Source of the DNA: Wenjunlia tyrosinilytica | GTDB taxonomy: Bacteria; Actinomycetota; Actinomycetes; Streptomycetales; Streptomycetaceae | Direction: 5' to 3' | NCBI RefSeq assembly: GCF_014646055.1 | Contig: NZ_BMMS01000006.1 | Coordinates: 180,883 to 244,882 of the forward strand | DNA: 64,000 nucleotides | Shown: positions 1-64,000 of the stretch, one piece after another | Numbering within the stretch: the stretch's first letter is position 1 | Layout of the letters: every line of letters starts with the position of its first letter | Program-made: the position numbers and the translations under genes | The notes under the pieces: generated by a model | What the model was told of the DNA's origin: nothing | Database searches by the model: none | What the model saw: only the letters and a program-made list of their open reading frames with translations

Positions 1-1
1 C

Positions 2-2266
<2,265 letters not shown>

Positions 2267-2318
2267 TCCGTCCGAGCCGACCTCGTCCGAGCCGACCTCG
2301 CCCGAGCCGGATGTCCAT

Positions 2319-2350
2319 CGGCCCCGCTCCCGTTTACCGGGGCGGGGCCG
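2319..2350. terminator. Hairpin terminator between purL and the NTF2-like gene
   Basis: A strong GC inverted repeat (arms CGGCCCCG and CGGGGCCG with further internal pairing around a TTTA loop) lies between two convergent genes and can serve both. The 2267-2310 stretch just before it holds short direct repeats built on CCGAGCCGACCTCG. Confidence 0.6.
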
Positions 2351-2372
2351 ACCCATGGAGGTCCGCGCTCGC

Positions 2373-2768
2373 TCAGCTCCAGAACTCGTCCTCGAGGTCG
2401 ATGTCCTCGACGCACTCGTCGAGGTCGGAGATCTTCCCGCCGACGATGGTGAAGAAGATGCCGCCGCGCTGGTTGTAGCCGCGGCCGTCGCGCTCGGCCA
2501 CGTTCCGGTGGACCGACATGACGTGTCCGCGCCCGTCGGCGAAGAGTCCTTCGAGTTCGCCCCGCATGTTGCCCTGGGTCATCTCGCCCATGCGCCGGTA
2601 GAGCGCCATGACGTTGTCGATGCCCTTGTGGTGTCCTGACAGCGGGTTGCTGCCGGGCACATGGTGGGCGCAGTCCCGCGTCATCATCGTGGCCAGCGTC
2701 TCCATGTCGCCCTTGTTGAACAGCTCGTAGCCCCTGCGTACCAAGGCGCAGTCCGGATGTTCAGCCAT
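2373..2768 (-). CDS. SnoaL-like / NTF2-family protein
   Basis: A 131-residue single-domain protein resembling the SnoaL-like branch of the NTF2 superfamily, a small cone-shaped alpha/beta fold used by polyketide cyclases, isomerases and many uncharacterised proteins. Visible features are the N-terminal helix with RRGYELFNKGDMETL, the HHVPGSNPLSG loop and the C-terminal strand segment ending DLDECVEDID. Substrate and role cannot be read from the sequence. The ATG at 2768 is chosen. Two GTG codons immediately upstream (2774, 2771) are possible alternatives, and no strong ribosome binding site separates them. It is transcribed toward purL and convergent with it, so it is not part of the purine operon. 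Confidence 0.8.
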   Translation of the reverse strand: MAEHPDCALVRRGYELFNKGDMETLATMMTRDCAHHVPGSNPLSGHHKGIDNVMALYRRMGEMTQGNMRGELEGLFADGRGHVMSVHRNVAERDGRGYNQRGGIFFTIVGGKISDLDECVEDIDLEDEFWS

Positions 2769-2799
2769 CACCACTCACACCCTTCGTTTCCAGGAACAC

Positions 2800-2852
2800 T
2801 TCCTGAGATGTCAGCGTGTCCTGAGATATCAGCGTGTCCTGGGATGTCAGCT
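2800..2852. repeat. Three tandem 18-bp repeats upstream of the NTF2-like gene
   Basis: Three imperfect copies of an 18-bp unit of the form TGTCCTGAGATATCAGCG lie end to end 30-85 bp upstream of the minus-strand start at 2768. Position and spacing would suit reiterated operators, but no regulator is recognisable from the unit. Confidence 0.55.
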
Positions 2853-2927
2853 TTCATCCTTATCGTCCGCCTGGTTCGGTGAGGCTGTCCAGGTTCGGTG
2901 TCGCCCCGCCCCATTACGCTCCCCCTC

Positions 2928-3716
2928 ATGCCGCCGCGTTCCCGCTCCTACGACCCCGACAGGACCCGCAAGGCCGTCCTCGCCCAGGCCCACGCCCTAC
3001 GACAGGCGGCCAGGGGCCTGGACCCCGAGCGCTTCGCCGACCCGACCCGGCTCGGGGACTGGACGGTGGGCGAGCTGATCGTCCACATCGCCCTCCAGAC
3101 CGAGGCGCTGCCGCGCGTCCTCGGGGAGGAGCCCGCGGCGGGGCCGGCCGATCTGTCCCCGGTGCGCTGGGCGCGGTCCACCGCCTCGCTCGCGGACCGC
3201 CTGGATGCCCAGACCCGCTCGGTCGCCGGGGAGACCCCGGACCCGGTGGCACGGCTGGACGCCGCCGTGGAGGAGCTGGACGGGGCCCTGGCGGGCCCCC
3301 TGCCCGACCGGCTGGTCCACATCTGGCCGGGGACGCTGCCCGTGGCCGACTTCGCCGTCACCCGGCTCGTGGAGCTGGTCGTGCACGCGGACGACCTGGC
3401 GGCGGCCACGGGCGTGGAGGTGGCGCTGGACCGGCAGGCGCTGGCGGCGGTGACCCGGCTGCTGGCCGACGCGTTCGCGGACAAGGCGCCCGGCGGAGCG
3501 GTGGAGCTGAGGGTGCCGCCGTTCGCCGTCGTGCAGTGCGTGGCCGGCCCCCGGCACACCCGCGGCACCCCGCCGAACGTCGTGGAGACCGACCCGCTGA
3601 CCTGGCTCCGGCTCGCCTCGGGCCGCCTGTCCTGGGCCCGGGCCGCGGATGAGGCGCACATCACAGCCAGCGGCGAGCGCTCGGACCTCTCGGAGCTCCT
3701 CCCGGTCCTGGGGTAG
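2928..3716 (+). CDS. Maleylpyruvate isomerase / mycothiol-dependent (DinB-like) family protein
   Basis: A 262-residue protein of the actinobacterial mycothiol-dependent maleylpyruvate isomerase family, often annotated as a sterol-carrier family protein. The N-terminal half has the DinB-like four-helix signature, with LGDWTVGELIVHIA near residues 40-55 and a second metal-ligand type histidine in LVELVVHADDLAAA. The C-terminal region (about 175-260) is an SCP2-like alpha/beta module with DPLTWLRLASGRLSW. These enzymes use mycothiol as a thiol cofactor for isomerisation or detoxification, and the actual substrate here is unknown. The ATG at 2928 (MPPRSRSYDP) is preferred to the GTG at 2898. Genes of this family commonly sit between purL and purF in Streptomyces. 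Confidence 0.85.
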   Translation: MPPRSRSYDPDRTRKAVLAQAHALRQAARGLDPERFADPTRLGDWTVGELIVHIALQTEALPRVLGEEPAAGPADLSPVRWARSTASLADRLDAQTRSVAGETPDPVARLDAAVEELDGALAGPLPDRLVHIWPGTLPVADFAVTRLVELVVHADDLAAATGVEVALDRQALAAVTRLLADAFADKAPGGAVELRVPPFAVVQCVAGPRHTRGTPPNVVETDPLTWLRLASGRLSWARAADEAHITASGERSDLSELLPVLG

Positions 3717-3948
3717 CCCCGGCTTCGGGCCCGCGCCGGTCCGCTTCGGGCCTCCTCGCCGCCAACTCCCCGCCCTCTCGCGGCCCCTCGGGTGTGATCT
3801 GCGCTTCAATCGCGGCGGGCGGGACGCGAGATCGTTTCCGTGCTCACCAGCACTGCCACCGGTCGTCGCCCCGCCCGGACGGGCCCGGACGACCCCTGGG
3901 GCCCTTCCTCGTTCGGCCGACGTGCCGACCTGCCCTAGACTCGGTGAC

Positions 3949-5508
3949 GTGCCACGTGGTGACGGACGACTCAACCACGATCTCCTCCCCGGCGAGAAGG
4001 GCCCCCAGGACGCTTGCGGCGTCTTCGGTGTCTGGGCTCCGGGCGAAGAGGTCGCCAAACTCACCTACTTCGGGCTGTACGCACTGCAGCACCGTGGACA
4101 GGAGTCCGCGGGAATCGCGGTGAGCAACGGCTCCCAGATCCTCGTCTTCAAGGACATGGGCCTGGTCTCCCAGGTCTTCGACGAGACCTCCCTCAGCTCG
4201 CTCAGCGGACATCTGGCCATCGGCCACGCCCGCTACTCGACGACCGGTGCCTCGGTCTGGGAGAACGCCCAGCCGACCTTCCGCGCGACGGCGAACGGCT
4301 CGATCGCCCTCGGTCACAACGGCAACCTGGTCAACACCGCCGAGCTCGCCGAGCTCGTGGCCGAGCTGCCCACCTCGGGCGGACGCGCGGCCCAGGTGGC
4401 GGCGACCAACGACACCGACCTGGTGACCGCCCTGCTGGCGGGCCAGACCGACGAGGACGGCAAGCCGCTCCCCATCGAGGACGCCGCGCTGCGCGTCCTG
4501 CCCAAGGTCAAGGGCGCCTTCTCCCTCGTCTTCATGGACGAGCACACCCTCTACGCCGCCCGCGACCCGCAGGGCATCCGCCCACTGGTCCTCGGCCGCA
4601 CCGAGCGCGGCTGGGTGGTGGCCTCCGAGACGGCGGCGCTGGACATCGTCGGAGCCTCCTTCGTCCGCGAGATAGAGCCGGGCGAACTCGTGGCGATCGA
4701 CGAGGACGGCCTGCGGGCCTCCCGGTTCGCCGACGCCAAGCCCAAGGGCTGCGTCTTCGAGTACGTCTACCTCGCCCGCCCCGACACCGACATCGCGGGC
4801 CGCAATGTCTACCTCTCGCGCGTCGAGATGGGCCGCAGGCTGGCCAAGGAGTCCCCTGCCGAGGCCGATCTGGTCATACCGACGCCGGAGTCCGGGACGC
4901 CCGCCGCGGTCGGATACGCCGAGGCCAGTGGGATCCCCTACGGCTCCGGTCTGGTCAAGAACAGCTATGTGGGCCGTACCTTCATCCAGCCCAGCCAGAC
5001 CATCCGGCAGCTCGGCATCAGGCTCAAGCTCAACCCGCTGAAGGAAGTCATCCGGGGCAAGCGCCTCGTCGTCGTCGACGACTCGATCGTGCGCGGCAAC
5101 ACCCAGCGCGCTCTGGTGCGGATGCTCCGCGAGGCCGGCGCCGCCGAGGTGCACATCCGGATCTCCTCCCCGCCGATCAAGTGGCCGTGCTTCTTCGGCA
5201 TAGATTTCGCCACTCGCGCGGAGCTGATCGCCAACGGCCTCAGCGTCGAGGAGATCGGCAAGTCGCTCGGCGCGGACTCCCTCGCCTACATCTCGATCGA
5301 CTCGATGGTCGCGGCGACCACGATCGCCAAGCCGAACCTGTGCCGTGCCTGCTTCGACGGGGAGTACCCCATCGACCTGCCGGACCCCGAACTGCTCGGC
5401 AAGCACCTGCTCGAGTCCGAGGCCGCCGCCCCCGCCCGAACCGACGTGGACGGCGTCGCCGGCCTGCTCGGCGGCCCCGGGGCGTCGGACGCGCTGCGCC
5501 GCCCGTAG
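3949..5508 (+). CDS. purF: Amidophosphoribosyltransferase
   Basis: PurF catalyses the committed step of purine synthesis, PRPP plus glutamine to phosphoribosylamine. The 519-residue protein starts at the GTG at 3949 (MPRGDGRLNHDLL). Cys23 in DACGVFGV is the class II glutaminase nucleophile, implying that a 22-residue propeptide is removed. The N-terminal Ntn domain contains YALQHRGQES. The C-terminal phosphoribosyltransferase domain carries the PRPP loop VVVDDSIVRGNT near residue 374. Cysteines in GCVFEYVY, WPCFFGID and NLCRACF match the 4Fe-4S ligands of the Bacillus-type enzyme, so it is probably oxygen-sensitive. purM follows 37 bp later and is likely cotranscribed. The 232 bp upstream hold the promoter. 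Confidence 0.97.
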   Translation: MPRGDGRLNHDLLPGEKGPQDACGVFGVWAPGEEVAKLTYFGLYALQHRGQESAGIAVSNGSQILVFKDMGLVSQVFDETSLSSLSGHLAIGHARYSTTGASVWENAQPTFRATANGSIALGHNGNLVNTAELAELVAELPTSGGRAAQVAATNDTDLVTALLAGQTDEDGKPLPIEDAALRVLPKVKGAFSLVFMDEHTLYAARDPQGIRPLVLGRTERGWVVASETAALDIVGASFVREIEPGELVAIDEDGLRASRFADAKPKGCVFEYVYLARPDTDIAGRNVYLSRVEMGRRLAKESPAEADLVIPTPESGTPAAVGYAEASGIPYGSGLVKNSYVGRTFIQPSQTIRQLGIRLKLNPLKEVIRGKRLVVVDDSIVRGNTQRALVRMLREAGAAEVHIRISSPPIKWPCFFGIDFATRAELIANGLSVEEIGKSLGADSLAYISIDSMVAATTIAKPNLCRACFDGEYPIDLPDPELLGKHLLESEAAAPARTDVDGVAGLLGGPGASDALRRP

Positions 5509-5545
5509 CCGACCCCCGCACAACGACACCCGAAAGAGCACTCTC

Positions 5546-6658
5546 GTGTCCGAGACTCCTGGTTCGAATCCCGGCTCGACTCCCGGTTCGACCTCTGGCT
5601 CCAGCTACGCCGCCGCAGGCGTCGACATCGAGGCGGGCGACCGCGCCGTCGAGCTCATGAAGCAGTGGGTGGGCAAGGCGACCCGTCCCGAGGTCGTGGG
5701 CGGCCTCGGCGGCTTCGCCGGGCTCTTCGACGCCTCCGCCCTGCGGTCCTACGAGCGGCCCCTGCTGGCCACCTCCACGGACGGTGTGGGCACCAAGGTC
5801 GCCATCGCCCAGCGGATGGACAAGCACGACACCATCGGCCGGGACCTCGTGGGCATGGTCGTGGACGACCTGGCGGTGTGCGGCGCCGAGCCGCTGTTCA
5901 TGACCGACTACATCGCGACCGGCAAGGTCCACCCCGAGCGGATCGCGTCCATCGTCAAGGGCATCGCCGAGGGCTGTGTGCTGGCCGGATGCGCCCTGGT
6001 CGGCGGTGAGACGGCCGAGCACCCGGGCCTGCTGGATCCGGACGAGTACGACGTCGCCGGCGCCGGTACGGGCGTCGTGGAGGCCGACCGGGTCCTCGGC
6101 GCGGACCGTATCCGATCAGGTGACGCGGTGATCGCGATGGCCGCCTCGGGACTTCACTCGAACGGGTACTCGCTGGTCCGCCATGTCTTCTTCGACCGGG
6201 CCGGCTGGAGCCTGGACCGCGAGGTCCCGGAGTTCGGCCGCACCCTCGGCGAGGAACTCCTGGAGCCGACCAGGATCTACTCGCTGGACTGCCTCGCGCT
6301 CGCCCGCACCACCGAGGTCCACGCGTTCTCGCACATCACCGGCGGGGGCCTGGCGGCCAACCTGGCCCGGGTCGTTCCCGACCACCTCAGCGCCCGCCTC
6401 GACCGCGGCACCTGGACCCCCTCCCCGGTGTTCACCATGGTCGGGGAGCTCGGCGGCGTGGAGCGGCTGGAGCTGGAGAGGACCGTGAACATGGGCGTCG
6501 GCATGGTGGCCGTGGTCCCCCAGGAGTCGGTGGACGTGACCCTGTCCGTGCTGGCCGACCGCGACGTCGAGGCATGGGTGCTCGGCGACGTCGTCGACCG
6601 CTCCGACACCGCACCCGAGGCCGCGGCGCTCAGCGGCGACCACCCGGCCGGGGCATAA
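5546..6658 (+). CDS. purM: Phosphoribosylformylglycinamidine cyclo-ligase (AIR synthetase)
   Basis: PurM closes the imidazole ring, converting FGAM to AIR with ATP. The 370-residue protein starts at the GTG at 5546, preceded by an AAAGAG-type binding site. A Gly/Ser/Thr/Pro-rich N-terminal run of about 20 residues precedes the conserved YAAAGVDIEAGDRAVELMK, a typical Streptomyces extension. The AIRS family hallmarks are TDGVGTKVAIAQ, DLVGMVVDDLAVCGAEPLF, GGETAEHPG and HITGGGLAANLARV. It lies 37 bp downstream of purF in the same direction, forming a purFM unit that ends at the hairpin at 6707-6738. Confidence 0.97.
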   Translation: MSETPGSNPGSTPGSTSGSSYAAAGVDIEAGDRAVELMKQWVGKATRPEVVGGLGGFAGLFDASALRSYERPLLATSTDGVGTKVAIAQRMDKHDTIGRDLVGMVVDDLAVCGAEPLFMTDYIATGKVHPERIASIVKGIAEGCVLAGCALVGGETAEHPGLLDPDEYDVAGAGTGVVEADRVLGADRIRSGDAVIAMAASGLHSNGYSLVRHVFFDRAGWSLDREVPEFGRTLGEELLEPTRIYSLDCLALARTTEVHAFSHITGGGLAANLARVVPDHLSARLDRGTWTPSPVFTMVGELGGVERLELERTVNMGVGMVAVVPQESVDVTLSVLADRDVEAWVLGDVVDRSDTAPEAAALSGDHPAGA

Positions 6659-6706
6659 CCCGGTCAGGACCGGGTCGGGCCGCGCCCGGTACGGAGGCAC
6701 GACGAA

Positions 6707-6738
6707 ACCCGGTCCTGGGCAAATGCCCCGGACCGGGT
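6707..6738. terminator. Bidirectional terminator between purM and DUF3073 gene
   Basis: Inverted repeat with arms ACCCGGTCC-GGGC and GCCC-GGACCGGGT around a short AAAT loop, between convergent genes. Confidence 0.75.
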
Positions 6739-6762
6739 CCGTGAGAGACAATCCCTCGCGAC

Positions 6763-7017
6763 TCAGGCGCGACGACGGTTGGAGCCGGACTCGCCGTCCC
6801 CGTAGTCGTCGTCATCATCGTCGTCGTAGTACGCGGCGTACGCCGCGTACGGGTCGTCGTCCAGCTCGTCATCGTCATGCACCGGCTCGTTGTTCACCGG
6901 CTGCGATGTCGATGCGCCCAGCTCTTCGGCCAGGCGGGAAAGGTCCGTCCCACCGCTGTTGTACTTCAGCTGGCGGGCGACCTTCGTCTGCTTGGCCTTG
7001 GCCCGGCCGCGCCCCAT
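6763..7017 (-). CDS. DUF3073 family protein
   Basis: An 84-residue cytoplasmic protein with a basic N-terminus (GRGRAKAKQTKVARQLKY) and a strongly acidic tail containing DDDDDDDYGDGE. This split charge is the hallmark of DUF3073, an actinobacterial family of unknown function that regularly sits downstream of and convergent with purM in Streptomyces. The acidic run is encoded by GAC/GAT repeats and could vary in length. No catalytic or membrane motif is visible. Nucleic-acid or ribosome binding by the basic part is a guess only. Confidence 0.9.
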   Translation of the reverse strand: MGRGRAKAKQTKVARQLKYNSGGTDLSRLAEELGASTSQPVNNEPVHDDDELDDDPYAAYAAYYDDDDDDDYGDGESGSNRRRA

Positions 7018-7330
7018 GGCTCGACCCCCTCAACGACGGGGCTCGACGGCCCCGAGTCTGACACGCGTTCATGATCTGGAACGGTCCCTCGAAGGAAAGA
7101 CCGGTCCGTAGGCCACCAACGGTACCTGCTTCCGAGGCCGTACGGTACGCCGCCCGCACGACCACGGGGTCGGCGGGTACCGAATCCGGCCCCGTTCCCG
7201 CTGGTCAGCACCGATTTTACGGTCTTGGCCCGCGCAACGCGGCCGGACTCGTCCCGTTCCGTCCACGACCCCCGTTCGGACGGCCCCCGATCAGCCCCCG
7301 ACCCGGCGCCCTCCGGTCCGGCGGCACCGG
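7018..7330. other. Intergenic region upstream of the DUF3073 gene
   Basis: About 310 bp without a credible gene. It must contain the minus-strand promoter of the DUF3073 gene and the 3' untranslated end of vdh. No clear operator, terminator or RNA element was seen. Confidence 0.5.
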
Positions 7331-8437
7331 TCAGACGGGCAGGATCCACGTGTCGGCGGGCACCCGCTCGGCCATGCGGGCCTCGGCCAGGCGGTCGGCG
7401 GCCACCGCTGGCGGCACCCCGTCGGCCTCCGCGCGGGCGAAGATCGCCAGCGTCGTGTCGAAGATCTTGGCCGCCTTGGCCTTGGCGCGGTCGAAGTCGA
7501 AGCCGTGGACCTCGTCCGCGACCTGGATCACACCTCCGGCGTTGACCAGGTAGTCGGGCGCGTAGAGGATCCCGCGGTCGGCCAGGTCCTTCTCGACCCC
7601 CGGGTGGGCCAGCTGGTTGTTGGCCGCGCCGCAGACGATCGTCGCCGTCAGGGCGGGGACCGTGGAGTCGTTGAGCGCGCCTCCGAGGGCGCACGGCGCG
7701 TACACGTCCAGGTCGGCGCGGATCAGCCGCTCGGCGTCCGCCACGGCGGCCACCTGCGGGTGCTTGGCCCGGATGCGGTCGACCGCCTCGTCGCGCACAT
7801 CGGTGATCACGATCTCGGCGCCGTCCTCCACCAGGTGCTTGACCAGGTAGTGGCCCACCTTGCCGACGCCCGCGATGCCGACCCTGCGGCCGCGCAGCGT
7901 CGGGGCGCCCCACCGTGCCCGGGCGGAGGCGCGCATGGCCTGGAAGACACCGAACGCGGTCAGGACCGAGGAATCGCCGGCGCCGCCGTTCTCGGGCGAG
8001 CGGCCGGTCGTCCAGGCGCACTCGCGAGCGATGACGTCCATGTCGGCCACGTAGGTGCCGACATCGCAGGCAGTGAAGTAGCGGCCGCCGAGAGAGGCGA
8101 CGAAGCGCCCGTAGGCGAGCAGCAACTCCTCGCTCTTGACCGTGTCCGGGTCCCCGATGATGACGGCCTTGCCGCCACCGTGGTCGAGCCCGGCCAGGGC
8201 GTTCTTGTAGGACATGCCCCGCGAGAGGTTCAGCGCGTCCTCCAGCGCCTCGTCCTCCGAGGCGTAGGGGTAGAAACGCGTGCCGCCGAGCCCGGGGCCG
8301 AGCGCGGTGGAGTGGATGGCGATGACCGCCTTGAGGCCGCTGGCGCGGTCCTGGCAGAGCACTACCTGCTCGTGGCCGCCCTGCTCGGATGTGAACAGCC
8401 GGCTGACCACGCTGTCGGCCTGACGTACGTCGGTCAC
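7331..8437 (-). CDS. vdh: Valine/leucine dehydrogenase
   Basis: NAD-dependent branched-chain amino acid dehydrogenase of the Glu/Leu/Phe/Val family. It reversibly deaminates valine, leucine or isoleucine to 2-oxo acids, and in Streptomyces feeds acyl-CoA precursors for antibiotics. The 368-residue protein starts at the GTG at 8437, eight bases after GGAG. The catalytic region shows [22 protein letters not shown] and a second lysine in [14 protein letters not shown]. The Rossmann domain has [13 protein letters not shown] and the C-terminal part has CGAANNQLA. The divergent gene at 8615 shares a 177-bp promoter region with it. The same vdh-unknown-bldC order is known in Streptomyces. Confidence 0.95.
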
Positions 8438-8614
8438 GGTGGTGACTCCCGATGTCGAGAAGGTGTCCCGCCAGGGGTTGGGGCGGGAAGGATGCGCACA
8501 GCGTAGAACCTGGGGTCCGCGTGCTGTGACGAGTGGCCCGGATCGCTCTCCAGGAACCCCTGCCACGTGCGACGATGCTGACGGCCCTTACTTGAGGCAC
8601 TAGGGAGTGAGCGC

Positions 8615-9508
8615 GTGGCGCAGTCGTCAATCGCGGTGCCGTACAACGCATACCTGCGTGTCTACGAGCCCCTGGCGGCCTTCCCGGAGCCCGAGCGCTC
8701 GCACTGGTACGGATACGCGACGGCGGCCGATGTGCCGACCGCCCAGGACGAGATGCGGCAGTCGCTGGCGGATCTCGTCCCGATGCCGCCGATGCCCGTT
8801 CCCGTACACGAGAGCCGGGACGCCTTCGTGGCCTTCGTCGACGGGGTCACCCACATCTGCCCGTGGCGCACGAGGCTGCGGTCCTGGCTGGCGCTCGAGG
8901 AGCTCAAGCAGCAGTTCTCCCCTCCGGTGCTGGACGCCGTGCTGCCGCCCGTGGTGCGGGTGCAGGTGGAGTCCGACTACGAGCGCTGGCGCGAGCGCAA
9001 CCCCGATGTGCGGCCGTGGATCCTCTCCAGCACCTGGCATGTGCCGGTGCGCTGGTTCGTGCTCTTCGGGGACGAGGAGCGGGAGTTCCAGCCGGGGCGG
9101 CTGGAGGCCGAGGAGGGGACGGAGGAGTCCGGGAAGGCCTCCGAGAACGGCAAGCGGCGCTCCGGGCCCGTGCTGCGGTACCGCACGCCGATGGTGCAGG
9201 CCAGGCGCCGGGTGGCTCGGGGGCTGAAGGTGCTCAAGGAGACGATGGACGAGGGGCCGCTGATCGAGGGGCTGGTCGAGGTCGGGCGGTGGCTGGAGGA
9301 CTTCCATCCCCGGTCCCTGGTCGAGCTGGACTACGGCGGACTGGTCCACGCGATCCCGGAGGACGCGCTGGAGCGGGACCGCTCGGCGGCCGATGTGGCG
9401 GAGGGGCTGGCCGCGCTCCGGGAGAGCGACGGGGTGCGGGCGGGGGCCGCGTACGAGCGTCTGACGGAGCGGTGGCGCACGATCCGCGAACTGCAGTTCG
9501 CCAGCTGA
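8615..9508 (+). CDS. Conserved hypothetical protein between vdh and bldC
   Basis: A 297-residue soluble protein that I do not recognise functionally. It begins at the GTG at 8615 with a GGAG about 10 bases upstream. It has the conserved-looking segments AYLRVYEPLAAFPEPER, DGVTHICPWRTRLRSW and PWILSSTWHVPVRWFVLF, an acidic linker near residues 160-185 and a C-terminal helical part rich in Arg and Glu. No signal peptide or membrane span is evident. Its position between vdh and bldC is conserved in Streptomyces, which suggests a core, developmentally linked gene, but that is inference from context only. Confidence 0.8.
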   Translation: MAQSSIAVPYNAYLRVYEPLAAFPEPERSHWYGYATAADVPTAQDEMRQSLADLVPMPPMPVPVHESRDAFVAFVDGVTHICPWRTRLRSWLALEELKQQFSPPVLDAVLPPVVRVQVESDYERWRERNPDVRPWILSSTWHVPVRWFVLFGDEEREFQPGRLEAEEGTEESGKASENGKRRSGPVLRYRTPMVQARRRVARGLKVLKETMDEGPLIEGLVEVGRWLEDFHPRSLVELDYGGLVHAIPEDALERDRSAADVAEGLAALRESDGVRAGAAYERLTERWRTIRELQFAS

Positions 9509-10065
9509 ACGGGGTCTCCGGAGCCGGGCGAGGGGCGGGCGGAGGGCGTGGGCAGGGACATCGGCGGGGACGTCGGCGGGGCTTCCCGGGCGGGTCGGGC
9601 CGTCCGGGGCTGTTCCGGGGGGACGTTTGTCCCGTTCCGGGTATAGCGGCCCTAAGCGTGACGGAGAGCACTCGAGGACATCTGGTTAGCAGCGCTTCAC
9701 ATGTGCCAAAGTAGGACAAGCGACCTCGGGAACGGGGCTTCCATCCACTTTCGAGTGGATTGATCTACGTTCGACACCTTTAGGGGGGATGGGGGCCTGT
9801 GGGCCCGCTGTGACTGATCGTTACCTTTGGGTGACCGTCCGTTATGGCACGGTCCATCGGCATCCGCCGAGGTTGCGCACCTGAGGGGTCAATTCCATCG
9901 GTTTGGCCGATGGGGCTGGACAGATGGTGTAGTTGTAGTGCCGAGGACAAGCCGTTCGTCCTATTACCGACTCGGCTCGCGTGCGCCATTTCGGGCATCG
10001 CGGGTCAAGGTGCAGAATTTGAAGGAAAGAACCGTGTTGGTTCGGTTCTCCCGAGGAGGCCGCTC
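9509..10065. promoter_or_regulatory. Long upstream region of bldC
   Basis: 557 bp without a convincing gene separate the preceding CDS from bldC. The second half becomes markedly less GC-rich (around 9720-10020). The bldC ribosome binding site GAGGAGG is at 10053-10059. The length suggests a complex promoter or a long 5' leader. No specific operator could be assigned by eye. Confidence 0.45.
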
Positions 10066-10272
10066 ATGACCGCTCGCACCCCTGATGCCGAGCCGCTGCT
10101 GACCCCGGCTGAGGTCGCCACCATGTTCCGCGTTGACCCGAAAACGGTCACGCGCTGGGCAAAGGCAGGCAAGCTCACGTCGATCCGCACGCTCGGCGGG
10201 CACCGCCGCTACCGCGAGGCGGAGGTCCGCGCTCTGCTGGCGGGCATTCCCCAGCAGCGCAGCGAGGCCTGA
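10066..10272 (+). CDS. bldC: Developmental transcriptional regulator BldC
   Basis: A 68-residue MerR-like single-domain DNA-binding protein. BldC represses premature entry into Streptomyces development by binding cooperatively head-to-tail to direct repeats. The sequence has the expected winged helix-turn-helix, with LLTPAEVATMFRVDPKTVTRWAKAGKL followed by the wing SIRTLGGHRRYREAEV. It lacks the coiled coil and ligand domain of true MerR proteins. The start at 10066 is fixed by GAGGAGG six bases upstream and by the known size. It is monocistronic, with about 490 bp of non-coding sequence after it. Confidence 0.96.
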   Translation: MTARTPDAEPLLTPAEVATMFRVDPKTVTRWAKAGKLTSIRTLGGHRRYREAEVRALLAGIPQQRSEA

Positions 10273-10762
10273 CACCCCTTCCGAGGCGTGTCGTCGGGTC
10301 CCCCAAACCCGTAGCACCCGCCCCGGACCGGGCGCCCAGTATCCAACTGGGGCAGTCCAATCAGGGCTTTCAACGAGAGATCGCATCGGACTCCGCCGGG
10401 TCCGCTGCGGTCTCTCGTGTGTTTTGCCGAGTTCCACCGGCTTCCACAGGCTCCGGGTACTTGACCCCCGGGGCCTTTCGCATGAGGGGTCCATGCCCGG
10501 TGCGGTGGCTGGCACTCCGGTTGGAATCCGGCCTTCCATGGGTGCAATCCGGCCAAGTAGGGAGCGTTCCCACAGCAGTGTAATTGCATATATTAAATTG
10601 ATGGTGCTGGAGGGGTGGGGGAGTTCCCAGGTAATCAAAACTCATTTCGTGACGCCGGTCACACCTTCGCGGACGGTCGGCCGAGGGGCGCTCGGGGATC
10701 TCCAGGGCACCGAGGACGCCGTCGGGGCGCGCCGGGGCTCGCGGTGACGGTTCAGAGCGGGT
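10273..10762. other. Non-coding stretch between bldC and DUF6274 gene
   Basis: 490 bp with no supported gene. It contains an unusually AT-rich island near 10573-10603 (about 30 bp including TTGCATATATTAAATTG) in otherwise GC-rich DNA, which could be a promoter or protein-binding region. No clear terminator was identified. Confidence 0.45.
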
Positions 10763-11053
10763 TCACCCTTCCCCTGCCGCGCGACGGGTCGGCTCGAGCG
10801 CCCTGTCGAGGGGGCCGGGTGCCCCCCGGGGGCGCTCCAGAGGTACAGGCGGCTCCAGGGGCACAGGCGGCTCCAGAGGTCCGGAGGACTCCACGGCGTC
10901 GTCGGCGTCCTCCGGCGGCTCGGCCGGCAGCAGCATCGCCAACCGGTGCAGTCGGTGGCAGACGGCGCAGTGACGGGTCAGGTGGCCGCCGTCAGCGGCG
11001 GCCGACAGGTGCGCGCGCAGTAACGCCCGGGTCTCGTGCCTGGCGGACCCCAT
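10763..11053 (-). CDS. DUF6274-type small protein
   Basis: A 96-residue protein resembling the Streptomyces DUF6274 family. The N-terminal half (GSARHETRALLRAHLSAAA followed by HCAVCHRLHRLAM) carries a Cys-x-x-Cys-like pair (HCAVCHR) that might bind a metal. The second half is a Pro/Leu/Glu repeat of the form PLEPPVPLEPPVPLE and looks disordered. Function is unknown. It lies between bldC and the tRNA-Asp/Phe pair, convergent with bldC. The repeat in the tail is encoded by a short direct DNA repeat and may vary among strains. Confidence 0.75.
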   Translation of the reverse strand: MGSARHETRALLRAHLSAAADGGHLTRHCAVCHRLHRLAMLLPAEPPEDADDAVESSGPLEPPVPLEPPVPLERPRGAPGPLDRALEPTRRAAGEG

Positions 11054-11209
11054 CTCACCCCTCCGACTCCCCCGCGGTCAATCACTCAATGTGATCGTCC
11101 AATCGCCCTTGGCGAACAGCTAGCCACGGTGCGGGGGTCTGCGTCAAGGGCGGGAGCCGAGAAACGACGAACGGCCCGGATCCCCAAGGGAATCCGGGCC
11201 GAATCACTG

Positions 11210-11284
11210 CGGTCCTGACGGGATTTGAACCCGCGGCCTCCACCTTGACAGGGTGGCGAGCACTCCAAACTGCTCCACAGGACC
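11210..11284 (-). tRNA. tRNA-Asp (GUC)
   Basis: Complete cloverleaf on the minus strand: acceptor GGTCCTG pairs with CAGGACC, T arm contains GGTTCAAATCC, and the anticodon loop CTGTCAA gives GUC. The discriminator base is G and no CCA is encoded. It lies 22 bp downstream of tRNA-Phe and is probably cotranscribed with it. An identical copy lies at 15020-15094. Confidence 0.95.
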
Positions 11285-11306
11285 TGGTGTTGCGCGAGCC
11301 GCGCAG

Positions 11307-11380
11307 TGGCCAGGGCCGGGGTCGAACCGGCGACCTTCCGCTTTTCAGGCGGACGCTCGTACCAACTGAGCTACCTGGCC
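11307..11380 (-). tRNA. tRNA-Phe (GAA)
   Basis: Minus-strand cloverleaf with acceptor GGCCAGG/CCTGGCC, D arm TAGCTCAGTTGGTACGAGC, anticodon loop CTGAAAA (GAA) and T arm GGTTCGACCCC. The discriminator is A. It is the 5' member of the Phe-Asp pair. Confidence 0.95.
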
Positions 11381-11468
11381 GATGCCCGGTCGCCCGGGCA
11401 CTGGGAAAGAGCATACCGGATGGGGTGGAGTGCCTCCGAACGCATATGTGCCGTCGGCGCGGGCCGGT

Positions 11469-11927
11469 CTAACGGCCGTTCCGGGGCGGGAGAGCGGTGC
11501 CTCGAGGGCACAGGGCGACGGCGAGCGCGGCTGCGGCCGCGTAGCCGACGGCGGGCAGCACCACGAAGGCGAGCGCGGGGCGGTGACGGGCCCCGGTGGC
11601 CTCCTGGGCGAGCCAGCCGAGCGCGAGGACGGTCCATGGCGCCAGGAGGGCGGTCGCGCCCGCCAGGCGCACCCCGGCCACCTGAAGGGCGGGCCACGCC
11701 AGCAGCGCCGCCACCCCGGCCAGCACGAGCGCGGTCGTCCCGTCGGTGGTGCCCGGGCGGCTGTTGACCCCCTCGGTGGCGATGGCGGCGACGAAGAGCA
11801 CCCCGATGAACGCCCCGGCACCGGCGGCCCGCAGCGCGGGCCCGAGGAAGCGCCACCACGGCGCCCCGCCACTGGGGGAAGGGACGGGGGAGGGGGCAGG
11901 GGTGCAGGAGGTGGGAGCCAAGATCAC
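11469..11927 (-). CDS. Small integral membrane protein, unknown
   Basis: A protein of about 152 residues with roughly four hydrophobic segments (around residues 30-52, 63-85, 88-110 and 118-142), preceded by a Pro/Ser-rich N-terminus. No family was recognised and no catalytic motif is visible. The GTG at 11927 overlaps the stop of the upstream secreted-protein gene in a GTGA arrangement, implying translational coupling. A TTG two codons later has better spacing from GGAGG and is the alternative start. The two genes form a small unit read toward the tRNA pair. Confidence 0.6.
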   Translation of the reverse strand: MILAPTSCTPAPSPVPSPSGGAPWWRFLGPALRAAGAGAFIGVLFVAAIATEGVNSRPGTTDGTTALVLAGVAALLAWPALQVAGVRLAGATALLAPWTVLALGWLAQEATGARHRPALAFVVLPAVGYAAAAALAVALCPRGTALPPRNGR

Positions 11928-12586
11928 CACCTCCCCCGAGACGTACGGCCCACGGCCACGCCCTCGGATTTGACGCCGGTTCGGAGGCCATGGCCGACGC
12001 CCCGGCCGAGCGGCGGCGCGGCGCCGGGAGCCGCCTCGGCAGCGGCCGCCCCCGCTGCCGTGTGTACGGCCCTGCCGACCGTCCCGGCCCTGCCGACCGT
12101 CCCGCCCCTGTCGGCCGACGCCGTGTCCGGGCGCGTTGCCGCTGCCTTGGCGGCGGTCCTGTCGGCCGTCCTGGCCGGCGTGTTCGGGGATGCCTCCGGG
12201 AAGGCGTAGGTACGGGGCGCCCGGGCGGCGGTGCTCACTACCAGGCGGGGGCTCGGGCCGCCGAGGTCGGTGATCCTCAGACGGAGGCCGGCCGTCCTGC
12301 CCGATCGGTGGTGACGGTCGAACACGCCGAGGGTGCCGCGTGTGGCGGACTTCACTACGGCTCTCGGTCCGCCCCTCCCGTTCGTCAGGTCGATCTTGCC
12401 GCCGCTGATCGGCACCGACTTCTCGGCGGCGCTCTTGCCCACCGCGCCCACCACCGCGCCCTCCACCGCGGCGCCGCCCCCGTGGTCGGCCCGGGCGGTC
12501 GTGGGCAGGACAACGGCCGCTCCGAGCGCCACCACCGCCACGGCGGCACGCGGCGCGCGCCTGCTCCTGCTCTTCCCGTTGGGCAT
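11924..12586 (-). CDS. Secreted hypothetical protein
   Basis: A 220-residue protein with a clear Sec signal: basic start MPNGKSRSRRAPR, hydrophobic AAVAVVALGAAVVL and a likely cleavage near TTARA-D. The mature part starts with DHGGGAAVEGAVVGAVG, contains a beta-like segment SVPISGGKIDLTNGRGG, and ends in a low-complexity Ala/Gly/Thr tail. AGGAGA six bases before the ATG supports the start. The function is unknown. It is the first gene of a pair with the membrane protein that overlaps its stop codon, so the two products may act together at the cell envelope. Confidence 0.65.
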   Translation of the reverse strand: MPNGKSRSRRAPRAAVAVVALGAAVVLPTTARADHGGGAAVEGAVVGAVGKSAAEKSVPISGGKIDLTNGRGGPRAVVKSATRGTLGVFDRHHRSGRTAGLRLRITDLGGPSPRLVVSTAARAPRTYAFPEASPNTPARTADRTAAKAAATRPDTASADRGGTVGRAGTVGRAVHTAAGAAAAEAAPGAAPPLGRGVGHGLRTGVKSEGVAVGRTSRGRW

Positions 12587-12748
12587 CCGTTCTCCTGATC
12601 GTGGTCGGCCGGCGGCCCTTCACGACAACGTTAAATGTCGGGTATTGCAGTGCTCGCTAGGTTATGTAACAGAACGACAGCAGCCGCCCGTCGTCCGTGC
12701 TTCGGCACCACGCCCCCATCCGCTCCCCGGGACGGTTTACTGGGGATC

Positions 12749-13546
12749 ATGCCGCCGTTGTCCACCATGTCCGCCCCCCGGCGAGCCCGGGCGGCCTGTG
12801 CATTGCTCGTCACCGCGGCGGTCGCCGCCGTACTGGCGGGCTGCGGAGCCCCCGGCGAGCTGCGCAGCTCCGGGCCGACCCCCGGCGCCTCCGCCCCCGT
12901 CAGGCTCTGGCCCGACCACACCCCCTCGCCGCCTCCGCCTCCGCCCGGCGACGCTCCGGCGAACCGGCCCTCACGCGTGAACGGTGTCCCCGAGGTGCCC
13001 TCGGACGACATCCGCGACGCCAACGCCCTCAGGATCGTGCAGAGGGACGTCGCGGACACGCAGAACGTCACCGGCTCCGACGCCCTCGACGACCAGACGC
13101 GGCAGCGGGTGCGGGACTGCCCCGAGGACTGCCCGGTCCGCACCCCCGCCTACCACGACCTGACCGGGGACGGGAAGGCCGATCTGATCGTCGCCATCGA
13201 CATGGACGCGGGTTATCTTTCGGTGCGCGCCTACGCCCTCCGGAACAAGAAGGTGGTGCGGATCCTGTCCACCGTGGACGTCTCCTCTGCGGTCGAGGTC
13301 TCCGACCAGCAACTGACCATGCGCTCACCCGACCAGGCGGCGGGCTTCGAGAACGCCACCTTCTACGGCTGGGACGGCTGGAACAAGGGCATGGTCTACC
13401 TCGGCAACCTCCTGCTGGAGGTCAAGCCCGCCCCCACCCCCTCGCGCAAGGCGCCCACCTCGCCGAACGCCGCCCCGGGCCCCACCAAGGCCCCTCGCAC
13501 CGAAACCACGGTCCCCCCCGTCCTGCCCTCGGCGGCGCCACGATGA
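12749..13546 (+). CDS. Lipoprotein preceding histidine kinase (CseA-like)
   Basis: A 265-residue lipoprotein with lipobox VLAGC near residue 34. The mature domain (about residues 90-230) contains DLTGDGKADLIVAIDMD, a calcium-loop-like DxTGDGxxD motif followed by beta strands, and the C-terminus is Pro/Thr/Ala-rich. The layout recalls CseA, the lipoprotein that modulates the CseC sensor kinase in Streptomyces, but this is an inference from domain style and context. Its stop overlaps the kinase start as ATGA, so the two are translationally coupled. The ATG at 12749 follows GGGG, and a second ATG at 12767 is possible. Confidence 0.75.
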   Translation: MPPLSTMSAPRRARAACALLVTAAVAAVLAGCGAPGELRSSGPTPGASAPVRLWPDHTPSPPPPPPGDAPANRPSRVNGVPEVPSDDIRDANALRIVQRDVADTQNVTGSDALDDQTRQRVRDCPEDCPVRTPAYHDLTGDGKADLIVAIDMDAGYLSVRAYALRNKKVVRILSTVDVSSAVEVSDQQLTMRSPDQAAGFENATFYGWDGWNKGMVYLGNLLLEVKPAPTPSRKAPTSPNAAPGPTKAPRTETTVPPVLPSAAPR

Positions 13547-14868
13547 CCAAGCACCGCCACGGCCGGCTGCGGCCCCGCATTCCCTCCTTCACGGCGACCC
13601 TCTACTGGAAGTTCGCCGTGACCATCGCCGGTGTCGCCTGCCTGGTCGCCGTCGTGCTCAGCCTGCTGGTGCACAACTCCGCCGCCCGCCAGAACGCCGA
13701 CTTCGCGCGCAAGGAGGCCCTGGCCAGGCTCGACAGCGCCGCCGACAACTACTCGTTCGGCGACCCGCTCGAGTCCTACGCGGGCGTGGACCCGCCGGAC
13801 CTGCCGTCGAGCCTGCGCAGCGTCGCCCTGCACGGAGGGCGCGGCACGATGCTCGGCCATTACAAGGGCCGGTCCACGATGTGGGCGGCGGGCCCCGCGG
13901 ACGGCAAGGCGCTCGCTGTCCGCGTCGACTACGCCCAGTCCGAGAAGGCCATCTCCAGCCTGGACCGGGCCATCGCGGGCTCCGCCGTCCTGGCCGTGGG
14001 CATCACCGCACTCGCCGGTCTGTTCGCCGCCTCCCGCATCAGCCGCAGGCTCCACGACACCGCTCAGGTCGCCCGCCGGATAAGCGCCGGTGACCTGGAC
14101 GCCCGGGTCGGCAAGGGGTGCACCTCGTCGCGCCCCGAACGGGCGCACGACGAGGTGACCGCCGTCGCCCACGCCCTGAACTCCATGGCCTCCGCGCTCC
14201 AGAGCCGGATCAAGACCGAGCAGCGCTTCACCGCCGACGTCGCCCATGAGCTGCGCACCCCGCTCACCGGTCTGCACGCCGCCGCCGAGCTCCTGCCCCC
14301 CGGCCGTCCCACCGAGCTGGTCCGCGACCGCGTCCAGGCCCTGCGCCGTCTCACCGAGGACCTGCTGGAGATCTCCCGCCTCGACGCACGTGTGGAGCAG
14401 GCGAACCTCGACATGCACCGCCTCGGCCCGCTGGTCTCGCAGGCCGTCTTCAGTACGGGCCTCGACGCCGAGGTGCACGTGGTGGAGGACGCGGTGCTGG
14501 AGACCGACCGGCGCCGCCTCGACAGGATCATCGGCAATCTCATCGCCAACGCCCACCGGCACGGCAGCCCACCGGTCGTCGTGACCGTGCACGGGTCCCT
14601 CATCAGCGTGCGCGACCACGGTGACGGCTACCCGGACGATCTTCTGGACCACGGACCGCAGCGGTTCCGTACCGAGTCCACGGCCTCGGGCAAGAAGGGC
14701 CACGGCCTGGGCCTGACCATAGCCGTCGGCCAGGCGCAGGTCCTCAACGCGGATCTGCACTTCTCCAACGCCCCCGACGGCGGCGCCGTGACCACGCTCG
14801 TCCTGAGATCGGTTCCCGGCCTCGCGGACGAGGTCGGGAACGACGAGACCTGGAGAGGCGAGACGTAG
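13543..14868 (+). CDS. Membrane sensor histidine kinase
   Basis: A 441-residue kinase with a first membrane segment at about 22-44, an extracytoplasmic sensor loop of about 100 residues, a second segment at about 143-163, then HAMP, HisKA with phospho-acceptor His235 in ADVAHELRTPL, and HATPase with N box NLIANAHRH, G1 VRDHGDGYP and G2 GHGLGLTI. All catalytic boxes look intact. No response regulator is adjacent. The only coupled partner is the upstream lipoprotein, which overlaps by four bases, so the lipoprotein probably acts as sensory accessory. The cognate regulator must be elsewhere. Confidence 0.92.
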   Translation: MTKHRHGRLRPRIPSFTATLYWKFAVTIAGVACLVAVVLSLLVHNSAARQNADFARKEALARLDSAADNYSFGDPLESYAGVDPPDLPSSLRSVALHGGRGTMLGHYKGRSTMWAAGPADGKALAVRVDYAQSEKAISSLDRAIAGSAVLAVGITALAGLFAASRISRRLHDTAQVARRISAGDLDARVGKGCTSSRPERAHDEVTAVAHALNSMASALQSRIKTEQRFTADVAHELRTPLTGLHAAAELLPPGRPTELVRDRVQALRRLTEDLLEISRLDARVEQANLDMHRLGPLVSQAVFSTGLDAEVHVVEDAVLETDRRRLDRIIGNLIANAHRHGSPPVVVTVHGSLISVRDHGDGYPDDLLDHGPQRFRTESTASGKKGHGLGLTIAVGQAQVLNADLHFSNAPDGGAVTTLVLRSVPGLADEVGNDETWRGET

Positions 14869-14934
14869 CGGGACGAGGCGTAGCGGGACGAGACGTGGAC
14901 AGTCGAGACGTGGACAGTCGAGGCGTGGGGGCTC
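14860..14934. repeat. Five tandem 15-bp repeats at the 3' end of the kinase gene
   Basis: Five 15-bp units beginning GAGACGT or GAGGCGT run in register from the last codons of the kinase into the intergenic region. Units 3 and 4 (GAGACGTGGACAGTC) are identical. The repeat starts with the codons Glu-Thr-stop, so it looks like duplication of the gene terminus. Confidence 0.7.
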
Positions 14935-15019
14935 ACGGAGGGACGAGACGTAAGGGGCTCATGGAGAACCGCGGGAACGCAGCGAGCCCCGGGCCACTGG
15001 CCCGAGGCTCACTCGACTG

Positions 15020-15094
15020 CGGTCCTGACGGGATTTGAACCCGCGGCCTCCACCTTGACAGGGTGGCGAGCACTCCAAACTGCTCCACAGGACC
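15020..15094 (-). tRNA. tRNA-Asp (GUC), second copy
   Basis: Sequence identical to the copy at 11210-11284, including a few flanking bases on both sides. Anticodon loop CTGTCAA. It lies 35 bp downstream of tRNA-Glu on the same strand, forming a Glu-Asp transcription unit. Confidence 0.95.
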
Positions 15095-15129
15095 TGGCGC
15101 AGGCGCTAACGCCTGAACAGGATGGTACG

Positions 15130-15202
15130 TGCCCCCAACGGGATTCGAACCCGTGCTACCGCCTTGAAAGGGCGGCGTCCTGGGCCACTAGACGATGAGG
15201 GC
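15130..15202 (-). tRNA. tRNA-Glu (UUC)
   Basis: Minus-strand cloverleaf with acceptor GCCCTCA pairing to TGGGGGC, anticodon loop CTTTCAA (UUC) and T arm GGTTCGAATCC. Discriminator A. Confidence 0.95.
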
Positions 15203-15336
15203 TGGTGGCCTTCCTGGCGTTTGTTGCCGCCGGGGACGTGAGAAGCATATGGGATGCCGGGGGTTTCGCCAAAACGGGTTTGCCCAGGCCCGGCCGCGCC
15301 CCGGAAGGGCACCGGGGAGGGGGCTCACCAGGGGGC

Positions 15337-16803
15337 TCACGGCTGCCCTTCCGAGCGGGGCATCGCCGCCTTCTCGTTCTCCTTCGGCAGGTGCCGGGTG
15401 ATCTCCGCCTTGGCCAGCCCCAGGCCGCCGAGCGTGATGTCGTCCCAGGCCTGGAGCCGGTGGGTGTCCCGGTCCATGTAGAGCACGGATGTCTGCACCT
15501 TCTGCGGCTCGTCGCTCTCCACCGCCCGCAGGCCCCCACCGCCCGTAGTGCCCTGTACGAACAGCCGGGTGCCCCGGCGCAGGACGGTCGTGTCCCGCTG
15601 GTGGGTGTGCCCGGCGAGGGCGAGGGGCACCACGCCATCGGTCTCCTCGGCCGCCACCGGGTTGTGCGTGATCGCCACATCGACCCGGCCGTCCCTGGTC
15701 CGGATGGCGTCCGCGAGCCGGCGCCCGGCGCCCCGTTCCGCCGGGTCCCCCTCCGCCCGTACCGACCGGTCGGGGGTGAACTGCGGGTCGCCGATCCCCG
15801 CGATCCTCAGCCCGGCGACGCTCACCACGTCCCCGTTGTCCACCACGTGCGCGCCCTTGCGGGTCGCCATGGCCTCCTGGGTGGACATGGAGTCGTGGTT
15901 GCCGCGCACCCATACATAGGGCGCGCCCAGGTCGGGGACGGCCTCGGTGAACTTGTTCTCGGCCGCCGTCCCGTGATCCATCGTGTCGCCGGTGTCGATG
16001 ATCACGTCCACCTTGTAGTCGGCCACTATCGACCGGATCAGGTTCCAGGCCGTGGGGTTGAGGTGGATGTCGGACACATGGAGCACCCGCAGGGTCGTCG
16101 GGTCCGGGGTGTAGGCGGGCAGGGACGAGGTCGTGTCGTAGAGCTTGGTGACATTCGTGACCAGCCGGGCGAGCTCCTGCCGGTAGACGTCGAAGTTCGT
16201 GGCGATGCTGCGGGCGTTGCCCACCACCGAGGGGGCGCTGCTGAGCAGCCCCGAGTAGCGCGGCTCAAGCACCGATTTCGGATTCCAGGTGGCCCAGGCG
16301 GTCACCCCGCTGGCCGTGAGCAGGGCCAGGGCGAGAGCGCCCGCGGCCATCGCCCGGCGGGGCCTGCGGTAGACGACCAGGCCGACGGCGGTGGCCCCGG
16401 CGACGACGGCGGCCGAGGAGCGGACCGCCAGGTTCACCGCGTTGCCCCGGACGTCCCCCGCCACTTCCTCGTCCAGACCCTCGAGGCGTTCGGGGTGGTT
16501 GACGATGGCGCCGGCTCGCACGGGGTCGAGCCGCCGCACATCCACGTCGAGGCGGACGGGCGCGTGATGGGTGTCCAACTCCAGGGCGCCCAGCGGGGGA
16601 ACGTTGACGTCGGTGCCCCCGCTGAACGACGGGTGCAGCGACATCCGCGTATCCACCGGGCCCACGGGCGCGTGCACCGCGCCGACCACGACGAGGCCGA
16701 GCCACGCCCCGACAAGGGTGACGGCCGCGAGGACCAGGGCACGGCGCAACGGTGGCTGGTCCGGTTCGAGTTGGACCTCGGGTCCGAGTCGCACTGGCGC
16801 CAT
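15337..16803 (-). CDS. Membrane-anchored metallophosphoesterase
   Basis: A 488-residue calcineurin-like phosphoesterase. Two hydrophobic segments (about residues 22-44 and 145-185) flank an extracytoplasmic-looking beta-rich N-terminal region. The catalytic domain follows, with the metal ligands of the family in order: VLHVSDIHLNP, DVIIDTGDTMDHG, VWVRGNHDS, THNP and LAGHTHQRD. It therefore binds two divalent metals and hydrolyses phosphomonoesters or diesters, probably outside the membrane, with unknown substrate. The ATG at 16803 has only a weak ribosome binding site. It is divergent from the metallopeptidase gene at 16875. Confidence 0.9.
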   Translation of the reverse strand: MAPVRLGPEVQLEPDQPPLRRALVLAAVTLVGAWLGLVVVGAVHAPVGPVDTRMSLHPSFSGGTDVNVPPLGALELDTHHAPVRLDVDVRRLDPVRAGAIVNHPERLEGLDEEVAGDVRGNAVNLAVRSSAAVVAGATAVGLVVYRRPRRAMAAGALALALLTASGVTAWATWNPKSVLEPRYSGLLSSAPSVVGNARSIATNFDVYRQELARLVTNVTKLYDTTSSLPAYTPDPTTLRVLHVSDIHLNPTAWNLIRSIVADYKVDVIIDTGDTMDHGTAAENKFTEAVPDLGAPYVWVRGNHDSMSTQEAMATRKGAHVVDNGDVVSVAGLRIAGIGDPQFTPDRSVRAEGDPAERGAGRRLADAIRTRDGRVDVAITHNPVAAEETDGVVPLALAGHTHQRDTTVLRRGTRLFVQGTTGGGGLRAVESDEPQKVQTSVLYMDRDTHRLQAWDDITLGGLGLAKAEITRHLPKENEKAAMPRSEGQP

Positions 16804-16874
16804 TGCCGACCCATGCCCAGCCGCAGGGCGGTTATGCGGGTGTGTCGGGGCCCTCGGTCCCGCAGAATGGCGCT

Positions 16875-17225
16875 GTGCTGGAGATGACGCGGGAAGAGTT
16901 CGAAGAGCTGGTCGGGGAGGCCCTCGACCGCATCCCCCCTGAGCTGACACGGCTCATGGACAACGTGGCGGTGTTCGTCGAGGACGAGCCGGCCCCCGAG
17001 GACCCCGAGCTGCTCGGACTGTACGAGGGGACCCCCCTGACCGAGCGCGGCGAGTGGTACGCGGGGGTGCTTCCGGACCGCATCACCATCTACCGCAACC
17101 CCACGCTGCGCATGTGCGCCACCCGCGAGGAGGCGATCGAGGAGACCGAGATCACCGTCGTCCACGAGATCGCGCACCACTTCGGCATCGACGACGAGAG
17201 GCTGCACGCGCTCGGGTACGGGTGA
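16875..17225 (+). CDS. Zincin-like metallopeptidase family protein
   Basis: A 116-residue protein of the small zincin-like family (Zincin_1). The active-site signature HEIAHHFGIDDERL near the C-terminus follows the HExxHxxGxxD pattern, with two His and an Asp as zinc ligands and Glu as general base. An acidic N-terminal helical region (MTREEFEELVGEALDRIPPEL) and the strand GVLPDRITIYRNP precede it. There is no signal peptide, so it is cytoplasmic. Substrates are unknown. The GTG at 16875 (MLEMTREE) is preferred, and the ATG three codons later is an alternative. Confidence 0.9.
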   Translation: MLEMTREEFEELVGEALDRIPPELTRLMDNVAVFVEDEPAPEDPELLGLYEGTPLTERGEWYAGVLPDRITIYRNPTLRMCATREEAIEETEITVVHEIAHHFGIDDERLHALGYG

Positions 17226-17285
17226 GCGGGGCGGTCGGCTCGGCCTTGCCACGGGGGCGGCGCCGCCGGGGGAGGACCGCAGCCC

Positions 17286-17639
17286 TCAGAGCGCGGAGCC
17301 GAGGGCCCAGCCCGCAGCCGCCGCGCCCAGGCCCACGGCCAGGCTCACGCCGACGTTGGCCGCCGCCTGCCCGTTGGCGCCCGACTCGATCAGCCGCAGC
17401 GTCTCGTAGCCGAAGGTGCTGAACGTCGTCAGCGCTCCGCACAGCCCCGTGCCGATCAGGAGCCGCAGATCGGGCGAACCCGCCCGCAGCACCACGCCGA
17501 GGACGAGCGACCCCACGATGTTGACCGTGAACGTCCCCCAGGGGAATCCCGACGCGGTCCGGGCGCTCACCCAGCGGTCGGTCAGATAGCGCAGCGGCGC
17601 CCCCACGGCCGCGCCGAGGGCGACGAGAAGGACGTTCAC
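17286..17639 (-). CDS. crcB: Fluoride channel subunit FluC/CrcB (second)
   Basis: A 117-residue four-helix membrane protein of the Fluc/CrcB family, which exports fluoride as a dual-topology dimer. Family marks are [13 protein letters not shown] in helix 1, [12 protein letters not shown] in helix 2 and [14 protein letters not shown] in helix 3 with the phenylalanine ladder. It starts with a GTG at 17639 that overlaps the stop of the DUF190 gene as GTGA. It pairs with the homologue at 18025-18510, and two adjacent genes usually mean an obligate heterodimer with opposite orientations. Confidence 0.93.
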
Positions 17640-18028
17640 GAGCCCTCGCCGCCGGACGCCGGACCACCGGGGGTACGGCGGCCGGGTGCGTCGTGGCCGC
17701 CGGGTGTGTAGTGGATGACGTCCACGTCGTCGATGGTGATCGTGCCGCGCTCCAGGATCTCGTCGAGCTGCGGCAGGAACGCGTCGATCGCCTCGGCCGT
17801 GTCCACGATGAGCACCGCGACGGGCAGCCCGCCACTGAGGCTGAGGATGCGGCTGGTGTGCACGCGGTGGGAGGCGCCGAACCCCTCGAAGCCGCGCAGC
17901 ACCGTGGCCCCGGCGAGCCGGGCCCGGTGCGCCCGGTGGACGATCTCCGCGTAGAGCGGGCGGTGGTGCCAGGTCGCCTGCTCGCTGACGAAGACGGTGA
18001 CGCGGCGACCGCGGTGGTGTTCCTTCAC
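17636..18028 (-). CDS. DUF190 protein in fluoride channel operon
   Basis: A 130-residue cytoplasmic protein of the DUF190 family, which has a PII-like ferredoxin fold. Typical segments are [39 protein letters not shown] and [19 protein letters not shown]. The C-terminal 25 residues are Gly/Pro/Arg-rich and probably disordered. AAGGAG eight bases upstream supports the GTG at 18028. It is translationally coupled on both sides by four-base overlaps with crcB genes, so it is likely a stoichiometric partner or regulator of the fluoride channel. A nucleotide-binding sensor role is inferred from the PII-like fold, not shown. Confidence 0.9.
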
Positions 18029-18510
18029 GGCTGGGCTCCTTCGGGCAGTTCTTCCTGGTCTTCCCGATCGTCCGGCGTGGCGTTTCCCCCGCGCGCCGCT
18101 CTGCGCAGCAGCGCCCGGGTCGCCGCCGTCCCCAGCCAGACCCCGGCGAGGCCCGCGAGGACGCTGCCGAGGCAGTAGAAGGCGGCGGTGGCGGCTGCGC
18201 CTTCTGCGAGGAGGGCCCGGATGTCGGCCATGTAGGCGGAGAAGGTGGTGAAGCCGCCGAGGACGCCGATGCCGAGGAAGGGGCGGACCAGGCGGTGCGG
18301 GGGCGGGCCCTCGTTGACCGCTGCCATCAGCACGCCGATCAGCAGGCAGCCGAGGGCGTTGATGCCGAAGACCGTCCACGGGTAGTGGCCGGGGCGCGTG
18401 GGCAGGACCTCGGTGGCGCCGTAGCGGGCGAGCGTCCCGAGCACACCGCCGAGCGCCACCGCGGCGAGTACGGGCCACTGGGAGGGATGTCCTGGTCTTG
18501 CCGCAGCCAT
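18025..18510 (-). CDS. crcB: Fluoride channel subunit FluC/CrcB (first)
   Basis: A 161-residue CrcB/FluC homologue, first gene of the fluC-DUF190-fluC operon. It has four transmembrane helices with the family motifs [24 protein letters not shown] and [13 protein letters not shown], and a charged C-terminal tail ([12 protein letters not shown]) that the partner subunit lacks. AGGAG lies about eight bases before the ATG at 18510. The stop overlaps the DUF190 start as GTGA. I looked for a fluoride (crcB-motif) riboswitch in the leader and did not find one. Confidence 0.93.
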
Positions 18511-18560
18511 GGACAGACTCCTATCACCTCGTTGGTGCCGGGCGGAGCGCGGCTCTTTTT

Positions 18561-18630
18561 GCTGGGTGGCTTCCGCTGGGTCGCTTCCGCTGGGTGGCTT
18601 CCGCTGGGTCGCTTCCGCTCGGTCGCTCTC
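18561..18630. repeat. Five tandem 14-bp repeats
   Basis: Five copies of a 14-bp unit (GCTGGGTGGCTTCC / GCTGGGTCGCTTCC alternating, last copy diverged) in the divergent region between the crcB operon and the lipoprotein gene at 18701. Confidence 0.7.
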
Positions 18631-18700
18631 GACGGGCCGCGGCTTTCGATCCGGTCGGCGGGATCCGTGTCCTGCGGGGAGCGGCGGCGTTGTTCAGTGC

Positions 18701-19180
18701 ATGTCGAGGACAGTGGCAGCCCGGCGCAGCGCGCTCACTTTGCTCCCCGCGGCCGTCCTGGTCCTGTGCGGGGGATGCATGAGCGTGGGCGACGAGGTCG
18801 GGCGTCCGGGACCGGGGGCCTCCGCCGTCCCGAGGGTGGACGGCCGTCCGGGCGCCGGTGTGGGGCGGGGTGCGCAGAGGGACGAGGGCGCGGTGGCGCC
18901 CGGTGAGACGCACGGTGCGAGTGGCCACCCGTCCTCACGGCCCGAGCGGTCGTCCCGTCCGCGGGAGGAGAAGGGGGGCCGCCCCCGGGGGCACACCCCG
19001 GGCCCCAGCGCCCCCGACGGCCCGAAGGGCCCGCCTCCGTCGCTGCCGGCGGAGCCCCGGCCGGAACCCACCACGGAGCCCCCGGCGCCCCCGACCCCGT
19101 CCCCGACTCCGCCGGCTCCCACGCCCACCCCGACCCCCACACCGACGGATTCGACGCCACCGGAGGGTTCCGCCGCCTGA
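18701..19180 (+). CDS. Pro-rich lipoprotein, unknown
   Basis: A 159-residue lipoprotein. A basic N-terminus (MSRTVAARRSAL) and a hydrophobic stretch end in the lipobox LCGGC at about residues 22-26. The rest is low-complexity: Gly/Arg/Pro-rich to about residue 110, then PTP repeats (TPSPTPPAPTPTPTPTPT). No folded domain is visible, so it may be a cell-wall spacer or anchor. The ATG at 18701 is preferred, although its ribosome binding site is weak. It precedes the RNA helicase by 257 bp and does not look cotranscribed with it. Confidence 0.6.
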   Translation: MSRTVAARRSALTLLPAAVLVLCGGCMSVGDEVGRPGPGASAVPRVDGRPGAGVGRGAQRDEGAVAPGETHGASGHPSSRPERSSRPREEKGGRPRGHTPGPSAPDGPKGPPPSLPAEPRPEPTTEPPAPPTPSPTPPAPTPTPTPTPTDSTPPEGSAA

Positions 19181-19437
19181 ATCCTTTGGATTCGGTGGGG
19201 GTGACCCCATCGTGTTAAGCTTCCTCGGACGATCGTGTGCGCACAGCCCTGAAGATGCGATTTGCTGTTCGGTGGGCCCGGAGCGTACGCTGATAGATCG
19301 TTTGATCCCATCTGCCCGGCGCTGAACGAGACGCGCCCTACGGCGCGTTCCGATCATTCCGTGGCTGACCGCATGAGGCGGTCTATGCGAACCGCGGGAA
19401 CTGGCGCGTGCCACATCCCGGAAGGTTCTACTTTCGC

Positions 19438-21594
19438 ATGTCTGTAACCGCCGCTGACAGCTTCGCCATGCCCATCGACGACGTGGACGAGCAGCTCAAC
19501 GACGCGACCACCGCTCCCGAGACCAACGTCTCCGAGACCGCCGTCTCCGAGACCAACGCCTCCGAGGCTGCCGTCTCGATGACCGGCGCCTCCGAGACCG
19601 CCCCGGCCGACGAGCCCACCCTCACCTTCGGCGACCTCGGCCTGCACGAGGACATCGTGCGCGCCCTCGCCAAGCGCGGCGTCACCACGCCGTTCCCGAT
19701 CCAGTCCGCGACCATCCCGGACGCGCTGGCGGGCAAGGACATCCTCGGCCGCGGCCGTACCGGCTCCGGCAAGACCCTCAGCTTCGGTCTTCCGCTGCTG
19801 ACCCGCCTCGCGGACGGCGGCCGCACCCAGGCCAAGCGCCCCCGCGGCATCATCCTCACCCCCACCCGTGAGCTGGCCATGCAGGTCTCCGACGCGCTCG
19901 AGCCCTACGGCTCCGTGCTCGGCCTGAACCTCAAGGTCGTCTGCGGCGGCACCTCGATGCCCCGTCAGATCTACGCTCTCGAGCGCGGCGTGGACATCCT
20001 CGTCGCCACCCCGGGCCGTCTGCGCGACCTGATCGACCGCGGCGCCTGCTCGCTCGACAAGGTGGAGATCGCCGTCCTCGACGAGGCCGACCAGATGGCC
20101 GACATGGGCTTCCTGCCCGAGGTCACCGAGATCCTCGACCTGGTTCCCCCGGGCGGCCAGCGGATGCTGTTCTCCGCCACGCTGGAGAACGAGATCGACT
20201 CGCTGGTGAAGCGCTACCTGTCCAACCCGGTCACCCACGAGGTCGACCCGTCCGCGGGCGCGGTCACGACGATGACCCACCACCTGCTGGTGGTGAAGCC
20301 CAAGGACAAGGCCCCCGTGACCGCGGCGATCGCCGCGCGCAAGGGCCGCACCATCATCTTCGTGCGCACCCAGATGGGCGCCGACCGCGTCGCCGAGCAG
20401 CTCATCGAGTCCGGGGTGCGCGCCGACGCGCTCCACGGCGGTATGACGCAGGGCGCGCGCACCCGCACCCTCGCCGACTTCAAGGACGGTTACGTCAACG
20501 TCCTCGTCGCCACCGACGTCGCCGCCCGCGGAATCCACGTCGACGGCATCGACCTGGTCCTCAACGTGGACCCGGCCGGCGACCACAAGGACTACCTGCA
20601 CCGCTCGGGCCGCACCGCTCGCGCGGGCCAGAGCGGCACCGTCGTCACCCTGGTCCTGCCGCACCAGCGCCGCTCCACCTTCCGCCTCCTCGAGGACGCG
20701 GGCGTGGATGCCTCCCGCCACATCGTCGGGGGTGCCTTCGACGGCGAGCTGGCCGCCATCACCGGTGCCCGCTCGCTGACCGAGGTTCAGGCCGAGTCGG
20801 CGGCCAACGCCGCCAAGCAGGCCGAGCGCGAGGTCCAGGACCTGACCCGCCAGCTGGAGAAGGTGCAGCGCCGCGCCGACGAACTGCGCGGCGACGCCGA
20901 CCGCCTGGCCGCCCGCGCCGCCCGCGAGCGCGGCGAGGAGGTCCCGGCCGCCGGTGCCGAGGTCACGATCCCGGCCCAGCCCGCCGAGCCGGTCGTGCCC
21001 GTGGCCGACGAACCCGCCGAGAAGGTGGAGCAGCCGCGCCGCGAGGAGCGCTCCTTCGACCGCCGTGACGACCGTTCCGGTGGCGGTTACAGCCGTGACC
21101 GCCGTGACGACCGTTCCGCCGGCGGCTACAGCCGCGACCGCCGTGACGACCGCGGCGGCCGTTCCTTCGACCGCGACCGCAACGACCGCGACCGCGACCG
21201 TGCCCCCCGTTCGTTCGACCGCCGTGACGACCGTGGCGGCCGTTCCTTCGAGCGCCGTGACGACCGTTCCGGTGGCGGTTACAGCCGTGACCGCCGTGAC
21301 GACCGTTCCGCCGGCGGCTACAGCCGCGACCGCCGTGACGACCGCGGCGGCCGCTCGTTCGACCGCGACCGCGCGCCGCGCTCCTTCGACCGCCGTGACG
21401 ACCGCCCGAGCGGCGGCCGTTCCTTCGACCGTCCGGAGAACCGCGGCCACGGCCACGACCGCCGTGACGACCGTGGCGGCCGTTCCTTCGACCGCGACCG
21501 CGCGCCGCGCTCCTTCGACCGCCGTGACGACCGCCCGAGCGGCAGCCGCGCCGGCGTCGCGGAGCGCAAGCCCCGCTGGAAGCGCAACGGCTGA
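19438..21594 (+). CDS. DEAD-box ATP-dependent RNA helicase with repetitive C-terminal tail
   Basis: A DEAD-box RNA helicase of about 718 residues. In order: an N-terminal Thr/Ser/Glu-rich extension (1-60), Q motif LTFGDLGLHEDIV, Walker A GRTGSGKT (about 107-114), Ia PTRELAMQ, TPGRL, DEADQMADMGF (about 215), SAT, IIFVRT, ATDVAARGIHV and HRSGRTARAG. A coiled-coil-like Glu/Arg region follows (about 455-510). The last 180 residues are repeats of RRDDR, SFDR and GGYSRD units, an arginine-rich disordered tail typical of RNA-binding and condensate-forming helicases. Likely roles are ribosome or mRNA remodelling, including at low temperature. The ATG at 19438 is preferred, with the in-frame ATG at 19468 as alternative. 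Confidence 0.93.
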   Translation: MSVTAADSFAMPIDDVDEQLNDATTAPETNVSETAVSETNASEAAVSMTGASETAPADEPTLTFGDLGLHEDIVRALAKRGVTTPFPIQSATIPDALAGKDILGRGRTGSGKTLSFGLPLLTRLADGGRTQAKRPRGIILTPTRELAMQVSDALEPYGSVLGLNLKVVCGGTSMPRQIYALERGVDILVATPGRLRDLIDRGACSLDKVEIAVLDEADQMADMGFLPEVTEILDLVPPGGQRMLFSATLENEIDSLVKRYLSNPVTHEVDPSAGAVTTMTHHLLVVKPKDKAPVTAAIAARKGRTIIFVRTQMGADRVAEQLIESGVRADALHGGMTQGARTRTLADFKDGYVNVLVATDVAARGIHVDGIDLVLNVDPAGDHKDYLHRSGRTARAGQSGTVVTLVLPHQRRSTFRLLEDAGVDASRHIVGGAFDGELAAITGARSLTEVQAESAANAAKQAEREVQDLTRQLEKVQRRADELRGDADRLAARAARERGEEVPAAGAEVTIPAQPAEPVVPVADEPAEKVEQPRREERSFDRRDDRSGGGYSRDRRDDRSAGGYSRDRRDDRGGRSFDRDRNDRDRDRAPRSFDRRDDRGGRSFERRDDRSGGGYSRDRRDDRSAGGYSRDRRDDRGGRSFDRDRAPRSFDRRDDRPSGGRSFDRPENRGHGHDRRDDRGGRSFDRDRAPRSFDRRDDRPSGSRAGVAERKPRWKRNG

Positions 21595-21614
21595 CCCGGC
21601 CGACGGCAGACCCC

Positions 21615-21650
21615 CGGGCCCGTGCGACGCATCCGCGTCGCACGGGCCCG
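21615..21650. terminator. Bidirectional terminator
   Basis: A perfect 16-bp inverted repeat (arms CGGGCCCGTGCGACGC and its complement) with a four-base ATCC loop between the convergent helicase and cupin genes. Confidence 0.85.
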
Positions 21651-21668
21651 TCCCATTCGGCGGATGCC

Positions 21669-22106
21669 TCACGCCAAGGTGAAGTCCTCGAGGTCGAAGC
21701 CGGGGGCTACGACGCAGGTCACCAGGACGGGCTCGTCGCCCGCGGGCTCGGCGGACTGCCAGACGCCGCCGGGTACGAGCATCTGGGGGCGCTCGTGCCG
21801 CTCGATCCCCGGCCCCATGAGCACATCCTTGACCCGGGCCTCGTCCGGAGCTTCCCCGCTGCCGCCGAGGCGCAGCCGCAGGGGGCCGCCCCGGTGCCAG
21901 AGCCACAACTCGTCCGAACGCACGCGGTGCCAGCGCGAGCGCTCGCCGGGGTGGAGGAGGAAGTAGATCCCGGTCGCGAAGGCCCTCGGCCCGGTGTACC
22001 CCGGGGGCACGACCTGACCGGGCGCCCTCCACGTCTCCCGGAACCACCCGCCCTCGACGTGCGGCTCGAGGCCGAGAAGCGTGACCAGTTCAGAGGTGTC
22101 TGCCAT
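21669..22106 (-). CDS. DUF985 cupin family protein
   Basis: A 145-residue cupin of the DUF985 (Cupin_5) family. Recognisable parts are the N-terminal LVTLLGLEPHVEGGWFRETW, the central YFLLHPGERSRWHRVRSDELWLWH with the metal-binding-type His residues, and the C-terminal LVTCVVAPGFDLEDFTL. Members are sugar- or nucleotide-binding-like single-domain cupins of unknown function. The ATG at 22106 (MADTSEL) is chosen because GAGG lies at proper distance from it, whereas the ATG at 22115 directly abuts that GAGG. Confidence 0.9.
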   Translation of the reverse strand: MADTSELVTLLGLEPHVEGGWFRETWRAPGQVVPPGYTGPRAFATGIYFLLHPGERSRWHRVRSDELWLWHRGGPLRLRLGGSGEAPDEARVKDVLMGPGIERHERPQMLVPGGVWQSAEPAGDEPVLVTCVVAPGFDLEDFTLA

Positions 22107-22170
22107 GCCCGTCATCCTCGCGGAATGCCGTGGACGACGTACAGGGCGGGCCAGGTAGTCTTGCCACCCG

Positions 22171-22243
22171 GGGCCGCTAGCTCAATTGGCAGAGCTGCGG
22201 ACTTTTAATCCGTAGGTTCAGGGTTCGAGCCCCTGGCGGCCCA
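22171..22243 (+). tRNA. tRNA-Lys (UUU)
   Basis: Cloverleaf with acceptor GGGCCGC pairing to GCGGCCC, D arm TAGCTCAATTGGCAGAGC, anticodon loop CTTTTAA (UUU) and T arm GGTTCGAGCCC. Discriminator A. Confidence 0.95.
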
Positions 22244-22283
22244 CCGGTCACGCGGCACCGGACCGCACCTGCCCCGCGACGCG

Positions 22284-22314
22284 GCACCCCGGTCACTTCG
22301 TTTGACCGGGGTGC
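22284..22314 (+). terminator. Terminator after tRNA-Lys
   Basis: A perfect 12-bp stem (GCACCCCGGTCA and TGACCGGGGTGC) with a seven-base CTTCGTT loop, 40 bp after the tRNA. Confidence 0.85.
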
Positions 22315-23126
22315 TGTTCCGTTCTCGGGCCGATCGCGTGAGCGACGGGTGAGGGGATGCCCGGCATCCCCCACCGAAGCGGATGCCGAACGGGCACGCG
22401 GGACAAGCTTCGCGGCGGCTTCGGCCGCGGCTTTGCCGACCTCGGGCAGCAGGCCGCTCGCGGCGCTCCCCGGGCCGAGCGCCGGACGGGCCCGCGATAC
22501 ACCCCGCACGGCCGTCGTCGACACACGTAACGCTTTCTCTCCTCTTCCTGGCGTTCCCGGGTACGACGAGAGCCCGCTCTGCCTCGGGGGCTGTGACTCG
22601 CGGTAACGTTGAATACGGGTCGTGCACTCTCACGTGCAACGGCCTGGAAGGGGCGACCTCGGTGCGAAAGCACCGGGGTCGCTTTCGCCTCCGGGATGCC
22701 ACAAGCACCACTCCCGCCCCAGAGCGTGCGCTCTCTACCTGCTAATTCCCCTTGCTGGCCGAGGACAGATGCTGGAATCCGCTGGGCTTGGCGAGCTTCT
22801 GCCGGAGTATGACGTCCGCCACGGTGCCGGCATGCGAAATGCGTTCGATTCATTCGCCGTACTCCCGTTCGGATCCATTAGGGGCGCCGCACCCCCGGCT
22901 CATTCCGTCGGCCAAGAGAGAGGTTCGAGAAGCAGGCACGGACGCCGCGATAACCCACTACTCTCGCGATGACGTCAATCGTCCCGCCGCCTGAGACAGG
23001 ATCGCGCCGGGGCGGATGCCGCCTCCTCCACGTCCCGTCCCGGTTCGTGGAGGCAGAGCGCACAGAGAGGGACTGGGCGCGGCGTCTCGTGTCGTGCCCT
23101 GGTGGCCCGTGTCGCACAATCAGCGG
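22315..23126. other. Gene-poor stretch downstream of tRNA-Lys
   Basis: About 810 bp with no supported CDS. Base composition is more mixed than the surroundings and codon bias is weak in all six frames. A hairpin-like segment is near 22650-22690 (GACCTCGGTGCGAAAGCACCGGGGTC). A short plus-strand frame near 22770-22835 reads LGELLPEYDVRHGAG, which resembles the start of SRPBCC-type proteins and might be gene debris, but support is weak. No integrase or attachment-site duplicate was found. Confidence 0.45.
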
Positions 23127-24872
23127 ATGCAAGATCGCATCAACCCCGACGAGCGGAATCCGGCCCGCGCCGGGGCATCGCCGGATCCCGCGCTGCTGGA
23201 GGCTGCGTTCGCCAGCATGGGGGCAGGGGTGCTCGTGGTGGATACCGGCGGCGCGGTGGCGGCCTGCAATCCACAGGCCGAATGGCTGCTGGGCCACCCG
23301 CCGGGCGGACTGCTCGGCCGTGGTCTGCATCAGGACGTCTGTTTCCGCGGTCCGGGCGGGCAGGCGGAGCCGACGTCGCAGTGTCCGCTGCTGCGGGTCG
23401 CGCGCACCGGTCGGCTCGCTGCCGGCGATGAGGATCTTCTCGTTCGTGCGGATGGCGGTGTCCTGCCTGTGGCGTGGACGAGTGCGCCGTTGCGGCAGAT
23501 GGGGCGCATCACCGGAGCGGTGGTCGTCCTGCGGGACGTCACGCATCGGCATCAGGCGCGGGCACGGCGGGCCGAGCGGCACGCGCGCGGACAGGAAGCC
23601 CGCCGACAGGCTGAGGACGCGCATGCCGCGGTGCTCTGGCTGGTGGAGGTGACAGACGCACTGGTGTCCACGCTGGACGCGCAGGAGGCGTTGGGGCGGC
23701 TTGCGAAGCTGCTGGTGCCGCGCCTGGCCGACTGGGCGGCGCTGGATGTGGCGACCGGGCCGGGCCAGGCGCGGCGGATGGCGTGCGCCTGGAGCGACGG
23801 CCTACCCGCAATCGAGCGGGCCGGTGTCGGCCCCTTGCCGCGGTTCGCGCCGTCGTCGCCAACCCCGCTGGCTCGGGCACTGGGCGGCGCCGGCACTCGG
23901 CTGCTCACCGACGTCGGCGAGGCGGGGCCAGGCCGCGACGCCATGGACGAGGCGCAAAGGGAGCAGTTCGCGGCCCTGGGAGCGGTCTTCGTGCTGCTGT
24001 TGCCGTTGCGCCTGCGCGGGGACGCCCTTGGCGCGATGACCCTGGTGCGTACCGATCCCGCCCGCCCGTTCACCGACGACGAGGTGGTGCTGGCCGAGGA
24101 AGTCGCTCGGCGGACCGCCCTGAGTCTGGAAAACGCCCGCCTGTACGGGCAGCAGGCCGGCATCGCCACGGTGCTCCAGCGCAGCCTGCTCACCGACCTG
24201 CCGAACGTGGAGGATCTGGAGTTGGCCGCCTCCTACCGGCCTGCCCAGCGGGAGGCGGAGATCGGCGGGGACTGGTACGACGCCTTTGTTCTACCCGGCG
24301 GCGACCTGGCCGTCGTCGTCGGCGACGTGGTTGGGCACGACCTGCAAGCAGCTTCCCGCATGGGGGCGTTGCGCAACATGCTGCGGGCTTTGGCGGTGGA
24401 CCGCGCCAGGACCCCCGGGGAGATCATGCAGCGCCTGGATGCAGCCATGGTGCACCTGGATGTGGCCGAGTCGGCCACGGCCATCTACAGCCGCCTGCGC
24501 CCGGCCGGGCAGCACCGCTGGCGTTTCACTTGGTCCAACGCCGGCCACCCTCCGCCGTTGTTGTTGACAGCCGACGGCGAGACCGCCTGGCTGGAGGGCA
24601 GCGGCACGCTGTTGCTCGGCGTCGCACCTGGCCAGCCCCGACCCACCGACATGACCATGCTCCCTCCTGGCGCGACTGTGCTGCTGTATACCGACGGCCT
24701 TGTCGAATCGCGCACCCGGTCCATCGACGTCGGCATGTCTCGCCTGCGCCGGAGCGCGGCCGCCGAAGTCGGCCGTCCCCTTGAGGAGATGTGCACCGCG
24801 CTGATCAACGCCCTTGGGGATCCCGGCGACGACATGACCGTCATCGCGGTGCGCACCCCCGTCGGCCGGTGA
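23127..24872 (+). CDS. PAS/GAF PP2C-type (SpoIIE-like) protein phosphatase
   Basis: A 581-residue signalling phosphatase of the Streptomyces type that usually acts on anti-anti-sigma factors. Domains: PAS at about 20-140 (SMGAGVLVVDTGGAVAACN through VVLRDVTHRHQ), a helical linker, GAF at about 180-335, and a C-terminal SpoIIE/PP2C domain from about 350. The PP2C metal-site motifs are present: GGDWYDAF, VVGDVVGHDLQAA, NAGHPPPLLL, LLYTDGLVE and DDMTVIAVR. It is soluble and probably senses redox or small molecules via PAS/GAF. The ATG at 23127 is preferred, and a GTG at 23109 is in frame. No anti-sigma partner lies next to it. Confidence 0.9.
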   Translation: MQDRINPDERNPARAGASPDPALLEAAFASMGAGVLVVDTGGAVAACNPQAEWLLGHPPGGLLGRGLHQDVCFRGPGGQAEPTSQCPLLRVARTGRLAAGDEDLLVRADGGVLPVAWTSAPLRQMGRITGAVVVLRDVTHRHQARARRAERHARGQEARRQAEDAHAAVLWLVEVTDALVSTLDAQEALGRLAKLLVPRLADWAALDVATGPGQARRMACAWSDGLPAIERAGVGPLPRFAPSSPTPLARALGGAGTRLLTDVGEAGPGRDAMDEAQREQFAALGAVFVLLLPLRLRGDALGAMTLVRTDPARPFTDDEVVLAEEVARRTALSLENARLYGQQAGIATVLQRSLLTDLPNVEDLELAASYRPAQREAEIGGDWYDAFVLPGGDLAVVVGDVVGHDLQAASRMGALRNMLRALAVDRARTPGEIMQRLDAAMVHLDVAESATAIYSRLRPAGQHRWRFTWSNAGHPPPLLLTADGETAWLEGSGTLLLGVAPGQPRPTDMTMLPPGATVLLYTDGLVESRTRSIDVGMSRLRRSAAAEVGRPLEEMCTALINALGDPGDDMTVIAVRTPVGR

Positions 24873-25138
24873 CCCACCTCATCCGACGGCCCCTTGAATT
24901 CGCCCCTCGTCCGGGGGCGTTCGCGTGAGCGGACACGGGCAGGGCCATCGCCGGGGCCGTGCGAGCACAGCGCGGTCGTGAGTCGGCGAACGCCAATGGC
25001 CGCTCCTGGCCGCGGGCGCTGCCGATCAGGACGCCTTCAACGGCGCCGTCCGGTCCGGCATGCCTGCTGACGTCTGGCGGGCGGCTGCGGTACACCAGCA
25101 CTGTGGAGCGAGTGGGCGGTGCGGACGGGGATGGGCGG

Positions 25139-25840
25139 ATGACGGTGGGGGCGCTGGCGCTCGACTTCGGGGGGACCTTGGCCCGGCCGGGGCCGCGGCC
25201 CACCGGTGAGGTGGTCGCGGCCGCGCTCAAGGGCATGGCCGGCACGCGGATCCCCGACGGCTTCGCGCCGCTCTTCGACACCGTGCACCAGCGGGTACGG
25301 GAGGCGGACCGGGCCAACGGCGGGCACACACCGTTCGCCGAGGAGATCCGCCGGACGGCCCGCGAGTGCGGCGCGGTGGTCCCCGACCCCGAAGGCGCGG
25401 TGCCGGTGGTCTTCACGGCGCTGCCCGACGCCGAGGTGGATCCCGAGGCGGCCCGAGCGCTGCGGCTGATGAGGGAGACCGGGCTGGTGTGCGTCATGGC
25501 GGCGGACACCGAGCGCCCGGAGGCGGTACGGCGCCGCACGCTCGAGAGAGCGGGGATCGGCCACTGCTTCGACGCCCTGGTGCTCTCCAGCGAACTGGGC
25601 GTGCGCAAGCCCAACCCCGCCTTCTACGCCGCCGTGGTCGAGGCCGCCGACTGCCCGCCGCAGGAGATCCTCTTCGTCGGCAACACCCCCGACAAGGACA
25701 TCCTCGGGCCGAGGGCTCACGGGATGCGGTCGGTCCTCGTCGCCCCGGACGGACGGCCGCCGGGCCTGGACGAGCGGATCCCGGTGATCGCCCACTTCGC
25801 CGACCTGCCGTCCTACCTGGCCCGGAGGGCCGGAGCATGA
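25139..25840 (+). CDS. HAD-family hydrolase
   Basis: A 233-residue haloacid dehalogenase-like hydrolase. The motif I nucleophile is in LALDFGGTLA (DxGGT variant), motif II is near VMAADTERPEAVRR, the motif III lysine is in LGVRKPNPAFY, and motif IV is in EILFVGNTPDKDILG. The cap is helical (about 35-110). It is probably a phosphatase on a small phosphorylated metabolite, substrate unknown. The ATG at 25139 places the nucleophile near the N-terminus as usual. Upstream in-frame codons, including a GTG at 25112, would add a non-conserved leader. Confidence 0.85.
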   Translation: MTVGALALDFGGTLARPGPRPTGEVVAAALKGMAGTRIPDGFAPLFDTVHQRVREADRANGGHTPFAEEIRRTARECGAVVPDPEGAVPVVFTALPDAEVDPEAARALRLMRETGLVCVMAADTERPEAVRRRTLERAGIGHCFDALVLSSELGVRKPNPAFYAAVVEAADCPPQEILFVGNTPDKDILGPRAHGMRSVLVAPDGRPPGLDERIPVIAHFADLPSYLARRAGA

Positions 25841-25900
25841 CCGGAGCTCCTGGCCGTCCTCATCCTGCTGCCCCGCCCGGCGCGGGGCGGGCGCCTGCGC

Positions 25901-26407
25901 TCAGACGCCCACGACCCGGCTGCGCCGCTCGATGAGAAGGACATCGCGCCATCTGCCGTGATGGCAGCCGATCCGCTCGCGTATCCCGATGTCACGGAAC
26001 CCGGCGGCCCGATGGAGGGCGAGGCTGCCGGTGTTCTCGGGGAAGACGCCCGACTGGATCGTCCAGATCCCGGCGGCTTCCGTCGACGCGAAGAGGGCGT
26101 CCAGCAGGGCGCGTCCGATGCCCCGGCCACGGGCACCGGCGCCGACGTACACCGAGTGCTCGACGACTCCGGCGTAGGCACAGCGGCTGGACACCGAACT
26201 CGCCGCCACCCACCCCAGAACGTTCCCCGTCCCCTCCTCCAGCGCCACGAACCGGTGGTCGGGGAGCCTGGAGGCGTCGAAGGCGGACCAGGTCGGGGCC
26301 AGGGTCTCGAAGGTCGCCTCGCCCTCGTCGATGCCCGCCTGATAGATCGCGAGAACCTCGTCGGCGTGGTGCTCGGTCATGGGCGCGACACGCGCCCCGG
26401 GCCTCAT
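25901..26407 (-). CDS. GNAT N-acetyltransferase, phosphinothricin-acetyltransferase-like
   Basis: A 168-residue GNAT enzyme resembling the phosphinothricin/methionine-sulfoximine acetyltransferase group. It has IYQAGIDEGEATFET near the N-terminus, EHSVYVGAGARGRGIGRALL (acetyl-CoA loop, RGxGxG-like), and the helix after GVFPENTGSLALHRAAGF. It transfers acetyl from acetyl-CoA to an amine of unknown identity. The ATG at 26407 overlaps the stop of the DUF4396 gene (ATGA), so it is translated from the same transcript and would share the CsoR-like control of that operon, an unusual context for this family. Confidence 0.88.
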   Translation of the reverse strand: MRPGARVAPMTEHHADEVLAIYQAGIDEGEATFETLAPTWSAFDASRLPDHRFVALEEGTGNVLGWVAASSVSSRCAYAGVVEHSVYVGAGARGRGIGRALLDALFASTEAAGIWTIQSGVFPENTGSLALHRAAGFRDIGIRERIGCHHGRWRDVLLIERRSRVVGV

Positions 26408-26904
26408 CGCGAGCCGCCGTGGTACGCGTGGGCGACGGCGTGGCCGCGGCCGCGGCCGATGAGCCAGCGGTTGACGGGGACGGTCACGACGAAGGCGATG
26501 ACCAGCGACGCCCCCAGGGACACCCAGAACAGCACCGTCGAGAGCCCGGCGTCGATGGCGCCCGGCACACCGACCATCACGGTGTTGTCCACCAGTTCCA
26601 TCACGGCGATCGAGACGGTGTCCGCCGCCAGCGCCACCTTCAGCGCCTGCCGGACGTCCAGCCCGGCGCTCAGCACCCCGCGCATGGTCAGCGCGTAGCC
26701 GAAGACGAAGGCCAGGGCGATCGACAGCGCCACGGTGGCGCCGGTGTGCAGACCGGCCGCCGTCCCGATGACCATGCCCAGCACCTCGCCGATCGCGCAT
26801 CCGGTCAGACAGTGCAGCGTCGCCTGCGCGGCCGTCCTCCAGGTCTCAGCACGGGAGGGCGGGGCCGCATGAGCGTGCGGGTGACCGTTGTGCTGGTGGT
26901 TCAT
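26404..26904 (-). CDS. DUF4396 membrane protein
   Basis: A 166-residue protein of the DUF4396 family. The N-terminus is His-rich (MNHQHNGHPHAHAAPP), suggesting metal binding. About four membrane segments follow, with the family-typical LHCLTGCAIGEVLGMVIG, FGYALTMRGVLSAG, ADTVSIAVMELVDNTVM and VVTVPVNRWLIGRGRGHAV. Cys and Met residues lie in or near the membrane helices. The function is not established. The operator 44 bp upstream points to regulation by a CsoR-family copper or persulfide sensor, so a role in copper handling is a reasonable inference. Confidence 0.85.
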   Translation of the reverse strand: MNHQHNGHPHAHAAPPSRAETWRTAAQATLHCLTGCAIGEVLGMVIGTAAGLHTGATVALSIALAFVFGYALTMRGVLSAGLDVRQALKVALAADTVSIAVMELVDNTVMVGVPGAIDAGLSTVLFWVSLGASLVIAFVVTVPVNRWLIGRGRGHAVAHAYHGGSR

Positions 26905-26948
26905 GGCTCTTCCTCCCGGTTGCCTGCCCTTGCCCTCTTCCTAGCAAT

Positions 26949-26965
26949 ATACCCCTGGGGGGTAT
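26949..26965. promoter_or_regulatory. CsoR-like operator
   Basis: ATACCCCTGGGGGGTAT: inverted arms ATACCCC and GGGGTAT separated by three bases, matching the C-tract/G-tract palindrome bound by CsoR-family repressors. It lies between the divergent DUF4396 (minus) and 27045 (plus) genes, 44 and 79 bp from their starts. Confidence 0.7.
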
Positions 26966-27044
26966 TCCCTGGATCCCTCGGGAGTTGGCGGCCGGCGCGC
27001 CGAGGAGCAGGCTGGAGTCAGAGGCCCTCGCCGAGGAGGCAGCC

Positions 27045-27209
27045 ATGACACAGCGGAACCAGGACCGCGCCGCGGACGCGAATCGCGAGATGGCTCCTCA
27101 GGACCCCGCCGAGGTGGACCGGAGTGCGGTGGTCGAGGACTCCACCTCCGAACAGACCGCACACGCCCAGGACACCTCCCAGGCCGAAGGGGACGACTTC
27201 GAGTACTGA
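27045..27209 (+). CDS. Small acidic hydrophilic protein
   Basis: A 54-residue protein with a strong ribosome binding site (GAGGAGG five bases before the ATG). It is highly hydrophilic and acidic (NREMAPQDPAEVDRSAVVEDST, ending EGDDFEY) with no hydrophobic core, so it is probably intrinsically disordered. No family was recognised. It is divergent from the DUF4396 operon and may share the CsoR-like operator region. It precedes the potassium transporter gene by 107 bp. Confidence 0.65.
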   Translation: MTQRNQDRAADANREMAPQDPAEVDRSAVVEDSTSEQTAHAQDTSQAEGDDFEY

Positions 27210-27316
27210 GTGCTCGGGTACGAGCGTCCTCCCCGGAAGGCGGAGCGGGGCGGCGCGCGCCATTCACGCCACTGATACCAGGTTGTGCCCTTTCGGCCTG
27301 CTTAGTATCCATTGGC

Positions 27317-29254
27317 GTGAGCCTCCCCAAGCAGTTTCTCCTCGGCCGCCCCCTGCGCACGACGCAGATCGGCGAGACGCTGCTGCCGAAGCGCATCGCC
27401 CTCGCGGTGTTCTGCAGCGACCCGCTCTCCTCGGTCGCGTACGCCACGGAGGAGATCCTGCTGATCCTCGCCCTCGGCGGCACCGCACTGCTCCACCTCA
27501 CCTGGTACGTCGCCGCGGCGATCGTGCTCCTGATGATCGTGGTCGTCGCCTCCTACCGGCAGACCTGCCACGCCTATCCGGGCGGCGGCGGGGCCTACAT
27601 CGTCGGCTCGGAGAACCTCGGCCCCAATGCCGCCCTCACCGCGGCCAGCGCCCTCATGGTCGACTACGTGCTCACCGTCGCCGTCTCGGTCGTCGCGGGG
27701 GTGGCGGCGATCACTTCGGCGGCGCCCGCGCTGAGCCCCCACGCGGTGGGGCTGTCGGTCGGCTTCGTCGTGCTCCTGACGCTGATGAATCTGCGCGGGG
27801 TGCGCGAGTCCGGCCGGGCCTTCGCCGTCCCCACCTACGGCTTCGTCCTCGGCATCTATGTGATGTTCGCGTTCGCCGCCGTGCGGATGGCGACGGGGGC
27901 GACGATCCGGGCCGAGTCCGCCCATCTGCCGATCCACTCGAGCGGAACGTTCGTCGGGCTCGGCACGGTGCTCCTCGCGATGCGGGCGTTCGCCTCCGGC
28001 TGCACCGCGCTGACCGGCGTCGAGGCGATCAGCAACGGCGTTCCGGCGTTCAAGGAGCCCAAGAGCCGCAACGCCGCCACCACCCTGGCCGTCATGTGCC
28101 TGCTGTCGGTGACGATGTTCACCGGCATCACCGTTCTGGCGATGGTCTACCACGTCCATGTCGCCACCGACCCGCGCCGGCTGGGGCTGCCCCCGGGCAC
28201 CTCCATGCCGACCGCGCTCGCCCAGATCGCGCGGGCGACATTCGCGAACTGGCACTTCCTCTTCTACTACGTGCAGGCCGCCACCGCCGGGGTGCTGATC
28301 CTCGCCGCCAACACCGCGTTCAACGGCTTCCCGCTGCTCGCCTCGATCCTGGCCCGCGACCGCTACCTGCCCCGGCAGCTGCACAACCGCGGGGACCGGC
28401 TCGTCTACTCCAACGGCGTCATCCTGCTGGCGCTGGCCGCGATCGGGCTGATCGTCGCCTTCAAGGCGCATGTCTCCTCGATCATCCAGCTCTACATCAT
28501 CGGCGTCTTCATCTCCTTCACCCTCTCCCAGTCGGGGATGGTCAGGCACTGGTCCAAGGAACTGGCCGCCACCACCGACCGGTCCGCCCGCCTGCGCATG
28601 CGGCACTCGCAGGCGATCAACGCGGTCGGGGCCTGTATGACGGGGATCGTGCTGGTGATCGTCCTGATCACCAAGTTCACGCACGGCGCCTACATCGTCA
28701 TCATCGCGATGCCGCTGATCTTCATGGCGATGAAGGGGGTGCAGGGCCACTACGACCGGGTCGCCGAGGAGCTGCGGATCGCCCCCGGCGCCCGGCCCGA
28801 TCCGCCGTCGCGCATCTACGCCATCATCCTCGTCTCCAAGATCCACGCGCCGACGCTGCGGGCCGTCGGGTACGCCCACGCGATCCACGCGCAGACGGTG
28901 GAGGCGCTGACGGTCTCCGTGGACCCGGCCGAGACCGAGGAACTGCGCGAGCAGTGGGAGGCGCACGACATGGGGGTGCCGCTGAAGATCCTGGACTCGC
29001 CGTACCGGGAGGTGACCCGTCCGGTGCTGGACTACGTCGGCAGCCGCCGCACCGAGAGCCCCCGGGACACGGTGAACGTCATCATCCCCGAGTACGTACC
29101 GGGACGGTGGTGGGAGCAGATCCTCCACAACCAGAGCGCGCTGCGCCTGAAGGGCCGCCTGCTCTTCACTCCGGGGGTGACGGTGACGAGCGTGCCGTAC
29201 CAGTTGCGGTCCGCCAGGGACCGGGAGCGGCAGCACGCCCGCAGCCGGATGTGA
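27317..29254 (+). CDS. KimA-type APC-superfamily potassium importer
   Basis: A 645-residue transporter closely resembling KimA (YdaO) of Bacillus subtilis, a high-affinity proton/potassium symporter of the KUP/APC type. It shares the diagnostic stretches CSDPLSSVAYATEEILLILA, YPGGGGAYIVGSENLG, ASGCTALTGVEAISNGVPAF and ILHNQSALRLKGRLLF. About 12 membrane helices (to about residue 475) are followed by a cytoplasmic C-terminal domain of about 170 residues. In Bacillus this transporter is inhibited by c-di-AMP. Here there is no ydaO riboswitch in the short leader. A TAGTAT hexamer ends 8 bp before the GTG, so the mRNA may be leaderless. Confidence 0.88.
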   Translation: MSLPKQFLLGRPLRTTQIGETLLPKRIALAVFCSDPLSSVAYATEEILLILALGGTALLHLTWYVAAAIVLLMIVVVASYRQTCHAYPGGGGAYIVGSENLGPNAALTAASALMVDYVLTVAVSVVAGVAAITSAAPALSPHAVGLSVGFVVLLTLMNLRGVRESGRAFAVPTYGFVLGIYVMFAFAAVRMATGATIRAESAHLPIHSSGTFVGLGTVLLAMRAFASGCTALTGVEAISNGVPAFKEPKSRNAATTLAVMCLLSVTMFTGITVLAMVYHVHVATDPRRLGLPPGTSMPTALAQIARATFANWHFLFYYVQAATAGVLILAANTAFNGFPLLASILARDRYLPRQLHNRGDRLVYSNGVILLALAAIGLIVAFKAHVSSIIQLYIIGVFISFTLSQSGMVRHWSKELAATTDRSARLRMRHSQAINAVGACMTGIVLVIVLITKFTHGAYIVIIAMPLIFMAMKGVQGHYDRVAEELRIAPGARPDPPSRIYAIILVSKIHAPTLRAVGYAHAIHAQTVEALTVSVDPAETEELREQWEAHDMGVPLKILDSPYREVTRPVLDYVGSRRTESPRDTVNVIIPEYVPGRWWEQILHNQSALRLKGRLLFTPGVTVTSVPYQLRSARDRERQHARSRM

Positions 29255-29445
29255 GCGCCGGGTGTGCGAGCGACGCAGCGGGGCGGGGGCGGTTAGCCCA
29301 GCCTGAGCGGATCCTTATGCGTTCCTGAAGATCTTGTTCAAGAACGGGGTCGGACTCCGAGGCGCCCCTAGGGTCGAACCTGCCCGTGCGCGGCAAACCC
29401 CTCTCGCCGCGCTCGGGCTTCACTTCGCCCGGAGGTGCCCGAAAC

Positions 29446-30249
29446 ATGAGTTCCCGCAAGAGCAGACACCGTTCCCACAGCCGTCAGAGCGCACGTCGGC
29501 GCTGGCCGCTGGCGCTGGGCGCGGCCTCGGTCGCGGTGGGCGCGCTGGTCGGCGCCGGTGTCGCGATCGGCGGTACGGGCGGCGGCCACGGCTCGTCGAC
29601 GGTGGCCGAGTCCAAGGCCGCGCCGAACGGCGGCTCCGCCCCCACGACCGACACCTTCGCGGCGCGGTCGGCGTCCCGGAGCCCGTCCGCGCAGCCGAAG
29701 AAGGCGAAGAAGCACAAGAAGCCGAAGCACAAGCCGACCAAGAAGCCGACGGCGTCGGTGACCCCCACGAAGGGGCCGGTCAAGCCCAAGCCGAAGCCCA
29801 CGCCGACGACCCCCAGGCCGTCGACCCCCAGGCCGACCCACAGCAGCACCAAGCCGCCGAGCACGGGCGGGGTCGCGGGCCAGATCGTCCAGCTCGTCAA
29901 CAAGGAGCGGGCCACCGCCGGTTGCAGACCCGTGACCCTCAACTCGAAGCTGGCGCGCGCCGCCCAGGACTACACCGATGTCATGGCGCGCTCCGGAGTC
30001 CTGTCCCACACCGGCCCCGACGGTTCGACGATGACCTCCCGAGTGGAGGCCGCCGGATACTCCTGGTCCGCGCTCGGCGAGAACATAGCGCAGGGGCAGA
30101 AGGACGCCGCCGCCGTCATGGACGCCTGGATGCACAGCTCCGGCCACCGCGCGAACATACTCAACTGCGACTTCCGCGAGATAGGCGTCGGCGTGAACAC
30201 CGCCTCGTCCGGTCCCTGGTGGACGCAGGACTTCGGCAAGGGTCGCTGA
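29446..30249 (+). CDS. Secreted CAP (SCP/PR1) domain protein
   Basis: A 267-residue exported protein. A basic N-terminus and hydrophobic segment (about 20-42) form a signal or anchor. A Lys/Pro/Thr-rich linker follows (about 80-140, with PKPKPTPTTPRPSTPRPT). The CAP domain occupies the last 120 residues: IVQLVNKERATAGC, a His in GVLSHTGPDG, GENIAQG and the second His in HSSGHRANILN, which together form the usual CAP cleft. Bacterial CAP proteins of this kind are cell-wall associated with unclear activity. GGAGG upstream fixes the ATG at 29446. It is convergent with the two-component genes. Confidence 0.9.
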   Translation: MSSRKSRHRSHSRQSARRRWPLALGAASVAVGALVGAGVAIGGTGGGHGSSTVAESKAAPNGGSAPTTDTFAARSASRSPSAQPKKAKKHKKPKHKPTKKPTASVTPTKGPVKPKPKPTPTTPRPSTPRPTHSSTKPPSTGGVAGQIVQLVNKERATAGCRPVTLNSKLARAAQDYTDVMARSGVLSHTGPDGSTMTSRVEAAGYSWSALGENIAQGQKDAAAVMDAWMHSSGHRANILNCDFREIGVGVNTASSGPWWTQDFGKGR

Positions 30250-30262
30250 CCGCTCCCCGCAG

Positions 30263-30284
30263 GCGCCGGCCCGAGGGCCGGTGC
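30263..30284. terminator. Hairpin between convergent CAP and kinase genes
   Basis: Stem GCGCCGGCCC with GGGCCGGTGC around a two-base GA centre. Short but strong. Confidence 0.6.
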
Positions 30285-30309
30285 GGGCCGGATGCCGCGG
30301 GCGGTGTCG

Positions 30310-31671
30310 CTAGACGGGAGGTCGGCGACGCCGCTCGCGCCGTGCCGCGCGCCTGGGCCGGGTGAGCGACTCGGGGGCGAGCCCGAGCACCACCCGTACC
30401 CTCGCGCCGCCCAGCGGTCCCCGGCCGATCTCCATCCGGCCCTGCCCCGAGCTCGCGGCGCGGTGGGCGATGTCGAGGCCGAGCCCCGTGGAGCCGCCCA
30501 CGCTCACCCCTCGGGCGAGCGCCAGGTCCGGGTCGTTGATCCCCGGCCCGGCGTCGTCCACCGTGAGCACCACCGCCTGGGCCGTGCGTTCCACGGAGAC
30601 CGCGAGGGCGCTGCCCTGCGGGGTGTGCCGGAACACATTGCCGATCAGGGCGTCGACGACCGCCGCGAGATCCTCCTCCGGCAGGAGTACCGGGGTCGCC
30701 TCGGTGGTCATGGACAGCCTGCACTCCCGCCCCTGCTGGGCGGCCAGGACCGACCAGAAGTCGACGCGGGCGCCGACCAGCGCCGAGACCTCGCACCGTT
30801 TGCCCGGCAGCGGGCTGTCCGCGGTGACGGACAGCGGGGTGCGGGCGGCGGTGATGATCGAGTCGATCTCGTTGTCCAGGCTGGCGATGGCCGCCTCCAG
30901 GCGGTCCGCGTCGTGCCCGGGGACGATGGAGGAGATCCGTTCCGACTCCAGGTGGAGCGCGGTCAGCGGGGTCCTGAGCCGGTGGGAGAGGTCGGCGACC
31001 AGCTCACGCTCCATGGCCAGCAGGTCCACCACCCGGTCGGCCATCGCGTTGAACGCCTGCCCCGCCTCGTGCAGCTCGGGCGGGCCGCCCGGTTCCACTC
31101 GCATCTCCAGATCCCCCTTCCCCAGGGCGTGGGAGGCGCGCGAGAGGCCCTGCGAGGCCCGTACGACCCGTGCCCCCAGCCGGTCGGCCACCAGCACCGA
31201 CCCGCCCACCAGGCCGAGCGCCAGCACCGACATCACCGCCCAGGAGGCCCCCACCCCGCGGTTGAGGTCCTCGCGGGGGACGAACGCCTCGACCACCGCG
31301 ACCCGCTCCCTGGCCAGGATCACCGGCTGGAGGTAGACCCAGCCGCTGGGGGTGTCCAGGGCCATCGTCTCGCGCTCGCGCGCCGCCCGCTTCAGCGCCC
31401 TCGCGGGCGCGTGGATCGACCCGATCAGCTGCCCGTCGGGCAGGTGCACGCTCAGATGATCGCCCGCGTCGAGCCCGGCCACCGCCTGCTGGACGTCGTC
31501 GGGGCGGGTGGTGATGGCGAGGACGGGGGCCAGGGCGGCGGCCCGCTGCTCGGCCACCGTGGTCACGCGGGACCTGGCCTCCGACCGCACCAGCAGCGCC
31601 AGCGGGATGAGGAAGGACAGCGCCACCATGGAGGTCACGGCGAGGGCCACCCCGGCCAGGGCACGTCTCAT
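30310..31671 (-). CDS. Sensor histidine kinase of a two-component system
   Basis: A 453-residue kinase. Membrane segment 1 is at about 7-28, the extracytoplasmic sensor at about 29-140 and segment 2 at about 143-163. HAMP follows, then HisKA with His230 in VADLSHRLRTPL, and an HATPase with N box IGNVFRHTPQG, G1 VDDAGPGIND and G2 GSTGLGLDIA. The C-terminal tail is Arg-rich. Its start overlaps the stop of the response regulator gene (ATGA), so the pair is cotranscribed and coupled. The signal is unknown. Confidence 0.95.
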   Translation of the reverse strand: MRRALAGVALAVTSMVALSFLIPLALLVRSEARSRVTTVAEQRAAALAPVLAITTRPDDVQQAVAGLDAGDHLSVHLPDGQLIGSIHAPARALKRAARERETMALDTPSGWVYLQPVILARERVAVVEAFVPREDLNRGVGASWAVMSVLALGLVGGSVLVADRLGARVVRASQGLSRASHALGKGDLEMRVEPGGPPELHEAGQAFNAMADRVVDLLAMERELVADLSHRLRTPLTALHLESERISSIVPGHDADRLEAAIASLDNEIDSIITAARTPLSVTADSPLPGKRCEVSALVGARVDFWSVLAAQQGRECRLSMTTEATPVLLPEEDLAAVVDALIGNVFRHTPQGSALAVSVERTAQAVVLTVDDAGPGINDPDLALARGVSVGGSTGLGLDIAHRAASSGQGRMEIGRGPLGGARVRVVLGLAPESLTRPRRAARRERRRRPPV

Positions 31672-32369
31672 CTCGGGGTCACCAGCTTGATTCCCACACC
31701 GCGCACGGTGTGCAGGTAGCGGGGCTGCGCGGCCCGCTCGCCCAGCTTGCGGCGCAGCGCCGAGACATGGACGTCGATGGTCTGGTCCTCCACGTACGGC
31801 TGCCGCCACACGTCCGCGAGGATGCGGCGGCGGGGAACGACCCGGTCGGCGTGCTCGGCGAGGTAGGCGAGCAGGTCGAACTCGAGGCGGGTCAGCCGCA
31901 GCTCCCGCCCGTCCAGGCGGGCGGAGCGGGCCAGCGGGTCGACCACCAGGCCGCCCACACGCACCGCCTCGGGGGCGGCCTGGGGGGCAGGTGCCTGCTG
32001 GGCCGCGGTGGAGGAGCGGCGCAGCACGGCGCCGAGGCGGGCGGCGAGCTGGCCGCCCGAGAAAGGCTTCACGAGGTAGTCGTCGGCGCCCGCGTTGAGG
32101 AGCCGGATGACCTCGGCCTCGTCGTCGCGGGCGGTGGCGACCAGCACCGGCACCTGGGAGATGCCGCGCAGCATCCGCAGGACGTCGATCCCGTCGAGGT
32201 CGGGCAGGCCGAGGTCGAGCACGACGGCGTCCGGAGGCCGCTGCGTCGCCTCGCGCAGGGCCTCGAAACCTTGGGACGAGCTGCGCACCACGTGCCCGTG
32301 CGCGGTCAGGACCTCGATGAGCCTGGCGCGTATCGCGGGGTCGTCCTCGACCAGTAGTACGGATGCCAT
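31668..32369 (-). CDS. OmpR-family response regulator
   Basis: A 233-residue regulator. The receiver domain (1-118) has acidic residues Asp9/Asp10, phospho-acceptor Asp52 in VVLDLGLPDLDG and Lys101 in YLVKPF. A Gln/Ala/Pro linker leads to the C-terminal winged-helix DNA-binding domain, with LTRLEFDLLAYLAEHADRVV, DVHVSALRRKLG and the terminal wing TVRGVGIKLV. It activates or represses from promoters when phosphorylated by the coupled kinase downstream. The ATG at 32369 is 36 bp from the divergent secreted-protein gene, a likely direct target. Confidence 0.95.
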   Translation of the reverse strand: MASVLLVEDDPAIRARLIEVLTAHGHVVRSSSQGFEALREATQRPPDAVVLDLGLPDLDGIDVLRMLRGISQVPVLVATARDDEAEVIRLLNAGADDYLVKPFSGGQLAARLGAVLRRSSTAAQQAPAPQAAPEAVRVGGLVVDPLARSARLDGRELRLTRLEFDLLAYLAEHADRVVPRRRILADVWRQPYVEDQTIDVHVSALRRKLGERAAQPRYLHTVRGVGIKLVTPR

Positions 32370-32405
32370 GGGCAGGCACGGTAGCCGGTCCGTCAGTATG
32401 GCGTC

Positions 32406-32972
32406 GTGTCCCGGTACCTGCGCAACGTCGTCATATGGCTGTCGTGCACCGCTCTGAGCGTGACGGCGGTGATCCTCGCCGTGCGGTTCGTGGTCGGCTC
32501 CACCCGGCCCACACCGCCGGTCGCACGTGACATGCCCGCGGTGGTCACCTCGTCGCCCGACGCATCGGTGACGTCGGCGAAGTCCGAAAAACCCAAGCCC
32601 AGTCCCAAGGCCTCGAAACGGTCCCCCTCGCCGTCCCCCAGTGCGGCGAGCCCGAAGCCGCGGCCGAGCACACCGGTGCTGAGCACCGCCACCCACCGCC
32701 CGCCCTCGGGGGACGGCTCGGCGGTCGACTGCGGGGAGGGCGGGGCCGGGGTGCACACGTTCCAGTCCCAGGGCGGTCAGGCGTCGGTGCGCTTCGGCGA
32801 GCGCGGGGTGTGCCTGGTCTCGGCGGTGCCGACCCGCGGCTTCACGGTGACCACCGGCCGGTCCGGCCCGCAGGAGCTGACGGTGACCTTCTCCGGCGAC
32901 CGGCACCGCTCGGAGATCACGGCGACCACGATCCCGCAGAGCAAGGCGACGATCCGAGAGGTCTCCTGGTAG
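32406..32972 (+). CDS. Membrane-anchored secreted protein divergent from the response regulator
   Basis: A 188-residue protein with an N-terminal membrane segment (about 8-30), a Lys/Pro/Ser-rich wall-spanning spacer (about 50-100) and a C-terminal beta-rich domain (about 105-188) with two Cys residues (VDCGEGG and GVCLVS) that could form a disulfide. No family was recognised. It is divergent from the two-component operon with only 36 bp between starts, so it shares a promoter region with it. There is no ribosome binding site, and CAGTAT ends seven bases before the GTG, so it may be translated from a leaderless mRNA. Confidence 0.75.
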   Translation: MSRYLRNVVIWLSCTALSVTAVILAVRFVVGSTRPTPPVARDMPAVVTSSPDASVTSAKSEKPKPSPKASKRSPSPSPSAASPKPRPSTPVLSTATHRPPSGDGSAVDCGEGGAGVHTFQSQGGQASVRFGERGVCLVSAVPTRGFTVTTGRSGPQELTVTFSGDRHRSEITATTIPQSKATIREVSW

Positions 32973-33083
32973 CGCCGCCTCCCACCGGCGCGGTGTGAGC
33001 GGTTCCACAGCGCCCCGCGCCCCCTCGACGGCGCGCGGGACCTTCCGGCCCGGGCGTAGCGTGGTTGCCGTGAGGTGAGTCGC

Positions 33084-34163
33084 ATGACAGTCCACACATT
33101 CGACACCGCGAAGCAGGAAGAGTTCGCGGGCCGGGTGGTGGAGGTGCTCAACGACGCCTGCCTGGGCCTGCTGAGCAGCCTCGGCCACCGGACCGGCCTG
33201 TTCGACACGATGGCCGAGATGCCGCCCTCCACCAGTGAGGAGATCGCGGAGGCCGCGGGCCTCGACGAGCGGTATGTCCGTGAATGGCTCGGCGGCATGG
33301 TGGTGGGCCGGTTCATCGAGTACGAGCCGTCGGCGGGGACCTACCGCCTGCCGCCCGAACACGCCGCATCCCTGACCCGAGCCGCCGGTCCCGGCAATCT
33401 GGCCGGTCTGATGCAGGACCTCGCCCTCATGGGCAATGTCGAACCGCAGCTGCTGGAGGCGTTCCGCAAGGGCGGGGGAGTGCCGTACTCGGCCTATCCG
33501 CGCTTCCAGGAGCTCCAGGCGGAGGAGACCGCCCGTGTCTACGACGCGGCCCTCGTCGACACCATCGTTCCGCTGGCCCACGGGCTCACCGAGCGGCTGC
33601 GCGAGGGCATCGACGTCCTGGACGTCGGAACCGGTCAGGGGCACGCGGTCAATGTGCTGGGCCGGGCCTTCCCCCGCAGCCGGTTCCGCGGGGTGGACAT
33701 TTCGGAGAAGGGCATCGAGGCGGCCCGCCGGGAGGCCCGGCAGATGGGGCTGGACAACGTCTCGTTCGACGTCGGGGACTCGGCGGAGCTGGACGGGACG
33801 TACGACCTCGTCACCGCGTTCGACGTGGTCCACGACCTGGCGCGGCCCGCGAGGACGCTCGAGGCCGTCTCCCGTGCGCTGCGGGACGACGGGGTGTTCC
33901 TCATGGGCGACATCGCGGCGTCGAGCAATCTCGAGGAGAACGTCGACCACCCGCTGGGCCCGGTGCTCTACACCTTCTCGGTCTTCTACTGCATGACGGT
34001 CTCCCTGAGCGAGGGCGGCGAGGGCCTGGGAACGGTGTGGGGCGAGCAGAGGGCGCTGGGGATGCTGCGCGCGGCGGGGTTCGGATGCGTGGATGTCGAG
34101 AAGGCCGAGGACGACATCCTCAATGTGTACTACGTGGCCCGGAAGAATCGACCGCTGAGCTGA
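33084..34163 (+). CDS. Class I SAM-dependent methyltransferase with winged-helix N-terminus
   Basis: A 359-residue methyltransferase. The N-terminal 110 residues form a winged-helix dimerisation-type module (LGHRTGLFDTMAEMPPSTSEEIAEAAGLDERYVREWLGGM). The catalytic Rossmann fold begins near residue 170 with motif I VLDVGTGQGHAV, the acidic loop FRGVDISEKGIE, and post motif DLVTAFDVVHDL. It resembles the mycobacterial Rv2258c-like group. The substrate is unknown. GAGGTGA six bases upstream selects the ATG at 33084 over the GTG at 33075. It is upstream of the encapsulin locus in the same direction but 207 bp away, so cargo status is uncertain. Confidence 0.88.
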   Translation: MTVHTFDTAKQEEFAGRVVEVLNDACLGLLSSLGHRTGLFDTMAEMPPSTSEEIAEAAGLDERYVREWLGGMVVGRFIEYEPSAGTYRLPPEHAASLTRAAGPGNLAGLMQDLALMGNVEPQLLEAFRKGGGVPYSAYPRFQELQAEETARVYDAALVDTIVPLAHGLTERLREGIDVLDVGTGQGHAVNVLGRAFPRSRFRGVDISEKGIEAARREARQMGLDNVSFDVGDSAELDGTYDLVTAFDVVHDLARPARTLEAVSRALRDDGVFLMGDIAASSNLEENVDHPLGPVLYTFSVFYCMTVSLSEGGEGLGTVWGEQRALGMLRAAGFGCVDVEKAEDDILNVYYVARKNRPLS

Positions 34164-34249
34164 CCGCAGGGCCGGCCGCTGAGCCGGCCGCGGAGCTCGC
34201 CGCGGAAACCGACCGCCGTGTGCCGGCGGTGTCGGACGCCTCTTCCTTA

Positions 34250-34259
34250 AACACGTGTT
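34250..34259. promoter_or_regulatory. Perfect 10-bp palindrome upstream of encapsulin gene
   Basis: AACACGTGTT, in a locally AT-rich patch about 110 bp before the encapsulin start. A candidate operator only, with no regulator assigned. Confidence 0.3.
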
Positions 34260-34370
34260 CCAAATCCGGTGTCGGCGCATCCAGTCTCACTCGAAGAGGT
34301 GGAGTGGCCGGGGAGCACTCTCGGGCACGATCACGGCGAAGGCCAGGAACACCAAGGGGAGGCATTGCCG

Positions 34371-35786
34371 ATGTCGATTGACGCACAGACCGGCGCGCAG
34401 ACGCAGAACGGGCAGAACGCGCAGTCGAGCCTGGGGACTGCGGCGGCGCGGAATCTGGCGACGACCACCAAGACCGTTCCGCAGATGCAGGGAATCACCT
34501 CGCGCTGGCTGCTGCGCATGCTGCCCTGGGTCCAGGTCTCGGGCGGCGCCTACCGGGTCAACCGGCGACTGACCTACACGGTCGGCGACGGCCGGGTGAC
34601 CTTCGTCCAGACCGGGTCCGACGTGCGGGTCATTCCGGACGAGCTGCGGGAGCTGGCACTGCTGCGTGAATTCGAGGACGCGGACGTCCTGAGCGCGCTT
34701 GCCCAGCAGTTCGAACAACGGGAATTCCGGCCGGGGGAGATCCTCGTTGAAGCCGGGCAGCCCGCCGACCAAGTATTCCTCGTCGCGCATGGAAAGGTGA
34801 CCAGGCTCGGATCCGGGAAATACGGCGAACAAGTGGTGCTGGGCGTCCTCGCCGACGGAGACCACTTCGGTGAGCACTCGCTGGCGGCCGCCGACGGCGA
34901 GTGGGACTTCACCGTCAAGGCGACCACCAGGGCCACCGTTCTGGTCCTGCCCCGGTCGGCGTTCCAGACCCTGGCCGACCAGCACGCGGCGCTGCGCGAA
35001 CACGTCCGGCGCTACCACTGCGACGACCACGGGCCCACCAACCAGCGCGGCGAGGCCGACATCCTGCTCTCGTCCGGTCACGTGGGCGAGCCGGCCCTGC
35101 CGCAGACCTTCGTCGACTACGAGCTCTCGCCCCGCGAGTACGAGCTGAGCGTCGCGCAGACCGTCCTGCGGGTGCACAGCCGGGTCGCCGACCTCTACAA
35201 CCAGCCGATGGACCAGATGGAGCAGCAGCTCCGGCTGACCATCGAGGCGCTGCGCGAGCGCCAGGAGCACGAGCTCATCAACAACGCCGAGTTCGGCCTG
35301 CTCAACAACGCCGACTACGGCCAGCGCATCCAGACCCACAGCGGGCCGCCCACGCCCGACGACCTCGACGAACTGCTCAGCCGCCGCAGGAACTCGCGGC
35401 TGTTCCTGGCGCATCCGCGCGCGATCGCCGCGTTCGGCCGGGAGTGCAGCTCCCGGGGGATCTACCCCGACAGCGTCGAGGTCCAGGGGCACATGGTGCC
35501 GTCCTGGCGCGGTGTGCCGATCTTCCCGTGCAACAAGATCCCGATCACCGAGCAGGGCACCAGCTCGATCATCGTGATGCGCACCGGCGAGGACAGCCAG
35601 GGTGTCGTCGGCCTGCACCAGACCGGCATCCCGGACGAGTACCAGCCCAGCCTGTCCGTGCGGTTCATGGGCATCGACGAGAAGGCGGTCATCTCCTACC
35701 TCGTCAGCGCCTACTACTCGGCCGCGGTGCTGGTGCCCGACGCGCTCGGCGTCCTCGAGAACGTCGAGATCTCCCGGCACGCGTAG
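34371..35786 (+). CDS. eshA: Family 2B encapsulin shell protein (EshA-like, cyclic-nucleotide-binding)
   Basis: A 471-residue family 2B encapsulin nanocompartment shell protein, closely resembling EshA of Streptomyces griseus. Residues about 1-90 form the first part of the HK97-type fold ([28 protein letters not shown]). A cyclic-nucleotide-binding-like domain is inserted at about 95-215 ([39 protein letters not shown]). The rest of the HK97 fold follows ([75 protein letters not shown]). GGGGAGG fixes the ATG at 34371. It sits 98 bp before a polyprenyl diphosphate synthase, the expected cargo. EshA has been linked to development and ppGpp in Streptomyces. Confidence 0.92.
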
Positions 35787-35884
35787 AGAGGGCGCGGCGG
35801 CACGGCAATGACGGGCGGCCCGGAGGACAGGGCCCGGGCCGCCCGGTCCCGGCGGACGACGGACATGTGTTGGGGGAGGGGCGA

Positions 35885-37102
35885 GTGGGGACGACCACGC
35901 TCGATCGTGAGGACCACGAAGGCGACCACCGGGCTGGAGGCGACCGGGCCGGAGGCGACCACCGGGCCGGAGGCGACCAGGCCGGAGGCGACCAGGCCGC
36001 AGGCGACCAGGCCGCAGGCGACCACCGGGCCGGAGACGGCAACACAGCGGACGGGGGCCGGAAGGGGGACAGGAACGGCGAAGGGCACGAGCACGAGGCC
36101 GAGGAGGTGCTGGGCCGCACCCGCCGACTGGTCGATCCGGCGCTGAGAGCGGCCGTCGGCTCCTTACCGCCCGCGATGCGCGCGATCGCCGCCTACCACT
36201 TCGGCTGGCGCGACGCGGACGGCGCCGAGGCCGAGGCACCCGCGGGCAAGGCGCTGCGGCCCGCCCTCGTCCTGGCCACCACCCAGGCGCTCGGGGGCAG
36301 CCCGGAGCACGCCGTGCGCGCGGCGGCCGCGGTGGAGCTGGTGCACAACTTCACCCTCCTCCACGACGACGTCATGGACGGCGACGCGACCCGGCGGCAC
36401 CGGGCGACGGCGTGGTCGGTGTTCGGTTCCTCGGACGCCATCCTCGCCGGTGACGCCATGCACTCCCTGGCGCTGCGGATCCTCGCCGAGGACGACCACC
36501 CGGCGGCCATCGCGGCCGCGGCCAGGCTCGCCGCGTGCGTGGTGGAACTGTGCGAGGGACAGCACGCCGACTGCTCGTTCGAACACCGCGCCGATGTGTC
36601 GGTCGACGAGTGCCTGGCCATGGCCGAGGCCAAGACGGGGGCGCTGTTGGGGTGCGCCTGCGCGATCGGCGCCCTGTACGCCGGTCCGGACACGGCGGTG
36701 GCGGATGCCATGGACGCGTTCGGCCGTCAGATGGGGCTGGCCTTCCAGCTGATCGACGACCTGATCGGGATCTGGGGGGATCCCTCGGTCACCGGCAAGC
36801 CGGTCGGCGCCGATCTGGCGGCGCGCAAGAAGTCGCTGCCGGTGGTGGCGGCGCTGACCTCGGGGACGGCCGCCGCCTCCGACCTCGCCGACGTCTACTT
36901 CGCTCCGGGACCACTGGAGGCCGAGGACCTGCGCCGGGCCGCGGACGCCATCGACCGGGCCATCGGGCGGAACTGGGCGCAGATCCAGGCGTTCGACCGG
37001 ATGGCGGCGGCCATCGAGCATTTGGCCGAGGCGGTGCCCGAGCCCGCCGCGGCCGGCGATCTGCTCGCATTGGCGGAGCTCGTCACCCGCCGGAACAAAT
37101 AG
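35885..37102 (+). CDS. Polyprenyl diphosphate synthase, likely encapsulin cargo
   Basis: A 405-residue trans-isoprenyl diphosphate synthase. The catalytic region (about 75-405) shows the first aspartate-rich motif in LLHDDVMDGDATRRHRAT and the second in LIDDLIGIWGDPS, plus KALRPALVL for pyrophosphate binding, so it should condense IPP with an allylic diphosphate. The N-terminal 70 residues are an unusual disordered repeat of GDHRAGGD, GDQAGGD and GDQAAGD units, absent from ordinary synthases. In family 2B encapsulin systems such N-terminal extensions load the enzyme into the shell, and I infer the same here. The GTG at 35885 follows GGGGGAGGGG. The product chain length is unknown. Confidence 0.88.
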   Translation: MGTTTLDREDHEGDHRAGGDRAGGDHRAGGDQAGGDQAAGDQAAGDHRAGDGNTADGGRKGDRNGEGHEHEAEEVLGRTRRLVDPALRAAVGSLPPAMRAIAAYHFGWRDADGAEAEAPAGKALRPALVLATTQALGGSPEHAVRAAAAVELVHNFTLLHDDVMDGDATRRHRATAWSVFGSSDAILAGDAMHSLALRILAEDDHPAAIAAAARLAACVVELCEGQHADCSFEHRADVSVDECLAMAEAKTGALLGCACAIGALYAGPDTAVADAMDAFGRQMGLAFQLIDDLIGIWGDPSVTGKPVGADLAARKKSLPVVAALTSGTAAASDLADVYFAPGPLEAEDLRRAADAIDRAIGRNWAQIQAFDRMAAAIEHLAEAVPEPAAAGDLLALAELVTRRNK

Positions 37103-37475
37103 CCGGAACCCGCCGGTGCCGGCCCCGGGTACGGGGTCCCGTCATCCGCTCGCCGACCTCCGCTCATGACCGGATCACCACGAGGCCACCGTGCCGCCGC
37201 GGGTGCCGACCGCGGCTCTTCGCGGCCCTTACCAGCGGCGGCGATGTCCCGGCTTATCGGGCAATGCCCCCAACAGCCGCACTTCCCAGGGGTAGTTGAG
37301 GCATTCGAGAAATACCATTCCCGCGGTTTCGTAACAGTTGTGAAGGGGCTGGTCAGTTTTCGAATTCAAGCGGTGACCGTCATTCCGCTTGTGTCGTACC
37401 GAGGTTCACGATCCCTGTGCACTTGCCCCACTGCACGCATCGAACGATTCGTCGAGCGATCGAACGGGAGATCAT
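37103..37475. promoter_or_regulatory. Promoter region of the M4 peptidase gene
   Basis: 373 bp without a gene. GC content falls after about 37300, with runs such as TTTTCGAATTC and TTCGAGAAATACC, consistent with a promoter or leader for the secreted protease gene. No defined operator or terminator was assigned. Confidence 0.45.
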
Positions 37476-39101
37476 GTGAACCGCAAGCTGGCTTTCGGAG
37501 CCATCGCCGCCGCCTCGGCCCTCATCGCCGCAGGTGTGCAGGCTGCCGCCAACGCAGCCCCGGACGCGGCACCCACCCACGCCGCGACGGGCCGGGCGCA
37601 GCTGATGGACCAGGCCCACAAGGCCGCTCCGCGCATAGCCAAGTCCCTCGCCCTCAGCGGCAAGGAGAGGCTCGTCCCCCGCGATGTCGTGGTGGGCGAG
37701 AACGGCGTCCGTCACGTCCGTTACGACCGCACCTACGACGGGCTCCGTGTGATCGGTGGAGACCTCGTCGTCCACGAGGACGCCAAGCAGCGGGTGAAGT
37801 CCGTGACCTGGGCGCACAAGGGCTCGCTGAGCCTGGGCGCCGTCAAGCCCGCCGTCTCCAGGGCCTCGGCCGAGAACAAGGCGCACGGGGTGGCCCAGTC
37901 GATGGCCACTGAGCGCGGGCGCGGCGACAGCGACTCGCTCAAGCGGGTCAAGGGCGCGCAGAGCCCTGACCTGATCGTCTGGGCCGCCTCCGGGACCCCG
38001 GCGCTGGCCTGGGACACCACGGTCAACGGCGTCCAGCAGGACAACGGCCCCAGTGAGCTGCACGTCGTCAGCGACGCCGCCACCGGCAAGGTGCTCACGA
38101 AGTACGAGGGCATCAAGGGCGCGGCCGACGACAAGGGCGTGCACGTGGGCACGGTGGACCTTTCGACCAAGAAGTCGGGCAGCGGCTTCGAGCTGAAGGA
38201 CCCCTCCCGCGGCGACGGCTCGACCGTCGACCTCAAGGGCGGCACCGACGGCAATGGCACGCCGTTCACCGACGACGACGACGCCTGGGGCACCGGCAAG
38301 GCGGACGACCCGCAGTCCGCGGCGGTCGACGCCCAGTTCGGCGCGGCCGCGACCTGGGACTTCTACAAGAAGGTCTTCAAGCGCGCCGGCATCTTCAACG
38401 ACGGCAAGGGCGCCGTCAGCCGGGTCCACTACGGCAAGGACTTCGTCAACGCGTTCTGGTCCGACGACTGCCGCTGCATGACCTACGGCGACGGAGAGGG
38501 CAACAACCACCCGCTGACCGCCCTGGACGTGGCCGGCCACGAGATGACCCACGGCGTCACCAGCGCCACCGCCCAGCTGGTCTACGAGGGTGAGTCCGGT
38601 GGCCTGAACGAGGCCACCTCCGACATCCTCGGCACCGGTGTGGAGTGGCACGCCAACCTCGCCGACGACAAGCCGGACTACCTCATCGGTGAGGAGATCG
38701 ACATCAGGGGCGACGGCAGCCCGCTGCGCTACATGGACAAGCCGTCCAAGGACGGCAGCTCCGCCGACTACTGGGCCGCCGGCGTCGGGGACAAGGACGT
38801 GCACCACTCCTCGGGCGTCGCCAACCACTTCTACTACCTGCTGTCGGAGGGCAGCGGGAAGAAGACGGTGAACGGCGTGGAGTACGACAGCCCCACCCAG
38901 GACGGCTCGACCGTGACCGGCATCGGCCACGAGAAGGCGGAGGCGATCTGGTACAACGCCCTGACCAAGTACTTCACCTCCACCACCGACTACAAGGCGG
39001 CCCGCAAAGCGACCCTGAAGGCGGCCGGTGACCTCTACGGCGCCGACAGCGCGGAGGCCAAGGCCGTGGCCGCCGCCTGGACCGGGGTCAACGTCAAGTA
39101 G
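37476..39101 (+). CDS. Secreted M4-family (thermolysin-like) metallopeptidase
   Basis: A 541-residue thermolysin-like zinc protease made as a preproenzyme. A signal peptide (1 to about 27, cleavage near ANAA) is followed by an FTP/PepSY propeptide (about 40-200) that inhibits and folds the enzyme. The mature domain carries zinc ligands in HEMTH (355-359) and Glu379 in GGLNEATSD, with the catalytic His in VHHSSGVANHFYYLL. There is no C-terminal P-domain. It is likely exported for nutrient scavenging during growth or differentiation. The GTG at 37476 has GGGAG upstream. A strong hairpin terminator follows. Confidence 0.95.
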   Translation: MNRKLAFGAIAAASALIAAGVQAAANAAPDAAPTHAATGRAQLMDQAHKAAPRIAKSLALSGKERLVPRDVVVGENGVRHVRYDRTYDGLRVIGGDLVVHEDAKQRVKSVTWAHKGSLSLGAVKPAVSRASAENKAHGVAQSMATERGRGDSDSLKRVKGAQSPDLIVWAASGTPALAWDTTVNGVQQDNGPSELHVVSDAATGKVLTKYEGIKGAADDKGVHVGTVDLSTKKSGSGFELKDPSRGDGSTVDLKGGTDGNGTPFTDDDDAWGTGKADDPQSAAVDAQFGAAATWDFYKKVFKRAGIFNDGKGAVSRVHYGKDFVNAFWSDDCRCMTYGDGEGNNHPLTALDVAGHEMTHGVTSATAQLVYEGESGGLNEATSDILGTGVEWHANLADDKPDYLIGEEIDIRGDGSPLRYMDKPSKDGSSADYWAAGVGDKDVHHSSGVANHFYYLLSEGSGKKTVNGVEYDSPTQDGSTVTGIGHEKAEAIWYNALTKYFTSTTDYKAARKATLKAAGDLYGADSAEAKAVAAAWTGVNVK

Positions 39102-39127
39102 TCCCCCTTCCCGGCCCGGCAGCGCAT

Positions 39128-39169
39128 GGGCGGGCCCCGTCGGCAGGAGAAGCGCCGGCGGGGCCCGCC
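39128..39169 (+). terminator. Terminator after M4 peptidase gene
   Basis: Long GC stem (GGCGGGCCCCG-CGGC with GCCG-CGGGGCCCGCC) around an AGGAGAA loop. Confidence 0.8.
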
Positions 39170-39190
39170 GCCGCTATTGACGGGGTGCGG

Positions 39191-39382
39191 TCACTGCTGG
39201 ATCGGGCTGCCGTCGTTGCCGCAGATGTATCCGGCGTTGACGCAGCCGCTCACCCGCCGCTGGAGCTCGCTCGCGTTCCAGGCGTTGAAGAAGTCCGCCC
39301 GGAACTCCGAGCACCGCACTGGTGCCGCTGCCAGTGCCAGGATCGCCTTCCGCTGTTCCTCGCTGAGCGCTCTCGTGCGCAA
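39191..39382 (-). CDS. Small hypothetical protein (uncertain)
   Basis: A 63-residue frame with coding-like third-position GC and a plausible protein-like sequence (LSEEQRKAILALAAAPVRCSEFRADFFNAWNASEL then NAGYICGNDGSPIQQ) with three cysteines. It would start at a TTG with a weak ribosome binding site. No signal peptide or known family is visible. It is convergent with the M4 protease gene. It could be a genuine small regulator or an unused frame. Confidence 0.4.
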   Translation of the reverse strand: MRTRALSEEQRKAILALAAAPVRCSEFRADFFNAWNASELQRRVSGCVNAGYICGNDGSPIQQ

Positions 39383-39570
39383 GGTGGAACCGCTCGGGAG
39401 CGCTGTCCACGGTGTGCGCGGAGCAGGCCGGACGGGGGAGAGGCCAGTCAGAGTAGTCGTACTACCTCATTAGTGGGCAGTTCTGGCATGTCGCCCCCAG
39501 TGGTGATGGACCCTCGCGGGACGGTGGTGGTCGATCCACCGGTTTGTCTCACCACCTCAGGGAGTCGGCT

Positions 39571-40047
39571 GTGCACATCTCGTCATGGAAGAACCTCAAG
39601 ACGGCGGCCGCCGTGGGTGCCGTCGGGGCCGTTGCCCTCGGTGTCCTGGGCGCGGCGCCCGCTGTGGCGGGCCCGCACGACGACGGCCCGCAGAGCAGCA
39701 ACTCGACCTCGACCGGGAACCAGCAGGGTCAGAGCCAGCAGGGCCAGGGCCAGCAGAGCCAGCAGGGGCAGCAGGGCCGGCAGGACGAGCGCCGCGAGGA
39801 CAACCGCCGTGACCGCGAGATCCTCGGCCGCGTCGTCGCCCGCTCCGGAGTGAACATCCGGTCCACGCCGTCCACGAAGGGGCGGGTTCTGGGCAGCTTC
39901 CGCTCCGGCGCGCTGATCAAGATCGAGTGCAAGGTGATCGGCGAGAGCGTCCTGGGCAACAACCGCTGGTACAAGCTCGACGACCGCCCCGGCTTCGTCG
40001 CCGCCCGCTGGGTGCAGAACCTCAGCCCCGTGCCGTGGTGCCGCTGA
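39571..40047 (+). CDS. Secreted bacterial SH3-domain protein
   Basis: A 158-residue exported protein. The signal peptide spans the start to about residue 33 (LKTAAAVGAVGAVALGVLGAAPAVAG). A Gln/Gly/Ser-rich linker of about 45 residues (QQGQSQQGQGQQSQQGQQG) is followed by an SH3b-type domain (about 83-158): VVARSGVNIRSTPSTKGRVLG, GALIKIECKVIG and WYKLDDRPGFVAARWVQN. Such domains bind cell-wall peptides. The mature protein has no catalytic domain, so it is probably a wall-binding or signalling protein. GGGAG upstream of the GTG at 39571 supports the start. Confidence 0.88.
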   Translation: MHISSWKNLKTAAAVGAVGAVALGVLGAAPAVAGPHDDGPQSSNSTSTGNQQGQSQQGQGQQSQQGQQGRQDERREDNRRDREILGRVVARSGVNIRSTPSTKGRVLGSFRSGALIKIECKVIGESVLGNNRWYKLDDRPGFVAARWVQNLSPVPWCR

Positions 40048-40111
40048 TCCGGTAGCAGTCCGGTAGACCGGGCCCGCGGCTGCGGCCCCGGTGGACGGCC
40101 GGCACGACAGT

Positions 40112-40146
40112 GCCCCGGCAGGTGAGCCATCGTCACCTGCCGGGGC
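40112..40146. terminator. Bidirectional terminator
   Basis: Perfect 14-bp stem (GCCCCGGCAGGTGA / TCACCTGCCGGGGC) with a seven-base loop between the convergent SH3 and FMN reductase genes. Confidence 0.85.
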
Positions 40147-40178
40147 GTCTGCACGCTCATCGCGGGGCGCCGGTTTGC

Positions 40179-40700
40179 CTACTCCCGAGCCGCGCGGGCC
40201 AGTGCGGCCATCAGCTCCTCGAGCGCGCGCAGCGTCCCCTCGTCCACGACACGCCCGTCCGCGATCTTGCTCGCGGCCGCCGGGATCGGCAGCGACTCGG
40301 GCAGGACGCGTGCGCTCATCATCGTCAGCGTCTGGCGCAGCCACTTCTGCGCCTCGTACCCGCCGGAGGGGGAGGCGGTGACGATCACCACGGGCTTGTC
40401 CGCGATCTCGACGCCCCCGACGAGCCACTCCAACGCGTTCTTGAGCACCCCAGAGGTGCCCGCCGCGTACTCCGGGCTCGCGATCACCACACCGTCCGCC
40501 TCCCCCACCTGGGCCCGCAGGTCCTTCACCACCGCGGGCGGCCCCGCCAACTCGTCGTCGTGGTTGAAGAACGGCAGCCGCGCCAGGTCCGGGTGGACCG
40601 AGAACTCGGTACCGGGCGGGCACAGCCCCGCCGCCGTTCGCAGCACGGCCGCGTTGAGCGATCCGTCCCGCAGGCTGCCGCACAGCGCGAAGAACTTCAT
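40179..40700 (-). CDS. NAD(P)H-dependent FMN reductase
   Basis: A 173-residue flavodoxin-fold reductase of the SsuE/chromate reductase type. The FMN-phosphate loop GSLRDGSLNAAVL lies at the N-terminus, with the flavin contact segment SPEYAAGTSGVLKNALEWL near residue 75-93 and SPSGGYEAQKWLRQTL near 110. It transfers hydride from NAD(P)H via FMN to quinones, metals or azo compounds. The partner is unknown. The neighbouring fragment of a quinone oxidoreductase at 40761-40853 suggests that a redox gene pair once stood here. Confidence 0.9.
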   Translation of the reverse strand: MKFFALCGSLRDGSLNAAVLRTAAGLCPPGTEFSVHPDLARLPFFNHDDELAGPPAVVKDLRAQVGEADGVVIASPEYAAGTSGVLKNALEWLVGGVEIADKPVVIVTASPSGGYEAQKWLRQTLTMMSARVLPESLPIPAAASKIADGRVVDEGTLRALEELMAALARAARE

Positions 40701-40760
40701 ACCGGCGACGCTACCCCCGCGGCCTTCGCGGCCTTCGCGGGCTCGAGGACGGGCGGGCCG

Positions 40761-40853
40761 TCAGCCGACGGTGAGGACGATCTTGCCCCGGCCGTGGCCG
40801 TTCTCGCTGAGCCGTTGGGCGTCCGCCGCCCTGACCCGCTCGACGACACCCTG
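40761..40853 (-). pseudogene. C-terminal remnant of an MDR-family quinone oxidoreductase
   Basis: Thirty codons plus a stop read QGVVERVRAADAQ, then RLSENGHGRGKIVLTVG, which is the typical C-terminus of zinc-type or quinone oxidoreductases of the medium-chain dehydrogenase superfamily. No start codon or upstream catalytic domains exist: the frame runs into unrelated sequence before the ketoreductase stop. It therefore appears to be the surviving 3' end of a deleted gene. Confidence 0.65.
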
Positions 40854-40877
40854 TCGACGCCGGCCCGGTGGCCGGGG

Positions 40878-41663
40878 TCAGCAGCCGCTCAGGCCCCCGC
40901 AGACGTTGATGGCCTGGGAGGTGATGGAGGCGGCGGTGTCGGACACGAGGTACTCGACCATCCCGGCCACCTCCTCCGGCGTGGAGTAGCGGCCCAGCGG
41001 GATCTCCGCCTGGAACTTCTGCAGGACGTCGGACTCGGAGCCCGCGCCGTCGGCGATGTGCCCGCGCACGACGCTCTCCCCGAACGGGGTCTCCACATAG
41101 CCGGGGCAGACCGCGTTCACCGTGATGCCGCTCCTGGCCAGCTCATTGCCGAGCGCCCTGGTGAACCCCACGACACCGTGCTTGGAGGCCGAGTACGGAG
41201 CGCCGTGCGGCATCCCGCGCCTGCCCGCCGTGGAGGCCACGTTGATGATGCGCCCCTTGGCCCTGCGCTGCATACCGCCGGTGGTCAGCACCTCCCGCGT
41301 CATCAGGAAGACGCTGTTGAGGTTGGTGTCGATGACGTCGTACCAGAGCTCGTCGGTGAGTTCGGTGGTGACTCCGCCGCCGGTGCGCCCGGCGTTGTTC
41401 ACCAGGATGTCCACCGGACCGTACCGGTCGACGGCGGCCCGCACGAAGGACCGGACGTCCTCCCGGGAGCGGACGTCACAGGTGGTCCCGTCCACCTCGA
41501 GCCCGCCATCCCGAAGCCGCCCCACCGTCGCCGTCACGGAGCCCGCGTTGCGCGCGCAGATGAAGACGCTGGCTCCCCGTTCGGCCAGCAGTGTGGCGAC
41601 CGCGAGTCCGATTCCACTCGTGGCCCCGGTGACGACGGCGACCCGCCGCCCCTGATCCGACAT
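40878..41663 (-). CDS. Type II polyketide ketoreductase-like SDR
   Basis: A 261-residue short-chain dehydrogenase closely resembling the ActIII C-9 ketoreductase of aromatic polyketide pathways. NADPH motif TGATSGIG is at 12-19, NNAG at 89-92, and the catalytic Ser144, Tyr157 and Lys161 are in NVASTAGRRG-MPHGAPYSASKHGVVGFTRAL. The PGG-type loop appears as GRTGGGVTTEL, and ETPFGESV and the C-terminal NVCGGLSG match the ActIII pattern. GGAGG five bases upstream fixes the ATG. It is immediately downstream of an acyl carrier protein gene, yet there is no ketosynthase in the window. Confidence 0.88.
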   Translation of the reverse strand: MSDQGRRVAVVTGATSGIGLAVATLLAERGASVFICARNAGSVTATVGRLRDGGLEVDGTTCDVRSREDVRSFVRAAVDRYGPVDILVNNAGRTGGGVTTELTDELWYDVIDTNLNSVFLMTREVLTTGGMQRRAKGRIINVASTAGRRGMPHGAPYSASKHGVVGFTRALGNELARSGITVNAVCPGYVETPFGESVVRGHIADGAGSESDVLQKFQAEIPLGRYSTPEEVAGMVEYLVSDTAASITSQAINVCGGLSGC

Positions 41664-41777
41664 GCATTCCTCCAGAAACTGCGATCTACGGCGCTGTGGT
41701 GCCCAGCCGTGGCCGAGTCCTGGTCCGAAGCCGGAACGGGACATGGCGGGGCAGGGGCGTGACGGGTGGCGGAGCGC

Positions 41778-42038
41778 TCAGGCGGCCCTCGTCCCGTTGA
41801 CCATCCTCAGCAGCAGACGGGGTGTCTGCGCGGAGGCGATCGTGTCGCCCTCGATCTCCACGGCGTACTCGCGCTGGATGAAGCTGCCGGTCTTCAGCAT
41901 GGCCTTGGAGTCGTAGCCCAGCTCGTAGAAGTCGATGTCGAGGACGCAGCCGTCGAACTCGATGTCCCCGCTGTCCGTGCCGGCGGATTCGCTCAGGATG
42001 CGCTTGAGGTCCTCGAGTGTGAGGGGTGTCTTGGGCAT
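41778..42038 (-). CDS. Type II polyketide acyl carrier protein
   Basis: An 86-residue acyl carrier protein. The phosphopantetheine attachment site is Ser44 in FYELGYDSKAML, resembling the LGYDSLA site of aromatic polyketide ACPs. A Lys replaces the usual Leu after the serine, which is unusual because this residue starts the recognition helix. The other three helices look normal (TLEDLKRILSE, AVEIEGDTIASAQTPRLLL). The ketoreductase gene follows 114 bp downstream on the same strand. Which synthase it serves is unknown. It could act with a ketosynthase encoded elsewhere or be left over from a decayed cluster. Confidence 0.88.
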   Translation of the reverse strand: MPKTPLTLEDLKRILSESAGTDSGDIEFDGCVLDIDFYELGYDSKAMLKTGSFIQREYAVEIEGDTIASAQTPRLLLRMVNGTRAA

Positions 42039-42462
42039 GGGGGTCCGCTTCCCTTCTCCGTCTGGTGCGCTGGCGTGTGCGGGAGGGGCGAGCCCGGATA
42101 CGAGGGCGCACGCGCTCGTCAGGCGCACACCGGATCCGAAGTTTCCAGATACCTCTGGAGCGCGGAGGGGCAAAGGGCTATAGGGCGGGTCGTGCGTGCT
42201 CATGTCGTCCTGTGGCACGCGAAAGGCGGGCCCCTTCGAAGGGGACCCGCCTTCTCGGCTTCGGTGCCGCGACCGTGTGCCGGGCGTATCCATGAACCGG
42301 GCGGGCGGGCGGCCCGTGCCGTACGCAGTGCCACGCCCCACCAGACGCGCCGTCGACGACGGGGGCCGCCATCAAGGCGGTGGGCAGGGGGAAGTCCGCC
42401 AGGTCGATGGCGGCGTGCGACCTCAAGCGAGGTTGAGGTCAACCGCGGAAATCGCGCTCGGG
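42039..42462. other. Intergenic region with terminator hairpin
   Basis: About 420 bp with no supported gene. A strong stem at 42223-42253 (AAGGCGGGCCCCTT and AAGGGG-CCCGCCTT with one bulge) terminates the HTH gene that reads toward it. The part nearest 42039 must hold the promoter of the ACP-ketoreductase unit. Confidence 0.6.
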
Positions 42463-44043
42463 TCAGAACTGGTCGGTGGCCCAGCGGTGTTGGGCGGTGT
42501 CGTAGCCGTACGCCGTCATGCCCTTGATGCCGCTCGTACGGAAAGGCTGTCCGTGGTCGTCGATCCGGACTGATCCGGAGCGGCCGTTGCTGCTCCATTC
42601 GAGCTCCAGGTACCAGCCGCAGTCGCAGTCGGCCGAGCGGCCGGTCACCAGGAAGGCCTCCGGGTCGATGGCCGAGACGGTGTACGGGAACGAGACCGCG
42701 GGGATCTCGTGCTCACCGTCGGAGCCGGCCTCGGAGTGGGCAACCGGGCGCGGCCTGTCGAGGTCGACGTCGAAGAGCCTCGGGGTGAGGGCCCCGCCGC
42801 AGCCGTTGCTCATGAAGTAGGCGTTCCGCGCAGTGGGGGTGCGCCGGTCGGTGACGCGCACTCGCAGCGCCTCCAGCACCACGGCCCGGCCGGACTTGCC
42901 CTGGAGGGTGATCCGGACCTGGGTGTCCCGCCCGTGCAGGGCTCCGGTGGCCCGTACCCACTGCTCGGCGTCCTGCTCCGGGGGCGGCGGCGGGACGTCG
43001 GCGGGGCCGCGGTTGACGAGGTAGACGTGGTCGCAGCCGTTCTGCCAGATCTGATCGTTGACGGTCCAGGTGAACGGGACGCCGCTCGCGTTCTCGGGTC
43101 CGGCGGGGCGGGAGGGCTTGGGTGCGTCGGAACGGTGGGAGGGCGACCCTTTGGGGGCGCCGGACTTGGACGCCTCGACGGAGGGAGCGGCGGAGGGGGA
43201 GCCGGAGGGGGAGGAGCCGGGCGGTTGACCAACAGGCGCCCGTGACGCAAGCCCCGGCTTGGTACCGGAGGCGCCGGACCGCTCGCCCGCACCCCGGTGG
43301 GAAACCTCCCCCAACCCCAGCGCGGTGGACGCCACCGCCCCGGCAACGACGGCCGCGACAAGCGCTCCCCACCGCAGACGCCGCGCCCGCGGGGAGGGGC
43401 TGCCGTTGATGGCGGAGCCGGAAGCCGAGTCGGAACGGGACGAAGGGTCCGCACCCGGACCGGAATCCACCGCGGCACGTGCGTCCGCGTCAGGGCAGGC
43501 GCCCGCCCCCGAGTTCGAGCTCGTGCCCGTACCTGTATCCGTACCCGTACCTGTATCCGTGCCCGTACCTGTGCCCGTGCCCGTACCTGTGCCCGTGCCC
43601 GTACCTGTGCCCGTGCCCGTACCTGTGCCCGTGCCCGTGCCGGGATCCGGGTCCGCGTCCCCATGTGGTCCGCGAAGCGGACCCAGGACCGTGTCCTGCC
43701 CCTGGCCCGCGTCCCGCCCCTGGCGCGCGTCCGTATCCGGCGGCGAGTCCGAACCCGAGACGACGCCCGTCGCGTCCTTGCGCTTCTTCCTTGCCGCGTC
43801 CGCCAGGATCCACAGCCGGTGCAGCGCGATCAGGTCCTCGCCCTCGCTGCCGCACAGCCTTGCCAGGCGCTCCACCGGGGCGAATTCCACGGGGACCGCC
43901 TCGCCCGAGCAGTATCTGTGCAGCGTGGACGGGCTCACGTTCAGCCGTCCGGCCAAGGCCCCGTAGCTTTTCCGGGACCGGTCCTTGAGCTTGCGCAACC
44001 GCTCGGCGAACTCATCGACTTCGGCTTCCTTCGGCGCGCCCAT
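42463..44043 (-). CDS. Membrane-spanning HTH protein with Gly-Thr repeat linker
   Basis: A 526-residue protein. An Xre-type helix-turn-helix is at about 10-75 (FAERLRKLKDRSRKSYGALAGRLNVSPSTLHRYCSG). A low-complexity cytoplasmic linker includes about 40 residues of alternating Gly-Thr, then one membrane helix (about 225-245, WGALVAAVVAGAVASTALGL). A Ser/Pro spacer and an extracytoplasmic domain follow (about 320-526, FTWTVNDQIWQNGCDHVYLV through ECDCGWYLEL-like cysteines). This is the topology of RodZ-like or one-component membrane regulators. The HTH could bind DNA or a partner protein. GGGAG precedes the ATG at 44043. The divergent secreted protein at 44226 may be a target. Confidence 0.8.
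   Translation of the reverse strand: MGAPKEAEVDEFAERLRKLKDRSRKSYGALAGRLNVSPSTLHRYCSGEAVPVEFAPVERLARLCGSEGEDLIALHRLWILADAARKKRKDATGVVSGSDSPPDTDARQGRDAGQGQDTVLGPLRGPHGDADPDPGTGTGTGTGTGTGTGTGTGTGTGTGTGTDTGTGTDTGTGTSSNSGAGACPDADARAAVDSGPGADPSSRSDSASGSAINGSPSPRARRLRWGALVAAVVAGAVASTALGLGEVSHRGAGERSGASGTKPGLASRAPVGQPPGSSPSGSPSAAPSVEASKSGAPKGSPSHRSDAPKPSRPAGPENASGVPFTWTVNDQIWQNGCDHVYLVNRGPADVPPPPPEQDAEQWVRATGALHGRDTQVRITLQGKSGRAVVLEALRVRVTDRRTPTARNAYFMSNGCGGALTPRLFDVDLDRPRPVAHSEAGSDGEHEIPAVSFPYTVSAIDPEAFLVTGRSADCDCGWYLELEWSSNGRSGSVRIDDHGQPFRTSGIKGMTAYGYDTAQHRWATDQF
43523..43641. repeat. In-frame 12/18-bp minisatellite encoding Gly-Thr
   Basis: About 120 bp of tandem units built from GTGCCC, GTACCT and GTATCC hexamers (18-bp period in the second half). 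It encodes the alternating Gly-Thr linker of the HTH protein. Any unit change keeps the frame, so length should vary among strains. Confidence 0.85.
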
Positions 44044-44225
44044 TGGCTCCCGTTCCCCCAACCGTTCCAGGACGGCGTTCCACCCCACCCACATTCCCCC
44101 ACGTCAAGGGGGTTGGAATGGTTCCACCTTCCCGGAATGCCCCGCGGCCATTGCTGTTCCCGACCGCTTCCGCAGAAGCTGATGAGCGTTCAGCCGCAAC
44201 CGACAACCCGGGGGAACACCCGTCC

Positions 44226-44834
44226 ATGAACAAGATCAGTGCCGCTCTCACCACCGCCGTCCTCGCCGCGGGCCTGACCGTCGCCGCCGCGCCGCTCAGC
44301 TCGGCGGCGACCGCCGCTCCCGCGCCGAAGTTCCTCACGGCGTCGGAGCTCCCGCACGCGTCCACCCCGTGGCACGCCGACAAGGTGAAGAAGGGCCTGC
44401 CGGGGTCGCAGTCGTTCTGCACCCGCGGCGTGATCCCGGCGGCCAAGACCAGCTACCGCGACTTCCGCACGGAGTTGGACACGGGTGCCCGCCAGATCAC
44501 CCACACCGCGGCCACCACCGCCAAGGCGAAGAAGCTCGTCACCGACCTGCGCAAGGCGTTCGCGAGCTGCGCCGACCGCCTGGAGCACAAGTACCCCTCC
44601 GTTGAGGCCAAGGGGAAGTACCACGGCAGGATCGACGTCGAGGAGGGCGCCTACGTCTACAGCCTCGACACCAAGGACACCGAGGTCGGCTCGACCGACA
44701 TCAACCTCTCCTCCGTGGGCCGTGACGGCAGGACCGTCACCTACGTCGACTGGGGCCAGATGGGCGATCTGAAGGACGCCCCCCTCAAGGGCTTCAAGAA
44801 GACGACCAGGACCGCCGTCGCCAAGCTCTACTGA
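44226..44834 (+). CDS. Secreted hypothetical protein
   Basis: A 202-residue exported protein. The signal peptide is MNKISAALTTAVLAAGLTVAAA with cleavage near SSAAT-AA. The mature domain has two cysteines (SFCTRGV and ASCADRL) that could form a disulfide, and a beta-rich C-terminal half (GRIDVEEGAYVYSLDTKDTEVGS, TVTYVDWGQMG). The style recalls PknH-type or actinobacterial extracellular sensor domains, but no family assignment is firm. It is divergent from the membrane HTH protein, whose extracytoplasmic domain might sense it. A strong terminator follows. Confidence 0.75.
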   Translation: MNKISAALTTAVLAAGLTVAAAPLSSAATAAPAPKFLTASELPHASTPWHADKVKKGLPGSQSFCTRGVIPAAKTSYRDFRTELDTGARQITHTAATTAKAKKLVTDLRKAFASCADRLEHKYPSVEAKGKYHGRIDVEEGAYVYSLDTKDTEVGSTDINLSSVGRDGRTVTYVDWGQMGDLKDAPLKGFKKTTRTAVAKLY

Positions 44835-44850
44835 CGGCTCTCCTGGCGGA

Positions 44851-44899
44851 GCCGGGCCCGTTCTTCGTCCCACGGGGGTGGTCGGGGAACGGGCCCGGC
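44851..44899 (+). terminator. Terminator after secreted-protein gene
   Basis: 13-bp stem (GCCGGGCCCGTTC / GAACGGGCCCGGC) with a large GC loop. Confidence 0.75.
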
Positions 44900-45039
44900 A
44901 GGCCCGCGCCCGCGGGCACCCGTCCTGCGACCCACCCGCCGATGTGATCCGTCACACACATCCCCGTGACGCACCGCCACCGCCCGTGCGAGGATTGATT
45001 ACTTGATGACCCATCAAGAACGGCCAGGCGGGGGCAGGC

Positions 45040-45444
45040 ATGAGTGAGGTCGTGGTCGTCATCGGCCGCACCGGCACGACCGAGGAGCGGGAGTCGAGGG
45101 CCAAGGGCCTGCGCAACTGGCTGGCCAAGGAACCCGAGATCAACGAGCGCGTCACCGCCGTCGAGCGTGAGTCGGAGGACCGCACTCTCGGTGTCGTCAC
45201 CGACTTCGCCCTCGACCTGACGACCAATGGCGCCGGAGCGCTCCTGGCCATGCTGATCCGCTCCTTGCTGAGCTGGCTGCGCAACCGCCGCGAACGCGAC
45301 CAGGAGGCCTTCGTCGAGGTCCGGCGCAACGGCAGGGTGATCCGGCTGACCGGTGTCGAGGGTGCGACTCCGGGTGAGATAGCGGAGCTCGTCCGGCGCC
45401 TGCTGGACGGTGATCCCCCGCAGCCCCCCGGGGAGGGGGAGTAG
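45040..45444 (+). CDS. EACC1-like effector-associated protein
   Basis: A 134-residue protein matching the style of effector-associated constant component 1 (EACC1), a small conserved partner of diverse effectors in bacterial conflict systems. Visible features are a beta strand MSEVVVVIGRTG, a central helix or membrane-associated segment TTNGAGALLAMLIRSLLSWLRNRR, and the following strand pair VEVRRNGRVIRLTGVEG with a terminal helix IAELVRRLLDG. It is the first gene of a tight three-gene operon, four bases upstream of the caspase gene. The role is presumably adaptor or regulator of the protease. The family call is from memory of sequence pattern and context. Confidence 0.75.
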   Translation: MSEVVVVIGRTGTTEERESRAKGLRNWLAKEPEINERVTAVERESEDRTLGVVTDFALDLTTNGAGALLAMLIRSLLSWLRNRRERDQEAFVEVRRNGRVIRLTGVEGATPGEIAELVRRLLDGDPPQPPGEGE

Positions 45445-45448
45445 ACCG

Positions 45449-48400
45449 GTGTCCGCTCCGGCGGGCGGCGGCAGGCGGGCCGTCGCCGTGCTCATCGGGG
45501 TCAGCGGCTACGCACGCGCGGCGAACGAGTTCTCGAGGATCCCGGCGGTCGAGCAGAACATCAAGAAGCTGGAGAAGGTCCTCAAGGACCCCGGGTCCGG
45601 TGTCTGCTCGTCCGGCAAGGTCAAGACCGTCCACAACCCCGAGCACGCCGGCGTCGTCTGGGAGCGGATCGACGCGGCGGCCGCCCGGGCCGAGGACGTG
45701 CTGCTGTGCTACTACTCCGGCCACGCCCGCGTGGACGACCGGTACGACAAGCTCTACCTGAGCCTGAGCGACTGCACCCCGGACAACCTGTTCGTCAACG
45801 GCCTCGCGGTCGAGGACCTGCTCAAGCGGCTCGAGGAGATCCGCCACCAGTGCGCCCCGCTGCACATCGTCCTCGTCCTGGACTGCTGCTACTCCGGCCA
45901 GGCCGTTCTGGAGGCCGGGACCGAGGCCGCCCGCGCCCACTACTGGGTGCTCGCCTCCACATCGGCGACCCGCGAGGTCTCCTGCGAACCCTCGGGCGAG
46001 GACGGGTGCACCCCGTTCACCCGCGAGTTCGCCGCCGTGCTGAGTGACGGCGTCCCCCATGCGCCCCGGGTGACCATGGGCGCGCTGTGCGGGCGCCTCG
46101 AAGACACGATGCGACAGCAGCGGACCGAGGTGTTCGACCCCTGGCTCATCCACTACAAGGCCGGGCCCGAGGTGGTCGTCTCCCATGCCCGGGACGTCCC
46201 CGGAGACGGCGTGAGCGCTTCCGAGAGCCCGCAGCCCGCTCTCCTCGCCTCCCTCGGCAGCCGCCTCCAGGCACTGTGGCGGCTCCCGGGCGTCCAGGCG
46301 CTGCCTGCCGGAATCCTCGGCGCCGCCACCGCGGCCAAACAGCAGCTTCTCGACGGGACCGTTCCGCTGTGGCGGCGCTGCGTCGCCTGGCTGGCGGTGG
46401 TGGCGGCTCTCGGCGGCCTCGCGGCAGGTGTCCAGTACGGCTTCGCCGGGTCCGATACGTCCTGCCCTCCCCCACTGGAGCTGCGGGTCCTCACCTCGCC
46501 CGAGATCCGCGGCGCCGTCAGGACCGCTGCCACGGCCTACGAGGAGTCCGATGCCAACCAGCGGGCCCTACGCCGGGGGGACGGGCACGCCTCGGCCCCC
46601 GACGGCTGCCGAGCCGTCCATCTGACGGTCTTCGACGCCCCCTCCGACAAGGTCGGCGACGCCTTCGCCCGCGCCGACACCTGGAGCGGATCGCGGGTGT
46701 CCGAGGACGGGACCGACTCCGGCGATCCGGTCGGCGCCCCGCCCGAGGACGGTGCCGGAGTCGACCCGGCCGATCCGACCGACGCCTTCGACTCCGTCCA
46801 CCCCTCGAATCCGGACACGACAGGGCAGACGGCGAGCGGGACGACGTCGTTCGGGTCCGCGGGCGCTACGGCGGGTGGGAGTTCGGCCGGTACGGCGGGC
46901 GGGACCTCGGTCGCTACGGCGGGCGGGAGTTCGGCCGGTACCGGGACCTCGGCCGCTACGCCCGGCGGGAGCGCCGACTCGGCCAAGCACTTCATCCCCC
47001 TCAACGACGTTGGACCGCAGCCCGACATCTGGATTCCCGACACCTCCGCCGAGGTGGCGCTGGCCCGGGAGGCGACGAGTGGATCCCCCGTCGTCCGGCT
47101 GGGCACCGGTACCCCCGTGGCCTACTCGCCCCTCGTCCTGGGTCTGCCCTCACGAACCGCCGTTCAACTGCCCGGCGTATCCGTGGAGATCACCTGGAAC
47201 GACCTCCTCAAGGCGGTGAGCGGCCTGCCGGACCCGCCGCGCCTGCTGCGTCCGAGCCCGACCACATCGGGAGCGGGCCTCCTGCACACCGTGGGCCGCT
47301 ATCTGGCCGGGGACGGGAGCCTGCCGGACACCGGGGCCGACACGAGCGGTGGCCTCGACACGGTCCTGGCGCCCGACGTGGTCGCCGCCATCGAGCAGAA
47401 GCTGTCCGCCTCCGGCTTCCCCTCCGGCGACAGCACCGAACTCCTCGACCGCGTGGCGCACCGCGCGGCCGCCAGGCCGGGACGCCGAATCGAGAACCTC
47501 GAGGCCCTGGTCTCCGAGAAGGCGCTCGTCGACTTCAACCGGGCCGCGGAGGGGGCGCCCGGAACGGGCGACGGCGGCGACCGCTGTTCCGGCTTCCGGG
47601 CCGCGGAATCGTTGACCGCGTACTACCTCAAGGGCGTTCCCGCGCTCGATCACCCGTTCGTCCCCGTCTCCTGGACGGGCGCCGACGAGGACCGCGTTCA
47701 GCGCTCCGACGCCGTCAACCGCTTCCGGGCGTGGCTGCTCGGCAAGGACGGCCAGTCCCAACTGGCCGCCGCCGATTACCGCAAGGCCAGAACCGGCGGG
47801 GTCCCCCCGCTCGCCGACCACGATTCGGCGCTCGGGTGCTCCCACTCGGGGGCCCAGCCGTCCATACCCATCCATGCGGCCGACCTCACCGCGCGGCGGC
47901 TGCGGGCGGTGATCGGCGCCTATGACAAGGCCCGGGCCCCGAGCCGGGTCCTGATCCTGCTCGATGTCTCGCCGTCCATGCGGGAGGGACGCAAGAAGGC
48001 GGAGGCGGAAGCGGTGGTGGCCAGAGCCCTGGAGGTGCTGGGCCCGGAGGACACTTTCGGAGTCTGGGCCTACCCCAAGTCCGATACGCAGCGCACCGGC
48101 CACCGTGAACTGGTTCCCCTCGGCACCGGGGTCAAGCAGGCGCGGGAGGGTCTGCGTGCTGTGGAGAAGGCCGAGTTGGGCAGGACGACCGGCACCGCGA
48201 TGTACGAGGTGCTGACCAAGGCGCTGGACACCATGCGGCATGCGCCGGGCAAGGAGCGGACCGAGCAGGCGATCCTGCTGGTCACCGACGGCGGTGACGA
48301 CCGGGAGCCCGGCGACAAGGGGCAGGCCACCGCCGCGCACAGGTTCTTCAACCGGTTGAAGGACGACTCCGCGGCCACGGTCCCTTTCGTCGTCGTGGAC

Positions 48401-48550
48401 GTCGGCCGTCCCGGATGCGGCGCCTATGAGCTCGACATCATCAGCGGCTCCTCCCAGTGCCTGCCCGCCAAGGGCGATGTCGCCAAGGAACTCGCCGGGA
48501 AGCTCGCGGTGGTCGACACACCGGATCCCGCGGACGGGAGGACACCGTGA
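45449..48550 (+). CDS. Caspase-like protease fused through a membrane helix to solute-binding-like and vWA domains
   Basis: A 1033-residue multidomain protein. Residues about 10-240 form a caspase-like (C14) protease with catalytic His92 in CYYSGHARVDD and Cys147 in VLDCCYSGQA. A single membrane helix lies at about 311-331. Beyond it, presumably outside the cell, is a periplasmic-binding-like domain split by a Gly/Ser/Thr linker (start LELRVLTSPEIRGAVRTAA; PDIWIPDTSAEVALA; VAYSPLVLGLP). A vWA domain starts near 834 with MIDAS motif DVSPS (839-843) and VTDGGDD. The GTG at 45449 has GGAGGGGGAG upstream. Its stop overlaps the next gene as GTGA. It looks like a transmembrane sensor that turns on a cytoplasmic protease. 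Confidence 0.88.
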   Translation: MSAPAGGGRRAVAVLIGVSGYARAANEFSRIPAVEQNIKKLEKVLKDPGSGVCSSGKVKTVHNPEHAGVVWERIDAAAARAEDVLLCYYSGHARVDDRYDKLYLSLSDCTPDNLFVNGLAVEDLLKRLEEIRHQCAPLHIVLVLDCCYSGQAVLEAGTEAARAHYWVLASTSATREVSCEPSGEDGCTPFTREFAAVLSDGVPHAPRVTMGALCGRLEDTMRQQRTEVFDPWLIHYKAGPEVVVSHARDVPGDGVSASESPQPALLASLGSRLQALWRLPGVQALPAGILGAATAAKQQLLDGTVPLWRRCVAWLAVVAALGGLAAGVQYGFAGSDTSCPPPLELRVLTSPEIRGAVRTAATAYEESDANQRALRRGDGHASAPDGCRAVHLTVFDAPSDKVGDAFARADTWSGSRVSEDGTDSGDPVGAPPEDGAGVDPADPTDAFDSVHPSNPDTTGQTASGTTSFGSAGATAGGSSAGTAGGTSVATAGGSSAGTGTSAATPGGSADSAKHFIPLNDVGPQPDIWIPDTSAEVALAREATSGSPVVRLGTGTPVAYSPLVLGLPSRTAVQLPGVSVEITWNDLLKAVSGLPDPPRLLRPSPTTSGAGLLHTVGRYLAGDGSLPDTGADTSGGLDTVLAPDVVAAIEQKLSASGFPSGDSTELLDRVAHRAAARPGRRIENLEALVSEKALVDFNRAAEGAPGTGDGGDRCSGFRAAESLTAYYLKGVPALDHPFVPVSWTGADEDRVQRSDAVNRFRAWLLGKDGQSQLAAADYRKARTGGVPPLADHDSALGCSHSGAQPSIPIHAADLTARRLRAVIGAYDKARAPSRVLILLDVSPSMREGRKKAEAEAVVARALEVLGPEDTFGVWAYPKSDTQRTGHRELVPLGTGVKQAREGLRAVEKAELGRTTGTAMYEVLTKALDTMRHAPGKERTEQAILLVTDGGDDREPGDKGQATAAHRFFNRLKDDSAATVPFVVVDVGRPGCGAYELDIISGSSQCLPAKGDVAKELAGKLAVVDTPDPADGRTP

Positions 48551-50049
48551 CCCCACCTCGTCGGCGCCCGCCGCACCGCGCACTTCCCCTCCCGCCGCAC
48601 TGCCCACTTCGCCGTCCACCGCACCGCCCACTTCGCCGTCCGCTCCACCGGACCGTCGCCGCGAAGGCCGCGACAGCCGCGGCGGTCCTCACCGCGCTGT
48701 GCGTGCTCGCCGCAGCGGGCTGCGCCGGGCAGGCACCGCGGGCCGACGGCGCCGCCACCGAGCCCATCCTCCTCGCCAGCGGCAGCGACCTCACCAGTTC
48801 GGGGATACGGCAGAGCCTGATCAAGCAGTGGAACGTGGAGCACCCCGACCACCCGGCGCGGATCGTCGTGCTGCCCGACGAGGCCGACCTCCAGCGCAGC
48901 CAGCTCGTCGGCGCCCTCCAGTCGGGCAGCGGTGGCTACGACGTGGTGAACCTCGATGTGACCTGGACGGCGGAGTTCGCCGCCGGAGGGCTGATCCAGC
49001 GGTGGCCGGAGCCCCTTCCGGCCGACTTCATCGCATCGGTGAAGAACACCGTCGTCCACGACGGCAAGGTGTGGGGCGTTCCCTTCAACACCGATGCCGC
49101 GCTGCTCTATTACAACAAGGAGATTCTGGACAAGTACGGCTTCCAGGCACCCCGTACCTGGGGCCAGTTGATGAGCGTCGCCGAGGACATCCAGGACCGG
49201 CACGCCGAGTCCGGCTACACCGCCCAGCTCAAGGAGTACGAGGGTCTGACCGTCAATGTCATGGAGGCCATCTGGGCCAGTGGAGGCGATCTGCCCGCCG
49301 AGGACGGGAACAGCGGCCGGATCCAGGAAGGGCTCAACAACCTCAAGGAGCTCTACCGGCAGGGCATGCCCGACGACTCGCTCACGGTCGACGAGACGGC
49401 GTCCGTCACCGAGTTCAGCGGAGGGAAGGTCGCGTTCATGCGCAACTGGCCCTTCGCCTACAACCAGCTCGCCGACCGCATGCCCGGGTTCGCCGACAAG
49501 GTCGTGGTCACCGGACTGCCCGGACCTTCGGTGCTCGGCGGCCAGAATCTCGCGGTGACCGCCCACGCCGGAAATCCGGCCTGGGCCAGAAGGCTCATCA
49601 GGTACCTGACCGACAGGCAGAGCGAGCGGTGCCTGCTGGAGCGCGGCTTCGCCGCCACCCGTGAATCCGCCTACCTCGGGAACGGCGGGCAGATCTGCAC
49701 CCGGGTCCCGGCGCCCCCGGACAACGGCACCCCGGAGAACGGCACCCCGGAGAACGGCACCCCGGAGGGCGGCAGTGCGGGTGCGGGAAGTACGGGTGCG
49801 GGAAGTGCGGGGACCGGCCCAGCCGGGGAGGGCAGGCCGTCCGCCCAAAGCGCCCTGCCCGCCGACAAGTACCCATTGCTGCTCGCCTCCATCAAACGTG
49901 CCCGGGCGCGTCCCGTGACCCCGTACTACGCCGCGTTCACGCACTCCGTGCAGTCCACGGCGGCAACGATGCTCAGGAACCGGATCACGGGCAACGAGGC
50001 CGCGGACACGCTGATGCACCGGTCCGCCCGCACGCTCCAGGGCCGCTGA
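48547..50049 (+). CDS. Lipoprotein extracellular solute-binding protein without transporter
   Basis: A 500-residue lipoprotein. The N-terminus is Pro/Arg/His-rich, then a hydrophobic segment ends in lipobox LAAAGC near residue 58. The body is a family 1-type (sugar-like) solute-binding protein: GGYDVVNLDVTWTAEFAAGG, GVPFNTDAALLYYNKEILDKYGF, PRTWGQLMSVAEDIQ and GGKVAFMRNWPF. A Gly/Thr/Asn repeat (NGTPENGTPENGTPE) interrupts the C-terminal part. No permease or ATPase gene is nearby. Its start overlaps the caspase-fusion stop, so it is translated with it and likely presents a ligand to that receptor instead of to an ABC transporter. Confidence 0.88.
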   Translation: MTPPRRRPPHRALPLPPHCPLRRPPHRPLRRPLHRTVAAKAATAAAVLTALCVLAAAGCAGQAPRADGAATEPILLASGSDLTSSGIRQSLIKQWNVEHPDHPARIVVLPDEADLQRSQLVGALQSGSGGYDVVNLDVTWTAEFAAGGLIQRWPEPLPADFIASVKNTVVHDGKVWGVPFNTDAALLYYNKEILDKYGFQAPRTWGQLMSVAEDIQDRHAESGYTAQLKEYEGLTVNVMEAIWASGGDLPAEDGNSGRIQEGLNNLKELYRQGMPDDSLTVDETASVTEFSGGKVAFMRNWPFAYNQLADRMPGFADKVVVTGLPGPSVLGGQNLAVTAHAGNPAWARRLIRYLTDRQSERCLLERGFAATRESAYLGNGGQICTRVPAPPDNGTPENGTPENGTPEGGSAGAGSTGAGSAGTGPAGEGRPSAQSALPADKYPLLLASIKRARARPVTPYYAAFTHSVQSTAATMLRNRITGNEAADTLMHRSARTLQGR

Positions 50050-50225
50050 CCACGCCCGCGACTCGTGGCCGCGTCCCGCGTCCCGCGCCCCCTCCCGCAC
50101 CCGCCCCCCTCCCCCTCCCCCTCCCCCTCCCGCCCCGCCCCCGGCACCCCCCACCCCCCGTTTCCGGCGTTCAGGGCCGGGTAACCGAAGCCAGCAACGT
50201 TCGCGCCGCCGGCAGGGGGACACCC

Positions 50226-51716
50226 ATGACCGAAACAGGAGCTGGAGTTCGGACCGGAACCATCACGACCAAGGTTCCCGCCAGGCTCGACCGCCTGCCG
50301 TGGTCGAGTTGGCACTGGATGATCGTCATAGGCCTCGGCACGGTGTGGATCCTCGACGGCCTCGAAGTCACCGTCGTCGGCAATATCGCCGGGCGCCTGT
50401 CCGAGAAGGGCAGCGGACTCGCCATCAGCGACGCCCAGGTCACCGGTCTCGCGGCCGCCCTCTATGTCGCCGGAGCGTGTGCGGGAGCGCTGTTCTTCGG
50501 CTGGCTGACCGACCGGTTCGGGCGAAAGAAGCTCTTCCTCGTCACCCTGGCCGTCTATCTGGCCGCGACCGCGCTCACCGCGGTCTCCTTCGCGCCGTGG
50601 TGGTTCTTCGTCTTCCGGTTCTTCACCGGCTTCGGCATCGGCGGTGAGTACGCGGCCATCAACTCCGCGATCGACGAGTTGATCCCGAGCAAGTACCGCG
50701 GCCGGGTCGACCTGATGATCAACGGCAGCTTCTGGCTGGGTGCCATGGGCGGTTCGCTGCTGTCCGTGCTGGCGCTGAACACCGACATCTTCCCCAAGGA
50801 CATCGGCTGGCGGCTCACCTTCGCCCTCGGTGTCGTCCTGGGCCTGGTCATCCTGCTGGTGCGCCGCCATGTGCCCGAGAGCCCGCGCTGGATGTTCATC
50901 CACGGCCGGGCCGAAGGCGCGGACAAGCTCGTCGAGGACGTGGAGCGGCAGGTCGAGGAGGAGACCGGCCGACCGCTGCCCGAGCCCGAGGACGCCATCA
51001 CCATCAAGCAGCGGCACAGCATCGGCTTCCTCACCATCGCCCGCACGCTCTTCCGCTCCTACCCGAAGCGGGCGGTGCTGGGTCTCGCCCTCTTCATCGG
51101 GCAGGCGTTCCTCTACAACGCCATCACGTTCGGCTTCGGCTCGATTCTGGTCAAGTTCTTCGACGTCTCCAGCGGCAACACCGGGTACTACTTCGTCGTC
51201 ATCGCGTTCGGCAACTTCCTCGGGCCGCTCCTGCTGGGCAAGCTCTTCGACACCGTCGGCCGCAAGCCCATGATCGCCGGAACGTACATCGTCTCCGGTG
51301 TCCTGCTCTTCGTGACCGCGTGGATGTTCAACAACGGCTGGCTGAACGCGTTCACGATGACCGCCTGCTGGTGCGTCGTCCTCTTCTTCGCCTCCGCGGG
51401 GGCGAGCTCCGCCTACCTCACGGTCAGCGAGATCTTCCCCATGGAGACACGCGCCATGGCGATCGCGTTCTTCTACGCCATCGGCACCGCCGCGGGCGGC
51501 ATCACCGGGCCGATGCTCTTCGCCGACCTGACATCGAGCGGCGTGGTCGGGGACACCGTGCTGGCGTTCTGCATCGGGGCGGCGCTGATGGTCGCGGCCG
51601 GGCTCGTGGCGGCGTTCTTCGCCGTCGCCGCCGAGGGGCGTTCGCTCGAGAACATCGCCAAGCCGCTGTCCGCTCAGGCGGCCGCCGTCCCCGCACCCCG
51701 CTCGGCGACGGTCTGA
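50226..51716 (+). CDS. MFS transporter, sugar-porter type
   Basis: A 496-residue major facilitator with 12 predicted helices. The loop 2-3 signature appears as GWLTDRFGRKKLF and its repeat in the C-half as GKLFDTVGRKPMI. RFFTGFGIGGEYAAIN, SKYRGRVDLMIN and PESPRWMFIHGR are typical of the metabolite/sugar-porter-like branch. The substrate is unknown (candidates are aromatic acids or sugars). The central cytoplasmic loop is charged (about 225-260). The ATG at 50226 follows GGCAGGGGG. A C/T-rich low-complexity tract (50090-50160) separates it from the caspase operon, so it is probably a separate unit. Confidence 0.88.
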   Translation: MTETGAGVRTGTITTKVPARLDRLPWSSWHWMIVIGLGTVWILDGLEVTVVGNIAGRLSEKGSGLAISDAQVTGLAAALYVAGACAGALFFGWLTDRFGRKKLFLVTLAVYLAATALTAVSFAPWWFFVFRFFTGFGIGGEYAAINSAIDELIPSKYRGRVDLMINGSFWLGAMGGSLLSVLALNTDIFPKDIGWRLTFALGVVLGLVILLVRRHVPESPRWMFIHGRAEGADKLVEDVERQVEEETGRPLPEPEDAITIKQRHSIGFLTIARTLFRSYPKRAVLGLALFIGQAFLYNAITFGFGSILVKFFDVSSGNTGYYFVVIAFGNFLGPLLLGKLFDTVGRKPMIAGTYIVSGVLLFVTAWMFNNGWLNAFTMTACWCVVLFFASAGASSAYLTVSEIFPMETRAMAIAFFYAIGTAAGGITGPMLFADLTSSGVVGDTVLAFCIGAALMVAAGLVAAFFAVAAEGRSLENIAKPLSAQAAAVPAPRSATV

Positions 51717-51921
51717 CGGAACGTAACCGACTGATCCGCCTCCGTGTCCTCCCCGAGACCTCCCCGAGACCTCCCGTTCGACAAGGTCGCCCCCAACACC
51801 CCTTTCGTCCGCAATGATCCGTGAAGCAATCAGCGGAACAGCTTGGTATCTACGGGGGAGTTCTATTAACGTCTGATAACGCAGCGCGGTCGGCAACGCC
51901 GTCCCAAGCGGCACCGTGCGC

Positions 51922-52082
51922 CATCGCCTAATCCCGAACACCCTGGTCAGGGTGTCAGGGAACCGGGGAACCACCTCCCTCCCAACGCGGAGGGAACTGG
52001 GGTGAATCGGGTCGGCTGGGCAACCAGCAGACTCGTAGGGGACCTTCCTGCTCCGAACCCGTCAGCTAACCCGGTCGGCGAG
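51922..52082 (+). ncRNA. c-di-AMP riboswitch (ydaO-yuaA type)
   Basis: The leader of the M23 peptidase gene carries the conserved blocks of the ydaO class in order: TCGCCTAATCC (51924), GGGGAACCA (51965-51973), GGTGAATCGG (52001-52010), TAGGGGACC (near 52036) and CCGAACCCGTCAGCTAAC (52053-52070). The outer stem TCGCC (51924-51928) pairs with GGCGA (52077-52081). In actinobacteria this riboswitch precedes cell-wall hydrolase genes and turns them off when c-di-AMP binds. The remaining upstream part (51717-51921) holds the promoter and no gene. Confidence 0.88.
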
Positions 52083-52107
52083 AAGGAAGGAAAGGAGTGC
52101 GCCAGTC

Positions 52108-53073
52108 GTGGCGTCCAACCAGCCTGCCCCGGAACTTCTTTCCGAGCCCGATTCGGAACCCGTTTCGGAACCGGTTCCGGAACCCGTTTCGACCTGGAAC
52201 CCCTCGGAAGAGGACGTGGCTGCGGTTCGCGGGCGCCACCGGCTCCCCAAGCAGCGTTCGATGTCCAGGGGCGGCACGGTTCTCGGCGTGGCGACGATGG
52301 CGGCGGTGGGCGTCGGCGGTGTGGCCACGGCGGAGGGCAGCTCCCCGGTCTCCCTGTCCATGCCGGACCTCGGCTTCGGCGACGGGCACCCCTCCGCCGA
52401 CGCGGCCGGGACCACGACGGCCGCGGCCAATGTGCAGAACGCCGGCGAGCAGCTGCGCACCCGCATACTCGCCCAGGCCGAAGGGCAGCAGAGCGCCGCC
52501 GAGAACGCGGACCGCACCCAGGCCGAGAAGGACGCGGCCGGCAAGGCGGCGAAGGAAGCCGCGGCCAGGAAGGTCCGCGAGGAGGCCGCGAAGAAGGCCA
52601 TCGCCGACAAGGCCGCCCGGGAGAAGGCCGAGAGGGCGCGCAAGGCCAAGGAGGAGGCCGAGCGCAAGGCCAACCTCGGCCGCTACGTCCTGCCCACCAC
52701 CAACTTCCAGCTGACCGCCGGCTTCGGCCAGGCGGGCAACCTGTGGTCCCACAACCACACCGGCCTCGACTTCGCCGCCCCGACCGGCACCTCGGTGTAC
52801 TCGGTGGCCCAGGGCGAGATCACCTCCGCCGGGTGGGCGGGCGCCTACGGCTACCGGATCATCGTCAAGCACACCGACGGAACCGAGACCTGGTACTGCC
52901 ACCTCTCCTCGATGGTCCGCACCTCGGGCAAGGTCGCCCCCGGCGACACCATCGGCCGCGTCGGCGCCACCGGCAATGTGACCGGCCCCCACCTCCACCT
53001 CGAGGTCCGCCCGGGCGGCGGCACCCCCATCGACCCGCGCCCGTGGCTGCAGAGCAAGGGCCTCAACGTCTGA
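52108..53073 (+). CDS. M23-family (LytM) peptidoglycan endopeptidase
   Basis: A 321-residue secreted zinc endopeptidase. The N-terminal about 45 residues are acidic (with repeated SEPVSEPVPEPV) before a hydrophobic segment GGTVLGVATMAAVGVGGVATA that acts as signal or anchor. An Ala/Lys/Glu coiled coil follows (about 110-185). The catalytic domain is at about 200-315, with zinc ligands in HNHTGLDFA and HLHLE and the conserved YGYRIIVKH and HLSSM. It cleaves peptide cross-links of peptidoglycan. The GTG at 52108 follows AAGGAG. Expression should be controlled by the c-di-AMP riboswitch directly upstream. Confidence 0.94.
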   Translation: MASNQPAPELLSEPDSEPVSEPVPEPVSTWNPSEEDVAAVRGRHRLPKQRSMSRGGTVLGVATMAAVGVGGVATAEGSSPVSLSMPDLGFGDGHPSADAAGTTTAAANVQNAGEQLRTRILAQAEGQQSAAENADRTQAEKDAAGKAAKEAAARKVREEAAKKAIADKAAREKAERARKAKEEAERKANLGRYVLPTTNFQLTAGFGQAGNLWSHNHTGLDFAAPTGTSVYSVAQGEITSAGWAGAYGYRIIVKHTDGTETWYCHLSSMVRTSGKVAPGDTIGRVGATGNVTGPHLHLEVRPGGGTPIDPRPWLQSKGLNV

Positions 53074-53099
53074 CGCCCCCCGATTCCACCCCTGGATCC

Positions 53100-53137
53100 C
53101 GACGGCCCTGGTGAAACCCCCGTCATCAGGGCCGTCG
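53100..53137 (+). terminator. Terminator after M23 peptidase gene
   Basis: Stem CGACGGCCCTG / CAGGGCCGTCG with a loop of about 16 bases. Confidence 0.75.
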
Positions 53138-53150
53138 GCTCCCTTCTCCC

Positions 53151-53232
53151 TTACACCGACAGCTACGCGGGACACCAACAGATACGCGGGCTACACCGAC
53201 AGGTGCGCGGGCTACACCGACAGGTGCGCGGG
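53151..53232. repeat. Four tandem 21-bp copies of the DUF1876 gene 3' end
   Basis: On the minus strand the last six codons and stop of the DUF1876 gene (Pro-Ala-His-Leu-Ser-Val-stop) are followed by one exact and two diverged copies of the same 21-bp unit. Confidence 0.85.
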
Positions 53233-53475
53233 CCGGTGCGTCCGCGCCTCGATGTCGCCGGCCGCCTTCTCCAGGATCTCGTGCGCGAGGTTCGAGCACG
53301 CCCGCGCGGCGGCGATCTCCTCCCCGATCCGGGTGTCGGGCTCATCCTGCGGATTGCGCCGGGAGTACCCGTGACCCCTCACATCGGGGGCGCCCTCTCC
53401 ACTCAGCGTCGCCGTGCAGGCCGTGCGCTGCTCGTCCTCTTCGAATGCCAGGTAGATATTCCAACGGTTCTTCAT
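53212..53475 (-). CDS. DUF1876 family protein
   Basis: An 87-residue protein of the actinobacterial DUF1876 family, which has a small dsRBD-like alpha/beta fold. Characteristic parts are WNIYLAFEEDEQRTACTATL, VRGHGYSRRNPQD and EIAAARACSNLAHEILEKAAGDIEARTH. The function is unknown. Members are common, often in several copies, in Streptomyces accessory regions. AGAGGTGG upstream supports the ATG at 53475. The stop codon belongs to a tandem repeat, so the exact C-terminus has probably been reshaped by duplication. Confidence 0.9.
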   Translation of the reverse strand: MKNRWNIYLAFEEDEQRTACTATLSGEGAPDVRGHGYSRRNPQDEPDTRIGEEIAAARACSNLAHEILEKAAGDIEARTHRPAHLSV

Positions 53476-53550
53476 GGCGGACCACCTCTTCGGCATAGCG
53501 CTGCGCCACCTCCCAGCCTGCGCCTGCCGTGCCCACCCTGGCAAGGGTGA

Positions 53551-54138
53551 TCAAAGGGACACGGGGGAACGGCGTTCCCTGTACTCGTCGGAGGTGATCC
53601 CCATGACGACGACGTCCCAGTGGTGGCCTTCGAAGAACTCTCGCTCCCGCAGCCGCCCTTCCTGCGTGAAGCCGATCTTCTCGTGCAGGGCGAGCGACGC
53701 AGTGTTGAAGGCATAGATGTAGACCTCGCACTTGTGGAAGCGCCGCTCGTCGAACATGTAGCGCAGAAGAGTCAGCACCGCCTCGGTGGCGTAGCCCCTC
53801 CGCCGGTGGTCACGGTCAACCGCCAGACCGCAGGTGAACCGCCCAGCCCGGCGGTCAGCATCGATGACCGATATCGCCCCGGCGATCTCCCCGGAATCCC
53901 GGCTCTCGATCGCCAGGGAGAAGCAGTCCTCATCGACCGGCTTGCGGACCAGTTCGGCAGTCTCCGCTTCATGGGCCTCATCTGCTCTGGGTGGAACGAT
54001 CCGGAAGACACTTCGGGCGTCGTTCGAGTCCTTCTCGAACCGAGAGAAGTAGGGCCAGTCGTCAGCCTTGAAACCCCGCAGCCTTATGTGCTTGTTCTCC
54101 CAGAGGGAATGGTGAGCGGGGCCGGGGCCGTCAACCAT
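53551..54138 (-). CDS. GNAT acetyltransferase (RimJ/RimL type)
   Basis: A 195-residue GNAT enzyme. LWENKHIRLRGFKADDWPYFSRFEKD starts the fold. The acetyl-CoA loop is in GLAVDRDHRRRGYATEAV, and NTASLALHEKIGFTQEGRLRE is the classic RimJ/RimL C-terminal segment. It probably acetylates a protein N-terminus or a small amine. Its start overlaps the end of the DUF6879 gene by eight bases, so it belongs to the same operon as the two upstream small genes next to the NLR-like gene. Confidence 0.9.
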   Translation of the reverse strand: MVDGPGPAHHSLWENKHIRLRGFKADDWPYFSRFEKDSNDARSVFRIVPPRADEAHEAETAELVRKPVDEDCFSLAIESRDSGEIAGAISVIDADRRAGRFTCGLAVDRDHRRRGYATEAVLTLLRYMFDERRFHKCEVYIYAFNTASLALHEKIGFTQEGRLREREFFEGHHWDVVVMGITSDEYRERRSPVSL

Positions 54139-54655
54139 TGATGTACTGCTCGAACGTCAATGCGTGATGCCACGCGGCGTCACGCCACTGAAGATGCAGC
54201 AAGACCGCGCCCGCGTCGTCGTCCGACTCGAATCCCAGGAACCGGTCGTCCTTGTCGAACCTAAGCGAGACCAGGAGTCGGCTATCGAAAACCCAATAGT
54301 CGTATTGGGGTAGCCGTAATTCCATGGCCTTCTCCCGCGATAAGTACCTGATGTCCTCCCCGGCCTTGAGATTGTGCGGCGTGTTGGCGAGTTCCCAGCG
54401 CAGATAGTCGCTGGGCGGATCGTCGACAACTCGTACCCGCTCTACGCGTTTGCCCTGCCCTGTCTGCTCGGACATCACATCGAGCCATGGCTGTAGCCAG
54501 CTCACGCCAGGATCATCGCCCGCGAGAAAGCGCTGATACGGTTCATCCTCCCCGGCGACTCCATATGAGGTCCTGACCTCTAGGCGATAGGCAGTGTGCT
54601 CAAAATCAGTGAAGAGCGCGAGGAAAGAGTCCGGATCGCTGTTCGGTTCCCCCAT
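54131..54655 (-). CDS. DUF6879 family protein
   Basis: A 174-residue protein of the DUF6879 type, frequent in Streptomyces next to Xre/DUF397 regulators. Typical parts are ALFTDFEHTAYRLEVRTSYGV, YQRFLAGDD, RVERVRVVDDPPSDYLRWE, AGEDIRYLSREKA and the acidic-aromatic YDYWVFDSRLLVSLRFD. There is no catalytic motif that I can name. It is soluble. It lies between a small unknown protein (9 bp upstream) and the GNAT gene (overlapping), forming a compact minus-strand trio divergent from the STAND ATPase. GC content is visibly lower than in core genes, suggesting acquisition. Confidence 0.85.
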   Translation of the reverse strand: MGEPNSDPDSFLALFTDFEHTAYRLEVRTSYGVAGEDEPYQRFLAGDDPGVSWLQPWLDVMSEQTGQGKRVERVRVVDDPPSDYLRWELANTPHNLKAGEDIRYLSREKAMELRLPQYDYWVFDSRLLVSLRFDKDDRFLGFESDDDAGAVLLHLQWRDAAWHHALTFEQYING

Positions 54656-54664
54656 GTCACGCTT

Positions 54665-54856
54665 TCACTTGAAGGACTCGAGGAGCGACCGGGGGACCAC
54701 GACGAACCGCTCGCCGGGCAGCACGTCACGCAGCTGTGAGAGCGCCTCGGGGTCGGTCAGCTCGTAGCCCTGCACCACGATGTCGCCCGAGTCGGTCTCG
54801 TAGAGCGACGGGCAGCTTCCGGAATTGCTGGAACTGCGCAGGAAACGTAATTTCAT
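54665..54856 (-). CDS. Small hypothetical partner of DUF6879 protein
   Basis: A 63-residue protein (MKLRFLRSSSNSGSCPSLYE, DSGDIVVQGYELTDPEAL, ERFVVVPRSLLESF). Its strand-rich pattern resembles the short unknown proteins often encoded next to DUF6879 or DUF397 genes in Streptomyces. AAGGAGAG lies just before two consecutive ATG codons. The second (54856) has the better spacing. It is the first gene of the trio reading away from the NLR-like gene. Confidence 0.75.
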   Translation of the reverse strand: MKLRFLRSSSNSGSCPSLYETDSGDIVVQGYELTDPEALSQLRDVLPGERFVVVPRSLLESFK

Positions 54857-55098
54857 CATCTCTCCTTCGATCCGCTATGTCAGTGCGTGCGTGCATCGTA
54901 CTGGGGGTCAGGGAGGCGCGCCAGACCGCAGTGCGGCCTTATCCGAGGTCAGGGTGTGACTCGATGGGAAGCAGCTGGGTTTCGGCCATCGACAATCCTG
55001 GCGCGGCCATCCCGGAGCAGAATGGATTATTCCCACGAAGACTGTGGTAACCATGCCGGAATGGACTGCTGAGGTGCAGTGAGGGATTCGGGGGAATC

Positions 55099-57261
55099 AT
55101 GGGTAGCGGTCATGATCAGGGGGCGATCAGGAACGACTTGTCAGGCACTGCGGGAGCCGTCGTGCAAGCAGGCACTGTCCAGGGCGGAGTACATATCTCG
55201 GTCGCGACGGATGAGGGCTGGACCGCCCCCAGGCAGTTGCCTCTGGATGTGACCGGATTTGTCAACAGGCGCCGAGACATTGCAGAGCTCGACTCACTCC
55301 TGTCACACTGCGCTCAGCAATCACCCGTATTCCTTCCTTCGCCGATCGTTATATCAGCGATTGCGGGAGCCGCGGGAGTCGGTAAGACCGCTCTGGCGGT
55401 GCACTGGGCGCACCGAGTACGCGAAGCCTTCCCGGACGGCGACCTTTACGTGAACCTGCGTGGCTACGATCTAGGGCCTCCCCTGACCGCAGCCCAGGCG
55501 CTGGACGGCTTCCTCCACTGTCTCAATGTGCCTGCCGCGCGTATCCCCAGCGAGTTGGGGGCCCGATCCGCCCTCTTCCGGTCCCTGCTCGACGGCAGGC
55601 GTGTGCTGCTCGTCCTGGACAACGCTGCAGCGGCTGACCAGGTGCGGCCGCTCTTACCGGGTTCCCACCGTTGCCTAGTCCTGGTCACCAGCCGTAGCCG
55701 ACTGTCAGGTCTCGTGGCCCGGGAGGGAGCCACCCGCATGGTCCTCCAGTACCTGTCACCCGAGGGATCCCTCCAACTGCTCAGGGAGATTATCGGCCGC
55801 GTGCGAGTGGACGCCGAGTTGGCAGCGGCCGCTCAACTGGCGGAACGCTGCGACCATCTACCGCTCGCCTTGCGCATCGTGGCTGAGCGTGCGATGGGTC
55901 ATCCACACAGCAGCTTGCGGGACCTCGTCGGTGAACTGGCCGACGAGCGCGACCGGCTGGATGCGCTGGCCACGGACGACGACGAGGTGACGGCCGTACG
56001 CACGGTGTTCTCGTGGTCATACCGAGCCCTTCCCGAGGCGGTCGCGCAGACCTTCCGATTGCTGGCGCTGCATCCGGCGCCGGAGTTCAGCACCCGTGCT
56101 GTCGCAGCGCTGTCCGGTATCTCCGCGGTGCAGGCGAGGCGACGCCTGGACAGACTGCATGGTCTTCACCTAATAGAGCAGACAAGTCGGGATCGGTACC
56201 GTTTCCATGATCTACTTCGTTCATATGCACTGGAGCAGGCCATGGCTGAGGAGTCGGACATCCTTCGAGGCGATGCCGTCGACCGGACGTTGAACTGGTA
56301 TCTCCACACCGCGTGTGCCGCCGCACGTGTCATTCTTCCGCAGGGCCGCGCCGTCCCCTTACCTGACCAGACTCCCCAACCTGACCCGGAGACGTTCGCC
56401 GATCTGGACGCTGCTCTGGCCTGGTGCGAACAGGAACGGCTGGTACTTCTCGATGCGGTACGCCAAGCCGATGCGCTGGGAAGATACGAGATCGCTTGGA
56501 AACTGCCGGTCGCGCTGATGGGTTTCTTCGAGCGGCGCTCCTACTGGGACGACTGGATCTCCACACATCGCGTGGGCCTTGCCGCTGCCCGGAACCTGGG
56601 CGACCGGTTCGGAGAGGGGTGGACGGCACTCAGTCTCGGTGATGCCTATTGGGACCTGCGGGACTTCGGCTCCGCTCAAGAAGCCTATGCCCAGGCGTTG
56701 GAGGTGACACGGGACACCGGCGACCGCTGGGGTGAGGCATTCGCGCTACGCGGTATCAGTCTGGTGCACCTGGAACAGGGGAGCTTCGAGCGAGCCATCG
56801 ACTACTCGGAGCGGGCACTCCCCGCCCTCGTCGACCTCGGCGAGCGGCGAGGCCAGGGGATGTGCCTGCTCAGCATCGGGCAAGGGCAGCATGGGCTGGG
56901 ACATCCGGACCAAGCGGTAGCTCAGTATCTGTCGGCATTGGAGATCTTCCGTGAACTGGACAACCGGTGGAGCGAGACGCTGGGCACATTCCGCCTAGCC
57001 TTGGCCCTGCAGGATCTCGGAAGGCACCATGAGGCAATCAGCGCGTTCGAGGATGCTGCTGCATCCTTCGCTGGACTCGGGGATCGCCGCCACGAGGCCC
57101 TTGTACTGGACTGTCTGGGCCAAGCCCACTCGACGGCCAGCGACTATGCGGCAGCCCGGCAGGCATGGCAACGCGCCCTTGCCCTGCTCACCGAACTGGA
57201 CGACCCACAGGCATCAACGGTCCGCTCGCGACTGGGGGACCTACCGCAACCCCCTCTCTGA
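55099..57261 (+). CDS. NLR-like STAND ATPase (NB-ARC plus TPR) with N-terminal amyloid-like motif
   Basis: A 720-residue signal-transduction ATPase. Residues about 11-33 carry a RHIM/BASS-like amyloid signalling motif with core VVQAGTVQGGVHI. The NB-ARC domain (about 50-390) has P-loop GAAGVGKTA (89-97), Walker B VLLVLDNA, VLVTSRSRL and the downstream GLPLAL-type HLPLALRIVAE. A winged helix is near 320-385 (ending RYRFHDLLRSYALEQA). About 5 TPR repeats occupy 505-715. Such proteins oligomerise on ligand binding and recruit an effector by amyloid templating. No matching effector was seen nearby. Two in-frame TTA codons (55654, 56359) imply bldA-dependent translation. Confidence 0.88.
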   Translation: MGSGHDQGAIRNDLSGTAGAVVQAGTVQGGVHISVATDEGWTAPRQLPLDVTGFVNRRRDIAELDSLLSHCAQQSPVFLPSPIVISAIAGAAGVGKTALAVHWAHRVREAFPDGDLYVNLRGYDLGPPLTAAQALDGFLHCLNVPAARIPSELGARSALFRSLLDGRRVLLVLDNAAAADQVRPLLPGSHRCLVLVTSRSRLSGLVAREGATRMVLQYLSPEGSLQLLREIIGRVRVDAELAAAAQLAERCDHLPLALRIVAERAMGHPHSSLRDLVGELADERDRLDALATDDDEVTAVRTVFSWSYRALPEAVAQTFRLLALHPAPEFSTRAVAALSGISAVQARRRLDRLHGLHLIEQTSRDRYRFHDLLRSYALEQAMAEESDILRGDAVDRTLNWYLHTACAAARVILPQGRAVPLPDQTPQPDPETFADLDAALAWCEQERLVLLDAVRQADALGRYEIAWKLPVALMGFFERRSYWDDWISTHRVGLAAARNLGDRFGEGWTALSLGDAYWDLRDFGSAQEAYAQALEVTRDTGDRWGEAFALRGISLVHLEQGSFERAIDYSERALPALVDLGERRGQGMCLLSIGQGQHGLGHPDQAVAQYLSALEIFRELDNRWSETLGTFRLALALQDLGRHHEAISAFEDAAASFAGLGDRRHEALVLDCLGQAHSTASDYAAARQAWQRALALLTELDDPQASTVRSRLGDLPQPPL

Positions 57262-57533
57262 GACCCGGGATCCGGGGACCGCGAACCGAGACCGATTCAG
57301 TGGAATGGGCGGAAGGGGCTCTCCGTCGGCGTCGGTCCACCAACGCGCAGTGATCCTTCGAGCAGCAAATTCGCTCCCGGGCCTCCTTCGACCGCCGACT
57401 TCCCTCGGATGCATCTCGCCCCGGATGGGAATCAGACCTCACGAACAGCAACCCTTCCCCGATGCCCCGTCATGCTGACCATGGTCCGTCCGTTGGCCTA
57501 GAACCTCTAGCTCTACTAGCTCGAACTGACGGG

Positions 57534-60500
57534 TCAGTTGGAGGACGAAGCTTCCCTTCGGAACTCCTGGAAGGCCGCGTTGGGCATCGCATGCTCCAGC
57601 TTCCAGACCACCTTCATCGGCCTACTGCCCTCGTGTGAAATATGGCGAGCTGGCCCTAGTAGCAGCCATGGCTGAGGAAGTCTGCGCTCGGTTTCTTTGT
57701 GCCGGCGAGCAAAGAGGAGGACATGGCTACCCCGCTCGACGTGGTGGATGTAGCGCTGAGCGGTTGCACTTGTGGCACCCACCCCGCTCTGGGTTTCCCA
57801 ATGGAAAATGTTTGGTGCGCTCGCGTAGTCGTTGTACATCGTGCTTTGAGTGAACTTCTTCTGATCCTTTTCGATTGTAATGAGGAAGGCGTCGGTGTTG
57901 ATTTCCTTGCAGTGGGCGACACCTGCATTGAATGAGGCAGGTAGACGTCCGCCCAATTTAGTGTAGTTGAGTGCAGTCCAGATTTCCTCTCGAGTATAGG
58001 AAGCGTGTAGTGCAAGGGAGAGCTCACTGAACGGATCTGGTAGAGGTGCAGGCTTGAAAGGGCTGCGGCTCAGGTCAAGAGCAAGGACTTGGCTAAGCTC
58101 CATGACAACTGCCGGGTTCCTTCGGATGAGATCGAGTCCCTGCTGATATGTGCTCAACCCGGTGGCGTTGGGAAAGAACGAGAAGAAGAGCATTCGAGCG
58201 TAGCCCTGATCCTTTGGGTTCAAGTCCTCATAACGTGGCGCATTTTCCTGGAGTAGACGGGAGTAGGCCACCAGACGTTCAGCATCGTCGACATTTAGGA
58301 AGGCGCGAATTCGGCTGAGTAGCTCTGCCTCACGTTCCCTCGGCGCATCGGTGTGAAGTTTGGCTCGGCGCAGCAGATTTGTCCAACAGCGATCTCGGTT
58401 ATCGTACAAGTCGGCGATGTCACGCTGACTCCGATGCAGATAGCCCGCGATCGTTGTTTCTTGGCTCGCTTTAATGTCGGCAGCCAGTGTTTGGACGTTC
58501 CAATCGACCTGGTCGCGGATATTCTTGAGAACTCTCTCCTGTGAGACTGCATCCAGAATGATCTCGCAACCCGCAGGTAGCTGAGGGAACTCGCGTTCAA
58601 GTGCTGACACTAGTTCTCTGTGCGTATAGCCGGTCAATGCTCTATAGCGGGGCTCGAATCGGAACTTCTGGTGCTGATGCCCTATAAAGTCGAGAACAGT
58701 CAACACTGTCTTGTTGGGTGAACGGCGCAGACCTCGCCCGAGTTGCTGAAGGAAGATGGTGGCGCTAGAAGTAGGACGAAGCATCAAGAGGGTATCGATA
58801 TCAGGAATGTCGATACCCTCGTTGAACAAATCTCGCGTAAAGAGGACCTGAATGTCCCCGGAGTGAAGGCCCGTCAAGGCATCCCTTCGCTCATTATCGG
58901 GAGTTTGACTGGTTACGGCCATGGCCTCCAGCCCGGCACTGCGAAAGTGTTCAGCCATGTATTCAGCGTGTCGCACTGAGGCGCAGAATCCGATAGCCCG
59001 CATCTTCTGTGGTGTGGCGAACCTTCGGTAAATTTCGTCGATGACGTGGCGTGCTTGAACACCATTGGCCAACAGTGCGTCAGTCAGTGCTTCTACTTCA
59101 TACTCTCCACCCGTGATATCTACATTGCGGAGGTCGGTGCCGTCATGGAGGCCGAAGTAGTGGAACGGGCATAGAAGGCGATCTTCCAGCGCTTCCCACA
59201 AACGCATCTCTGCAGCAATTCGTCCTTGAAATAGAACGTCCTGGACGTGCTTCCCATCCATTCGTTCAGGGGTTGCGGTCAAGCCTAGAAATTGTAGCGG
59301 GGTGAAGTGATTCATCACCTTCTTGTAAGTCGGAGAGACGGCATGGTGACACTCATCGATGACGATGATGTCAAACATGTCTTTGTCGAAGTTTTCCACC
59401 TTTCCAGTTAGTGACTGAATCGTTGCGAAGGTAGCATCCCAGACGTCTGGCTTTTGCTTTCCGCTTAGAATCTTCCCAAAATTCGGCTCCCTCAAGACGA
59501 CTTGATAGGTTCGCTGGGCATGCTCCAAAATTTCTTGACGGTGGGCAATGAACAGTAGTTTCAATTGCTTCTGGCCTAGTTGGCGTCGCAAGCCCAAATA
59601 GTCCAGGGCGGCAATTACGGTCTTGCCCGTTCCGGTGGCCGCCACCAGGAGGTTGGTATTATAGACTTCTCGGGCGACGCGCAAGTGTTCGAGCATTTCT
59701 AGCTGGTGAGGGAGCGGGCGGACTCGGATACCTGTGTTGCTAGTCAACTGGCCAAGATTTGCCTCTGTCTCTGGCGGAATATTGCCCTTCCCACCGTGCG
59801 AACCCCAGGCTTGTTGGAGAGCAGCATCGAGGCGTTCGGCGTCGCGGTCAGGATCGTACGCCTCGAACGCGTCGTCTTCCCAATAGGCGTTGAATGTGGC
59901 TTCGAACTTTGTCAAGGCCTTCTTAGTGGCGATAGAGGAGAGTCGGACGTTCCACTCGAGCCCGTCGAGCAGCGCGGCCTTGGAAAGATTGGAGCTACCC
60001 ACATACGCGGTGTCGTAGCCAGTGCGTCGACGGAAGAGCCACGCTTTTGCGTGCAGCCGAGTTGTGGAAACTTCGTAGTTGACCTTTACTTGCGCGCCAA
60101 ATCGTCTTACCAGCCAGTCGAGGGCCTGTCGCTCGGTAGCTCCTATGTAGGTGGTCGTGATAACCCGGATGGGTACGCCCCGCTCGGCAGCCAAGGTGAG
60201 CTGATCATGCAGTACGCTAAGCCCTGTCCACTTCACAAAGGCACACAACAGGTCTACGCCGTCGGCTGTTGTCAATTCGGCCCGAAGCTCTGCGCCGAGG
60301 CTCGTGTCACCTTTCGCGTTGGTGAGCAGCCCGGCCTCAACAAGCGGAGTTGTGGGCCGGACCGGACGTACCTTGTACACACCCTTAGTTCCCGGCTCTG
60401 GTTCAGCTAGAGCAAGCAGTTCGCGCGGACCAGGGATGAGTCGATCCAAGGACTTCGGCGGCTCGTGCAGCAAGGGCCCGTCGATTGTCTCTGTCGCCAT

Positions 60501-60767
60501 CTTCGCTGCAGCGATCGCTTGAAGGATGTTGTTAGCCGCGTTCACTTGCAGCTCAAGGGGCACGCCGGCCAGTGCTTGTTGCGCAGCATTGCGGATGTGT
60601 TCAGCGAGGGCATGAGGAGCTCGCTCCGCCTCGACCATCCCTTGCACCGGCTCCAAGCCGCCCTCCTGAAGCTCCTTAAGGGTGACCGAGAGCTGTTCGG
60701 TGATCAGCTCCTCGTAGAGCCCCGTGGGCAGCTTCTGATCGAGTCGGCGTGGGGAACGATCGGGCAC
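57534..60767 (-). CDS. PLD-nuclease / SF2 helicase / DUF3427 fusion protein
   Basis: A 1077-residue protein. The N-terminal region has a phospholipase D-like nuclease domain (about 160-310) with HxK motif in TTRLHAKAWLF and YVGSSNLSKAAL. A superfamily 2 helicase follows: Walker A VAATGTGKTVIA, DECHH in IVIDECHHAVS, SATPE-like GLTATPERMDG, LFNEGIDIPDID and motif VI LQQLGRGLRRS. The C-terminus is a DUF3427 domain. The GTG at 60767 has GGAGG upstream. GC content is clearly lower than the surroundings, indicating transfer. This architecture is typical of defence-like DNA translocase/nuclease proteins. It is divergent from the NUDIX gene, a likely functional partner. Confidence 0.9.
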   Translation of the reverse strand: MPDRSPRRLDQKLPTGLYEELITEQLSVTLKELQEGGLEPVQGMVEAERAPHALAEHIRNAAQQALAGVPLELQVNAANNILQAIAAAKMATETIDGPLLHEPPKSLDRLIPGPRELLALAEPEPGTKGVYKVRPVRPTTPLVEAGLLTNAKGDTSLGAELRAELTTADGVDLLCAFVKWTGLSVLHDQLTLAAERGVPIRVITTTYIGATERQALDWLVRRFGAQVKVNYEVSTTRLHAKAWLFRRRTGYDTAYVGSSNLSKAALLDGLEWNVRLSSIATKKALTKFEATFNAYWEDDAFEAYDPDRDAERLDAALQQAWGSHGGKGNIPPETEANLGQLTSNTGIRVRPLPHQLEMLEHLRVAREVYNTNLLVAATGTGKTVIAALDYLGLRRQLGQKQLKLLFIAHRQEILEHAQRTYQVVLREPNFGKILSGKQKPDVWDATFATIQSLTGKVENFDKDMFDIIVIDECHHAVSPTYKKVMNHFTPLQFLGLTATPERMDGKHVQDVLFQGRIAAEMRLWEALEDRLLCPFHYFGLHDGTDLRNVDITGGEYEVEALTDALLANGVQARHVIDEIYRRFATPQKMRAIGFCASVRHAEYMAEHFRSAGLEAMAVTSQTPDNERRDALTGLHSGDIQVLFTRDLFNEGIDIPDIDTLLMLRPTSSATIFLQQLGRGLRRSPNKTVLTVLDFIGHQHQKFRFEPRYRALTGYTHRELVSALEREFPQLPAGCEIILDAVSQERVLKNIRDQVDWNVQTLAADIKASQETTIAGYLHRSQRDIADLYDNRDRCWTNLLRRAKLHTDAPREREAELLSRIRAFLNVDDAERLVAYSRLLQENAPRYEDLNPKDQGYARMLFFSFFPNATGLSTYQQGLDLIRRNPAVVMELSQVLALDLSRSPFKPAPLPDPFSELSLALHASYTREEIWTALNYTKLGGRLPASFNAGVAHCKEINTDAFLITIEKDQKKFTQSTMYNDYASAPNIFHWETQSGVGATSATAQRYIHHVERGSHVLLFARRHKETERRLPQPWLLLGPARHISHEGSRPMKVVWKLEHAMPNAAFQEFRREASSSN

Positions 60768-60871
60768 GGCACCTCCGAGTGACTGTGTGTCTTCTCGTTG
60801 TAACAGGTAACGCCGACAGGCGGGGCCTGGTGGAGGAAGGTCGTAGCTGCCCCGGCCCATAGGGTGATGGC

Positions 60872-61273
60872 ATGGATGCGCAACAAGTCGTGGTCGGTGG
60901 AGCAGTGATCAGGGGTGGGCAGTTGCTAGCTGCGCGCAGGAGTGCGCCGCCCGAGATGGCTGGCCGGTGGGAGTTCCCGGGCGGAAAGGTTGAACCTGGA
61001 GAGAGCCCCGAGGAAGCGTTGACCCGAGAGTTGCGTGAGGAGCTCGGGATCGAGGTCCAGGTGGGAGCACAGTTGGAGGGTGAGTCCGTTCTTCGTCCAG
61101 GGCTCGTTCTGCGCTTCTGGACGGCCCAGTTGGTGTCGGGGGAGCCTAGGCCACTTCAGGACCATGATGCCTTGAAGTGGCTGAGCGCCGGTCAGTTGGA
61201 CCACGTGGACTGGCTGCCCCAAGATCGAGTGGTTCTCGAGTGCGTGGCCAAGCTCCTCACTACGGGGAGTTGA
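60872..61273 (+). CDS. NUDIX (MutT-type) pyrophosphohydrolase
   Basis: A 133-residue (deoxy)nucleoside triphosphate pyrophosphohydrolase. The Nudix box runs from Gly38 (GKVEPGESPEEAL, then TRELREELGI) with the metal-binding REL-REE glutamates. The start VVVGGAVIRGGQLLAARRS and end ALKWLSAGQLDHVDWLPQD match MutT/CTP pyrophosphohydrolases. It hydrolyses NTPs or oxidised nucleotides to NMP and PPi. It is divergent from the PLD-helicase gene with 104 bp between starts. NUDIX domains are also found associated with DUF3427 helicases, so a joint function is plausible. Confidence 0.92.
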   Translation: MDAQQVVVGGAVIRGGQLLAARRSAPPEMAGRWEFPGGKVEPGESPEEALTRELREELGIEVQVGAQLEGESVLRPGLVLRFWTAQLVSGEPRPLQDHDALKWLSAGQLDHVDWLPQDRVVLECVAKLLTTGS

Positions 61274-61340
61274 GTCTTCGAGTGGGCTGTCGCCCCTGGA
61301 GCTCTCCCCGGATTCGGGGGGCGTCCGTAGCCTGAGGCGC

Positions 61341-61994
61341 ATGATCAGAGCTGTCGTGTTCGATGTGGGGGAGACCCTCGTTGACGAGACCGAGGTCTTT
61401 GGGTCGTGGGCCGACTGGTTGGGGGTGCCGCGGCATACGTTTTCGGCGGTGTTCGGGGCCTCGCTGACGCGGGAGGTCGATCACTTCGATGTGTTCCGGA
61501 CCTTCAAGCCCGACTTCGACATCGAGGTCGAGGCGCGCAAGCGGGCCGTCGCCGGGGTGGCGGAGGGGTTCGGGGTGGCGGATCTCTATCCGGATGTGCG
61601 GCCCTGCGTCGAGGCGCTCAAGGCGGCCGGGCTGTGGGTCGGGATCGCCGGGAACCAGCCGAAGCGGGCGCGCGGGAATCTGGAGTCGTTGCGGCTGCCC
61701 GTGGACCTGATCGGGGTCAGCGCCGAGTGGGGGGTGTCCAAGCCGGATCCCGCCTTCTTCGAGCGGGTGCTGGAAGAAGTGCCTTTCCCGGCCGGCGAGA
61801 TCCTCTACGTGGGTGACCGGATGGAGAACGACGTGGTGCCCGCCAAGGCACTGGGCATGCGGGCGGCGTGGCTGCGGCGCGGGCCGTGGGGGTTCCTGGC
61901 GCGGGAGAACGGGGATCACCGGCTTCCCGACGTCCGGCTCGGCGGGCTCGATGAACTGCCTGAGTGGGTGGCGCGGGCCAACGGGGAGGGGTGA
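61341..61994 (+). CDS. HAD-superfamily hydrolase
   Basis: A 217-residue HAD phosphatase of the Gph/YjjG kind. Motif I is VVFDVGETLVDE (DxGET variant), motif II is GIAGNQPK, motif III is the Lys in WGVSKPDPAFF and motif IV is ILYVGDRMENDVVPA. The helical cap lies between about 18 and 85. It probably dephosphorylates a small metabolite or nucleotide. The ATG at 61341 puts the nucleophile at residue 8. It lies 67 bp after the NUDIX gene in the same direction, and cotranscription is possible. Confidence 0.9.
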   Translation: MIRAVVFDVGETLVDETEVFGSWADWLGVPRHTFSAVFGASLTREVDHFDVFRTFKPDFDIEVEARKRAVAGVAEGFGVADLYPDVRPCVEALKAAGLWVGIAGNQPKRARGNLESLRLPVDLIGVSAEWGVSKPDPAFFERVLEEVPFPAGEILYVGDRMENDVVPAKALGMRAAWLRRGPWGFLARENGDHRLPDVRLGGLDELPEWVARANGEG

Positions 61995-62020
61995 GGGGCT
62001 GCCTCAACGGCGCCCCGGCG

Positions 62021-62482
62021 TCACCGCTGCCCGGTCACTTCGGGGTGGGTGCGCAGCGCGGTCAGGAGGGTGTGCCAGGCCTCTCGCTGGGGGGCGTTCA
62101 ACGGGGTCAACAGGGCCTCGCGCAGTGCCTGTTCCTCCTTCCGCGCCCAGGCGAAGGCTTCACGGCCCTCGCTCGTGATCCGGAGGATGTAGCGGCGCCG
62201 GTCGGCGGGGTCTCGGTCCCGCGCCGCCAGCCCGGCGGACAGCAGGTGGTCGACGATGTCGACAAGATCGCTCGGGTCGATGCCCAAAGCGGCGGCGATG
62301 GAGCGCTGGACGGTCGGCCCCCTGTCGGTGAGGACCGCCAGGACCGCCACGTCCCAGCGGTTCATGTCGCGCTCCGCCAACCGCTCGGCGAGGCGGCGGC
62401 GGGCGGTCAGGGCAATGCGCGACAGAACGAAGACGTCCTGGTCGAGGAGGCTGGGCGGGTAGTGGGTCTCCGGCATGGGCAT
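62021..62482 (-). CDS. MarR-family transcriptional regulator
   Basis: A 153-residue winged-helix regulator. DNA-binding region: RWDVAVLAVLTDRGPTVQRSIAAALGIDPSDLVDIVDHLLSAGLAARDRDPADRRRYILRIT, with the MarR-typical beta wing DPADRRRY. Flanking helices form the dimer interface. It probably represses itself and the divergent VOC-family gene, binding the inverted repeat at 62494-62510, and is released by a small ligand. The start is uncertain: ATG at 62482 is chosen, with ATG 62476 and GTG 62497 possible and no clear ribosome binding site. Confidence 0.9.
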   Translation of the reverse strand: MPMPETHYPPSLLDQDVFVLSRIALTARRRLAERLAERDMNRWDVAVLAVLTDRGPTVQRSIAAALGIDPSDLVDIVDHLLSAGLAARDRDPADRRRYILRITSEGREAFAWARKEEQALREALLTPLNAPQREAWHTLLTALRTHPEVTGQR

Positions 62483-62493
62483 ATCGTAGGCTG

Positions 62494-62510
62494 TCACCAA
62501 TCGTAGGTGA
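62494..62510. promoter_or_regulatory. Candidate MarR operator
   Basis: TCACCAATCGTAGGTGA, arms TCACC and GGTGA around seven bases, in the 53-bp gap between the divergent MarR and VOC genes. ATCGTAGG is also directly repeated just to the left. Confidence 0.5.
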
Positions 62511-62535
62511 TAACCAACGAATGGAGTGCGAGCCC

Positions 62536-62940
62536 ATGGATGCCCTTTGTCCGCGGCTGCTGGTGGACGACTTCGGGCGGATGTTCCGCTTCTACCGAGG
62601 AGTGCTGGGCGAGATCGTGGGCGCGACCGCCGTCAAAGGCGACGAGAGCGGGCCCTACGCCAACTGGGATCTCGGGGACGAGGCCGTTCTCGTCCTCTTC
62701 GACCGGGCCGCGATGGCGGCGGCTGTCGGAGCGCCCCCGCCCGAGCCGCGGACGCGGGACCAGGACGGGCTGGCGCTGGTGCTGCGGGTGGGCGACGTCG
62801 ACAAGGCGGTGGCGGTGTGCGAGCGGTACGGGGCGGTGGTGGTGGCCCCGGCGCGGGACCGGCCGCAGTGGGCGCCGAATCTCCGTACGGCGCACCTGCG
62901 GGATCCCGACGGGAATCTGCTCGAGCTTCAGTCCTACTGA
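62536..62940 (+). CDS. VOC-family (glyoxalase/bleomycin-resistance) protein
   Basis: A 134-residue single VOC module protein. MDALCPRLLVDDFGRMFRFYRGVLG is the first beta-alpha-beta unit, and the C-terminal RTAHLRDPDGNLLELQSY carries the usual metal-ligand Glu. Members include glyoxalase I, extradiol dioxygenases and antibiotic-sequestering proteins. The exact role is unknown. GGAG nine bases before the ATG at 62536 favours that start over the ATG at 62521. It is divergent from the MarR regulator, which likely controls it in response to a toxic ligand. Confidence 0.9.
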   Translation: MDALCPRLLVDDFGRMFRFYRGVLGEIVGATAVKGDESGPYANWDLGDEAVLVLFDRAAMAAAVGAPPPEPRTRDQDGLALVLRVGDVDKAVAVCERYGAVVVAPARDRPQWAPNLRTAHLRDPDGNLLELQSY

Positions 62941-62950
62941 CCTCTGCCGG

Positions 62951-63090
62951 CCCTTGCTGAGCCCCGCTGACCCTTGCTGAGCCCCGCTGACCCTTGCTGA
63001 GCCCTGCTGAGCCCTTCGATCCTTTCTGAGTCCTGCCGAGTCCTGCCGAGTCCTGCCGAGTCCTGCCGAGTCCGACCGAGTCCCACTGAG
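62951..63090. repeat. Compound minisatellite (20-bp and 10-bp units)
   Basis: Three copies of a 20-bp unit (CCCTTGCTGAGCCCCGCTGA, last copy with one change) are followed after 20 bp by four exact copies of TCCTGCCGAG and two diverged ones. It lies between two convergent genes and is non-coding. Confidence 0.85.
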
Positions 63091-63196
63091 TGACTGGGTG
63101 GACGCTTCGCGGACCTCGGTGAGGAGCGCCCAGATCCGGGCAGCCCGGCCAGACCGGCCGGCCCGGCGACAGGCCGGACCGGACGCCGGCCGATCC

Positions 63197-64000
63197 CTAT
63201 CGGTGCCGTCCCGGGTCCTGGCGGGGGAAGTGGGGGCTGCCCGGCAGCGGGCCCGGGCCGGGGTTCCAGGCCGGTGGGCCCCATCCCGGTCCCGGTCCTG
63301 GCGCCCAGCCCGGCGGGCCCCACCCCGGCGGCGGGGGCGGGGGTGCCGGCGGGCGGCAGACGGAGAACGCGGCCTGGGCCAGCGCCGGTTGGACCGCGGC
63401 CTTGCGCTGCCACAGGTGGTGCAGGAGTTCCTGTTCCCGAGAGGTGAAGTCCGCGGGTGTGCCCCCGCGAGCCGCCTTGGCCCGCAGGAACGCCAGCGCG
63501 GTGGCGAAGCCCTGGTACTCGCGCATCAGCCGGACACCGGCCTCGCCCTGGGTGAACCTGGCGAGGTCGCGGGCGAGTTTGCGGGCCTTCATGGAGGACA
63601 GCGCCAGCGGCTCGGGGTGGGATATCCAGCCCGCGGCGGCGTAGACGGGCAGCTGCCTGCCCACGGTCTTCAGCTCGTTGTTCCGCGACCACACCGCCAG
63701 CCACACCATCAGGCCGAAGACCGGGACCATGAACACCCCGTAGATCAGCACGAATCCCAGCAGGCCCATGACCGAGGAGCCGTTCCAGACCCCGTGCAGC
63801 ACCATCGCGACCAGCAGGCCGCCGATGGGCGCGAGGACGCGGAGCGCACGGTTGCGGGTCACGGCGGCCAGGCCGAAGCCGACGCCCGTCATACAGGTGA
63901 AGAGGGGGTGCGCGAACGGGGAGATGATCACCCGCATGAAGAAGGTCATGATCGTGATGCCGCCGAGCGTCTCGTTCCCGAACGCCAGGTCCTCACCGAA
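63197..64000 (-). CDS. PrsW-family intramembrane metalloprotease, 5' part outside window
   Basis: The C-terminal 267 residues of a protein of the PrsW/RseP-like intramembrane protease group that cleaves anti-sigma factors. The frame is open to the right edge (reading EDLAFGNETLGGITI before the visible ATG), so the start lies outside. Features are a conserved His in ISPFAHPLFT, GVGFGLAA, the second His in VAMVLHGVWNG, several membrane helices up to about visible residue 100, then a soluble helical part (SMKARKLARDLARFTQGEAG) and a Gly/Pro/Trp-rich tail (GWGPPGWAPGPGPGWGPP). Substrate unknown. Confidence 0.88.
   Translation of the reverse strand, partial: FGEDLAFGNETLGGITIMTFFMRVIISPFAHPLFTCMTGVGFGLAAVTRNRALRVLAPIGGLLVAMVLHGVWNGSSVMGLLGFVLIYGVFMVPVFGLMVWLAVWSRNNELKTVGRQLPVYAAAGWISHPEPLALSSMKARKLARDLARFTQGEAGVRLMREYQGFATALAFLRAKAARGGTPADFTSREQELLHHLWQRKAAVQPALAQAAFSVCRPPAPPPPPPGWGPPGWAPGPGPGWGPPAWNPGPGPLPGSPHFPRQDPGRHR

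Follow-up and report, generated by a model that had tools for sequence, protein, structure and literature searches.

The window, the 64,000-nucleotide stretch of DNA analysed here, carries on its forward strand a gene for an encapsulin shell protein (34371-35786) and, directly downstream on the same strand after a gap of 98 nt, a gene for a polyprenyl diphosphate synthase (35885-37102), the arrangement of a Family 2B shell and its putative cargo. Gene content and relatives suggest that the genome belongs to the Streptomyces family. The shell protein is a Family 2B (EshA-type) encapsulin with an SrpI-like HK97 domain into which a cNMP-binding domain is inserted (PF19307, PF00027), its best PDB relatives are 9bhu, 9bje and 9bix, and it is the only encapsulin copy found in its own genome. 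A sigma-70 scan found no promoter between shell and synthase, which is weak evidence in actinobacteria. A conserved operon that also takes in the upstream methyltransferase or the downstream M4 protease was considered and rejected, because neither gene turned up at any other locus examined (flanks mostly 1.5-6 kb); the unit is therefore the shell and the synthase. In a genome of the same genus, the place of the synthase after a Family 2B encapsulin that shares 70% identity with the window's (L198/L200; G001:C57:187940-189352, minus strand) is taken by an Orn/Lys/Arg decarboxylase (PF01276, PF03711), which follows on the same strand after about 75 nt, a possible cargo swap. At two further loci (L083, 5158-5785; L085, 2907-5961) the encapsulin matches are split into pieces beside intact synthases, which hints that the shell genes are broken or the sequence contains errors.

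The synthase gene is predicted to start at GTG 35885, behind a ribosome-binding site, GGGGGAGGGG (35872-35881), with an anti-SD energy of -11.4. From there the protein reads MGTTTLDREDHE, then GDHRAG GDRAG GDHRAG GDQAG GDQAA GDQAA GDHRAG, then a non-repeated Gly/Asp-rich spacer, DGNTADGGRKGDRNG (36035-36079, residues 51-65), then EGHEH and the enzyme. This N-terminal tail is 70 residues long; in the predicted model residues 1-58 have pLDDT below 50 and the first helix begins at residue 63. The core, stop codon included (36095-37102), is modelled mostly with pLDDT above 90 and belongs to PF00348 with 3nf2 as best PDB match, so that the enzyme family can be taken as settled by these sequence matches, and the abrupt switch to a normal synthase that the earlier note described holds. 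Its Asp-rich motifs are DDVMD (36365-36379) and DDLIG (36755-36769). The textbook form of the second such motif in these synthases is DDxxD; all aligned rows have DDLIG or DDLLG. It is conceivable that translation really starts downstream, at GTG 36107 or elsewhere, leaving the repeat untranslated, as a GTG with a purine-rich stretch upstream of it does lie four codons into the core. But the stretch from 35885 to the core holds no further start codon, the strong ribosome site precedes GTG 35885, the MGTTTLDRE right after that GTG is homologous to the N-terminus of orthologues, and the reading frame is intact across all seven repeat units, and we consider a downstream start very improbable.

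The repeat itself is a tandem array of seven units, U1 to U7, covering residues 13-50 (35921-36034; called as a DNA repeat at 35920-36035). The units (35921-35938, 35939-35953, 35954-35971, 35972-35986, 35987-36001, 36002-36016 and 36017-36034) are 15 or 18 bp long and encode five or six residues of GDHRAG or GDQAA type. The earlier note had seen 70 residues of GDHRAGGD-like octads here; the N-terminus is indeed repetitive, but its units are shorter than octads and the array fills only part of the tail. That the DNA repeat is near-perfect, as also claimed, is confirmed: U3 equals U7 and U5 equals U6 at the DNA level, the same codons recur (GGA for glycine among them), and none of 2000 residue shuffles and 4 of 2000 synonymous recodings equalled the self-match of the array, and therefore the units most likely arose by duplication in the DNA. 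Near-identical head-to-tail units with lengths in multiples of 3 bp make this a coding minisatellite, and because every unit is such a multiple, gain or loss of units preserves the frame, as the earlier note had foreseen for tag length. We also considered a dispersed genomic element, and rejected it since the 24-base unit is private to the synthase gene in its own genome, with four forward matches, all inside the array, none outside it at up to two mismatches and one elsewhere at three. Other in-frame arrays are present in the window: stronger ones at 21057-21548, in the Arg/Asp-rich (DRRDDR) C-terminal tail of an RNA helicase-like protein, and an 18-bp array at 43522-43638 that gives a (GT)n stretch in the minus-strand ORF 42463-44094.

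Related synthases were taken from the genomes of 61 relatives, 101 family genomes, further stretches and a single scan of named genomes, of whose 436 relatives the best 80 were kept. A tail was counted as running from the predicted start up to the position that aligns with residue 71 of the window synthase, the start being bounded by the stop of the upstream encapsulin, and was called long at 30 residues or more. The 192 loci analysed included 184 with a usable core, from which 12 near-duplicates were dropped to leave 172; the eight left out were L007 (a duplicate of the window), L060, L061, L088, L108 and L189 (truncated), and L112 and L191 (no usable core). Those kept comprise 121 adjacent synthases (encapsulin within 1 kb, the window included), 50 non-adjacent ones (no encapsulin within the 1.5-6 kb examined around the synthase) and L010, whose encapsulin lies 4.9 kb away. 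Start codons are predicted and a few tails are possibly mis-called: L114, called at 6 residues, probably starts further upstream, and the starts of L016, L128 and L177 are doubtful. In an order-level group (L107, L109, L110, L111, L113, L114) a GTG by the end of the encapsulin may begin a VAEP or VAES tail, which suggests translational coupling and longer tails than those called for L110 and L114.

Most tails in this sample are short, whereas published tails have 50-100 residues. Beside encapsulins the median is 12 residues, with 87 of 121 tails at 16 or fewer and 23 of 121 at 30 or more, and whichever start is chosen the upstream stop caps the tail at 20 residues in 42 of the 121 and at 30 in 54. 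Away from encapsulins the median is 14 and 5 of 50 tails reach at least 30. Long tails are thus not significantly enriched beside encapsulins (23/121 vs 5/50, Fisher p = 0.18; Mann-Whitney p = 0.35), and the idea that a long tail is encapsulin-specific was rejected. Among the closest relatives, the 23 orthologues at 70-77% identity that adjoin an encapsulin, every tail falls within 11-26 residues (16 or fewer in 20 of the 23), and none has the repeat. Their tails are typically MGxxTLDREGH fused directly to the enzyme, for example MGTSTLDREGH, MGSRTLDRESD or MGTFMLDREGQ. Repetition as such is found in other long tails. Seven of the 23 long adjacent tails (window, L011, L012, L040, L110, L183, L186) are significantly repetitive (p<=0.003 against codon shuffles), and so, strongly, are the tails of the truncated L108 and L189, with no encapsulin in the short stretch examined. 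The repeats of the other repetitive long tails are unrelated to the window's, and the window tail has no BLAST match at E<=0.01 among other adjacent tails of at least 25 residues.

These results bear on the proposal of the earlier note that the repeat, by its position, fits an encapsulin loading domain. The position is right in that the enzyme is a putative Family 2B cargo and the repeat lies in its N-terminal tail, ordinary polyprenyl synthases do lack it, and the same extension was not seen in encapsulin-free genomes among the sampled relatives. But the comparison of synthases beside and away from encapsulins counts against a tag. A loading domain should be common to cargo homologues beside the shell, and this one is absent from 23 of 23; with 54 of 121 loci unable to fit a tail beyond 30 residues and with unrelated repeats elsewhere, it cannot be a general loading signal, and we rejected it as such. 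It is still possible to imagine that many weak GD(H)RAG contacts with the shell interior load this particular synthase, a long multivalent signal having replaced the short one in this lineage. The encapsulin that the synthase adjoins is the only one found in its genome, a loading role has been proposed for the disordered N-termini, 50-100 residues long, of these synthases (PMC8346489, in the part of it available), and a disordered N-terminal domain is reported to be necessary and sufficient in Family 2A (PMC8049743, likewise). Against this stand the repeat-free closest orthologues, the lack of shared sequence with other long tails, the lack of significant enrichment of long tails beside encapsulins, and the absence from the window tail of the known Family 2 loading motifs GPTGLGT, LARLANEFFS and AASPYYFLDG. 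The repeat may have a species-specific loading role, but we think it improbable that it is the loading domain.

How did the repeat get there? Aligned at the DNA level with six orthologues (L089, L009, L100, L096, L099, L092), the window gene has, relative to 11-residue tails, an insertion of about 177 nt (59 codons; 35912-36088, boundaries approximate) that follows the LDRE codons and precedes the EA..L with which the enzyme starts. At the same point the codons for LDREG are duplicated in tandem (15 bp) in L099, and L092/L095 have a diverged duplication; these appear to be a small version of the window's event. In a tree of 127 cores, tail excluded, the window groups with L009 and L089, whose tails both have 11 residues, within a clade of 33 rows (SH-aLRT 86), and the long-tail state (at least 30 residues) requires at least 9 changes. 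Tail length varies widely between species (one genome per species). In the sisters L174 and L186, with cores 93% identical, the tails are 32 and 101 residues long and share the beginning MAEFT and a similar end, DGH or DGQ. Long tails are retained in most of one 15-row clade.

What is conserved in these tails is their ends. The window tail opens with MGTTTLDRE (35885-35911), which matches MGxxTLDREGH of the orthologues, and closes with EGHEH (36080-36094), where orthologues keep (D/E)G(H/Q) before EA..L. D7, R8 and E9 are present in all seven 11-residue tails of Streptomycetaceae at 70% identity or more, and in the window too. In the 15-row long-tailed clade, mean pairwise identity is 0.215 over the first eight residues after the start and 0.488 over the last four of the tail, against 0.10-0.11 for random middle segments (0 of 2000 in either case); without five rows whose tips differ or whose starts are doubtful, the values are 0.325 and 0.544. 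The pattern in long-tailed relatives is thus one of conserved ends and a hypervariable middle. In L096 residues 1-8 have pLDDT below 50 and are predicted to be disordered, and therefore folding on the enzyme does not explain their conservation in that model. It could be that the tip of L096 is conserved for a reason other than shell binding. The ends also matter for a neutral account, the no-function form of the explanation we prefer and overlapping with it, in which slippage in GC-rich DNA makes a minisatellite in a tail without a role and selection removes only frameshifts. The window's other in-frame coding arrays (21057-21548, 43522-43638), the varied lengths and lack of homology among the tails of relatives, and the fact that differences between units mostly alter or delete residues all suit it; conserved tail ends around a variable middle, and long tails that persist over most of a 15-row clade, do not. 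We regard the neutral account as a serious contender, somewhat short of an even chance.

Our main reading, to which we give a probability of roughly 0.75, is that a lineage-specific minisatellite of about 177 bp expanded in frame between the conserved tip and the conserved junction of a short ancestral tail, yielding a disordered, length-variable linker and not a general cargo-loading signal. The array would have grown by tandem duplication and the linker would tolerate changes in its length; most likely the repeat is such a linker or a tolerated expansion. If there is a loading peptide at this end, the sequences point to the short tip, which would contact the shell with the repeat as a tether. 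This is the step of which we are least sure, and it is weakened by L044, L067, L074 and L082, which keep a similar short tail with no encapsulin nearby. We speculate, tentatively, that encapsulin-linked prenyl synthases of the Streptomyces family share a short N-terminal loading peptide like M(G/A)xxTLDRE(GH) and a linker that lengthens fast by in-frame minisatellites, gaining anywhere between zero and about 100 residues, and that linker length would adjust the enzyme's freedom of movement or its packing inside the shell, with the window as an expansion between two conserved ends. As a DNA event the expansion in the window is real but unremarkable; its location is what makes it interesting, and it deserves attention chiefly for bringing to light the short conserved tip as a testable candidate. 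As to how Family 2B shells recognise prenyl synthases, the comparison shows that a long tail is not required. The 11-residue tip is now the smallest testable loading candidate, and natural variants with tails of 11, 16, 32, 70 and 101 residues are at hand for loading tests. A caution also follows: a long low-complexity tail on a cargo enzyme need not be a tag.

Intragenic in-frame minisatellites occur in high-GC bacteria, and the window array resembles them in its in-frame 15- and 18-bp units and near-identical copies, but differs in lying between the two conserved tail ends of an encapsulin-linked enzyme, with parallel expansions in relatives. A study of a 2-methylisoborneol synthase encapsulin reportedly exists; in the open-licence literature we found no description of repeat expansion in these synthase tails. 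The sources that follow are cited for the parts of them that were available. Two-component Family 2B shells are treated in PMC12407261. The closest match is PMC8346489, which describes 900 Family 2B operons with polyprenyl transferases, the cNMP-domain encapsulin gene lying directly upstream of a polyprenyl synthase with a disordered N-terminal tail, as here; the available text gives these tails 50-100 residues and no conserved motif, and suggests a role in loading. With its 70 residues and low pLDDT the window synthase fits the published range, which is not general among adjacent synthases: here tails are mostly of about 11 residues with conserved tips, and the window's is a tandem-repeat insertion. 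In Family 2A, cysteine desulfurase cargo is loaded by a disordered N-terminal domain that is necessary and sufficient (PMC8049743). It resembles the tail of the window synthase in being disordered, N-terminal and part of a Family 2 cargo enzyme, but is about 225 residues long, common to homologues, equipped with two motifs absent here, and proven in function. Family 1 cargo, with its targeting peptide on a flexible Gly/Pro-rich linker (PMC10960027), is built on the same plan, in which a short conserved peptide at the terminus is joined to the enzyme by a flexible linker of low complexity, although that peptide is C-terminal and proven whereas the one in the window is N-terminal and a candidate. 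That disordered N-termini load these synthases is thus already a published proposal (PMC8346489); what is new is the short ancestral tail, its conserved tip and junction, and recurrent in-frame repeat expansion in several lineages.

Follow-up and report, generated by a model that had tools for sequence, protein, structure and literature searches.

A predicted caspase-bearing transmembrane receptor encoded between EACC1 and solute-binding lipoprotein genes in Wenjunlia tyrosinilytica, probably part of an outside-in signalling system

Caspases encoded with effector-associated constant component 1 (EACC1) have been published as a two-gene system (System 4; Kaur et al. 2020, PMC7159879), in which the EACC1 gene precedes that of a caspase whose C-terminus varies. 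The passages of that paper dealing with the family generally read the C-terminal domains as effectors and propose that EACC1 is transmembrane, with a conserved transmembrane (TM) helix; EACC1-caspases with a TM and an extracellular PBP are already noted there in one sentence. Receptor-like metacaspases had been proposed earlier (Asplund-Samuelsson et al. 2012, PMC3501461). The locus described here was found in a stretch of 64,000 nucleotides from W. tyrosinilytica (the window). It keeps the gene order of System 4, and differs from it, as far as those passages of PMC7159879 go, in having a third conserved gene for a solute-binding-protein (SBP) lipoprotein, in carrying SBP and vWA modules together, in a cytoplasmic domain that is exchangeable among relatives and in an EACC1 modelled as a soluble fold. 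The three genes form an operon (Table 1), in which the gene for the receptor-like caspase-TM-SBP-vWA protein stands between EACC1 and the gene for an orphan SBP lipoprotein of sugar type. The two flanking genes had escaped the original prediction.

Table 1. Features of the operon. Coordinates refer to the window and residue numbers to the receptor; membrane sides are predicted.
Feature	Coordinates	Strand	Details
EACC1 gene (effector-associated constant component 1), 134 aa	45040..45444	+	Pfam PF19953
Caspase-TM-SBP-vWA receptor-like protein gene	45449..48550	+	GTG start, 1,033 aa
Cytoplasmic caspase domain, residues 13-223	45485..46117	+	NF047832; dyad H92 (45722), C147 (45887)
Single transmembrane helix, residues 310-328	46376..46432	+	WRR at its N-terminal side
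Extracellular solute-binding-protein module, residues 339-~800	46463..47850	+	Pfam SBP_bac_11; AlphaFold2/Foldseek; conserved Cys
Extracellular vWA domain, residues 834-~1020	47948..48508	+	Pfam VWA_2; invariant MIDAS; 1shu match
SBP lipoprotein gene (SBP_bac_1)	48547..50049	+	Pfam PF01547 101 bits; lipobox LAAAGC

The N-terminal domain of the receptor matched the NCBIfam subfamily caspase_w_EACC1 (147.3 bits, cut-off 140) and kept the dyad, with H92 lying within YYSGH and D145-C146-C147 within LDCCYSG. The GH and LDCC motifs were invariant across an alignment of 18 homologues. The subfamily match and the Cys/His dyad expected of EACC1-caspases were both present, in agreement with the original prediction of a caspase domain on the N-terminal side of the membrane segment. 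This caspase was not detected in the own genome with the PF00656 profile, whereas NF047832 did detect it. PADLOC matched the receptor to none of its described anti-phage systems and returned a generic partial caspase match (32.5 bits), and in a plasmid search the similarity was confined to the caspase domain. Chance occurrence of the domain architecture was ruled out, since it recurs in many genomes.

Membrane topology was analysed in 48 homologous caspase-type loci, a few of them being the same gene twice, with a Hessa-type hydrophobicity scale written for this analysis, which is not a trained predictor. The receptor presented one TM candidate (dG -0.65; runner-up segment +2.83); the one membrane helix proposed originally for residues 311-331 was retained, with its boundaries moved to 310-328. 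The best segment fell between caspase and SBP in 48/48 loci (median dG -0.6) and no second TM was found in any of them, the runner-up never scoring below +1. In the 15 residues flanking the TM, lysine plus arginine totalled 196 before the helix vs. 34 after it over the 48 loci, and the excess was on the N-terminal side in 44 of them. Position of the TM and charge bias together predict a single-pass, N-in/C-out protein with the caspase inside the cell and the remainder outside, as had been proposed. Cleaved signals and additional helices, named in that proposal as features that would place both halves on the same side, were absent from all the loci scored. The reading as a secreted protease was ruled out, because the receptor N-terminus showed no signal-like hydrophobic stretch and the K/R-rich side of the helix is the one that bears the caspase. 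Cysteines 339, 387, 713, and 990 of the ectodomain were conserved, and 1004 in most homologues, which agrees with an oxidising compartment.

A binding-protein-like fold after the TM, also anticipated, was recovered both by Pfam (SBP_bac_11 at ~521-611, 27.8 bits vs. a cut-off of 25) and by Foldseek on an AlphaFold2 model built from an 18-sequence alignment (pLDDT 67, pTM 0.69), which returned a type-2 PBP fold (7tav, 0.73). For the vWA domain, the same model matched 1shu (TM-score 0.70 on target), and Pfam gave a VWA_2 match at 834-948 (37.2 bits, cut-off 27). The DxSxS of the MIDAS, described originally as intact, was invariant in the 18 homologues (D839-x-S841-x-S843) and D947 nearly so; the position of the MIDAS threonine varied among them. 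A Gly/Ser/Thr-rich insert of ~95 residues (416-511), predicted to be disordered and mostly restricted to the own species, interrupted the SBP module. Of the two roles proposed originally for this half, ligand binding has more support than adhesion, since two solute-binding modules are present and metal binding by the vWA domain is putative.

The order EACC1, receptor, SBP lipoprotein was invariant in 18/18 family loci. A search at the level of the order yielded 30 loci, five of which overlap with the family set; the SBP lipoprotein was present in 30/30 and EACC1 in 27/30, the retrieved stretch of the remaining three stopping before the EACC1 position. Every caspase-type locus examined with the own ectodomain type had the SBP lipoprotein directly 3' of the receptor gene. 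Ectodomain matches of about 239 bits or more, taken as strong, occurred in 56 of 247 genomes of the order. The ectodomain also has stand-alone SBP-vWA paralogues, signal-anchored proteins with most of their length exported; among those checked, neither SBP lipoprotein nor EACC1 was found beside the SBP_bac_11-vWA gene. The own genome encodes one such paralogue without caspase (L083, 5317-7194, on contig C22), and a scan of genome contigs with the single ectodomain protein as query gave no confirmed relative. Elsewhere in the window, a STAND-type signalling protein made up of an NB-ARC ATPase and TPR repeats is encoded ~5 kb from the operon (55099-57261, + strand), and PADLOC marked a candidate Type IV methyl-directed restriction enzyme with PLD, ResIII helicase, and DUF3427 domains (57534-60860, - strand; mREase_IV, 1114.7 bits). 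A long Gly-Thr (or Asp-Thr) repeat, corresponding to a GT/AC-rich tandem tract (43480-43670), lies within an HTH_31 gene (42463-44094, - strand).

The GTG start of the lipoprotein gene overlaps the receptor stop, and the lipobox cysteine was kept in 19/19 SBP lipoproteins; the own lipoprotein has sugar-binding relatives in the PDB. With 14 matches in the own genome, SBP_bac_1 proteins are frequent, so the case for a third gene relies on the invariant adjacency and orientation and not on the profile score. The gene directly 5' of the caspase scored 50.6 bits with PF19953 (cut-off 23.6) and was the sole EACC1 match in the own genome. Its AlphaFold2 model was a compact alpha/beta fold (pLDDT 78, pTM 0.74), with zero PDB matches at E <= 0.001 in a fold search. 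The helix proposed to span the membrane had a median best dG of +2.2 over 50 sequences on the Hessa-type scale, and in the model helix 65-82 was packed within the alpha/beta domain. Weak hydrophobicity and burial of this helix suggest, as a lead only, that EACC1 could be soluble and serve as a partner in the cytoplasm; were it transmembrane, the gating step of the mechanism proposed below would be altered. The EACC1 homologues of L035-L098 share this poorly hydrophobic central helix.

Forms without caspase were found by searching the class with ectodomain profiles and inspecting the N-termini of the hits; they are few (one EAD1, two trypsin-like, and three PNP). In one locus (L161) the ectodomain carried Trypsin_2 (48.2 bits), and the receptor gene stood between a Trypco2 gene (76.1 bits) on its 5' side and the SBP lipoprotein gene on its 3' side. 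A second one (L163), also with the lipoprotein, carried a trypsin-like remnant that looks degenerate, and cytoplasmic catalysis may thus be dispensable in some forms. In L162, likewise with the lipoprotein, the ectodomain was joined to EAD1 (38.7 bits) and the adjacent upstream gene encoded an EAD1-TIR protein (TIR_2 91 bits, EAD1 42.2 bits); the two EAD1 domains were identical at 90/92 positions, which suggests a recent duplication or conversion. The EAD1-TIR gene occupies 3379-4242 of that locus and the EAD1-TM-SBP-vWA gene 4152-6878. PNP_UDP_1 was found on the more distant ectodomain type in L103, L105, and L157 (103, 53, and 74 bits, respectively), without SBP lipoprotein, and L104 combined EACC1 (72.7 bits) and caspase with the distant ectodomain type, again without the lipoprotein. 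In four loci that have the lipoprotein (L094, L170, L172, and L173), nothing but two or three TM helices preceded the ectodomain. A small ORF, conserved and with a single hydrophobic segment at its C-terminal end, was observed just 5' of PNP-type receptors (L157 3545-3814, L105 6383-6835), the L157 copy having no Pfam match. In L159 and L160 a helix-turn-helix and a TM apparently precede the ectodomain, possibly forming a membrane-bound transcription regulator; the match in L159 (24.9 bits) is below the Pfam cut-off and a weak lead, and L160 contains an in-frame TAG.

On an ectodomain tree built by a quick method and containing some long branches, the caspase label required at least three changes, all forced by well-supported branches. 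The partner genes sorted by membrane side, with small numbers outside the caspase form: EACC1, which was not found beside the non-caspase ectodomain forms, Trypco2, and EAD1-TIR track the cytoplasmic domain, and the SBP lipoprotein tracks the ectodomain. This division by membrane side matches an outside-in receptor and not a released C-terminal effector and, together with the topology, it supports the receptor-like arrangement favoured in the original prediction over a secreted protease.

Taken together, these results point to what is probably a three-gene outside-in signalling system, composed of a lipoprotein SBP, an SBP-vWA receptor, and an EACC1-gated caspase with growth arrest or death as output. 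Domain content, single TM, predicted polarity, operon, and exchange of cytoplasmic modules are established at the level of sequence, whereas docking, ligand gating, clustering, and caspase output are inferred from what SBP-coupled receptors are known to do and from the part that caspase, TIR, and EAD proteins play in conflict systems. The lipoprotein, anchored on the outer membrane face, would bind a small solute, judged from homology to resemble a sugar, and would dock onto the SBP-vWA ectodomain, possibly via the vWA MIDAS. Docking would induce a conformational change or clustering of the single-pass receptor, bringing the cytoplasmic caspases together, with EACC1 gating or scaffolding them from the cytoplasmic side. 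The active caspase would then cut itself or cell proteins, most likely leading to growth arrest or cell death within immunity or developmental signalling.

The published reading of the family, in which EACC1 is a membrane sensor and caspase autocleavage releases or deploys the SBP-vWA part as an effector, draws strength from the up to 50 alternative C-terminal domains reported in the family passages of Kaur et al. 2020 (PMC7159879). For this locus we regard it as rather improbable: the C-terminal part is predicted to be outside the cell, the lipoprotein partner accompanies the ectodomain through the swaps of output, and the presence of the same ectodomain on trypsin, EAD1, or PNP, or without any protease, makes a caspase unnecessary for deployment. 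Somewhat less unlikely is a regulator of solute uptake or nutrient status, with the SBP pair sensing sugar and the caspase acting as a metabolic regulatory protease instead of in death. The lipoprotein is indeed nearest to maltose/trehalose SBPs and a paralogue in the same genome adjoins an amylase-like gene; however, the flanking window genes examined, a subset of the ORFs, included no recognisable ABC permease or ABC ATPase gene, and the alternative outputs (TIR, EAD1, trypsin/Trypco2, and PNP) are those of conflict-type signalling. A surface adhesion or cell-wall sensor acting through the MIDAS, with structural SBP folds and a caspase reporting mechanical or envelope damage, seems unlikely as well. 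Although the MIDAS D/S/S residues are invariant and the vWA fold resembles CMG2 and integrin I domains, the MIDAS threonine is not conserved, and the dedicated lipoprotein in every examined caspase-type locus with the own ectodomain type points to a solute.

Extending the outside-in signalling system beyond this locus, multicellular actinobacteria might possess a family of SBP-gated transmembrane "death receptors", a proposal we put forward tentatively and hold at a little under an even chance. Its members would share the SBP-vWA ectodomain (plus the SBP lipoprotein in one large branch) and have interchangeable outputs (caspase/EACC1, trypsin/Trypco2, EAD1/EAD1-TIR, and PNP nucleosidase), constituting the first ligand-gated outside-in entry to conflict systems. 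If so, extracellular signals would enter EACC1/EAD-like death or immunity systems through a named binding-protein pair, and the trigger becomes testable. What is new here is a conserved third gene, an ectodomain uniting SBP and vWA, and the swapping of outputs under one ectodomain; no description of these was found in the literature searched, mostly without subscription papers.

Among known proteins, the cyanobacterial metacaspase-CHASE2 and -ANF_receptor proteins likewise combine a cytoplasmic caspase homologue and an extracellular receptor domain in one protein, but their ectodomain is unrelated and the relevant passages of the source (PMC3501461) describe no EACC1 or SBP partner. Stand-alone actinobacterial SBP_bac_11-vWA proteins have a homologous ectodomain, with one signal anchor and only a short cytoplasmic tail. 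In LuxP-LuxQ and ChvE-VirA, a separate solute-binding protein presents the ligand to a membrane receptor whose output is a histidine kinase; the present family would be an SBP-coupled receptor of the same kind, with a putative SBP-receptor interaction and a protease, TIR, EAD1, or PNP as output. Animal death receptors and Toll-like receptors likewise join an ectodomain and one TM to a cytoplasmic adaptor or protease. Taken as a whole, the present ectodomain is not homologous to theirs and the caspase is fused directly here, the nearest parallel to the receptor-adaptor logic of the animal proteins being the EAD1 form beside its EAD1-TIR gene.
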